The notes beneath the pieces were generated by a model, which worked only from the letters and a program-made list of their open reading frames with translations, was not told the DNA's origin and did not search any database. The position numbers were made by a program, and so were the translations under genes. Below are positions 1-38,243 of a stretch of 38,243 nucleotides of DNA, piece by piece. Source of the DNA: an uncultured bacterium. GTDB lineage: Bacteria > Margulisbacteria > WOR-1 > XYC2-FULL-46-14 > WPAF01. The DNA is taken from positions 1-38,243 of the forward strand of contig CAIYXV010000003.1 of the NCBI GenBank assembly GCA_903930225.1. The letters run 5' to 3'. The number at the start of each line of letters is the position of its first letter. Position 1 is the stretch's first letter.

Positions 1-564
1 CCGAACACTACATCGAATTGGAAAGACTCGGCGAGCTATATAATAAAGACCAACAAAACCTGCTCGAACGGCGTCCAGGAATCGACGGACGAATACGCGG
101 AAAGGCTGAAACAAACCAATCCGCACCGGCCGTCCCCGAAATCCGCCGACATCAGATGGTGGCCGTGGCTCCATCACGCCATTCTGGATGAGGAGATCGT
201 GCTTAAAGCTCCCGATCCGGTATGCAAAGAACCGCCGCCTCCGCCGGTAACGCCGCCTCCAGTAGCGCCTCCGGTGGCGCCGCCTCCGACCACCCCGCCG
301 GTTGAACCGCCGCCGGCAGAGACCCCGGTCAGCAATGAGACCAGGGAAAAAGGGAAAAGGGCGATCGCGCGCGCGAACGGCACCGTCGCCAAACTCAGTA
401 CAGTCGGCGGGACGTCCGGGGGGCAGATTTCGAGAGCAAAAGACGAAGCCCAGCAGGCGCTGGAAGGGACCTCGGACGAAAAAGCCAAAAAAGCAATAGA
501 GAGGTTGAATTCCGCGTCGTCAAGAGGCGAGGCTGAATATAAGAAAATAAGGGGAGATTTATAA
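1..564 (+). CDS. Proline-rich protein of unknown function, 5' truncated by the window edge
   Basis: The reading frame is open from base 1 with no stop, so the true start lies upstream; the first internal start-like codon (GTG at 199) is not credible as the gene start. The visible part has a Trp-containing stretch, then a proline-rich segment (roughly bases 226-318, repeated P-P-x and V-A-P-P) and a basic/Ala-rich, probably helical C-terminus. The stop shares one base with the next ATG (TAATG at 562-566), so the two genes are probably translationally coupled. The following protein also carries a proline-rich linker. I do not recognise the family; a surface or periplasm-spanning linker protein is a guess from composition only. 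Confidence 0.75.
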   Translation, partial: PNTTSNWKDSASYIIKTNKTCSNGVQESTDEYAERLKQTNPHRPSPKSADIRWWPWLHHAILDEEIVLKAPDPVCKEPPPPPVTPPPVAPPVAPPPTTPPVEPPPAETPVSNETREKGKRAIARANGTVAKLSTVGGTSGGQISRAKDEAQQALEGTSDEKAKKAIERLNSASSRGEAEYKKIRGDL

Positions 565-2306
565 TGAGCGGCGAAATAAGCAAAATTTGTCAGGATCGGG
601 GCGGGGTGAAGGTCAATAAGCCGGAGAGGATAACGAACGGGGACGAGATCAACCGCCTCGACGATCTGGCCCAGCTGTTAAAGCTTTATCAGGACCTTTC
701 GGCCATAGATTTCAGCACTTTGCCCGACAGCGTGATCAAGCCGTTAATGGACCTGGCGAAAAAATGCCACGTTGGGACCTCGGTCTGCTACAAGAACGCG
801 CTCGCGCTGTTCGTGGACGCGCTGGAAAAAGCGAAATTCAGCGCCAAGGACCGGGCGGCCGTCGATCTGATCCTGGCACAGGTCAGGCCGGTAAGGGACG
901 CCATGCTCCGGGTACTAAACTCGACCAGCCCGACGGTCGCGGCCAAAATCAGGGACCGTTATTATGAAATAGAAAAAGGGATCCAGACCGGGTTCCTGCA
1001 CAAACGGGCGCTCTCGGCGCTTAAAAGCGTGATCGACGAACTGGCCCTGAGCCTGACGTCGGCGTCCAGCGATAAGCTGAAAGTGAAAGAAGACGGATGG
1101 ATGGACCGGGTGAAGATCGAGGACATTAACGGCGTAGTCAAGCTTTCCTGCCAGGCCGGGATCGAAGAAGCAACCCCGATCATCCCGCCGCCGCTAGTCC
1201 CCACGACGGTACCGACGGTAAAACCGGAAGTAAAAAAACCAGAAGAAAAACCCCCCGAAGAATTCAAGCCAAAGTTTGACTTCAGTCTCAGGTTGGGAGT
1301 TGGCTACGGCGATCGGGTGCTGGGGACCAACATGTCCCTGCTTTCGGCCGAGGATCGCGGCGGGTTCGTCAATGGCGGGGCGAGCGGGCGGCTTATTTTC
1401 ACCCCCACTTTAGGCCTGCAGCTGGATTATAACGCTTCGGGGTCGTACGATTTTGTTAAACACTCCGATCGCACGCCGGAAAACGACAACCTGGTATCGA
1501 ACAACGATTACGCCAGGCTGACCTTCTTTGGCCGGCCGCACAAGAATTTTGACTTTGCGGTGAATGCCGGCTGGAGGCATTATCGCAGCGACTATCCCAC
1601 CACCTACAATCCGGACGTGAACGCGTTTGTGGAAGGGTTCCGGATCAACTGGCGGCCCGTGTCAAATCTATCGCTCAACCTGGACCATGGACTGACTGCG
1701 GGCTGGACCAGCACGACCTACGGGGCCGACAAAGGCGACTTCAAAGTGGCGAGCGTGTATGGCGCGCCGGGCGTTTCCTACGCCTTGGGACCGGTCACTC
1801 CTTTCCTTGGGGGGATTTTAGGCTACATGAACAATGGAGAGGGAGCGAACGGCGAGAGCATAAATGGAGGGATATACGGCGGATACGCGGGCGCAGGGCT
1901 CAAGTTGGGCGGCCATTCCGCAGACCTGCGCGGCCAATATATTTATGACAATAAAAATTCGTACTTTGACCGGGGCTTAAAGCTCATGGGCCGGTACTCC
2001 TACGGGTCGGAAGCGTTCATGGTGGGAGGGGCGGCGGCCTATGCCTTTGACCCGACAGGCAAACGGCACGCGGTGACCGGGATGCTGTTCGGGGACATCC
2101 TGTTGAAAAAGGACTCGCTCTTTGGGAACAGCTGGTACCTGTCGCCTTTCTTCAGCGCCGGATACGAGCAGCAGGAAAACGACAACAAGAAGGACAATAC
2201 GGTTAACCTTAACGGCGGCTTGATGGTAAGATTCGGCGACCTGCGCCCGGCCGTGATGCCGGTGGTCCAGCCGTACTCTACCACACCGCTGCCGGAGGAG
2301 AGATAA
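564..2306 (+). CDS. Helical N-domain + proline-rich linker + outer-membrane-barrel-like C-domain
   Basis: 580 residues. Residues about 1-200 are charged and helical-looking with no recognisable family. Residues about 205-238 form a Pro/Lys/Glu-rich linker. From about 240 to 560 the sequence alternates aromatic, Gly, Asn and Asp residues in short strands ending in Gly-Tyr, Arg-Tyr and Asp-Tyr motifs, typical of a beta-barrel or autotransporter-like barrel. No N-terminal signal peptide is visible (the start is polar), which is odd for a barrel. The start at 564 is fixed by the one-base overlap with the preceding stop. It sits between the proline-rich gene and the kinase, with three bases to the kinase start. 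OmpA-like envelope linkage would be the nearest idea, but no OmpA signature is seen. Function unknown. Confidence 0.8.
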   Translation: MSGEISKICQDRGGVKVNKPERITNGDEINRLDDLAQLLKLYQDLSAIDFSTLPDSVIKPLMDLAKKCHVGTSVCYKNALALFVDALEKAKFSAKDRAAVDLILAQVRPVRDAMLRVLNSTSPTVAAKIRDRYYEIEKGIQTGFLHKRALSALKSVIDELALSLTSASSDKLKVKEDGWMDRVKIEDINGVVKLSCQAGIEEATPIIPPPLVPTTVPTVKPEVKKPEEKPPEEFKPKFDFSLRLGVGYGDRVLGTNMSLLSAEDRGGFVNGGASGRLIFTPTLGLQLDYNASGSYDFVKHSDRTPENDNLVSNNDYARLTFFGRPHKNFDFAVNAGWRHYRSDYPTTYNPDVNAFVEGFRINWRPVSNLSLNLDHGLTAGWTSTTYGADKGDFKVASVYGAPGVSYALGPVTPFLGGILGYMNNGEGANGESINGGIYGGYAGAGLKLGGHSADLRGQYIYDNKNSYFDRGLKLMGRYSYGSEAFMVGGAAAYAFDPTGKRHAVTGMLFGDILLKKDSLFGNSWYLSPFFSAGYEQQENDNKKDNTVNLNGGLMVRFGDLRPAVMPVVQPYSTTPLPEER

Positions 2307-2309
2307 GCG

Positions 2310-3812
2310 ATGGCAGCCGGGATCGAAAGAACAAGCAAAGCATACAACTGGATGGGGGAGTTTCAAACCAACCATCCGACCTTTTCTAGTGCGGTAAGGT
2401 TTTCTTTCCCACTGTTTACCGGGGGGATCTTTGGCCTGGCAGATCTAATGATGTCTTATTGGGTGATCCGGGGCTCGCTCGCGGTCTCGGCCCCGCTGGG
2501 CATTGTGGCAGGGATGCTGGTTGCAAGCGCCATCTCGAGCAAAGTAAAACTGGTCTCCGGCGGCGCGGCAAGAGTAAGGGTTCTGGAATCAAAAAATGAA
2601 TCGCTTGCGGCAGAACGGGACATGTTAAGAGACGACCTGAAATCCGCAAAAGATAAACTCGCAGAGGGAAGCAATGGGAAAGCCGGGGACCACCTTGGCA
2701 TCCAGTTCATCAAAGTTAAGAAGCTCGGGAGCGGCTCGCAGGCCACGGTTTACCTGGTAGTGGATCGCGGGGTCGATCAGCCCAGAGTGCTGAAGGTTCC
2801 CGCGCTTACCACCGCCATCGAATATTTCGGGAACAATTTAACCCGCTTCCTTGAGAAATTTTCTTTTGAGGCGAGGAACCTGGCCAAGCTGAATCACAAA
2901 TTTATCGTGACGGTGTTCCACCAGGGTGAAATGGACCTGGACGCCTATATAAAGTTCACGGGCGAAAAGATCTCCCCCGCCCAGTTACAGGGGAGAAAGA
3001 TCCCTTATATATTGATGGAGGAAGTGCAGGGCGAATCGCTGGCGAGGAAGCTTGACGACGAGAAAGAAAAAGGGCACATGGGATTCCCGATCCCTTACGC
3101 AGCCGGGAAATTAAAGGCGCTGATGGAAGCGCTTGAAGAAATGAAAAGCAAGGGCGTAACTCACCGGGACGTAAAGACCGAAAATATTATTTCGACAAAG
3201 GACGGGATCAAACTGCTGGATTTCGGCATTGCCCGCGACGTGGCCGGCACCGGAACGCAAATGGGAGAGGTCATGGGAAGCCCGGGCTTTATAGCTCCGG
3301 AACAGATGGGGACCCAGGCGCAGATGTACCAGTCGCAGGTAATGAAGGTAAAAGACCTGGTAAAAGTTGACTGGTACAGCGATCTTTACAGCGCCGGCGC
3401 GGTGTTCTGGGAAATGATGACCGGAGAGATACTGGACCAGGACGTCGCCAATCCATTGAATTCGCTTAAAAAACCGGTCCCGGACATCAGGGCCAAACTG
3501 CGGGAGCATCACGACCGGCTGACGCTTGACCTGGACATCCTGGCCGAGCGGATCGACCGCAAGGACAATTCGATCGAACAGTTCAAGATGGAAATGCAGG
3601 TCCTGCAAAAAGGCATGCTGGCGAGATTGCAGAAAATATTCAACCGCACGCTTGAGATCGACCCGAGAAAGCGGTATCAGGATTACGCGGAATTACAGCA
3701 GGACCTCGACTGGATCATTGAAAACTTCAACACTTACAGCCAGGGCGTCAACCAGCTGTTGAGCCTGAGCACAACTGATTTTGCCGAAACGGCAGTAAAA
3801 AAGGTATTATAA
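2310..3812 (+). CDS. Membrane-anchored Ser/Thr protein kinase (Hanks type)
   Basis: 500 residues. Two hydrophobic segments (about 26-72) anchor the N-terminus; a coiled coil (about 82-115) follows. The kinase domain begins near 130 with a Gly-rich loop (GSGSQATV), an ATP-binding Lys in VLKV, the catalytic loop HRDVKTEN (H285), DFG at 304-306 and APE at 329-331. All residues needed for catalysis are present, so it is predicted active. The C-lobe carries a Lys/Glu-rich coiled-coil-like insertion (about 390-440) before the usual subdomain XI Asp-Pro-x-x-Arg-Tyr motif. The start has GGAGAG just upstream and follows the barrel-like gene by three bases. Such kinases phosphorylate Ser/Thr on cytosolic or envelope partners; the neighbouring surface-type genes are candidate targets (inference). 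Confidence 0.92.
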   Translation: MAAGIERTSKAYNWMGEFQTNHPTFSSAVRFSFPLFTGGIFGLADLMMSYWVIRGSLAVSAPLGIVAGMLVASAISSKVKLVSGGAARVRVLESKNESLAAERDMLRDDLKSAKDKLAEGSNGKAGDHLGIQFIKVKKLGSGSQATVYLVVDRGVDQPRVLKVPALTTAIEYFGNNLTRFLEKFSFEARNLAKLNHKFIVTVFHQGEMDLDAYIKFTGEKISPAQLQGRKIPYILMEEVQGESLARKLDDEKEKGHMGFPIPYAAGKLKALMEALEEMKSKGVTHRDVKTENIISTKDGIKLLDFGIARDVAGTGTQMGEVMGSPGFIAPEQMGTQAQMYQSQVMKVKDLVKVDWYSDLYSAGAVFWEMMTGEILDQDVANPLNSLKKPVPDIRAKLREHHDRLTLDLDILAERIDRKDNSIEQFKMEMQVLQKGMLARLQKIFNRTLEIDPRKRYQDYAELQQDLDWIIENFNTYSQGVNQLLSLSTTDFAETAVKKVL

Positions 3813-3825
3813 GGAGGAAAATTTT

Positions 3826-5544
3826 ATGGGTGGAGAAGTGAATTCATGTTCAGCGGCCAACTATTCGTCATATATTGAATATACAAGCGGTGGTTATTAT
3901 GATCACCAGGAAGGGGCTTGCTATGCCAACCCTACTCCGGCAACTGAAGATGCAAAACCGGTGGCAGCAGCTAAAAAGAAACTTGCCGTAAAGACCAATT
4001 TTGGCACGGCGGAAAAGCCGAAGGCCCAGGCGATCGCGAGCGGATTTGCCGCCGGCGCGCTTGGCACGGTCAGCGCGATTTCCCAGATGGCCTGCGGATA
4101 TATAGCGGAGCGGACACTGGATGAGCCCAGAGACGCGGGTGTCCCGAGCGACGGCGGGCATGACGCGGGAGAAGGCGGGTATGACGCGGGACATGATGCC
4201 GGGGATGCCGGCGCGGAAGACGCGGGACATGATGCAGGGGATGCCGGCGGGGTTTGCGACAATCCTCCCACGGCGCCGACGCTGAGTGCCCCGGCCGATA
4301 ACGCGACCAATGTTTCGATCAAGCCGGCTTTTACCTGGGTCGCGGGGACCGACCCGGACACTGGCGATACAGTTGATAATAATCTGCAGGTTTGCGCCGA
4401 CAGCGCGTGCGCAAGCGTGGTGCTGAATAAACCGGGACTTGGCGTTGGCGTTACCAATTACACTCCGTCCGCGGCCGAAGCGCTGGCAAACAATACGCCG
4501 TACTGGTGGAGAGTGTTGTCAGTGGATAAATGCCCGACCAGCACGGCCAGCCTGATCAGGAAGTTCACGACCGAAAAAATGTGCGTGCCCTGGTCGATCT
4601 TGGAAACTGATTTTACCAGCGGGACCGCCACAGACCTGACGGTCAACGGCGGCAGCGTGAGCCTGGCGGAAGACAGTTCGGCTTGGACGGTACAATACGA
4701 TGGAAGCGTTCTTCCGGATGCGGCCACGCCTGCGTGGACGCCAAACGGCACCACCACCAGCAACTCGGTATTGGCCGGAGAATTCACGCTTTATTCGCTG
4801 GCGTCGAACCTGACCGATTATTATTCTATTTTCCCCACCTTCAACAACGCGGTCGGGGGAAAGGTGAGGACGCGGCTTAAGATCAACGGAATGGATGAGG
4901 CGTCGTCTCCGAATACTCTTGGTTATGCGGTAAGGATCGCGGACGGCTCCAGGGCGGTCGACTTCACTTTCTTCAGCACCGCCATTTGCGAACCGATAAA
5001 TACTGGAAACTGTTTTACGGTTCCCGGCGGAACATCTACATACCATAATTACGACATAGAGTTTAAAGGGAACGATTATCGGGTTTATGTTAACGGTGCA
5101 ATGGCATTGGATGGAACCGGAGTAAGCTTAAGCGGAGCAGGAGGACAGAATTATCTCCGGTTTGGAGATCATGCGACCAATCCGGATGTTTCAGCGACGA
5201 TGGATTATCTTTATTATTATAACGCGGGAGACAAGCTACCTACCAAAAGCAAGGGAACATATGTTTCTGCGCCCCCGATCGATTCGGGCGCGACGGATAA
5301 TGATTTTGGCGGAGGGAGCCTTGGATGGTTGCCGTCCACAGCCCCGGGAGCGGTCTCGCTCGCGGTAAGATCGGGGAACAGCGCCGACCTATCAGCGGCG
5401 CCTTGGTCGTCGGAATATGCCACTAATCCAGCCTTGCTGCCGGCAGGGACATTGGGTAGATATATGCAGTGGAGATTGACGCTTAATGGGCCAAGCTCAA
5501 CGCTGTCGGTTGACGAGGTTGACGGATCAAAAACCTGCCCTTAA
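3826..5544 (+). CDS. Surface-type protein: hydrophobic N-segment, Asp-Ala-Gly linker, Ig/FnIII-like and LamG-like domains
   Basis: 572 residues; strong ribosome site AAGGAGG ahead of ATG 3826. Residues 50-66 are basic, 67-90 hydrophobic/small ending in Cys90, then a low-complexity Asp-Ala-Gly linker (about 102-142). An Ig/fibronectin-III-like domain follows (about 148-255; starts with Pro-Pro-x-x-Pro and contains a Tyr-Trp-Trp-Arg-Val strand as in such domains), then a concanavalin/LamG-like jelly roll (about 262-470) with a 'YRVYVNG' strand, and a further beta-rich tail. The basic-hydrophobic-Cys-linker order resembles a lipoprotein leader displaced about 50-90 residues inward, but no good lipobox is present. 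It is last in the kinase cluster, 13 bases after the kinase stop. Adhesion or glycan binding is plausible; not proven. Confidence 0.82.
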   Translation: MGGEVNSCSAANYSSYIEYTSGGYYDHQEGACYANPTPATEDAKPVAAAKKKLAVKTNFGTAEKPKAQAIASGFAAGALGTVSAISQMACGYIAERTLDEPRDAGVPSDGGHDAGEGGYDAGHDAGDAGAEDAGHDAGDAGGVCDNPPTAPTLSAPADNATNVSIKPAFTWVAGTDPDTGDTVDNNLQVCADSACASVVLNKPGLGVGVTNYTPSAAEALANNTPYWWRVLSVDKCPTSTASLIRKFTTEKMCVPWSILETDFTSGTATDLTVNGGSVSLAEDSSAWTVQYDGSVLPDAATPAWTPNGTTTSNSVLAGEFTLYSLASNLTDYYSIFPTFNNAVGGKVRTRLKINGMDEASSPNTLGYAVRIADGSRAVDFTFFSTAICEPINTGNCFTVPGGTSTYHNYDIEFKGNDYRVYVNGAMALDGTGVSLSGAGGQNYLRFGDHATNPDVSATMDYLYYYNAGDKLPTKSKGTYVSAPPIDSGATDNDFGGGSLGWLPSTAPGAVSLAVRSGNSADLSAAPWSSEYATNPALLPAGTLGRYMQWRLTLNGPSSTLSVDEVDGSKTCP

Positions 5545-5563
5545 TAATTAATTAATTATTAAG
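5540..5563. terminator. 24-bp perfect AT-rich palindrome across two convergent stop codons
   Basis: A perfect palindrome (outer CTTAAT, core TTAATTAA) spans the TAA of the plus-strand gene ending at 5544 and the TAA of the minus-strand gene ending at 5548. The position suits a bidirectional 3'-end signal, but it has no GC stem, so intrinsic termination would be weak. Palindromicity is certain; the function is inferred. Confidence 0.4.
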
Positions 5564-7890
5564 TATTTAAAAGGAATGACCACATCGGCTGTTTCCGGCG
5601 GTTTTTTATACAGGCCAACGGTAAATTGATGCGCTGTTCCATCAATATTATACACAACAATTGATTCAACTGTTGTAGCGGAACGGGCCGCTGAACTTGA
5701 AAATGTCGGAGTAACAAAGATCATACTATTATCAGTAATTATTGAATTTGTTACTACCGTATTATTCGAACCGGAAGCAATTGAATCTGACCCTACACAA
5801 TAACCAGTGTCCACGCCATTTGTTAAAAATTTACTTAGTGTAACACTGCTGTTTGATTTTAATGCCGTCGCCGCCAATACTCCGCTTGCATCTGTGGTCG
5901 GCACGATCGAGTTCCCTATAACCCCCGCATGGAAACCATCCAATTTATCGGAATTTGAAACCGCGGGGATCATGGCTGCGTTCAAATAGCCGGAAGCGTC
6001 AGTGGTGGGGATGATCGATGCGCCGCTCGCCGCGTTCGAAAAACCATTTAACGCAAGAGAATTATTAACCGTAATGTTGGTCGGGATTATGGCTGTATTT
6101 AAATTACCTCCAACACCTGTATAAGGAATAATTTGTGCTCCGGAAGACGCCGGCGAATAATAAGGATGAGCAGGCGTCCCCGGATTGACCAATCCTAACG
6201 CGCCGTACACCGTAGCCGTGCTGGTGGGAATGGTCGTTATATCCAGGAAACCGTTCGTGTCTGTGTAGGGCACAATATTTACACCGGATACGGCTGGATT
6301 TCTGTTTGCCAGAGTATTCGCGCTAACGGCAATAGCCGCGATCGTCGCGACCCCGCTCTGAACGGAAAAAGCAAGCTTTCCACTGGCATCTGTGGTGGGA
6401 GCAATGCCCGGTCCGCTGACTCCGGCATGGAAGCCATCAAGTTTATCGGAATTTTGGGCGAATGCGGCGATGGTGGCAACTCCGGATTGAGGGATCATTG
6501 AGATATCAAGCTTACCGGTGGCATCGGTGGTGGGAACGATAGAGTTCCCTTTAACATTGGCAGAGAACCCTCCCAATTGGCCGGAGTTCAAGGCATAGGC
6601 GGCAATGGTGGCAACTCCGGATTGAGGGATCATTGAGATATCAAGCTTTCCGGTGGCATCAGTAGTAGGAACGATCGAGTTCCCTTTAACATTGGCATGG
6701 AATCCATCGAGCTTGTCGGAATTTGAAACCGCTGAAATAACCGATGAGGATATATATCCGGAGGCGTCGGTAGTAGGAACGATCCCCGCGCCGGTCACTC
6801 CGTTTGAAAAACCATTTAACGCAAGAGAATTATTAGCCGTGATATTGGCCGGTATTACAGAGGGACTTAAAGTTCCCCCACCATTGGTACAAGGTATGAT
6901 CTTGACTGCGGAGAGAAACTGTACCGGATAATAATTGGAATTCTGCAAATTGTATAAATATTCTGCCCCGTATACAGTCGCCGTGCTGGTTGGGATTGTT
7001 GTAATATCAAGTTTCCCGGTAGCGTCGGTAGTTGGCACGATCCCTGCCCCATTGATGCCGGCATGGAATCCGTCAAGTTTGTCCGCATTCTGCGCAAATG
7101 CCGCAACGGTTGCGGTGCCGGTAGAAGGAACGATCGACTGATCGAGCATTCCCGAACCGTTGGTATAAGGCACGATATTTATTCCGTTCAGGGCGCTGGA
7201 GCGTCCGGCCAGGTGAAGCGCATTGTTAACAGTTGCCGCAGCGGTCGGAATAATTGTGATGTCCAGAAGCCCAAAGGCATCGGTGGTCGGAACGATAGAA
7301 GGGCCTTTGACCCCCGCATAGAAGCCATTTAATTTTAATGAATTCGCCGCGACGGTCGCGATGCCGGTCGAGGGCACTACCGCCTGATCGAGCAATCCGT
7401 TCGAGTTGGTATAGGGTATTATATTCGTGCCGTTCAGGGCGCTTAGGCGTCCGCCGAGCTGAAGCGCGTTATTGGCGGTGGTAGCAGTGGTGGCGGTAGC
7501 GGCCGAACCGGCGCTGACGGCGTAATCGGTACGGATCGCGTAAGCGACCGAATTGATCTTTAACCGGGGAGTAAGCGTGACCCCGGCTACCGAAACCTCG
7601 AGCCAGCGGTCTCCTCCGTCAAAGACGGTTGAGAAATTATTGACCGGGCCCATCTGTACGGTGTAGCCTCCGTTATTTACTGTTACTGCGCTTTCGTTCT
7701 GCGGGCCGTAGACCGCGTTCCCGCCGGAAGCGGCATCATATAAGGTAAAGGTCATGCTCTTGGCATCGTTGACCAGACTGCCGGAATTATCGCGAAGCAC
7801 ACCCTGATAGGTCAAATACTGGGGAACGGCAAAGGCCACAGCCGAAAGCCCGATAACGAACAAGAATGCCAGCCAGAACGCTTTTTTCAT
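5548..7890 (-). CDS. Secreted fiber-like protein with 13 internal repeat units
   Basis: 780 residues. A clear signal peptide (Met-Lys-Lys, hydrophobic core, Ala-x-Ala) is followed by a conserved N-domain beginning near the 'LTYQGVL' motif and ending near 'INSVAYAIR'. Residues about 130-680 are repeats of roughly 43-45 residues, each with an I-V-P-T/Y-T-D/N-x-x-G core; I count 13 cores. A C-terminal Ser/Thr/Val-rich beta domain ends in 'PFKYLIIN'. The same N-domain and end motif occur in the genes at 10714 and 11898, so these are paralogs. The design resembles phage-tail-fiber-like or surface filament proteins. Ribosome site AGGAGGG lies upstream and a TTGCCG-N16-TATAAT promoter is near 7925-7952. 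Adhesin/fiber role is inference. Confidence 0.85.
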   Translation of the reverse strand: MKKAFWLAFLFVIGLSAVAFAVPQYLTYQGVLRDNSGSLVNDAKSMTFTLYDAASGGNAVYGPQNESAVTVNNGGYTVQMGPVNNFSTVFDGGDRWLEVSVAGVTLTPRLKINSVAYAIRTDYAVSAGSAATATTATTANNALQLGGRLSALNGTNIIPYTNSNGLLDQAVVPSTGIATVAANSLKLNGFYAGVKGPSIVPTTDAFGLLDITIIPTAAATVNNALHLAGRSSALNGINIVPYTNGSGMLDQSIVPSTGTATVAAFAQNADKLDGFHAGINGAGIVPTTDATGKLDITTIPTSTATVYGAEYLYNLQNSNYYPVQFLSAVKIIPCTNGGGTLSPSVIPANITANNSLALNGFSNGVTGAGIVPTTDASGYISSSVISAVSNSDKLDGFHANVKGNSIVPTTDATGKLDISMIPQSGVATIAAYALNSGQLGGFSANVKGNSIVPTTDATGKLDISMIPQSGVATIAAFAQNSDKLDGFHAGVSGPGIAPTTDASGKLAFSVQSGVATIAAIAVSANTLANRNPAVSGVNIVPYTDTNGFLDITTIPTSTATVYGALGLVNPGTPAHPYYSPASSGAQIIPYTGVGGNLNTAIIPTNITVNNSLALNGFSNAASGASIIPTTDASGYLNAAMIPAVSNSDKLDGFHAGVIGNSIVPTTDASGVLAATALKSNSSVTLSKFLTNGVDTGYCVGSDSIASGSNNTVVTNSIITDNSMIFVTPTFSSSAARSATTVESIVVYNIDGTAHQFTVGLYKKPPETADVVIPFKYLIIN
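6481..6750 (-). repeat. Recent 135-bp in-frame tandem duplication inside the fiber gene
   Basis: Two near-identical copies of a 135-bp unit begin at 6481 and 6616 (both start TCCGGATTGAGGGATCATTG); they differ at only a few positions over the first ~80 bases. 135 bp is 45 codons, so copy-number change keeps the frame. Confidence 0.8.
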
Positions 7891-7924
7891 TTTTTATTTT
7901 TCCCTCCTGATCGGAGATGTGGGA

Positions 7925-7952
7925 ATTATACCATTAAATATAGAGCCGGCAA
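7925..7952 (-). promoter_or_regulatory. Sigma-70-like promoter of the fiber gene
   Basis: On the minus strand TTGCCG, a 16-nt spacer and a perfect TATAAT (7925-7930) precede the gene by about 35 nt, leaving room for a leader with the AGGAGGG ribosome site. This contrasts with the near-leaderless layout elsewhere in the window. Confidence 0.6.
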
Positions 7953-7979
7953 AGGTGAAATAAATTATCTAAAAAGTGA

Positions 7980-7985
7980 TAAAAT
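7980..7985 (+). promoter_or_regulatory. Candidate -10 box (TAAAAT) 9 nt before the HAD gene
   Basis: TAAAAT ends nine bases before ATG 7995, and no good Shine-Dalgarno lies between. The -35 is weak. Part of a recurrent near-leaderless pattern. Confidence 0.4.
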
Positions 7986-7994
7986 ATATGTAAG

Positions 7995-8522
7995 ATGAAG
8001 ATCGGCATAGATATTGATAACGTGATCGCCAATACTTTAGTCGACCTGGCGGACAGGTTCAACGAATATATCGGCCGCGAGCTGTCGCCCGTTGAAGTGG
8101 TCGAAGTGATGAGAAAAGAAAAGTTCAGGATGTGGGGCTACTGGTTTCTGACCTGGAGAAAAGGGCTCCTGACCAAAGTCTCGGTCATCAGCGGCGCCCG
8201 GGACACGATCCGGCAATGGCACGGCGGCCATAAGATCGTGCTGGTGACCAGCCGCCTGCGCATCCTCAACCGGCAGACCAGGTTTTGGCTTTCGGAGAAC
8301 GGGATCCCGTATCACGAACTGCATCATTCGAAGGAAACCAAAAAGCACCTGAAAGCGGACGGCTGTGAGATCTTCATCGAGGACAACCTGGAAGAGTGCG
8401 AAGTGCTGGCCGACCATTGCCGGCAGGTATTTCTGATGGACCATCCCTGGAACCGGCGGCCCATTAAAAATAAAAATATCGTCAGGGTAAACGGCTGGAG
8501 CGAATTAAAAGGGTTACTGTAG
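7995..8522 (+). CDS. HAD-superfamily hydrolase, 5'(3')-deoxyribonucleotidase-like
   Basis: 175 residues. HAD motif I is DIDNVIAN at residues 5-12 (the two Asp of DxD), motif II is the Thr-Ser of 'VTSR', motif III a Lys in 'HHSKETK', and motif IV 'IEDN'. The spacing and the small size fit the NT5C/YqfW-like nucleotidase subgroup of the haloacid dehalogenase superfamily, which hydrolyse phosphate monoesters with a catalytic Asp and Mg2+. Cytosolic (no signal peptide). It stands alone between surface genes. Substrate cannot be read from the sequence; a deoxynucleotide 5'-phosphate is the family-based guess. Confidence 0.85.
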   Translation: MKIGIDIDNVIANTLVDLADRFNEYIGRELSPVEVVEVMRKEKFRMWGYWFLTWRKGLLTKVSVISGARDTIRQWHGGHKIVLVTSRLRILNRQTRFWLSENGIPYHELHHSKETKKHLKADGCEIFIEDNLEECEVLADHCRQVFLMDHPWNRRPIKNKNIVRVNGWSELKGLL

Positions 8523-8524
8523 AA

Positions 8525-8705
8525 GCCCTCACCCGCGAACCTCTTAAAGTTAACATTATGCTTTCCTCCCTCTCCCAGGGGGAGAGGGGCTGGATATTAT
8601 AAGTAAATCGACCACTCCCTCGCCCTTCGGGAGAGGGTGGTTAGAAAAGAGTTTCCATATTTAGGTAAACTTGGGTGAGGGCGTTAGGTTTCTCAGGGTG
8701 AGGGC
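8525..8705. repeat. REP/MITE-like element, copy 1
   Basis: Bounded by GCCCTCACCC (8525-8534) and its inverse GGGTGAGGGC (8696-8705); a second inner inverse copy lies at 8673-8682. Inside are hairpin-forming palindromes of the type CCCTCTCCC/GGGAGAGGG. It shares ends and internal motifs with 9588-9723. It fills the gap between two genes; no ORF is visible. Confidence 0.75.
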
Positions 8706-8725
8706 TTTAAATACCGTTCTAAGCA

Positions 8726-8753
8726 TTGACACTTTCCCCTCGTAGGTTATAAT
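8726..8753 (+). promoter_or_regulatory. Consensus sigma-70 promoter TTGACA-N16-TATAAT
   Basis: Perfect -35 (8726-8731) and perfect -10 (8748-8753). The next gene's only sensible start (TTG 8763) is 9 nt beyond the -10, so transcription would begin about 0-3 nt before the start codon. Confidence 0.8.
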
Positions 8754-8762
8754 TTAATTAAC

Positions 8763-9575
8763 TTGAAAAAGATCTTTGCTGTTCTTTTTGCCCTTGTGAT
8801 CGCCGGCGCCGCCTCTGCCGATACCGTCAGTTCGGAAGGCCTGGTGGCGGGCGGAGCTTTCATGGACGCGGGCTACTTTTCTTCTTTTTCCTCGATCGGG
8901 GACGGCATGATGTGGCCGGCGGGAGTGACCTCCATTGTGATGGATACGATCGGACCGACCATTTCATATGTTAACTTCGACGGAAGAAAGATCCTCTCCA
9001 ACGATTATGTCTCACCGAACGTGGAGGTAACCGCGAGGGTGGTCGACAACCAGTCCGGCGTCAGCAATTCCCGCTCTTCGATCGAAGTGGACGGACGGCC
9101 GATCCCCTTTGTCTCGACCACTTACGGCACCTCCTTTAACAACGACATCTTGGCCTATAAAGGGAACTTCGCGAACGGCACGCATACGTTCCAGGTTGTA
9201 GCCTGCGACAACGCGGGGAACCTCACCACCTCCGATGCGGTTGCCTTCAAGGTAACAGGCGGCGAGCCCAGCATCTCGGGCCCGGTGCTAAATTATAAAA
9301 ATCCCTTTAATCCGGGGAAAGGCGAAGTAACGAATATCACTTATATGCTTAACACAGATGCCGACATGACCATTTACATCTATAACATGATCACGCGGTT
9401 GGTTAAGAAGATCGACTGTCCCAGAGGGACCGAGGGCGGCCACGCCGGATACAATCAGGTGCCGTGGAACGGATATTCCGACTCGAGGGAACTGGTGGCG
9501 AACGATGCTTATTATGTACGGATCGTTTCCGGCGGGAAGGTTATTGGAAAATGCAAAATAGCGGTGCTGAAATGA
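8763..9575 (+). CDS. Secreted Ig-like protein with FlgD-like C-terminal domain
   Basis: 270 residues, TTG start. The signal peptide (Lys-Lys, hydrophobic core, Ala-Ser-Ala at about 18-20) fixes the start at TTG 8763 because the next Met is at residue 34. A bacterial Ig-like domain spans about 45-165 ('DTIGPTISYV' to 'VAFKVTG'). The end (about 175-270) has the 'NPFNPGKGE...ITYMLN', 'IYNMITRLVKKI', 'VPWNGYSDSRELV', 'YYVRI' pattern of FlgD-like/type-IX-like C-terminal Ig modules. The PorV-like barrel gene follows after a repeat element, which suggests the two may act together at the outer membrane (inference). Confidence 0.85.
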   Translation: MKKIFAVLFALVIAGAASADTVSSEGLVAGGAFMDAGYFSSFSSIGDGMMWPAGVTSIVMDTIGPTISYVNFDGRKILSNDYVSPNVEVTARVVDNQSGVSNSRSSIEVDGRPIPFVSTTYGTSFNNDILAYKGNFANGTHTFQVVACDNAGNLTTSDAVAFKVTGGEPSISGPVLNYKNPFNPGKGEVTNITYMLNTDADMTIYIYNMITRLVKKIDCPRGTEGGHAGYNQVPWNGYSDSRELVANDAYYVRIVSGGKVIGKCKIAVLK

Positions 9576-9587
9576 CGGGAATCATTT

Positions 9588-9723
9588 GCCCTCACCCCTT
9601 GATCCCCTCTCCCAGAGGGAGAGGGGAAATTGGCTATATTGCCCTCGCCCGTGCCTGCCCGCCTCTGGCGGGGAAGAGGGCGGAATACCTTTTGAGGAGG
9701 ATCAGTAAATACAGGGTGAGGGC
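9588..9723. repeat. REP/MITE-like element, copy 2, overlapping the next gene's start
   Basis: Bounded by GCCCTCACCC (9588-9597) and GGGTGAGGGC (9714-9723), as in copy 1, with internal CCCTCTCCC...GGGAGAGGGG and CCCGCCTCTGGCGGGG palindromes. Its right end contains the GTG (9716-9718) that is the best start of the PorV-like gene. Confidence 0.75.
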
Positions 9724-10681
9724 TTTTACCTTTATCATTTTATTATTGGCCTTATCCGGTATGGCCGGAGCCGGGGCGCTGGACATCAGCCAATTCGGAA
9801 TGGGCGCCAGGGCGATCGCCATGGGCAAAGCGCAGGCGGCGGCGCAGGATCCCGCTTCCATTTTTATCAACCCCGCCAACGCCAAAGCGATCGACCAATT
9901 CAGCGCGACCAGCATGTATTCTAACCTGGCGGAGGACCTGAACTTCAGCGAGCTGGGACTGGTTTTCCCGATCAGGGAAGGCAGTTTGGGCACGGCCGGG
10001 ATCTCTTACCTTGGCTCTACTTTGAGCGGGATGCAGGCGACCTCGCTTGACGCGAACGGCCGCACTTATCCGGTCTCAAGCTTTGATTACGGCAGTAAAT
10101 TATTGATCCTGGGTTACGGCAAAACGGTGGCGCCGAACGTTTCGGCCGGAGGCCTGCTTAAAATATTCTCAAAGAGTTTTGAGGGGATACAGGGCGGCTC
10201 CGGGACAGGCGCGGACATTGATCTCGGCTTCAACTATTATCCCCGGGACAACCTGGTCTTAGGGGCTATTCTGCAAAACATTTTACCGCAGTGGCTGTCG
10301 AGCATCGGCTGGGGGACCGGGTTGGCGGAAGACATTCCATTCAATATAAAAGTCGGGGGAGCGTATACGCCAATAACCGATCTTTTGATGCTGGCGGATT
10401 ACGATTCATCCGGGATACTACACTTCGGGACAGAATATTGGATCAGGAAAAACCTCGCACTGCGGGGCGGGCTGGAAGATCTGTCAAATAGCCTTAACTT
10501 TTCGGCAGGAGCGGGGGTAAAGTACGCCGGGTTCAGCTTTGATTATGCTTACTGCGTCGATGTGTCGGTCTGGTCGAACTCCGCCCATTACTTTTCGATC
10601 GGATACGAGCTTCCGCACAAGACCTTCGAGTCCCGTCCGATCATGCCCGCGAACCGAATGGACAATAACGCTTATCTATAA
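9716..10681 (+). CDS. PorV/UPF0164-like outer-membrane barrel protein
   Basis: About 321 residues from GTG 9716. The N-terminus gives a signal peptide (Arg, hydrophobic run, Ala-Gly-Ala). The mature start 'FGMGARAIAMGKA...DPASIFINPA' is the hallmark of the PorV/UPF0164 branch of FadL-like barrels, and beta strands continue to the end. The start is uncertain: TTG 9692 would add eight residues, while GAGGAGG (9694-9700) lies 15 nt before GTG 9716. The frame stays open back to 9464, overlapping the previous gene and the repeat, but that part is not plausible as protein. PorV proteins help deliver C-terminal-domain cargo; the preceding FlgD-like-domain protein is a candidate partner. Confidence 0.85.
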   Translation: MRAFTFIILLLALSGMAGAGALDISQFGMGARAIAMGKAQAAAQDPASIFINPANAKAIDQFSATSMYSNLAEDLNFSELGLVFPIREGSLGTAGISYLGSTLSGMQATSLDANGRTYPVSSFDYGSKLLILGYGKTVAPNVSAGGLLKIFSKSFEGIQGGSGTGADIDLGFNYYPRDNLVLGAILQNILPQWLSSIGWGTGLAEDIPFNIKVGGAYTPITDLLMLADYDSSGILHFGTEYWIRKNLALRGGLEDLSNSLNFSAGAGVKYAGFSFDYAYCVDVSVWSNSAHYFSIGYELPHKTFESRPIMPANRMDNNAYL

Positions 10682-10713
10682 AAGCACATGATGATAAAAG
10701 AAGGAGATCGATA

Positions 10714-11895
10714 ATGAAGAAAATAGTACTAACCATGATTTTATTGGCGGCGCTGATCCTGCCGGGATTCGCGCTCCCGCTGCAGATTAATTATCAGGGA
10801 CTGCTTAACGATAAGAACGGCAGGCCGATAAATTCAGCAGGGCTGCCGGTGATCTTTTCCATATATAATGCCGCGACCGGGGGCACGGCTACCTGGACGG
10901 AAACTCAGACGGTTGCGATCGTGAACGGGGAATACTCGGCACAATTAGGTTCGATCAATCCGATCGGCGCAAGCATATTTGACGGCACCACAAAATATTT
11001 GGGCATTGCGGCCGGAACGGACCCGGAAATGTCCCCGCGCGTAGCTTTGGTGGCGGTGCCATACGCCTATCGCGCAAGCAATGCTGATGCGGCCGCCAGC
11101 GTGGCCGACCATTCCATAACACAACCGGCAATAGATGCGGGGACGCCTTCCGCGAACAAATTTTTAAGATGGAACGGGAGCGCTCTTGATTGGGCCGTTC
11201 CTCCCGGCGGCGGAGGAAGTGTTGAAGTAGACAATCTAACCACCTCATTCAACACGAGCGGCTCGATCGAGGTAAAAAACCTGGGCATAACGACCGTGAA
11301 GCTAGGTCCCAACGCGGTCACGGCGGCAAAAATGGGAAATAATTCGGTAACCCAGCCGGCGATCGCGGCAGGGGCTCCTTTGTCCAATCAATTTTTACAA
11401 TGGAGCGGCAGCGCGCTGCAATGGGCGGATGCGCCGGTCGATAATATAACCACAGACCTGACAAGCGGATTGATCGAGGTAAAAAATTTAGGAATAACCA
11501 ACGGCAAGATCGCGAATACCACGATTACCGGCGGGAAACTGGCGAGTAATATCAATATTAATACTACTGGTCCAGTAACAGCAAATACAATTACTGCCGA
11601 AGTTGTAAGGACTAGAACTTTTCTTTCTAAAGGAACGGATGACGGGTACTTTGTCGGGACCGGTTCAATTCCGATGGGAGCAAATGGCATCCCGGTTACT
11701 AACGCAGCCGTAACCTCAAGCAGCATTATACTATTGTCGATTGGAACTGGAGCAAATCCATTCCCACCTGGAAGTAATTGTGCAGCAATTCGAGTCTCAG
11801 TTGTTAACGCAGGGGTTGGTTTTAATGTTAAAACTGTAGATGGCTCAGTTGCTCCGGCTGGTGGCATTCCTTTCGGATATATAATAATAAACTGA
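10714..11895 (+). CDS. Secreted fiber-like protein, paralog of the 5548-7890 product
   Basis: 393 residues. Signal peptide, then the shared N-domain ('QINYQGLL' near residue 24 to 'VPYAYRASNADAA'), two copies of a 'KFLRWNGSALDWA / QFLQWSGSALQWA' module separated by 'IEVKNLGIT' repeats, and the family C-terminal beta domain ending 'PFGYIIIN'. The FLxWxGxALxWA modules resemble those of phage-tail-collar/fiber proteins. Ribosome site AAGGAG sits upstream of ATG 10714. Two bases separate its stop from the next start, so it forms an operon with the paralog that follows. Exported to the cell surface is the likely fate. Confidence 0.83.
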   Translation: MKKIVLTMILLAALILPGFALPLQINYQGLLNDKNGRPINSAGLPVIFSIYNAATGGTATWTETQTVAIVNGEYSAQLGSINPIGASIFDGTTKYLGIAAGTDPEMSPRVALVAVPYAYRASNADAAASVADHSITQPAIDAGTPSANKFLRWNGSALDWAVPPGGGGSVEVDNLTTSFNTSGSIEVKNLGITTVKLGPNAVTAAKMGNNSVTQPAIAAGAPLSNQFLQWSGSALQWADAPVDNITTDLTSGLIEVKNLGITNGKIANTTITGGKLASNININTTGPVTANTITAEVVRTRTFLSKGTDDGYFVGTGSIPMGANGIPVTNAAVTSSSIILLSIGTGANPFPPGSNCAAIRVSVVNAGVGFNVKTVDGSVAPAGGIPFGYIIIN

Positions 11896-11897
11896 CC

Positions 11898-12806
11898 ATG
11901 AAAAAACACCTGCTCTTTTTTCTAATATTGTTCATAACTATTTCTTCCGTGTTCGCCGTTCCATCACAAATAAATTATCAGGGATTGTTGAAAGACGCTT
12001 CCGGAAAACTGGTCAACAGCAGCGGGATGCCGATAAAATTCGCCATATATGCCGCGGCAACGGGCGGAGCCGTGCTCTGGTCCGAAACCCAGACCGCGAC
12101 AGTCGAAAACGGATTATATTCCGTCCAGTTGGGATCGCAGAACGCGCTCAATTCAAGCATTTTTGATGGGGCGACAAAATATTTGGGGATCAGCGCGGGA
12201 TCGGACCCGGAAATGTCCCCGCGGGTGGTGCTGGTGACGGTTCCCTACGCGTACCGGGCCGAGAACGCGGATAAACTTGGCGGAGCGGCAAACACGAATT
12301 TTATTCAACTGGGAGTCACGGCTGAAACAAGCGGAACTATCGGCGCGCGCGTCAAAACGACTAATACGACCGGATACGCGATCTACGGCGAGGCGGCGGG
12401 CGGCAGCTATGGCGCGGGAGTGGCGGGCCTGGCTTCGGATCCCAACGGCACGAGCAATGGAGGATCTTTTTATTCATTTTCTCCCGACGGATACGGGGTT
12501 ACCGCCGGTAACCCCAATGTATCTAAGGGGAGCGACGGCGGCGGGGCGATAAAGATAGCGGGGAAGATAGATATTTCAGGGAACTCGGTAGGGACAGGGT
12601 TGATAAGCGCTACGACTTCGGAAGTTGTGGTGAGCAACCCTTTTGTGACTAGCACCAGCATAATATTGTTAACGGTTGTTTCCGTCAGCCCAAGTAAACC
12701 GATAAGAGTGAAATCAAGAATGCCGGACAGCGGGTTCGTGGCCGCGACAGTGGACGGCACGGCGACTCCTCAACTGCTGCCATTTAACTATCTTATAATC
12801 AATTAA
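11898..12806 (+). CDS. Secreted fiber-like protein, second adjacent paralog
   Basis: 302 residues. Signal peptide; N-domain almost the same as in the preceding gene (shared 'QINYQGLL', 'IYAAATGGAVLWSE', 'SIFDGATKYLGI', 'DPEMSPRV', 'VPYAYRAENADK'); a Gly/Ala-rich middle ('GYAIYGEAAGGSYGAGVAG') of the kind found in tail-fiber repeats; and a C-terminal domain ending 'PFNYLIIN'. The close similarity over the N-terminal 110 residues points to tandem gene duplication followed by replacement of the middle. Starts two bases after the upstream stop. Surface fiber or adhesin is inferred. Confidence 0.83.
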   Translation: MKKHLLFFLILFITISSVFAVPSQINYQGLLKDASGKLVNSSGMPIKFAIYAAATGGAVLWSETQTATVENGLYSVQLGSQNALNSSIFDGATKYLGISAGSDPEMSPRVVLVTVPYAYRAENADKLGGAANTNFIQLGVTAETSGTIGARVKTTNTTGYAIYGEAAGGSYGAGVAGLASDPNGTSNGGSFYSFSPDGYGVTAGNPNVSKGSDGGGAIKIAGKIDISGNSVGTGLISATTSEVVVSNPFVTSTSIILLTVVSVSPSKPIRVKSRMPDSGFVAATVDGTATPQLLPFNYLIIN

Positions 12807-12825
12807 ATCCTTTGCTTTCCTTTGA

Positions 12826-12854
12826 TTGACCCGGGATTTAGGAGATGTTATAAT
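12826..12854 (+). promoter_or_regulatory. Sigma-70 promoter TTGACC-N17-TATAAT, near-leaderless
   Basis: -35 at 12826-12831, optimal 17-nt spacer, perfect -10 at 12849-12854. ATG 12862 follows after 7 nt, which is where transcription would start. Confidence 0.8.
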
Positions 12855-12861
12855 ATATATA

Positions 12862-13533
12862 ATGAAGAGATCGCTGGCGATATTGGCCGTTCTTCTTGCC
12901 GTTTTCCCGGCATACTGCCAGGGATCGCTCCCGCCCAAAAGCCCGGACGCCTCGATCGGCAAATTTGTGATCGACAACTTTGAATCCGGGGATTTCAAAA
13001 AAGGCCGCGACTGGTGGACCTTTGACCGCGCCACGACCAAATTCATCGCCGGCAATAACAGCCGGTACGCGCTTGAGCTCAAAGGTGACGCTCATGATTG
13101 GTATGTCGGAGGGGTCGGCACGTATCTCGCGCAAAAGGGACAGGACTTAAGCCGCTATGACCTGTTCGAAATGGATGTATACGGGACCGGCCCGGACAGC
13201 GGTTCGCTGAAGATCGAAATGTATCAGGGGACTAAGGGCAAAGGGGTCCTTTACGAGAACCCGAAAAAAGGATACGATCCAAAATATGTTGACCGCTTTG
13301 TTTATAACATGAAGGTAGATTGGAAAGGCTGGAAGCATATTTCTGCCCCCATAATGGAATTTGTAAACGACAATCCCGAAGCCAGGGACACGGTCTGGAA
13401 CCCCAAACCGGTAAACGGTTCGGGTGGATTGCTTCAGATCCAGATCGTAGCGGCGGCCGGAAGCCGCAGCGGACGGATAGCCATGGCGCTGGATAATGTC
13501 GAACTAAAAGAAAGCGAGCATAAAAGAAAATGA
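12862..13533 (+). CDS. Secreted carbohydrate-binding-like (galactose-binding fold) protein
   Basis: 223 residues from ATG 12862; an upstream in-frame start at 12826 would place the signal peptide inside and run through the promoter, so it is rejected. A signal peptide (Met-Lys-Arg, hydrophobic, Ala-Tyr-Cys-Gln) precedes a beta-sandwich: 'IDNFESGDFKKGRDWWTF' at the start, 'LSRYDLFEMDVYGTG' in the middle and 'IAMALDNVEL' at the end, the usual ends of CBM11/CIA30-like jelly rolls that bind sugars. It overlaps the following outer-membrane gene by an ATGA junction. Role in polysaccharide handling is inferred; no catalytic residues seen. Confidence 0.8.
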   Translation: MKRSLAILAVLLAVFPAYCQGSLPPKSPDASIGKFVIDNFESGDFKKGRDWWTFDRATTKFIAGNNSRYALELKGDAHDWYVGGVGTYLAQKGQDLSRYDLFEMDVYGTGPDSGSLKIEMYQGTKGKGVLYENPKKGYDPKYVDRFVYNMKVDWKGWKHISAPIMEFVNDNPEARDTVWNPKPVNGSGGLLQIQIVAAAGSRSGRIAMALDNVELKESEHKRK

Positions 13534-14408
13534 AAATTAAAACTTTGATAATTCCGCTATCCCTGTTATTTATGTTCGCGCTGGCGGCCGCCTCTTTTGC
13601 GGACGTTGCTCCCTGGGCCGATCTTTGGACCAACGCGGGATACCGCTCAACTAACGGTGAAAAGCCGAACTTCCATTCTTATGTATTAAGGTCGGAAGGG
13701 AAATTCGGGATCCATCTGGGCCCTTCCGGTTCCGGGCTGGCGATCGACCCTTACCTTGCTTATTACGGAGTGATCTCGCAGGACCCGAATTATTGGAACA
13801 ATGACGTCGCGCTCGGAGCAGGCGTTCGCGTGCTCCCATTCCTAAATTATGAGAGCAGCAGCTGGGCGAACGAATGGCTGAAGGATGTTAAGCTGTTTGT
13901 TGAAACGGTCACCCTCTCGGTTCTTAACGATCAAACTACCGCGGACCATGACCGGATACAGCAGAACGACACCCGCTTCGGGATCGATCTCTGGCACGAA
14001 TGGAACTTAAAAGACATCAATTACAGCGCTCCCTGGGCGGAGATGTGGGGGAACCTTTCTTACCGGAAGACCGATTTTCTGGCGCTGGCCAATAATTTTC
14101 CGGGGGATAAATTCGACACCTATTTGCTTTATCTGCAGACCAAGTTCGGCTTCCATCTGGGGGGAGGGATCCGGCCTTATCTCGCTACTTATTTAACCTC
14201 CTCGGGAGTATCAAAGTCATGGTTGAACAGCCTTTATTACGGCGTGGGCCTGCGTATGGAGCCGTTCCGCGAACAAAAGGATTCTCCGGAGATCCTGCGA
14301 AAATTCAAGATGTTCATCGAAGTGCTGAATATCGCCTGGCTTAATGAAAATGAAGGCCGGCCATCGAACGATCTTTATTTCGGCATTGACCTGACTTTCG
14401 GAAGATAG
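13530..14408 (+). CDS. Predicted outer-membrane protein with two duplicated modules
   Basis: 292 residues. Signal peptide to Ala-Ser-Phe-Ala about residue 24. Two related halves follow: 'APWADLWTNAGYRSTN' (about 27) and 'APWAEMWGNLSYRKTD' (about 167), each continuing with 'KFG(I/F)HLG', a 'PYLA(Y/T)Y' strand, '(L/V)G(A/L)(G/R)(V/M)R..PF', 'K(L/M)F(V/I)E' and 'FGIDL'. The strand pattern and C-terminal 'GIDLTFGR' fit an outer-membrane beta protein of the NfrA-C-terminal or PgaA-like kind. ATGA overlap with the carbohydrate-binding gene suggests a joint polysaccharide-related role. Function not proven. Confidence 0.78.
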   Translation: MKIKTLIIPLSLLFMFALAAASFADVAPWADLWTNAGYRSTNGEKPNFHSYVLRSEGKFGIHLGPSGSGLAIDPYLAYYGVISQDPNYWNNDVALGAGVRVLPFLNYESSSWANEWLKDVKLFVETVTLSVLNDQTTADHDRIQQNDTRFGIDLWHEWNLKDINYSAPWAEMWGNLSYRKTDFLALANNFPGDKFDTYLLYLQTKFGFHLGGGIRPYLATYLTSSGVSKSWLNSLYYGVGLRMEPFREQKDSPEILRKFKMFIEVLNIAWLNENEGRPSNDLYFGIDLTFGR

Positions 14409-14443
14409 GGAACCGTTCCGCTGAGAATGGAGTAGTAAGTGCA

Positions 14444-14502
14444 CCCCAGACTGAAGTCTGGGGAATAATATCTTGCTGAATTCCCCACACTTTAGTGTGG
14501 GG
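14444..14502. repeat. Tandem pair of matching hairpins (possible terminator/processing site)
   Basis: Two 20-nt hairpins, 14444-14463 (CCCCAGACT-ga-AGTCTGGGG) and 14483-14502 (CCCCACACT-tt-AGTGTGGGG). Same stem with a G-C pair swapped for C-G, so pairing is preserved. No T-run follows directly. They sit between the outer-membrane gene and pth. Confidence 0.7.
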
Positions 14503-14518
14503 TTTAGCCTTATCCCCT

Positions 14519-14546
14519 TTGATGTATTTTATCTATGTGTTAGAAT
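14519..14546 (+). promoter_or_regulatory. Candidate pth promoter TTGATG-N16-TAGAAT
   Basis: -35 TTGATG (14519-14524), 16-nt spacer, -10 TAGAAT (14541-14546), then 9 nt to ATG 14556. Confidence 0.55.
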
Positions 14547-14555
14547 TTCCCCATA

Positions 14556-15122
14556 ATGTACACGATCATCGGCCTGGGCAACCCTGGCAGAGAATACGAA
14601 AATACCCGACATAACATCGGATTCAAAGTGGTGGAAGAGATAGCGAGAATAGTCGGTATCTCTGAACTGAAGTCAAAAAGCAAACATTCCGCATTTGTCG
14701 GCGAGGGCCTCTATGAGGGACATAAGATCATTCTGGCCCAGCCCGATACGTATATGAATAATTCCGGCATTGCCGTCTCGATCATCATGAACTGGCATAA
14801 GGTCCACCCGGATCATTTGATTGTGATCCACGATGACGTTGACCTGGACCCGGGACAGGTGCGGGTGCGGGAAGGAGGGGGAGCGGGTGGCCATCACGGG
14901 GTGGAATCGGTGATCATCCATACCGGAACTACGGACTTTCCCCGGATCAGAGTGGGGATCGGCAGAGAAAGCGTGGCCGGAGACGTGTCGGCTTATGTTC
15001 TTGGTAAAATAACCGCTGAAGAAAAAGAAATTCTCGATCCGGCCATAACGAAGGCGGCGGAAGCCGCACTGGCGGTGGTTTCGCGGGGGATCTTATTCGC
15101 GATGAACCATTTCAATGCTTGA
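14556..15122 (+). CDS. pth: Peptidyl-tRNA hydrolase
   Basis: 188 residues, normal Pth length. It frees stalled peptides from peptidyl-tRNA in the cytosol, recycling tRNA. The N-terminus 'YTIIGLGNPGREYENTRHNIGF' carries Asn9 and the catalytic His19; 'DTYMNNSG' and 'VIHDDVDLDPG' give the other active-site Asn and Asp, and 'GGGAGGHHGVESVI' is the family glycine loop. Eight bases overlap with mfd; pth-mfd adjacency is common in bacteria. ATG 14556 is chosen because it aligns with the family start. Confidence 0.97.
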   Translation: MYTIIGLGNPGREYENTRHNIGFKVVEEIARIVGISELKSKSKHSAFVGEGLYEGHKIILAQPDTYMNNSGIAVSIIMNWHKVHPDHLIVIHDDVDLDPGQVRVREGGGAGGHHGVESVIIHTGTTDFPRIRVGIGRESVAGDVSAYVLGKITAEEKEILDPAITKAAEAALAVVSRGILFAMNHFNA

Positions 15123-18084
15123 TCTGATCGATCGGATCCCTAAAGACATAACTACTGGACTGATCGGGGCGGCAAAAAGCTGCCAGCTTTCAAACCTCGG
15201 CCCCGATCTCATCATTACCGCTTCTCATGAAAGCGCCGCGCGGATAAAATCGGAAATAGAGTTCGTATCCGGAAAGGTTTGCTGTATCCTCCCTCCGCTG
15301 GACATTATCCCCGGGGAAGAGATCCCTCCAAGCAAAGAGATCATAGGCGAAAGGCTGGCCGTGCTGTCCCGGTGGGCGGGCGGCGAAAGGCCGATCGTGA
15401 TCGCCCCATTGAGAGCGGTGATAACCAAGACCGCCTCAAAAATAAAGTCGCTGAAGATCGAGAAGGGAAAACCGGTCGACCGGGACGGGCTGATAAGGGA
15501 ACTGGTCGATCTGGGATATAAAAGGGCCGAGATCGTCGGGGAATGCGGGGAATTTTCGGTAAGAGGCGGCATCTTCGATATTTTTTCTTCAAGCCTTAAC
15601 GCGCCGGTGAGGCTGGAGATCGGATATGAAAAGATCGAATCCCTGCGCGCGTTCGATCCCAACACCCAGCGGTCGATAAAAGAGATCTCCGAAATGGAAG
15701 TCCTCCCGGTATTTGAGGAATTCAGCGTTTCGCTTTTTTCCCATCTCCCGCCTAACGCGAAGGTCGCGCTCGACGAGCCGCTGGCCGTGATGCAGGCCAA
15801 AGAAAAGGTGTACGCCGAATTCTCGGAATTCAAGGCGAAAGACAAATTCATTGATTTTGAGGAGATCCTGAAGCTAAAGCTGATAGAAGTGACATCGTTT
15901 AGCGCTCCGGGCGACCGGTCGGTTTTTTCTCCCCCTCCCCAGTATTTCGGGCGGGTGGAGGACATGGCAAAAGATCTTTTGGAGTTGAGCGGGAGGAAGG
16001 TTTACATTGTAAGCAAACATTCCTCCCGGCTTAAGGAATTGATCCCCATCCCCGTGATCGCCGGCGAGCTTTCGGGGGGATTTGAGTTCGAAGATATCCT
16101 GCTCCTTACCGATCATGAAATATTCGGAGAAAGCATCCGCTTCGCGAAGCCGAAAAAAGCGGCGCGCGAGGGGATCAACGAAGCATTGCTGGCGGACCTG
16201 AAGGATGGGGACTATGTAGTGCACGAAGAATACGGCATCGGGGTCTACCGCGGCCTGCGCAAACTTTCCGAGGTCGAAGGCGAGCACCTTCTGATCGAAT
16301 ACGCGGATGGCGATAAGCTTGATGTTCCTCTTACCATGCTCGGGATGATCGAGAAATTCTCAGCGGGAGAAGGATTGAAGCCGAAGATCGCACGCTTGGG
16401 CAGCGGCGAATGGATAAAGACAAAAAGCCGGATCAAGAAATCGATCAAGGACATGACCCGGGAATTGCTGGAGTTATATGCCGTCCGCCGCCAGACTACC
16501 AGGGTTGCGTTCTCCCCGGACGATGTCTGGCAGAAAGAACTGGAGGCCACCTTCCCGTATGAGGAAACACCGGACCAGCTGAAAGCGATTAACGAGGTCA
16601 AAAGGGACATGGAATCGGACCGGCCGATGGACCGGCTGATCTGCGGGGATGTCGGCTATGGAAAAACGGAAGTGGCCCTCCGCGCCACGGCCAAGGCCGC
16701 GGCGGCGGGCAAGCAGGTGGCGGTGCTGGTCCCGACCACGATCCTGGCGGAACAGCATTATAACAATTTTAAGGAAAGGTTTCGGTCGCTCCCGTTCACG
16801 GTCGAGATGCTAAGCCGGTTTAAGAGCCGGGAAGAGCAGAAGGCTGTGGTTTCCGGGATCGGATCGGGAAGTATCGATATCGTGATCGGCACCCACCGCC
16901 TCGTCTCCAAGGATGTTAAGTTCAAGGACCTGGGGCTTCTGATCATTGATGAGGAACAGCGGTTCGGCGTGGCCCACAAGGAAAAGTTAAAACAGCTCAA
17001 GCGTACGGTAGATGTTTTAACCTTAAGCGCGACCCCCATCCCGCGCACGCTTTATTTTTCCCTCTCCGGCGCGCGCGATATGAGCCTGATCGCAACGCCG
17101 CCCCTCGACCGCTCGCCCATCCGCACTTATGTTCTGGCCTGGAACGAAGCGGTGGTGCGGGAAGCGATCGAGAAAGAGCTCGACCGCGGCGGACAGATCT
17201 ATTACATTTATAACCGGGTCGAAAAGATCGAGGCGATGGCTTCGAAACTGAAAAAGATCTTGCCGGGGGCCCGGATTGGCATCGGCCACGGGCAGATGAG
17301 GGGAAAAGAACTGGAAGAAACGATGGTCAAATTCCTGAACAAGGAATATGACGTCCTGCTCTGCTCCGCCATCATCGAGTCGGGAATAGATATCCAGAGC
17401 GTCAATACGATCATAATCGATCACGCCGACCGCTTCGGACTGGCGCAGCTTTATCAGCTGAGGGGCAGGGTGGGAAGATCGCCCCTCCGCGCGTACGCGT
17501 ATCTTTTTTATCATCCGGAATCCATTCCCACGAGCACCGCGGTGGAAAGATTAAAGGCCATACAGGAATATACGGCTTTGGGATCGGGCTACAAGCTGGC
17601 GATGCGGGACCTGGAGATCCGGGGAGCGGGAAATCTTTTGGGGGCGGAACAGCACGGCCATATGATCGCGGTCGGATTCGACATGTACTGCGAGCTTCTG
17701 GAAGAAGCGGTGCGCGAGATCAAAGGGATCGAAGCGCCGACGCCGCGGCAGATCGAGATCGACATAAAAGAGGACGCGTATATCCCGGATCATTACATCG
17801 AAGATGAAAGACAGCGGATCGCCGTTTACCGGAGATTAAATCTGTTGGAAAAAGCGGCCGAATTGAAAGACATAAGGGACGAGCTGAAAGACCGTTTCGG
17901 GGAAGCGCCCAAACCCCTGCTCAACCTGTTCGAGATCATGGAGATCAAGGTGCGGGCGATCGCGGCCGGGGTAAGGTCGATAAAAGAAAAAGCGGGCATG
18001 ATAAGGATCGAATATTCAAACGGCAGCAGCAAGAACTTCAAAAAAACGGGGCTGGCAGAGATCAAATCCCGAGTTGCGAGCTGA
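15115..18084 (+). CDS. mfd: Transcription-repair coupling factor
   Basis: 989 residues. It removes RNA polymerase stalled at DNA lesions and recruits UvrA. UvrB-homology modules fill about 1-350; a CarD-like RNA polymerase interaction domain is at about 365-420 ('GDYVVHEEYGIGVYRG'); the ATP-driven translocase has Walker A 'GDVGYGKTEVA' (about 508-518), 'DEEQRFGV' (about 612), 'SATPIPRTL', and the 'QLRGRVGR' motif VI; the TRCF C-terminal domain is about 855-960. E. coli Mfd has 1148 residues; the shortening is mostly in the N-terminal part, as in many small-genome lineages. The start overlaps the pth stop, and the 3' end overlaps the convergent small gene by 23 bases. Confidence 0.97.
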   Translation: MLDLIDRIPKDITTGLIGAAKSCQLSNLGPDLIITASHESAARIKSEIEFVSGKVCCILPPLDIIPGEEIPPSKEIIGERLAVLSRWAGGERPIVIAPLRAVITKTASKIKSLKIEKGKPVDRDGLIRELVDLGYKRAEIVGECGEFSVRGGIFDIFSSSLNAPVRLEIGYEKIESLRAFDPNTQRSIKEISEMEVLPVFEEFSVSLFSHLPPNAKVALDEPLAVMQAKEKVYAEFSEFKAKDKFIDFEEILKLKLIEVTSFSAPGDRSVFSPPPQYFGRVEDMAKDLLELSGRKVYIVSKHSSRLKELIPIPVIAGELSGGFEFEDILLLTDHEIFGESIRFAKPKKAAREGINEALLADLKDGDYVVHEEYGIGVYRGLRKLSEVEGEHLLIEYADGDKLDVPLTMLGMIEKFSAGEGLKPKIARLGSGEWIKTKSRIKKSIKDMTRELLELYAVRRQTTRVAFSPDDVWQKELEATFPYEETPDQLKAINEVKRDMESDRPMDRLICGDVGYGKTEVALRATAKAAAAGKQVAVLVPTTILAEQHYNNFKERFRSLPFTVEMLSRFKSREEQKAVVSGIGSGSIDIVIGTHRLVSKDVKFKDLGLLIIDEEQRFGVAHKEKLKQLKRTVDVLTLSATPIPRTLYFSLSGARDMSLIATPPLDRSPIRTYVLAWNEAVVREAIEKELDRGGQIYYIYNRVEKIEAMASKLKKILPGARIGIGHGQMRGKELEETMVKFLNKEYDVLLCSAIIESGIDIQSVNTIIIDHADRFGLAQLYQLRGRVGRSPLRAYAYLFYHPESIPTSTAVERLKAIQEYTALGSGYKLAMRDLEIRGAGNLLGAEQHGHMIAVGFDMYCELLEEAVREIKGIEAPTPRQIEIDIKEDAYIPDHYIEDERQRIAVYRRLNLLEKAAELKDIRDELKDRFGEAPKPLLNLFEIMEIKVRAIAAGVRSIKEKAGMIRIEYSNGSSKNFKKTGLAEIKSRVAS

Positions 18085-18382
18085 ACTCCTGGATCATTGA
18101 AAGCTTTCTGATCTCGGCGATCGGCTTGCCGAGCTTATCCTTGATAGTCATAACCCCGTTTCTTAGAGTGACCTTGCCTTTTTTTACATCCTCAAGAGTG
18201 GTATGGGAAAGATAGACGGAAATCAGGAGGTCTTCTACCTCCGGGTTCAATTTGCCGTTCAGGAAGAACTTCGGTTCGATGACGATCTCGGTATGGATGC
18301 CGTTGACCGTGTTCGAGCGGCCGTAATCGGCCCAGAATTTTTTTAGCGCTTCCTCAAGTTTTGAGATCGGATCGTTGCTCAT
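18062..18382 (-). CDS. Small unknown protein, third gene of a three-gene operon
   Basis: 106 residues, no signal peptide or membrane segment. The N-terminus is helical and charged ('ISKLEEALKKFWADYG'), the middle beta-rich ('IHTEIVIEPKFFLNGK'), then 'VTLRNGVMTIKDKLGKPIAEI' and a helical end. I do not recognise the family. A strong AAGGAGG, inside the preceding gene's last codons, sits before ATG 18382, and the stop of that gene overlaps it (ATGA), so the three genes must be cotranslated. Its 3' end overlaps mfd on the other strand. Confidence 0.78.
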   Translation of the reverse strand: MSNDPISKLEEALKKFWADYGRSNTVNGIHTEIVIEPKFFLNGKLNPEVEDLLISVYLSHTTLEDVKKGKVTLRNGVMTIKDKLGKPIAEIRKLSMIQEFSSQLGI

Positions 18383-18822
18383 GCCATTCCTCCTTCAGGA
18401 AATAAAAGTTTGCAGGCTTCGCTGATGTCGGTTTTTGAAATATACGCGCCAAGGACGGAGGCCAGCAGCTGTTTGGGCTGGAGAACGGCATTCCCCTCAG
18501 TGTGCTGCGGCCGCGACGCGTCGGCCGAAACGCTCTCGATCGTATTCTGTCCGCCGCCCACATTGTAGGGAACGGCAGGCGGAAGATTGTGGGCCGGTTT
18601 TGGCGATCCGGTTTTGGTAAAGAGCGGATCAAGGCTTTTTGCTCTCTGGATGGAGCTCGCTTTTAACGAAAGCTCCGACTGAATAGCATCGTTGTTAGCC
18701 ATATCGGCCAGTTTATTAAGGTCAACATGTATCATGTTATCCGAGCCCGGGCTCAGGGTCCCTTTTACCCTGCTCTCTTTATACAACCCGTATATCACGC
18801 TGGTAATCTGCTGCGGGTTCAT
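18379..18822 (-). CDS. Small unknown protein, second gene of the operon
   Basis: 147 residues, cytosolic-looking. N-terminal helix ('QITSVIYGLYKESRV'), a polar Ser/Asn/Pro-rich centre (about 60-115) that is probably disordered, and a C-terminal helical 'KQLLASVLGAYISKTDISEACKLLF'-like segment. No family recognised. ATGA overlaps join it to both neighbours. The helical ends around a flexible middle could suit an adaptor or chaperone, but that is only a shape-based guess. Confidence 0.77.
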   Translation of the reverse strand: MNPQQITSVIYGLYKESRVKGTLSPGSDNMIHVDLNKLADMANNDAIQSELSLKASSIQRAKSLDPLFTKTGSPKPAHNLPPAVPYNVGGGQNTIESVSADASRPQHTEGNAVLQPKQLLASVLGAYISKTDISEACKLLFPEGGMA

Positions 18823-19058
18823 TTTTTCACCTCTAAAGAAGCCAGGAACTGCGGAAGCTGTTTGGCGGGGACCGCGGTATTGCCGATGCTGAAGGTAAGT
18901 CCGCCGATCCCGCGGGGATCAGTAAGGACCGCCGCTGCGATCTGCTGGAGCTCCCGCATAGATATAGGATTGGCACTCGCGTTCGCGCGGTTGTGCTGCT
19001 GATAAGTATGGATCTGTTTGGTTATATCTGTGACGTTCAAGCTAATTCGATCCTCCAC
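18819..19058 (-). CDS. Small unknown protein, first gene of the operon
   Basis: 79 residues if started at GTG 19058; a TTG at 19040 is a strong alternative because GGTGGAGG lies 11 nt before it, giving 73 residues. Sequence: helical 'DITKQIHTYQQH', a polar linker, 'ISMRELQQIAAAVL', then a Gly-rich turn and 'FLASLEVKK'. No family recognised; no membrane or secretion signal. Its stop overlaps the next ATG (ATGA). Confidence 0.7.
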   Translation of the reverse strand: MEDRISLNVTDITKQIHTYQQHNRANASANPISMRELQQIAAAVLTDPRGIGGLTFSIGNTAVPAKQLPQFLASLEVKK

Positions 19059-19102
19059 CTATTTAATCGGGAAATGGGGGGAAAAACTTGCATCGGAAAG
19101 GT

Positions 19103-19201
19103 GGGCCCGTTAACCCGTATGCCCGTTAACCCGTTTTTTAGGCAATAATCGGGAAAAACGGGCATACCGGCTTACCGGCTCACGGGCACACGGGCTAACG
19201 G
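19103..19201. repeat. Inverted array of an 8-bp repeat upstream of mazG
   Basis: The left arm is tandem 8-mers of the form RCCCGTNN (GCCCGTTA, ACCCGTAT, GCCCGTTA, ACCCGTTT). After a short loop the right arm carries the inverse units (AACGGGC, ATACCGGC, TTACCGGC, TCACGGGC, ACACGGGC, TAACGG). The arms can form an imperfect long hairpin. No ORF. Confidence 0.7.
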
Positions 19202-19207
19202 ATATGA

Positions 19208-19213
19208 TATAAT
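19208..19213 (+). promoter_or_regulatory. Perfect -10 (TATAAT) 4-10 nt before mazG starts
   Basis: TATAAT is followed by ATG 19218 (4-nt gap) and ATG 19224 (10-nt gap). The -35 is not convincing. Confidence 0.5.
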
Positions 19214-19217
19214 ATAT

Positions 19218-19991
19218 ATGAAAATGAAGGAATTTGACCGGCTGGTAAAGGTAGTAGCCACCCTTCGTAAAAAATGCCCCTGGGACAGAGAGCAAACGCA
19301 TGAAACCCTTAAGCCTTACATGGTTGAGGAGGTTTATGAGGCGATCGAGGCTATCGATTCCGGGGACCGGCGGAAGCTATGCGAAGAACTGGGGGATATG
19401 CTCCTGCATATCGTGATGCACGCGGAAATGGGGCGGGGGGAGAAAACGTTTAATATCAAAGACGTGGTCAAGGTGATCACCGCCAAAATGATCAGGCGGC
19501 ATCCCCACGTGTTCGGCGGGAAAAAAACCAAAGAACTTTCGGAGATCTGGGAGAAGTGGGAAGAAATAAAGAAAGCGGAAGCGGGCGAAAAACATAAAGG
19601 GATACTCGAATCGGTCCCCCAATCCCTGCCGGCGCTTTACCGCGCGGACAAGGTGCAAAGGCGGGCGGCGCGGGTCGGGTTTGACTGGGACCTGGTGGTG
19701 GGGGCGTGGAGCAAGGTGAGAGAAGAGGTGGGGGAGATCGAGGAAGTACTCGGAAAGCATGCAAAAAGCAGGTTAAAAGAAGAGATCGGGGATCTTTTAT
19801 TTGCGATCGTGAACGTAACGAGGAAGTCGGAGATAGACGCGGAGGAAGCGCTGCAGAGCGCGACCTCAAAATTTATGCGGCGCTTTAGGGAGATCGAGAA
19901 AAAGGCATCCGAAAAAGGTGTAAAAGTTAAGGAATTAGGGATAAAATGTATGGACAAGATATGGGAGGACGTCAAGAAAAATGAACGTTAA
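19218..19991 (+). CDS. mazG: Nucleoside triphosphate pyrophosphohydrolase
   Basis: 257 residues, the two-domain length. It hydrolyses (d)NTPs to monophosphate and pyrophosphate in the cytosol, clearing aberrant nucleotides and limiting alarmone signalling. Signature: 'CPWDREQTHETLKPY' (Cys20 on), Glu38-Glu39, 'EELGDMLLHIVMHAEM' (Glu57, Glu58, Asp61), then 'KMIRRHPHVFGG'; the second domain repeats the EExxE/E-x-x-D pattern ('KEEIGDLLFAIVNVTR'). Two in-frame starts, ATG 19218 and ATG 19224, are both possible. The last 11 bases overlap ftsH. Confidence 0.96.
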   Translation: MKMKEFDRLVKVVATLRKKCPWDREQTHETLKPYMVEEVYEAIEAIDSGDRRKLCEELGDMLLHIVMHAEMGRGEKTFNIKDVVKVITAKMIRRHPHVFGGKKTKELSEIWEKWEEIKKAEAGEKHKGILESVPQSLPALYRADKVQRRAARVGFDWDLVVGAWSKVREEVGEIEEVLGKHAKSRLKEEIGDLLFAIVNVTRKSEIDAEEALQSATSKFMRRFREIEKKASEKGVKVKELGIKCMDKIWEDVKKNER

Positions 19992-21690
19992 CTGGAGAGG
20001 CTTGGTTTTTTGGGGGCTGGTGCTGCTGATGGCGATTTTGATCTTCGCGCCCATGTTCAAGACCGAAAATGCGCATGAGATATCGTTTTCCGATTTCCTG
20101 ACGCTGGTCGATTCGCAAAAACTGCAAGAGGTGACGATCGCCGGGGACATGGTTTCAGGGAAACTTAAGAACGGAACCCTGTTCCACACCCGCGCGCTTA
20201 ACTATCCAAATCTGGTGCCGAACCTTAGAGAGAAAGGCGTGAACATAAAAGTGGAAGCGCCGATGGAATCCGGCTGGGCCTGGGCGCTGCTGTCGCAGAT
20301 CGTGCTTCCGCTGGCTTTCTTCGGAATATTATGGTGGCTGCTGATGCGGCAGGCGCAATCCGCCAACAGCACGGCCATGTCGTTCGGAAAATCCCCGGCC
20401 AGGGCGCTGTCGGGGAAAGTCGATGTCACTTTCGCGGATGTGGCGGGGGTGGATGAGGCCAAGGAAGAGCTGAAAGAGATCGTCGACTTCCTGAAGACCC
20501 CCGGGAAATTTCAAAAACTCGGAGCGAAGATCCCCAAAGGTCTGTTATTGATGGGAGCTCCCGGCACCGGAAAGACGCTGCTGGCCAGAGCGATCGCGGG
20601 AGAAGCAGGGGTGCCGTTCTTTTCGATCTCCGGATCAGACTTTGTCGAGATGTTCGTAGGAGTGGGTGCGTCCAGAGTGCGCAGCGTTTTCCAGCAGGCA
20701 AAAAAGCAGACGCCGTCGATCATCTTTATGGACGAGATCGACGCCGTGGGCCGCCACCGCGGAGCCGGACTGGGCGGCGGGCATGACGAAAGGGAACAAA
20801 CGCTGAACCAGCTGCTGGTTGAAATGGACGGGTTCGATCCGAAGACCAATATCATCGTGATCGCGGCCACGAACCGGCCGGATATACTTGACCCCGCGCT
20901 CCTGCGGCCGGGGCGGTTCGACCGGCAGGTGGTGCTCGACAAACCGGACCTCAAAGGAAGGGAAGACATTTTAAAGATCCATGCCAAGAATAAACCGCTG
21001 GCAAAAGATGTTGACCTGAAAATAGTGGCGAGAAGAACGCCCGGATTTACCGGCGCTGATCTAGAAAATCTTTTAAATGAAGCGGCGATCCTGGCCGCCC
21101 GGACCGATAAGACCGAGATAAACATGGAAGAAGTGGAAGAAGCGGCGGATCGCGTGATGGCGGGTCCGGAAAAAAAGAGCCGAGTGATCTCGGAAAAAGA
21201 AAGAAAGATCATTGCCTATCATGAGGTCGGGCACGCGCTTCTCTCGAACCTCCTGCCCAACGCTGATCCCGTGCACAAGATCTCCATCCTGCCCAGGGGG
21301 CTGGCGCTGGGATACACACTGGCTTTGCCGCTTGAAGACAAGTATCTGGTATCTAAAAGCGAGATTCTCGACCAGATCACGGTAATGCTGGGCGGGAGAG
21401 CGGCGGAAGAAATGAAATTTTCAGAAATAACCTCGGGCGCCCACAACGACCTGGAGCGCGCGACAAATCTGGCCAAGAAAATGGTCACCGAATACGGAAT
21501 GTCCGAACTGGGGCCGCGAACATTTGGGCATAAGGACCGGCAGATATTTTTGGGCCGCGACATTGGGGAAGATAAAGACTACAGCGAGGAGACGGCCGAC
21601 CAGATAGACACGCAGGTTAAAGAAATCATTGATGGCTGTTATAAAAAAGCTCAGGGGAACGCTCCGGGAAAACCGCAGCCGGCTGGATGA
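19981..21690 (+). CDS. ftsH: ATP-dependent zinc metalloprotease FtsH, C-terminus frameshifted
   Basis: 569 residues as read. Membrane-anchored protease that degrades misfolded membrane and regulatory proteins. Two membrane helices (about 6-26 and 100-120) flank a periplasmic domain; AAA Walker A GAPGTGKT at 192-199, Walker B '[11 protein letters not shown]', SRH '[20 protein letters not shown]'; protease zinc site HEVGH at 414-418. The frame ends with twelve residues ('[11 protein letters not shown]') unlike any FtsH, while the conserved '[12 protein letters not shown]...LIEKETLEG' tail continues in another frame (see next entry). Removing one G of GGGG at 21654-21657 restores about 604 residues. 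Ribosome site GGGAGGA; overlaps mazG by 11 bases. Confidence 0.93.
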
Positions 21691-21796
21691 GATCGCCACG
21701 GTTTTGATCGAGAAGGAAACCCTTGAGGGCGAAGACCTGGAAGCGATCTTTAAAACGGGCGAAAAGACGCTAGATGTGAAGTCTGATCAGCTTTGA
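21658..21796 (+). other. ftsH: Displaced ftsH C-terminal coding segment
   Basis: Read in the frame beginning with ACG at 21659, this gives [13 protein letters not shown], then 'TVLIEKETLEGEDLEAIF', and a stop at 21794-21796. That is the standard FtsH end: the zinc-metalloprotease helical tail found in all family members. It proves the frame change is real in this sequence. Its last 27 bases overlap the convergent deacetylase gene. Confidence 0.9.
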
Positions 21797-22438
21797 AACG
21801 GTAACGAATTGAAATCCCCGGCTCTTTAACGCCCTGATTATCTTTGGCAGGGCGACGACGATCTGGGCGCTGGTGTCGTGCATCAGAATGATGTCGCCGC
21901 CATAGGTCCGAGAAACGACCCGCGACGCGATCGAAGAGGGCGCCCGCATGCCGTTGAATACATGATAAAAATCATCCGCGTTCACCGACCACTGGATGAT
22001 GCTGTAGCCGGCTTTTTCGATCAGGATTTTCTTTTCCTGATTGAGGAATCCGTGGGGCGGACGAAAAAGCGTGACGTTCACGCCGGTTTTTTCGGCGATC
22101 AGATCAGAAGCCATTTTCAGCTCGTCCAGCAGTTTTTTGTCGCTGACCCAATTGAGTCGGGAATGATAATAAGTGTGATTGCCGACCTCGTGGCCGTCCC
22201 GGACGATCTCGACGAGCAGGTCGGGATTGTCGGCGACCTTATAGCCGATCACAAAGAATGTGGCCGGGATATGGTATTTTTTCAGGATGTCGAGGACCAT
22301 CTCGGTATAAAGCGGGGAAGGTCCGTCGTCAAAAGTAAGGGCGATCTGCCGGTGATTGAAACCGTGCGTGAACACTTGCGCCTGGCCGCCGCCGAACAGC
22401 AGGAGCAGTAAAAGCAATCCAATGATAAAACGCCGCAT
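21770..22438 (-). CDS. Polysaccharide deacetylase (NodB-type, secreted)
   Basis: About 223 residues from ATG 22438 (the longer frame starting 22525 would run through the divergent promoter and the ftcD start). An N-terminal signal/anchor helix (Met-Arg-Arg, Leu-rich, Gly-Gly-Gly) is followed by the NodB domain: 'IALTFDDGPSPLYTEMVLDIL' (the two Asp of motif 1), 'GHEVGNHTYYH' (metal His of motif 2), 'LFRPPHG' (motif 3) and 'ILMHD' (late motif). All metal-binding and catalytic residues are present. It would remove N-acetyl groups from cell-wall or surface glycans in the periplasm or outside. Overlaps the frame-restored ftsH end. Confidence 0.92.
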   Translation of the reverse strand: MRRFIIGLLLLLLLFGGGQAQVFTHGFNHRQIALTFDDGPSPLYTEMVLDILKKYHIPATFFVIGYKVADNPDLLVEIVRDGHEVGNHTYYHSRLNWVSDKKLLDELKMASDLIAEKTGVNVTLFRPPHGFLNQEKKILIEKAGYSIIQWSVNADDFYHVFNGMRAPSSIASRVVSRTYGGDIILMHDTSAQIVVALPKIIRALKSRGFQFVTVSKLIRLHI

Positions 22439-22445
22439 CAATGTC

Positions 22446-22451
22446 ATTTTA
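22446..22451 (-). promoter_or_regulatory. Extended -10 (TGCTAAAAT), 7 nt before the deacetylase ATG
   Basis: On the minus strand TGC directly precedes TAAAAT (22451-22446), an extended -10. Seven bases separate it from ATG 22438. Back to back with the ftcD promoter in a 37-base gap. Confidence 0.55.
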
Positions 22452-22463
22452 GCATTTTTCTGA

Positions 22464-22469
22464 TATAAT
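22464..22469 (+). promoter_or_regulatory. Perfect -10 (TATAAT), 6 nt before ftcD
   Basis: TATAAT is followed by six bases and ATG 22476; no Shine-Dalgarno fits between. Divergent from the deacetylase promoter. Confidence 0.6.
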
Positions 22470-22475
22470 TTAAAA

Positions 22476-23345
22476 ATGTTTGAATGCGTACCCAATTTTT
22501 CGGAAGGCCGTGACGAGAGCGTCATAAGCGAAATAATCGCTGCGGTTAAGACCGCGCGGGTGTTGAACGTTCATTCCGACCCCGATCATAACCGCAGCGT
22601 GGTGACGATGGCAGGCAGCGCGGATGGGATCAGGCAGGCAGCGTACGACCTGACCGCCTGCGCCATTGAGCTGCTTGACGTAAAGGGACACAGCGGAGTC
22701 CATCCCTTCATCGGGGTGATGGACGTCATTCCTTTTATCCCGCTTAAGGGTTCGACCATGGAACAGGCAGTCGGGATCGCCCATAAGCTGGGCGAAGAGC
22801 TCTGGAAAAAGCTTAAACTCCCGGTTTACTTTTACGGCGAAGCGGCAAAGATCGCGGAACGCCGCGATCTTCCTTATGTAAGAAAGGGAGGGTACCAGAT
22901 CTTAAAGCAGGAAATAGATGACAAACACCGCCGGCCCGATATCGGAGAGGGGCTTCACCATACAGCGGGAGCGGCGGCGGTGGGGGCGAGGATTTTTTTG
23001 ATCGCCTACAACGTCAATCTCAAAACTAGCGACGTCGACATTGCCCAATCGATCTCCAAGAACATAAGAGAGAAGAACGGAGGACTGCCCGGGGTGAGAG
23101 CGCTGGGGATGTATCTCGAAAGCCGCGGCCTCGCGCAGGTTTCGATCAACATTACCGATCACAATGAAACTTCGATCCTCAAGGTTTACGACCAGGTTGT
23201 GGTATGGGCCCGGGAATACGGAGTGGAAATCCTTGAATCGGAGATCGTCGGTCTGGTCCCCGCGGGGACTTTATCTGAAGAGATCGCGAAGCACATCAAG
23301 CTGAAATATTTCTCCGATCGCCTGATAATTGAGAACAACCTATGA
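22476..23345 (+). CDS. ftcD: Glutamate formimidoyltransferase
   Basis: 289 residues, the formiminotransferase domain only, without the cyclodeaminase half. It moves the formimino group between formiminoglutamate and tetrahydrofolate in the cytosol. The N-terminus 'ECVPNFSEGRD' is the family hallmark; 'DPDHNRSVVT', 'HSGVHPFIGVMD' (active-site His), 'YFYGEAA' and 'GARIFLIAYNVNL' follow in the right order. Histidine-degradation partners are absent from the window; in such lineages the enzyme may serve 5-formyl-tetrahydrofolate handling instead (inference). ATGA overlap with valS. Starts near-leaderless behind TATAAT. Confidence 0.92.
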   Translation: MFECVPNFSEGRDESVISEIIAAVKTARVLNVHSDPDHNRSVVTMAGSADGIRQAAYDLTACAIELLDVKGHSGVHPFIGVMDVIPFIPLKGSTMEQAVGIAHKLGEELWKKLKLPVYFYGEAAKIAERRDLPYVRKGGYQILKQEIDDKHRRPDIGEGLHHTAGAAAVGARIFLIAYNVNLKTSDVDIAQSISKNIREKNGGLPGVRALGMYLESRGLAQVSINITDHNETSILKVYDQVVVWAREYGVEILESEIVGLVPAGTLSEEIAKHIKLKYFSDRLIIENNL

Positions 23346-26014
23346 GTGAAGAACTGGCAAAAGCCTACGATCCAAGTGCGGTGGAGCAGAAATGGTACAA
23401 GTTTTGGGAAGAGGGAGGGCTTTTTAAGCCCGATCCCGCGGCGAAAGACCCGTTCACGATCGTGATCCCGCCTCCCAATATCACCGGCTCCCTGCACATG
23501 GGGCATGCCCTGAACAATTCGATCCAGGACCTGCTGATCCGGTATAAAAGAATGAAAGGGTTCCGGGCGCTCTGGGTGCCGGGGACCGATCACGCCGGCA
23601 TTGCCACCCAGAACGTGGTTGAGAGGGAGCTCAAGAAGGAAGGGAAAAGAAAAGAGGACCTCGGACGGGAAAAGTTCATTGAAAAAGTATGGGAATGGAA
23701 AAAGGAATACGGGGGGAAAATAACCCTGCAATTAAGAAGGCTGGGCTCTTCCTGCGATTGGACGCGGGAACGCTTTACCATGGACGAAGGACTGTCGAAG
23801 GCGGTCCGGCGCCATTTTGTTCAACTATATAATGAAGGATTGATCTACCGGGGCAAGCGCATAATTAACTGGTGCCCCCGCTGCCAGACCGCGCTGTCGG
23901 ATATCGAGGTGGAGCACGAAACAACCAAAGGCCATCTCTGGCACATCAAATACGGCCCCCTGACCGTGGCCACGACCAGGCCGGAAACCCTGCTTGGCGA
24001 CACGGCGATCGCGGTCAACCCCAAGGATGAGCGCTTTAAGCATGTGTGGGGAAAAATGATCGAACTTCCCCTGGTCGGAAGACACATCCCGGTCATCCAG
24101 GATGATTTTGTCGACAAGACTTTCGGGACCGGCGCGGTAAAAGTAACGCCGGCGCACGATCCCAACGATTACGAAATGGGGATAAGGCATAATCTCCCCT
24201 TCATCAACATTTTAACGCCCGACGGCCATATTACATTTAACGAATTAAATGAAGAGGAAAAGGAGAGGTTGAAGGGGGAGGGCATCGAGGGCCTGGACCG
24301 GGTTAAAGCGCGGGCCAGGATCGTCGAATTGCTCGAACAAAAAGGATATCTCGAGAAGATTGAGGACTATGAAACTTCGATCGGGCACTGCTACCGCTGC
24401 AAAACGGTCATCGAACCGTATCTCTCGGACCAGTGGTTCGTGAAAGTGGAAAGCCTGGCCAGGGAAGCGATCAAGGCGGTGGAAGATGGGAAGATCAAGT
24501 TCGTTCCCGAGCGCTGGACGAAAGTGTATCTGCAGTGGATGACCAATCTGCGGGACTGGTGCATTTCGCGCCAGCTCTGGTGGGGGCATCGAATTCCCGC
24601 CTGGTACTGTAAATCCGAAATCCTAAATCCTAAATCCGAACAATGTAATGAAATTATTGTATCTGAAACAAAGCCGGATAAATGTCCGAAGTGCGGCGGG
24701 ACAAAAATGGAGCAAGACTCTGACGTCTTTGATACTTGGTTTTCCTCCGCGCTCTGGCCGTTCTCCGTGCTGGGCTGGCCGGAAGAGACCGAAGATTTGA
24801 AAACTTTCTACCCGACCGATGTTTTGGTCACCAGCTATGACATTATTTTCTTCTGGGTGGCAAGGATGATCATGGCGGGTCTGCATTTTATGAAAAAAGA
24901 GCCGTTCCACACCGTTTATTTCAACGCGCTGGTGAAAGATATTCATGGTAAAAAAATGAGCAAATCCTGGGGGAACGTGATCGACCCGCTTGAGGTAATC
25001 GACCGGGCCGGGGCCGATACCCTGCGCTTCGCTTTTCTTTCCCTGATCGCGGGACAGGGGCAGGACGTGAAGATATCGGAAGAAAAGATCACCGAAGCCA
25101 GGAATTTTGCGAACAAGATATGGAACGCGAGCCGGTTCGTGATGATGACCTGCGGGGAGGCGGGACAGAACGAGAACCACGTGGCGAAGCCGGGAGAGTT
25201 GGCGGACCGCTGGATCCTGTCCCGGCTAAATCGTTTTATCTCCGGCGTTACGAGTGATATAGAAAAGTTCGAGATCGGTGATGCCGCTAAGAGCATTTAT
25301 GAATTCATCTGGTCGGAATTCTGTGACTGGTACGTGGAACTCGCAAAAATTCGGCTGTACGGAAGCGACGAGGAAGCGAAGAAAAAAGCGCAGTCAGTAA
25401 TGGTCAATGTTCTGGAAAATATTCTATTGGTCCTGCACCCGTTCATGCCGTTCGAGACCGAAGAGATCTATCAGATATTGAAGGGGAATAAAGACCCGAA
25501 GCCCGCGGATTCGATAATGATCAAGAAATGGCCGGAGGCCAACGATAAACTGATCGACGAGAAAGCGGAAAAGGAAATGGCGGAGATCGTCGACCTGATC
25601 CGCGCGATCCGCAATGTGAGATCGACGCTGAATATCGCCCACGGCCAGCAGATAAAGATAATCTGCGGCAAGAACCTGAACCATGAAAGGTCCGGCTATG
25701 TTAGAGCGCTTGCCAAAGTGTCCGAGATCGAGATCGGAAGCGAATATCTGCCGCACACCGTTGTGTCGGAAACCGGCGAGATCAAGTGGGGGCTTACGGT
25801 GGAGGGGTTGATCGATATGCCGGCGGTCAAAGCCAGGCTGGGCAAGGATTATGAAAAGCTGTTAAACGAGATCGAAAAGGTGAGGGGCAGGCTGGGGGAT
25901 ATGAACTTTTTAAAGAACGCGACCGAGGGCTCGATCGAAAAAGAAAAAATCAAACTGGAAGAATATCTAAAAAGCGTGAGGGTGCTTGAAGGCTACCTGG
26001 GCGCTCTAAGTTAA
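23342..26014 (+). CDS. valS: Valyl-tRNA synthetase
   Basis: 890 residues. Charges tRNA-Val in the cytosol. Class I motifs: 'HMGHAL' (about 54-59), the CP editing domain, and 'KKMSKSWGN' (about 537). The anticodon-binding domain and C-terminal coiled-coil arm follow. The zinc-ribbon in the connective region is odd: after 'RIPAWYC' (Cys423) the usual C-x2-C is stretched to C-x11-C (Cys435) by residues encoded by a 7-bp-period repeat, with 'CPKCGG' still intact after it. The start overlaps ftcD; the 3' end overlaps the ymdB stop on the other strand. Confidence 0.97.
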   Translation: MSEELAKAYDPSAVEQKWYKFWEEGGLFKPDPAAKDPFTIVIPPPNITGSLHMGHALNNSIQDLLIRYKRMKGFRALWVPGTDHAGIATQNVVERELKKEGKRKEDLGREKFIEKVWEWKKEYGGKITLQLRRLGSSCDWTRERFTMDEGLSKAVRRHFVQLYNEGLIYRGKRIINWCPRCQTALSDIEVEHETTKGHLWHIKYGPLTVATTRPETLLGDTAIAVNPKDERFKHVWGKMIELPLVGRHIPVIQDDFVDKTFGTGAVKVTPAHDPNDYEMGIRHNLPFINILTPDGHITFNELNEEEKERLKGEGIEGLDRVKARARIVELLEQKGYLEKIEDYETSIGHCYRCKTVIEPYLSDQWFVKVESLAREAIKAVEDGKIKFVPERWTKVYLQWMTNLRDWCISRQLWWGHRIPAWYCKSEILNPKSEQCNEIIVSETKPDKCPKCGGTKMEQDSDVFDTWFSSALWPFSVLGWPEETEDLKTFYPTDVLVTSYDIIFFWVARMIMAGLHFMKKEPFHTVYFNALVKDIHGKKMSKSWGNVIDPLEVIDRAGADTLRFAFLSLIAGQGQDVKISEEKITEARNFANKIWNASRFVMMTCGEAGQNENHVAKPGELADRWILSRLNRFISGVTSDIEKFEIGDAAKSIYEFIWSEFCDWYVELAKIRLYGSDEEAKKKAQSVMVNVLENILLVLHPFMPFETEEIYQILKGNKDPKPADSIMIKKWPEANDKLIDEKAEKEMAEIVDLIRAIRNVRSTLNIAHGQQIKIICGKNLNHERSGYVRALAKVSEIEIGSEYLPHTVVSETGEIKWGLTVEGLIDMPAVKARLGKDYEKLLNEIEKVRGRLGDMNFLKNATEGSIEKEKIKLEEYLKSVRVLEGYLGALS
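24611..24640. repeat. 7-bp-period repeat inserted in frame in valS
   Basis: Four units AAATCCG, AAATCCT, AAATCCT, AAATCCG in direct order. It encodes Lys-Ser-Glu-Ile-Leu-Asn-Pro-Lys-Ser-Glu between Cys423 and Cys435. The same repeat family is in rimO at 31985-32019. Confidence 0.8.
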
Positions 26015-26817
26015 ACCACTGGCTCCAGTATCTCTTTTATTTTTTTTATCTCCAGCGCGACCCCTGTTTGCGTATCTATTTTTAAAAGCACGGCGTTGAA
26101 AAGGGCCCTTCCGGTGTCGGTCGGCTCGAATTTTTCGGGCATCTGCGTGAGGAACCTTTTTATGATCTGTTCCTTGTTCATGCCGATGATCGAGTCTAGC
26201 GCGCCGACCATGCCGACGTCGGAAATGAACGCGGTCCCGCTAGGCAGGATCCGATCGTCCGCCGTCATAACGTGCGTGTGCGTGCCCAGCACCGCCGAAA
26301 CCTTGCCGTCCAGGAAAAACCCGAAAGCGGTCTTTTCCGAGGTGGCTTCGGCATGGAAATCGACGATGATCACGTGCGCTTCTTCCCTTATCCTGGGAAT
26401 GAGCGCTTCCGCCGATCTAAAAGGGCAATCCATACACTGCATGAAAACCCTTCCTAAAAAGTTGGCGATACCGACCTTTACGCCGTTGACGTCGAGGATC
26501 AAAAATTCCTTGCCGGGAGCGCCCTTGGGATAATTGGCGGGACGGACCATCTTTTCAAAGACCGAGATCTTTTGAACGACCTCTTTTTTCTCCCAGATGT
26601 GATTCCCCATGGTAAGCGCGTCAATCCCCATGCCCATGAATTCTTTGTAAATGTTCTCCGTGATGCTGTAGCCGTGGGCGGCGTTCTCCCCGTTGGCGAG
26701 GGTAAGATCGATCTTATGCCGCTTTTTGATCTCGGGCAGGAGCTCCTTAACGGTGCTCCTGCCGAGTGAACCAACAATGTCTCCTATGAAAAGGATGGAT
26801 ATGCTATTTTGCGACAT
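26011..26817 (-). CDS. ymdB: YmdB-family metallophosphoesterase (2',3'-cyclic nucleotide phosphodiesterase)
   Basis: 268 residues, family length (TIGR00282-type). '[13 protein letters not shown]' (Asp metal ligand), 'ANGENAAHG' (Asn, His), '[10 protein letters not shown]' (Asn-His), '[11 protein letters not shown]' (His), and '[26 protein letters not shown]' (His-x-His) form the di-metal site. In Bacillus it hydrolyses 2',3'-cyclic NMPs and, with RNase Y, influences development. The start (ATG 26817) overlaps the rny stop by 14 bases, the same rny-ymdB pair as in Bacillus. Cytosolic. Confidence 0.94.
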
Positions 26818-28351
26818 CCTGCGCCCTGGTTTCCCTGATGACCGTAACTCTTATTTCGCCCGGATACTCAAGCTCGGTCTCGATCTTCTTGGCGATATCA
26901 TGCGCCAGCTTGCCGGCCATCAGATCGTCGATCTTATCCGGCTGGACGATAACCCGCACCTCGCGGCCGGCCTGGATCGCGAACACCCGATCTACCCCTT
27001 CGAACGCTTTCGCGACCGACTCGAGTTTTTCCAGCCGTTTCACGTAAGCCTCCAGAGTGTCGCGCCGAGCGCCCGGACGCGCGGCAGAGATCGCGTCGGC
27101 AACCAAAACCAGAATGGCCTCGATTGACTGTACCGGGATATCTTCATGGTGCGCCTCGATGGCGTGGATGACTTCGGGCGATTCGCCCGCTTTTTGAGCG
27201 AAGAGCGCTCCCAGCTTGGTGTGCGTCCCTTCCACTTCCTGGTCGATCGCCTTTCCGATGTCATGCAGTAATCCGGCGCGTTTTGCCAGCTTTACGTTAA
27301 CCCCCAGTTCGGCGGCAAGCATGCCGGCCAGGTGAGAGACTTCCTTACTGTGCTGAAGGACGTTCTGTCCGTAGCTGGTGCGGTAGTGCAGGCGGCCCAA
27401 CAGCTGGATCAGGACCGGCGGCAGTCCGTGGACGTCGCACTCGAGCGTGGCCGATTCCCCGTGCTCCCACATCGCGGCCTTGAGCTCCTGCTTGCTTTTT
27501 TCGTAAGCTTCTTCGACGCGGGCCGGATGGATACGGCCGTCGGCGATCAGTTTGGCGAGGGTAAGCTTCGCGGTTTCGCGCCTTAGCGGATCGAAGCTCG
27601 ACAGGATCACCGCTTCCGGCGTGTCGTCGACGATCAGGTCGACGCCGGTCAACGTTTCGAACGCGCGGATGTTTCTTCCTTCGCGTCCGATGATCCTTCC
27701 TTTCATGTCATCCGAGGGAAGCTCAACGGTCGAAGTGGTGGTCTCGACCACGTGGTCGACCGCGCAGCGCTGGATGGCGGTGGCGAGGATCTCGCGCGCT
27801 TTCTTTTCCGCTTCTTTCTTTATTTCCTCTTCCTGGCGCTTGATGATTAGCGCGGCGTCCCGTTCGATCTCTTTCTGCAGACTGTCGAGTAGGAGCTTTT
27901 TTGCCTCGTCCTTGGGGAGGCCGGAAACTTTTTCCAGCTCCTTGATCTGCTGTTCGCGTCCGCGGGCCAGCTCTTCTTTTATTTTAGCGAGCTCGTCGGA
28001 CTGGTCCTTAAGCTTTTTCTCGGTTGACTCGAGCGCTTTCTCCTTTTTCTCTAAATGGTCTTCCCTCTGCAGCAGGCGGCGCTCCAATCCGGTGATCTCC
28101 GACTTGCGGTCGCGGGTCTCCTGCTCGATCTCGCGCCGGAACTTGACCGCCTCTTCCTTGGCCTCCAGGACCGCCTCTTTCTTTTTGGTTTCGGCGTCGC
28201 GCTTGGCGTCTTCCATTATCCGCTTAGCCGTTTCCTCGGCGATCTTGACCTTCTGCTCGGCCAGTTGCCGCCGGATCACAAGATATGCGACCGCGAGCGC
28301 GAACACGATCACCGCCGCGATCGAAAAATAAATTAATATCTCAATGGTCAT
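26804..28351 (-). CDS. rny: Ribonuclease Y
   Basis: 515 residues. Membrane-anchored endoribonuclease that starts mRNA decay. N-terminal helix (about 5-25) anchors it; residues about 30-190 are a long coiled coil; a KH domain is at about 205-270 ('[15 protein letters not shown]', the GxxG loop); the HD domain has '[10 protein letters not shown]' and '[10 protein letters not shown]', the metal-binding His-Asp pair. AAGGAT lies 11 nt before ATG 28351. Gap of 35 bases from recA on the same strand, so probably the same transcript. Confidence 0.97.
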
Positions 28352-28386
28352 TTAGATCACATCCTTTTCAAATTAAACCCGTCAGG

Positions 28387-29463
28387 TCACGCCTGTGCCT
28401 GCGCCTGCGTCTTGGCCGACTTTTTTGCCTCTGCTGCTTTTGATGCGGCGGGCTTTTTGCCTTCCATAACATCCTTTTCCGCTTCGATCACTTTTTTGAT
28501 CCGGTTCTTGATCTTCCCGGCGACCGCGGAATGGTCTTTTAAGAACTGCATACTGGCTTCGTATCCCTGTCCCAGCCTTTCTCCTTCGAACCCGAACCAG
28601 GAACCGCTTTTATCGACCAGGTTGTACTTCATCCCGAGGTCTAAAAGCTCCGCTTCGTGCGAGATCCCTTCGCCGTGAATGAGGACGAAAGTGGTATCGC
28701 GGAAGGGCGGGGCGACCTTGTTCTTTACCACTTTTACTTTGACGCGGTTGCCGATGATCTTGTCGCCGTCTTTGATCTTTTCCATCGACCTGACGTCAAG
28801 CCTGACAGAGGAATAGAATTTGAGCGCGCGGCCGCCCGGAGTGGTTTCCGGATTGCCGAACATCACGCCGATCTTTTCCCTTAACTGATTGATGAAGATC
28901 AGCACGGTCTTTGACTTGGAGCAGACCGCGGTCAGCTTCCGCAGCGCCTTCGACATGAGCCGCGCCTGCAGTCCGACCTGCATGTCTCCCATTTCACCTT
29001 CGATCTCCGCCTTCGGCACCAGCGCCGCGACCGAATCGATCACGATTATGTCGACCGCGCCGGAGCGGATCAGCGTTTCGCAGATCTCAAGCGCCTGCTC
29101 GCCGTAGTCGGGCTGGGAGATCAGCAGATTGGTGGTATCCACCCCCAGTTTTTTGGCATAGACCGGATCCATGCTGTGCTCGGCATCGATGAACGCCGCC
29201 GTTCCCCCATGTCTCTGGGTCTCGGCGATCGCCTGCAGGGACACGGTCGTTTTTCCCCCCATTTCCGGTCCGTAGATCTCGATTATCCTTCCCCTCGGGA
29301 ATCCACCGACCCCCAGCGCCGCGTCCAGTCCGATGCTTCCGGTGGGAATGGTTTCGACGTGGAGCTTGGTCGCTTCGCCCATTTTCATGATGGAACCCTT
29401 ACCGTAGTTCTTTTCGATCTGCGAGATGGCATCCCAGAGAGCCTTTTCCTTTTCGTCTTTCAT
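28387..29463 (-). CDS. recA: Recombinase RecA
   Basis: 358 residues. Forms ATP-dependent filaments on single-stranded DNA for recombination and triggers LexA cleavage. P-loop GPEMGGKTT at 65-73 (the usual GPESSGKTT with Ser-Ser replaced by Met-Gly), '[21 protein letters not shown]', and '[28 protein letters not shown]' (loop L2 and the Q-switch). The last about 25 residues are Lys/Ala/Gln-rich, unlike the acidic tail of proteobacterial RecA. AAGGAGG precedes ATG 29463, which overlaps the thpR stop (ATGA). Confidence 0.98.
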
Positions 29464-30032
29464 GACTTTTCCTCCTTTATTAGGTTTATGCTTTTATAAA
29501 CTTCGTAAACTGGTCCTTTGGGCGTAGGCGTGCTTTTCATTATGTTGATCCGGTCAACCGTAAATTCCCCAAAGTCCGACCGCTTGAACTTTTCCATTTC
29601 TTCTTTTACCTTATCGACCCCCTTTTTCCCTTTTACTCTTCCAATCGTGAGATGGGCGCTGAATTCGCGCTCCTCTGAACGGATGCCTGCTTTAGACAGG
29701 CCGCGCTCCAGATCATCGGCGATCCCTTTAAGCTGTTCTCCTCCTTTGGTAATCCCCAACCAGAAAACCCTGGGAGTGCTCCCTTCCGGAAAACTCCCGG
29801 ACCCTTCGATCCTCATTTTAAAACTTCCGATCCCTTTGACCGCGTCTTCTACCGTCTCAAACAGACAGTTAAGGTCACAATCTTCCACCCAGCCCAAAAA
29901 CTTCAGCGTAACGTGAAGATTTAGATCTTCAACCCACTTAATCCCGGAATCGATCCGCTTCAACCCGGATATGCTTTTCCCGATCTTTACTTTTATCTCG
30001 TCCGGCAGCTCGACCGAGATGAAAGTCCTCAC
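29460..30032 (-). CDS. thpR: RNA 2',3'-cyclic phosphodiesterase (2H superfamily)
   Basis: 190 residues. GTG start at 30032, matching the family start 'RTFISVELP'. The two 2H motifs are 'LHVTLKFLG' (about 43-51) and 'HLTIGRV' (about 130-136), the His-x-Thr pairs that open 2',3'-cyclic phosphates on RNA ends; older name 2'-5' RNA ligase. Its stop overlaps recA by four bases; cinA ends four bases before. The cinA-thpR-recA order is seen in many bacteria. Confidence 0.93.
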
Positions 30033-30035
30033 GCT

Positions 30036-30590
30036 TTATTCCCCGCCGAGCGTAAGCCACAGAAGCCCCAGCGCCGCTTGGACTGTTTTGTCCCTGATCT
30101 CCGCCCTGGTTCCCTGGAGCCGAAGCTCCTTGACCTCGCTTCCCTTCTCCGTCGCGATCCCGATGTAGACCAGCCCGACCGGAGCCGGGGGCAGCGGGAG
30201 AGGGCCGGCGGAACCGGTGGTCGAAAGTCCGATGTCGGTCTTGAACCTTTTGCGGATCCCTTCCGCCATCGCGACCGCGACCGATCCGCTAACCGTGCCG
30301 TCCTTTGCGATCAGCGACCCCGGGATCATCAGCTCCGTAACCTTGATCCGGTTGTGATAGCTGATGATCCCGCCGATAAAATAATTTGAACTGCCCGAAA
30401 TGCCGGTCAATCGGCTTGCCAGCATGCCGCCGGTGATCGATTCGGCGGTCGAGATCGTCTTATGGTTCCGCGACAAGATCTGCGCGATCTGGTCGTCGGT
30501 GATCCGCCCGATGCTCTCCAGCATCTTCGAGAAAAAATCCTCGAGCGGGACATCGGCCGGTTTTATTACCGGCTCATTGTTTTCTGACAA
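30036..30590 (-). CDS. pncC: CinA C-terminal/PncC-type nicotinamide mononucleotide amidase
   Basis: 184 residues from TTG 30590; TTG 30599 is also in frame, but GGGAG sits directly against it and is at a better 9-nt distance from 30590. After about 45 helical residues comes the PncC domain: 'TAESITGGMLASRLT' (Ser nucleophile region), 'YFIGGIISYHNRIK', 'TGSAGPLPLPPAPVGLVYIGI'. It deamidates NMN to nicotinate mononucleotide in NAD recycling. The N-terminal MoCF-like half of full CinA is absent, so pncC is the better name. Overlaps pgsA by 17 bases and sits upstream of recA. Confidence 0.9.
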   Translation of the reverse strand: MSENNEPVIKPADVPLEDFFSKMLESIGRITDDQIAQILSRNHKTISTAESITGGMLASRLTGISGSSNYFIGGIISYHNRIKVTELMIPGSLIAKDGTVSGSVAVAMAEGIRKRFKTDIGLSTTGSAGPLPLPPAPVGLVYIGIATEKGSEVKELRLQGTRAEIRDKTVQAALGLLWLTLGGE

Positions 30591-31080
30591 CGTAATCAAC
30601 TCCCGATAATAGCGTCAGAAGCACCGCGAGCCAAAGCATGGCCGCCGCATACGGCAGATCAAGTATCAGCATCAGGATCGCCGCCATCTGCATGACGGTC
30701 TTGATCTTGCCCCAGGGGCTGGCCGAGATCACACGGCCTTCTTTTGCCGCCCGCAGGCGGACCGCGGAAACCAAAAGATCCCGAATGATGATCAATATTA
30801 CCGGCAGTGAGCCGATGGAACGCGTTTCTACCAGCGCGACCAGCGCTGACAACACCAGTATCTTGTCTGCGATCGGGTCCAAGAATTTACCGAGATCGGT
30901 TATCTGGCCGAGCTGGCGCGCGGCAAACCCGTCGACCGCGTCCGATAAAGCGATGACCAAAAAAACCACAGCGGCAAAGACCGGATGGCAGGACAGCAAA
31001 AGGAATAAAAAGAGGGGGATCGCAAGTATCCGGCAATAAGTTATAAGGTTAGGGACTAAGAATGCGTCCGGTGACGTCAT
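30574..31080 (-). CDS. pgsA: CDP-diacylglycerol-glycerol-3-phosphate phosphatidyltransferase
   Basis: 168 residues, about four or five membrane helices. It makes phosphatidylglycerol phosphate in the inner membrane. The CDP-alcohol phosphotransferase motif D-G-x2-A-R-x8-G-x3-D-x3-D reads 'DGFAARQLGQITDLGKFLDPIAD' split across about 49-71. 'NLITYCRILAIPLFLFLL' gives the typical start region. ATG 31080 overlaps rimO by 32 bases; no closer start exists. Confidence 0.94.
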   Translation of the reverse strand: MTSPDAFLVPNLITYCRILAIPLFLFLLLSCHPVFAAVVFLVIALSDAVDGFAARQLGQITDLGKFLDPIADKILVLSALVALVETRSIGSLPVILIIIRDLLVSAVRLRAAKEGRVISASPWGKIKTVMQMAAILMLILDLPYAAAMLWLAVLLTLLSGVDYVVRKQ

Positions 31081-32275
31081 ACGCGCCCGAGCCCGTGATT
31101 TTACACTTCACGAACTCACCGGGACTTACCCTTTCCCAGGCGGACCTGGGCATTATTCTTACAGAACAGTCGATCTCGGGAGCATCATAGACGGTACGGG
31201 CGACCCCGCTGCCTTCATACAATACTTCAAAAATATTTCCGATCAACTTTCTATTCATCTCCCTTGAAATTCGGTTCTGTAGTGACATCAATTTATTAAA
31301 ACGCTGTCTTTTAACCTTTTCGGGAACCTGCCCCCTCATTTTTGCCGCAGGCGTCCCAGCTTCCTTGCTGTACTCAAACACTCCCAACCTTTCAAATCCC
31401 GCCCATTTTACGAAATTCAGAAGGTCACGGAACTCTTTCTCCGTTTCACCCGGAAAACCGACGATCAGGCTGGTCCTGACGGCGATCCCCGGTATTTCCC
31501 TCCTTAACCTTGAAATAAGATTAGTAATACCGCTTCCGCCCGGTTTCGGGCGGTTCATTAACTCTAATATTTTATCATTTATATGCTGAATAGGCAAGTC
31601 AATGTATTTAACGATTTTTTGCACAGATTTCAGTGCGTTGATCGTTTTTTCATCCAGGGTTTTTGGGTTCGCATACATTATTCTTATCCATTTTATCCCT
31701 TTGATCTTCGCGGTATTTATCAAAAGGGGAGCAAAATTAGGATAAGCGGTGGTATCCTGGCCGATAAAAATGATCTCTTTAACCCCTTTTTTGGCCAGTA
31801 AGCTTACCTCCGCCAGGATATCGCTTTGATCCCTTGACCGTAATTTCCCCCGGATGCCGGGAATGAGACAATACGAGCAGTGATTATTGCAGCCTTCCGA
31901 TATTTTTACGTAAGCGGTCCAGGGCGGGGTGGCCTTGACCCGGGGAGTGCAGTGATCGAAGAGGCCGATGGAATCAATGGTTTTAAATCCGAAATCCGAA
32001 CTACGAAATCCGAATGATGAATGCCTCACTTTTTTAAGATATTTAGGCAAGCAACCGGCGACATAAACCGGCTTGCCGTATCTTTGCAGTTTCTTGATGG
32101 TGGTCATAGCTTCATCTCTAGCGGATTTGAGGAACGCGCAGGTATTGACGATGATGATGTCGGCTTCTTTTTCTTTTGTGGTGAGAGTGTGGCCGGCGGC
32201 AGCGAGCTTGCCCATCAGTACTTCCGTATCGGTAAGATTCTTGGGACAGCCGAGCGAAACAAAAAAGGCCTTCAT
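31049..32275 (-). CDS. rimO: Ribosomal protein S12 methylthiotransferase
   Basis: 408 residues. Radical-SAM enzyme that methylthiolates an Asp of ribosomal protein S12. N-terminal 4Fe-4S cysteines at 10, 46 and 75; radical SAM C-x3-C-x2-C at 129, 133, 136 ('CNNHCSYC'); C-terminal TRAM domain (about 345-405). 'VSLGCPKNLTDTEVL' marks RimO rather than MiaB. Residues 85-98 ('HSSFGFRSSDFGFK') come from a 7-bp-period repeat placed between the two Fe-S domains, a loop of variable length in the family. ATGA overlap with rlmN. Confidence 0.95.
   Translation of the reverse strand: MKAFFVSLGCPKNLTDTEVLMGKLAAAGHTLTTKEKEADIIIVNTCAFLKSARDEAMTTIKKLQRYGKPVYVAGCLPKYLKKVRHSSFGFRSSDFGFKTIDSIGLFDHCTPRVKATPPWTAYVKISEGCNNHCSYCLIPGIRGKLRSRDQSDILAEVSLLAKKGVKEIIFIGQDTTAYPNFAPLLINTAKIKGIKWIRIMYANPKTLDEKTINALKSVQKIVKYIDLPIQHINDKILELMNRPKPGGSGITNLISRLRREIPGIAVRTSLIVGFPGETEKEFRDLLNFVKWAGFERLGVFEYSKEAGTPAAKMRGQVPEKVKRQRFNKLMSLQNRISREMNRKLIGNIFEVLYEGSGVARTVYDAPEIDCSVRIMPRSAWERVSPGEFVKCKITGSGAYDVTGRILSP
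31985..32019. repeat. 7-bp-period repeat inserted in frame in rimO
   Basis: Plus-strand units AAATCCG, AAATCCG, AACTACG, AAATCCG, AATGATG. Same family as valS 24611-24640. The coding strand reads TTCGGATTTCG repeats. Confidence 0.8.
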
Positions 32276-33291
32276 TTTTTCGAGCTGGCGAGCTGTCCGC
32301 AGGCGGCCATGATGTCGCCGCCCTTGCTTGCGCGGATGGTGGCGACGATATGGTTCTGGGTCAGGATGTTATAGAAAAACTTCGCCGTCTTCTGCGCGGA
32401 GGCTTTGAATTTCCCTCCGGTCGGATTAAAGGGGATCAGGTTAACGTTAATCATTTCGAACTGCTTGCAGAACAAGATCAGCTGCTCCGCGTCGGCCCGG
32501 CTGTCGTTCACGCCCTCGAGAAGGATATGTTCCAGCGTTACTCTCCGCTTAGTGTGGTCGATATAGTATCTGATCGCCTCCGCCACCTTGCGGAGCGGGA
32601 AAGAAACATTAACGGGCATTAATTTAGACCTGATCTCATCGTCCGCGGAGTTTAGCGAAACGGCCAAGCGTACTTGCAGAAGCTCCCGGGCAAATTTCTT
32701 TATACCGTCGGGGATGCCGCAGGTCGAGACCGTGATCTTCCTCTGCCCGAAATTCCCTCCCTCCTTGGAGATCAGGATGCGGATGCTTTTAATGACGTTG
32801 TCGTAATTGAGGAAAGGCTCTCCCATCCCCATAAAGACCAGGTTCGAGGTCTCCGGATGCTTAAGGCAGATCAGATAGACCTGGGACAATATTTCGGAGA
32901 CCGTAAGGTTCCTTGAAAAACCGGCGACCCCCGTGGCGCAGAATTCGCAGCCCAACGGACAACCGGCCTGGGTCGAAACACAGATAGTTTTCCGTCCGAC
33001 CGCGTCCTTGATCAGCACGCTTTCGACCGCACAGCCGTCAGCGAACTCGAAGAGGTACTTTTTGGTCCCGTCCCTGGAGGTTAAGACTTTTTTCTGGTTT
33101 GGAATGTCGAAAACATACTTCTCCTTGAGCTTGTTCCTTACCTCCTGCGGCAGGTCGGACATCAATAAAAAATCAAAGGTCAGTTTTTTATGTATCCAAA
33201 GATAGATCTGCTTGGCCCGGAACGCCGGCAGGCCAAGCTCAATAATATCTTTCCGGAGCTCGTCTTGAGTATATTCGAGGATGTTTTCCAT
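32272..33291 (-). CDS. rlmN: 23S rRNA (adenine-2503-C2)/tRNA methyltransferase
   Basis: 339 residues. Radical-SAM enzyme methylating A2503 of 23S rRNA and A37 of some tRNAs. The cluster motif is 'GCPLGCEFCATG' with Cys111, 115, 118; 'LVFMGMGEPFLNYDNV' and 'VTLEHILLEGVND' are typical, and the late Cys of 'MAACGQL' supplies the methylated cysteine. It begins the downstream housekeeping run. GATAAT sits seven bases before ATG 33291, so it looks near-leaderless. Confidence 0.96.
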   Translation of the reverse strand: MENILEYTQDELRKDIIELGLPAFRAKQIYLWIHKKLTFDFLLMSDLPQEVRNKLKEKYVFDIPNQKKVLTSRDGTKKYLFEFADGCAVESVLIKDAVGRKTICVSTQAGCPLGCEFCATGVAGFSRNLTVSEILSQVYLICLKHPETSNLVFMGMGEPFLNYDNVIKSIRILISKEGGNFGQRKITVSTCGIPDGIKKFARELLQVRLAVSLNSADDEIRSKLMPVNVSFPLRKVAEAIRYYIDHTKRRVTLEHILLEGVNDSRADAEQLILFCKQFEMINVNLIPFNPTGGKFKASAQKTAKFFYNILTQNHIVATIRASKGGDIMAACGQLASSKK

Positions 33292-33298
33292 CTATATG

Positions 33299-33304
33299 AT
33301 TATC
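33299..33304 (-). promoter_or_regulatory. Candidate -10 (GATAAT), 7 nt before rlmN
   Basis: GATAAT on the minus strand (33304-33299), then seven bases to ATG 33291. Weak -35. Confidence 0.45.
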
Positions 33305-33334
33305 TTTAAAAAAGTATCCGGATTGCAGGGATGA

Positions 33335-33490
33335 TCAGGCACCCTTGATGTTGTACTTGATATCGGGCCTTGAGCTGAGCTTGATGAACTTCAGCGGTTT
33401 AGCCTGCTTTTTTTCAAGCTTAGCCCTTATGCCCGACATGACGTCCTTTAGCTTTATCTTTTCAATATTATCTTTTTCTTCTTCCGTCAT
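33335..33490 (-). CDS. 51-residue unknown basic protein
   Basis: ATG 33490, stop 33335-33337. AAGGAG lies eight bases before the ATG, giving strong start support. Sequence: acidic-basic start 'MTEEEKDNIEKIKLKD', then 'MSGIRAKLEKKQAKPL', then 'KFIKLSSRPDIKYNIKGA'; strongly Lys-rich after residue 10. Its first 23 bases overlap the YgiT-type zinc-finger gene, so the two are coupled. No family recognised. Short enough to be missed by a length cut-off. Confidence 0.65.
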   Translation of the reverse strand: MTEEEKDNIEKIKLKDVMSGIRAKLEKKQAKPLKFIKLSSRPDIKYNIKGA

Positions 33491-33722
33491 ATTTTCCGCT
33501 CCTTGATTTTATCCGGTTTTTAAATTCGTCGAACAAAAGCTCAAGCACCCAGACCTCGTTGCAGCCATCACAAAACAGGGCCGGGACCCCTTCTAAAATA
33601 TATATCTGCTTTTTCTTTATGAGCCGGAGAGTTATTCTCTTTAATTTGAGCGGGCCGCCGCAGACCAGGCAGGACTTAAGCTTTGGGGGATAAACAACCT
33701 TGCTTTTACCCTTTTGCTTCAT
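33468..33722 (-). CDS. YgiT-type zinc-finger protein
   Basis: 84 residues. Two Cys pairs, 'CLVCGG' (about 18-23) and 'CDGCNEVW' (about 51-58), with 'EGVPALFCDGCNEVWV' matching the YgiT/MqsA N-terminal zinc finger. The helix-turn-helix half of MqsA is missing, so it is a stand-alone finger. In other genomes such proteins are paired with small toxins; here the coupled partner is the 51-residue protein, which does not look like a known toxin. TATAAT lies five bases before ATG 33722. Confidence 0.8.
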   Translation of the reverse strand: MKQKGKSKVVYPPKLKSCLVCGGPLKLKRITLRLIKKKQIYILEGVPALFCDGCNEVWVLELLFDEFKNRIKSRSGKYDGRRKR

Positions 33723-33727
33723 ATCAT

Positions 33728-33733
33728 ATTATA
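33728..33733 (-). promoter_or_regulatory. Perfect -10 (TATAAT), 5 nt before the zinc-finger gene
   Basis: TATAAT on the minus strand at 33733-33728, ATG at 33722. No ribosome site fits between. -35 weak. Confidence 0.5.
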
Positions 33734-33757
33734 CCATAAATTGTCTGCCGAATCCGC

Positions 33758-36082
33758 TTAAAATGAGAGAGAAACGCTCCCGCTGACAGCCGTTGTGCTG
33801 TTTTGAGCCTCGGAATTGTCCGCAAAATGTTTTACGCTCAAGTTCAAGTAAGTGGACCTTGAGAGATTTTGGGTATAATTGCCGAAGACCACATTGCCAA
33901 GATAAGCGCCGCACCGGTAAAGCGAACTTGTATTGAAAAGAAGGGTCCGCTCCGGCGTCAGGTCAAAGCGCAATTTCAGCATTGAAGCTTCCTTGCCCAT
34001 CCCGCTGTATACGGCGTATCCGGGATCCGAAAGGCCGCCGTTATAAAAATATTCGCCCAGGCGCTGGTAACCGAGCGAAAGGTTGAATCCCAGATTCGGC
34101 GAAAAATAGGTGAGGGAGTCCTGGAACGCGTTCGTATCAATATTGCCTGATGTCCCGATATATTGCAGGACATCCTGGTTTGAGTAATCGACTTTTGAGG
34201 CCTCGGCGTTCGCCTCGAACTGCCCGAAGATCTTCAGTTTTGCGCCGGCGTAAGTTTGCGTCACCCGGGAAGGAAGCTGCGCGGTCATAGTCGGGTCGAA
34301 GATATTCGTGACCAGATTTCCTCCAGCCGAGATCTGAAGGGGAGCGTCAAAAGAGATCAGGTATAATGAAGCAAAATTTGAATCGGTCGAGACATCTTGT
34401 TTAAAGGACAGTTTCCCGGCCGCGGCGTTCAGGCTGCAAAGCGGGGAATCAATCGAATAGGTGGCCTGATCGACCGTATTGTCAAAAAACAGGCTCGCGC
34501 CAAACGGGCTCCACCCGTAGTAATTGTATATCCGTCCGGCCTTAAGCGAGAATGAAGGGTTGTTATATGAAAGATAGGCTTCCCCAATGTTCAAATATTG
34601 AGGGCTGGTCGATCCGAAATACAGGTTGTTCTGTAAATAGATATAGGATGAAAATGAATTGCTCAATCTGCGGTTGACCGTTAAATTGAGCGACTGCAGA
34701 CCGAATATATTTTTCAGGTCCGTTCCCGGGGATTTTCCGTTGGCCACAGTAGAGTAATTAAATGACGTGTTTAAGTAAGTGCGGAAACCGTAATCCGGGG
34801 GCGGGGTAATTAAGATCTCCTCTTCTTTGATTTTAAGATAAAGCGCCTTCAGGGTGCGCACCGAATAATAAGCCAGATCATACCTTACGGCAAAAGAATC
34901 GCTCCTGAATTCCTTGTCGCGCCCGCCGGGCAGGACCCCCAGCCAGATCAGCTTCTGGATCGCCGAGTAAGCGAAATTATCCTTGGACACATCGCGGTAG
35001 CCGGCTTCGGGACTGGCCTCTTGCATCTTGACCTGTGACATCAGGATATTTTCGATCGGATTCAAAAGATAATACGCCAGCTGATAACGGGTAATGGGCA
35101 ATTCGCCGTTTAAGATCTCGGTCCGGTTGCCGGGAGGCAGTACCGAGAGCGCGATCAGTTTTTGCACCGAACGGTAAGCGGGATTAGACGTCCCGACATC
35201 CTTATAGGAGAGAGCCGCGTCCGCCAGATCAAGCTCCCCTTCTTCGCCGATCAAAAGCTTTTCCAGCACCTTGCTCAAAAGATTCAACAATTCAAATTTA
35301 TTTATTTGACTGGTCCCGTTAAACTTTTGTCCGGGAGATTTTGGCAATATCCCGACATCTACCAGCTCATCGATCGACTCCCTGGCATAATGATCTTCCG
35401 GTATATCAATGAACCCTGATTTGGGAACGGCCGGTTGCGTTACCTCTCCCGGTTTTTTCTCCGGTCTTAAGTAATCCAGAACGTTGGCGATAAAGATCGA
35501 CATTTCCATGCGATTTAACATTAATTCCCCGTCAAAAAACCGGAGTTTTCCCCCCGGCAAAAGCCCGGCGCCGATCAGTTTTTGCAGATAGGGATAATAG
35601 GGATCACTCTCTGATATGTTTGAATATCCCAGTTCATTGGAAACTGCGGGAAGTTGACGTCCCAGGGAGGATTCGATAAAACGGCACAGGGTATAATAAA
35701 AATAATATCGGGTGAGCCTGAGGCCGCCGTTAAAATTGCCGTTAGCGTCCGGCTCAAAAACTTTAAGAGCGGACAACCTTCCCGCCGCTTCATTAGCGTA
35801 GGAGGTGGAGGGAACGTCTTTATAGACAACCGTCGGCGGCGGCGGCGGTTTGTCAGGATAGGCCAAGGCATAGACGCGGTCAAGAATGACCGCCAGCTGA
35901 TATTTGTTCACATTCCCGCCGGCTTCGAACCTTTTATTTTTGGCGACTTCAATGATCCCTTCCCTTACCAGCTTGCTGACGAACGGATAGGCGGGATGGC
36001 CGGGCTTTAAGTCCTTGAACTGGGCAAGGGCGGGCGGGATTGTCAGGAAAAGAATTAATATCGCCAGTAAACACTTTTTCAC
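33758..36082 (-). CDS. SLH-domain outer-membrane porin (six SLH-like repeats)
   Basis: 774 residues, GTG start at 36082 overlapping the regulator stop (GTGA). Signal peptide to Ala-Leu-Ala-Gln about residue 20. Six SLH-like segments of about 50-55 residues follow (starting near 21, 88, 150, 222, 290 and 358); each begins F/Y-x-D-(V/L/I) and runs through 'A(Y/E)..(V/I)..L(V/I).(L/V)G(I/V)' to 'NK/TRYQLA..L'. Then a beta-barrel (about 425-774) ending in Ser-Leu-Ser-Phe, a terminal Phe outer-membrane signal. SLH porins attach the outer membrane to peptidoglycan-linked polymers; OmpM and cyanobacterial porins usually have one SLH, so six is unusual. Confidence 0.88.
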   Translation of the reverse strand: MKKCLLAILILFLTIPPALAQFKDLKPGHPAYPFVSKLVREGIIEVAKNKRFEAGGNVNKYQLAVILDRVYALAYPDKPPPPPTVVYKDVPSTSYANEAAGRLSALKVFEPDANGNFNGGLRLTRYYFYYTLCRFIESSLGRQLPAVSNELGYSNISESDPYYPYLQKLIGAGLLPGGKLRFFDGELMLNRMEMSIFIANVLDYLRPEKKPGEVTQPAVPKSGFIDIPEDHYARESIDELVDVGILPKSPGQKFNGTSQINKFELLNLLSKVLEKLLIGEEGELDLADAALSYKDVGTSNPAYRSVQKLIALSVLPPGNRTEILNGELPITRYQLAYYLLNPIENILMSQVKMQEASPEAGYRDVSKDNFAYSAIQKLIWLGVLPGGRDKEFRSDSFAVRYDLAYYSVRTLKALYLKIKEEEILITPPPDYGFRTYLNTSFNYSTVANGKSPGTDLKNIFGLQSLNLTVNRRLSNSFSSYIYLQNNLYFGSTSPQYLNIGEAYLSYNNPSFSLKAGRIYNYYGWSPFGASLFFDNTVDQATYSIDSPLCSLNAAAGKLSFKQDVSTDSNFASLYLISFDAPLQISAGGNLVTNIFDPTMTAQLPSRVTQTYAGAKLKIFGQFEANAEASKVDYSNQDVLQYIGTSGNIDTNAFQDSLTYFSPNLGFNLSLGYQRLGEYFYNGGLSDPGYAVYSGMGKEASMLKLRFDLTPERTLLFNTSSLYRCGAYLGNVVFGNYTQNLSRSTYLNLSVKHFADNSEAQNSTTAVSGSVSLSF

Positions 36083-36459
36083 TTTTTGGTTTTTGCCAGG
36101 GCCCGGTCAACCATTTCGTAAATGACTTCCATCATAAACGGTTTGCTGATATAGTCCATCGCCCCGAATTGCACGGCATCCATCTTGGTCTTTGCGGTCG
36201 CGTAAGCGGTCACGATCACGCACTCGGTCTTGGGATCGATCCCCTTGATCTTTTTTAAGATGTCCAGCCCGATCTCCTTCCCCTCGAACCGCAGGTCAAT
36301 AAAAACAATGTCATAATGATCCTTCTGGGCCGCGGCCGCGGCTTCATTGAGATTTTGAGCGGTGGCTACCACGTAGTCCTTGATGCCCAGGATCATCTTG
36401 AAAGATTCAAGGACCGAAAGCTCATCATCAACCACCAGGCATTTAACGATTTTAGCCAT
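36079..36459 (-). CDS. CheY-like single-domain response regulator
   Basis: 126 residues, receiver domain only. Acidic pocket 'VVDDE' (about 9-13), phosphoacceptor Asp in 'VFIDLRF' (about 55), Thr of 'VTAY', and Lys in 'SKPF' are all present, so phosphorylation is expected. No output domain, so it would signal by binding partners or by phosphotransfer. It follows the small membrane protein directly (the ATG abuts its stop) and overlaps the porin start. No kinase is visible in the window. Confidence 0.92.
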   Translation of the reverse strand: MAKIVKCLVVDDELSVLESFKMILGIKDYVVATAQNLNEAAAAAQKDHYDIVFIDLRFEGKEIGLDILKKIKGIDPKTECVIVTAYATAKTKMDAVQFGAMDYISKPFMMEVIYEMVDRALAKTKK

Positions 36460-36690
36460 TTATCTTACCTGACCCTTCGACAAAAGAAGCTCAAAAATAT
36501 TCAGCCTTGCCACTACCACGCGGCTTCCATCCTTTGGCGCGGTAAGCTCGATTTGGTATTGCCATAAGACCCCGACTGTAATGAGCAAAAATAAAAATAC
36601 TACAAGCGTCAAGATCTCGACCTGCCGGGCCTGTTTCCCCATATCCTGGGAAAGGACCGATAAGAAGAATTTCTTGATCTTTTCCCTCAT
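36460..36690 (-). CDS. Small single-pass membrane protein
   Basis: 76 residues. Charged N-terminus ('MREKIKKFFLSVLSQDMGKQ'), one membrane helix (about 27-43, 'ILTLVVFLFLLITVGVLW'), then a short beta-like outside part ('IELTAPKDGSRVVVARL'). Arg/Lys-rich before the helix puts the N-terminus inside. It begins one base after the exporter stop, so the same mRNA. No family recognised; it could be an exported substrate or a partner of the exporter. Confidence 0.8.
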   Translation of the reverse strand: MREKIKKFFLSVLSQDMGKQARQVEILTLVVFLFLLITVGVLWQYQIELTAPKDGSRVVVARLNIFELLLSKGQVR

Positions 36691-36691
36691 C

Positions 36692-38243
36692 TCAATCCTC
36701 GACCTCCAGTTCCTTGATCCGCTCCAGTTTTTCGCTGGCCGCTTTTCTGATCAGGTTCACATCGTATGGCGACAAGCTGAGCTCCTGGCCAATTTTAGCA
36801 TAGGAGAAAGAATCCTCATAATAAAGCTTCAATATTGTTTTCTCTATTGGGGAAAGCTTGAGGGCTTTTTTGATCTGTTCCTTTTCTCTTTCCCTTTTAG
36901 CGATCAGCGCTCTAATTGCGATCTCTTCGGAGAGATCTTCCGTTTCTTCCCTTCTGGTAGAGGCGCGGTAGAACCGGTAAAATTCACCTTTTTTGGAAAT
37001 AAGGTCCTCGAATGTCCCGGATTCCACGATGCGGTTTTCGGAAATGACATATATTTTATCGGCATTGTTAAGGGTCGAAAGCCGGTGGGAGATCATGATC
37101 ACGGTCTTGTCCTCGATATGATTTTTTATATTCTCATATATTTTGGCCTCACTGATGCCGTCGAGCGCGGAAGTGGCCTCATCCAGGACCAGTATCTTGA
37201 CATCCCGCAACAGCGCGCGGGCAATGGAAAGCCGCTGCATCTGCCCGCCCGAAAGCCCAACCCCCCCCTCGCCGATCCTGGTGTCGTAGCCGTTGGCCAT
37301 GGTCAGGATGAAATCATGGATCTCTGCCAGTTTCGCGGCTTCGATCATCTTCTCCTCCGTCGGATTGATACAGCCATAAGATAAGTTCTCCCGGACCGTG
37401 CCGGAAAAAATAATGACATCCTGCGAAACGATCGAAACGTTGGCGCGCAGGGTCATCAATGAAACCGTTTTCAAGTTGTATTTATCGACATATAGCTCCC
37501 CCTCGGTCGGGATAATGAATCTTAAGATAAGGTCAATAATGGTCGATTTGCCGGCGCCGGAGGCGCCGCAAATGGCGGTTATTTTTCCGGGATCGGCGCT
37601 CAAACTGACATCCCTCAAGATGTATTCTTCTGAATCAGGGTAATGGAAGCCGACTTTATCAAAGCTGATCTTGCCCTCGATCTGATATAAAACATAGGTC
37701 TTAGCATCCTGATAAACCTCGGGATCGGCGTTTAAGATCTCATTGACCCGGTTGATCGAAACCATGCCTCTGGCAACCGATTTATAAATAGTCCCCAGAT
37801 CCATGAATGGCTGGTGGATCTGGCCGAGGTACACCAGGAGAGCCATGATCTCTCCGATAGAGATGTGGCCGGTGATGACCCGATAGCCGCCATACCATCC
37901 TAGAAAGCTGGTCCAGAGGGTTATCAGGGCGGCGTCAAAGAACGAATTGAAAAGCCCGAGGAACAAGTTCTCCCTGACCAAGGTGAACATTTTTAAAAGC
38001 TTATCTATCAAACGGCCGGTCTCGTGGATCTCCTGGTTGAACGATTTAATGGTTTTTACATTGCTCATTTTTTCCTGGTAGAAGGAATAGACCAGGGATT
38101 CCTGCTTTTGTATTTTTTTCTGAATGTCCTCAAATAATCCGGCGAAAAAGCGGGTCTCGATGAAATACAGGGGGACCCCGAGCAGCGCCAGAAGGGTCAG
38201 GTTGCGGTCTATCATCAGGCAGATGACGAACAGCGCGACCAGG
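36692..38243 (-). CDS. ABC exporter (membrane + ATPase), N-terminus cut by the window, with sigma-70 region-4-like C-terminal tail
   Basis: Open to the window edge; an internal Met at 38215 lies within a membrane helix, so the start is outside. A type-I exporter membrane domain (about residues 1-185 counted from 38215) is followed by the ATPase: Walker A GASGAGKST (about 216-224), LSGGQ (about 320), 'LVLDEATSALD' (about 340-350), and His-switch 'MISHRL'. All ATPase motifs are intact. After about 420 there is a charged helix and then about 454-503: 'LSPIEKTILKLYY', 'SYAKIGQELSLSP' and 'VNLIRKAASEKLERI', the layout of sigma-70 region 4. Transports lipid, peptide or drug (unknown). Confidence 0.9.
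   Translation of the reverse strand, partial: LVALFVICLMIDRNLTLLALLGVPLYFIETRFFAGLFEDIQKKIQKQESLVYSFYQEKMSNVKTIKSFNQEIHETGRLIDKLLKMFTLVRENLFLGLFNSFFDAALITLWTSFLGWYGGYRVITGHISIGEIMALLVYLGQIHQPFMDLGTIYKSVARGMVSINRVNEILNADPEVYQDAKTYVLYQIEGKISFDKVGFHYPDSEEYILRDVSLSADPGKITAICGASGAGKSTIIDLILRFIIPTEGELYVDKYNLKTVSLMTLRANVSIVSQDVIIFSGTVRENLSYGCINPTEEKMIEAAKLAEIHDFILTMANGYDTRIGEGGVGLSGGQMQRLSIARALLRDVKILVLDEATSALDGISEAKIYENIKNHIEDKTVIMISHRLSTLNNADKIYVISENRIVESGTFEDLISKKGEFYRFYRASTRREETEDLSEEIAIRALIAKREREKEQIKKALKLSPIEKTILKLYYEDSFSYAKIGQELSLSPYDVNLIRKAASEKLERIKELEVED

Follow-up and report, generated by a model that had tools for sequence, protein, structure and literature searches.

Sigma mimicry by PhyR is exerted by a full sigma-like domain, with both regions 2 and 4, and this domain binds NepR. 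Domains appended to ABC ATPases commonly regulate or recruit (PMC10710835, PMC11466899), and MlaB, a protein of the anti-sigma-antagonist STAS type, binds to an ABC ATPase that depends on it for stability (PMC7367683). Literature searches for a published description of an ABC exporter fused to sigma-70 region 4 returned nothing relevant. Here, we describe such a fusion and the genes that accompany it.

An ABC Exporter With a C-Terminal Region-4-Like Domain

The window analyzed here is the entire contig C3 (38,243 bp) of a genome (G000) of 1.69 Mb in 137 contigs, which is 99% complete. The nearest named relatives are Saganbacteria/Margulisiibacteriota MAGs, and relatives above 50% are confined to Margulisiibacteriota in a scan of 84,980 species that detects close relatives only. 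The terminal gene (36692..38242, minus strand) comprises the 3′ 516 codons of a type IV (MsbA/TAP-like) ABC exporter, with Pfam ABC_membrane and ABC_tran in one chain together with the P-loop, the signature, and the H-loop characteristic of this class. It is cut by the contig end, and approximately 150 N-terminal residues are absent from the window chain; a search of the same assembly for the missing N-terminus matched only a paralog. The 507-aa start given in the earlier note is an internal ATG. Full-length orthologs have 662–667 aa if they carry the tail, and 603 aa in G019, which has no tail. The best NCBIfam matches of the window exporter are TAP2, MsbA_rel, HlyB, and MsbA, and, on a chain short by approximately 150 residues, it scores below all equivalog cut-offs (e.g., 319.5 bits against 602 for MsbA, TIGR02203). 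The earlier note also placed the exporter at the head of an operon; this rests on the relatives, in most of which the upstream neighbor is divergent, as the gene is truncated in the window.

The claim that an unbroken frame leads from the exporter into a region-4-like tail proved correct, the 516 codons passing through ABC_membrane, ABC_tran, and Sigma70_r4. The ATPase is followed by a charged helical linker (36860..36969, minus strand), poorly conserved at 41% mean identity, and then by a helix-turn-helix (HTH) tail of about 55 residues (36692..36859, minus strand), delineated by the Sigma70_r4 match, the alignment, the structural model, and conservation. The search of the C-terminus against Sigma70_r4 (PF04545), proposed in the earlier note, gave a score above the curated cut-off of 24.1 for the last 91 residues (27.8 bits, E 1.8e-6) and one slightly under it for the whole 516-aa frame (23.6 bits). 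In the genome-wide scan the exporter tail passes the cut-off as well (27.4 bits), being the weakest among five such region-4 matches in the source genome, and the NCBIfam model sigma70-ECF matches the window exporter with E 2.4e-7. No match to sigma-70 region 2 was found in the window exporter chain, whose missing N-terminus is the transmembrane domain in the orthologs.

Structure prediction, likewise proposed, yielded a confident HTH. The AlphaFold2 model, built from the 7-row tail alignment, has helices at residues 40–51, 56–63, and 67–89, with pLDDT about 94–96 over most of the HTH, while the model of the full exporter (pLDDT 60) is too poor for placing the tail. Foldseek with the tail model retrieved sigma region 4 chains (3hug, 2h27, 1ku7) and other HTH proteins with probability about 1; the nominal E-values are 0.04 and up, none being <0.001, as is expected of a 50-residue fold. 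The matched classes include sigma factors, region 4 with the anti-sigma factor RslA, region 4 on −35 DNA, and PhyR. Taken together, the profile scores and the predicted fold support the tail as a true sigma-70 region-4-like domain.

The recognition helix mostly reads PYDxxxIRKSAxxKL, with the Tyr invariant in all seven tails. It aligns with residue 585 of E. coli sigma70, a position at which the sigma factor of the class itself carries Ser. The invariant Tyr and the largely conserved IRKSA stretch suggest a specific ligand surface. The E. coli −35 contact residues are absent from the tails; since they are likewise absent from the class's real sigma factor, their absence is not diagnostic.

Conservation and Distribution of the Fusion

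Whole-genome search of 57 genomes and profile searches of 74 Margulisiibacteriota ("Saganbacteria") genomes identified exporter orthologs in eight of the 74 phylum genomes (G000, G003, G007, G010, G017, G019, G027, and G029). All but the G019 ortholog carry the tail, so the homologs in related genomes largely keep the fusion, and an artifact of sequencing or assembly is ruled out by the six other genomes with the same fusion. When the six closer tail-bearers are compared, identity averages 75.6% for the transmembrane domain (TMD), 71.6% for the nucleotide-binding domain (NBD), 41.0% for the linker, and 64.6% for the HTH; against the divergent G007, it is 39.5% for the HTH and 11.7% for the linker. 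The dN/dS ratio, calculated from few unsaturated pairs, is about 0.19 for the HTH, 0.11 for the ATPase, and 0.43 for the linker, and identities at the three codon positions of the HTH are 0.61/0.80/0.44; both observations agree with selection on the protein.

The tail was found neither in the paralogs examined nor in the exporters examined from outside the phylum, and in five non-carrier genomes the exporter matches of a combined NBD-plus-tail profile stop at the NBD end. In G019, the exporter ends cleanly just past the NBD, its stop overlapping the start of the small gene; a separate tail gene in this genome is ruled out, the sole tail-profile match there looking like a sigma factor. The inner branches of the exporter tree are poorly resolved for dating the loss of the tail, and by parsimony, given that the divergent G007 has the tail, its loss in G019 would be secondary. 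Exporter carriers are patchy within families f1 and f9, which suggests gain and loss. Distantly related genomes retain the tail together with the same partner genes, so the fusion represents a genuine new combination of domains.

Outside the exporters, the region 4 closest to the tail belongs to a conserved, class-wide sigma factor of about 200 aa (L094–L110), the best match of the tail profile after the exporters themselves (E about 1e-11). It is a possible source of the tail domain.

Genes Linked to the Exporter

The neighbors listed in the earlier note, that is, a small membrane protein, a CheY-like receiver, and an SLH porin, all recur with the exporter. The small protein (76 aa; 36460..36690, minus strand) is a single-span membrane protein by hydropathy and belongs to no Pfam or NCBIfam family; its orthologs have 71–76 aa and one hydrophobic span. 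In a profile search of the 74 genomes it occurs in all eight exporter genomes, adjoining this exporter only, and no convincing copy was found outside the carriers in the phylum. A weak match with one internal stop lies at G047:C34:19514-19681 (E 1e-3). That the small protein is a RiPP precursor is thought unlikely, given its 19-residue hydrophobic span.

The receiver (36079..36459, minus strand; Response_reg E 1.2e-24) is a single CheY-like domain without an output domain, in which the phospho-acceptor site is kept (D11, D12, D55, T84, and K106 are invariant). Exporter, small protein, and receiver follow one another in this order in seven genomes, the operon of G007 having no receiver, and in most relatives the exporter stop and the small-protein start overlap, usually by 4 bp. 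Single-domain receivers of the same family as this one occur in arrays elsewhere in the class, and G007 has close receiver paralogs elsewhere in its genome. Tandem regulators of this family are found, two at L146:5496-6460 (G000:C132) and three at L147:6847-8057 (G007:C44), and their close relatives occur in non-carriers too.

The SLH-repeat protein (774 aa; 33758..36082, minus strand) has an SLH match and, to judge from its sequence, including the C-terminal Phe, is probably an outer-membrane beta-barrel (OmpM-like). It is orthologous over its full length at 31–53% identity. All eight exporter carriers have an ortholog; of the 66 remaining genomes only G030 has one, on a contig that breaks off within the porin gene. 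With the porin in nine and the exporter in eight of 74 genomes, the chance of such an overlap is ~6e-10, shared ancestry being ignored. In the window, the porin gene lies 3′ of the receiver gene in the same orientation and overlaps it by 4 bp, and in four relatives it is convergent; thus, the linkage survives rearrangement. A DUF1015 gene adjoins the porin gene in four relatives (L081:1247-2587, L086:977-2323, L087:458-1798, and L137:7445-8785). Another window gene (33468-33722, minus strand) encodes an 84-aa protein with CxxC pairs, similar to a YgiT-type zinc finger and with no Pfam match.

Some relatives encode B12/radical-SAM proteins nearby. In G007, a run of genes of the B12/radical-SAM (ApyD-like) and SPASM (DynA-like) types encloses the exporter and the small protein; G003 has three ApyD-like genes in divergent orientation to the exporter, G010 has one, and in G019 B12/radical-SAM genes lie between the operon and the porin. 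None are seen in the window, which lacks the region upstream of the exporter. These genes resemble RiPP enzymes, with all scores well under the equivalog cut-offs. A modified peptide is a lead as to what the exporter might transport. The G007 run itself (L082:4433-19668), dense in B12-binding radical SAM and radical SAM/SPASM genes, looks like an uncharacterised modified-peptide cluster.

Possible Functions of the Tail

We estimate at about one in two the probability that the tail is a cytosolic docking or regulatory domain of an envelope export system, binding a protein partner to gate or localise export. This system of the Saganbacteria class would consist of the exporter, which we infer from its class to be a homodimer, the small protein as its single-span membrane partner, the phosphorylatable CheY-like receiver, and an SLH barrel dedicated to it in the outer membrane. 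The HTH tail would hang from the ATPase by the helical linker, remaining in the cytosol near the ATPase, and would bind the receiver, the small membrane protein, or another regulator, export being gated or localised as a result. The tail is absent in G019, where the small protein and the receiver are kept, and diverged in G007, where the operon has no receiver; hence, neither a tail–receiver nor a tail–small-protein pairing is obligatory in every genome.

Alternatively, the exporter could be a membrane-tethered regulator, whose tail binds its own or another promoter and whose conformation or occupancy alters transcription. Membrane-bound one-component regulators are widespread, but the text of the survey describing them does not mention transporter fusions (PMC10269533). 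The fold is a bona fide DNA-binding one, its solved matches include region 4 on −35 DNA (2h27, 1ku7), and the G007 tail is basic (+9); however, the net charge of the other six tails is close to zero (−2 to +3), though the same holds for the class's own sigma region 4, the recognition helix mostly has P-Y-D near its start, and no operator was found, so that we regard this reading as unlikely. Binding of an anti-sigma factor or RNA polymerase, coupling the exporter state to a sigma regulon, would be in line with PhyR and sigma/anti-sigma complexes among the structural matches (9cb6, 2lfw, 3hug), with the class-wide sigma factor as the best non-exporter match, and with the receiver encoded next door. 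Yet only region 4 is present here, compared with the full sigma-like domain in PhyR, no anti-sigma gene is located nearby, and the receiver is a separate protein, all of which makes this coupling quite unlikely. Quite improbable, too, is a bifunctional exporter that doubles as a transcription regulator; at the membrane, its tail would bind either promoter DNA or RNA polymerase/anti-sigma, and the export state would directly set gene expression, possibly that of the system's porin and receiver.

The tail might also derive from the capture of a region-4 fragment and have little function, as G019 keeps the system without the tail and related exporters have none; nevertheless, across several families the tail is far better conserved than the linker, with residues invariant in seven out of seven tails, and we consider such a neutral passenger very unlikely. 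Finally, OpuA, an ABC importer involved in osmoregulation, contains a cationic HTH motif close to the membrane (PMC10710835), and the exporter tail could similarly sense ionic strength or the membrane. The OpuA motif, however, is positively charged and lies in the NBD, whereas the exporter tail is C-terminal, roughly neutral, sigma-like, and attached by a long linker, and hence a sensor of this kind is highly improbable.

Comparison With Known Systems

A DNA/protein-binding module of sigma factors is thus conserved on an ABC exporter in several families and within a defined gene set. If the tail docks a partner, as in the reading we prefer, "plug-on" regulatory domains of ABC proteins extend to a transcription-factor fold; if it signals, a single protein links export to regulation. 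The locus also makes an export system accessible to testing in a little-known lineage close to Cyanobacteria.

The window exporter shares with type IV (MsbA/TAP-like) ABC exporters the TMD and the NBD with the P-loop, LSGGQ, D-loop, and H-loop, but differs from them in the region-4 HTH at its C-terminus and in having an operon of its own. With sigma-70 region 4 and the PhyR sigma-like domain the tail has in common the HTH fold and the sequence motif, but it has no region 2 and is fused to a transporter. A small, probably regulatory domain is likewise appended to the NBD in MalK (TOBE), MetN (NIL), ModC, and OpuA (CBS) (PMC11466899, PMC10710835); these, however, are importers with other folds, none of which is a sigma region 4, while the tail described here is on an exporter. 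In MlaF–MlaB, too, an envelope transporter has a sigma-regulation-type fold recruited to its ABC ATPase (PMC7367683), but MlaB is a separate STAS protein and MlaFEDB is a lipid transporter, in contrast to the fused exporter tail. Lastly, OmpM-type SLH porins combine N-terminal SLH repeats with a beta-barrel-like C-terminal part (PMC10628300), as the window porin probably does; it differs in having several SLH repeats and in being genomically tied to one exporter.
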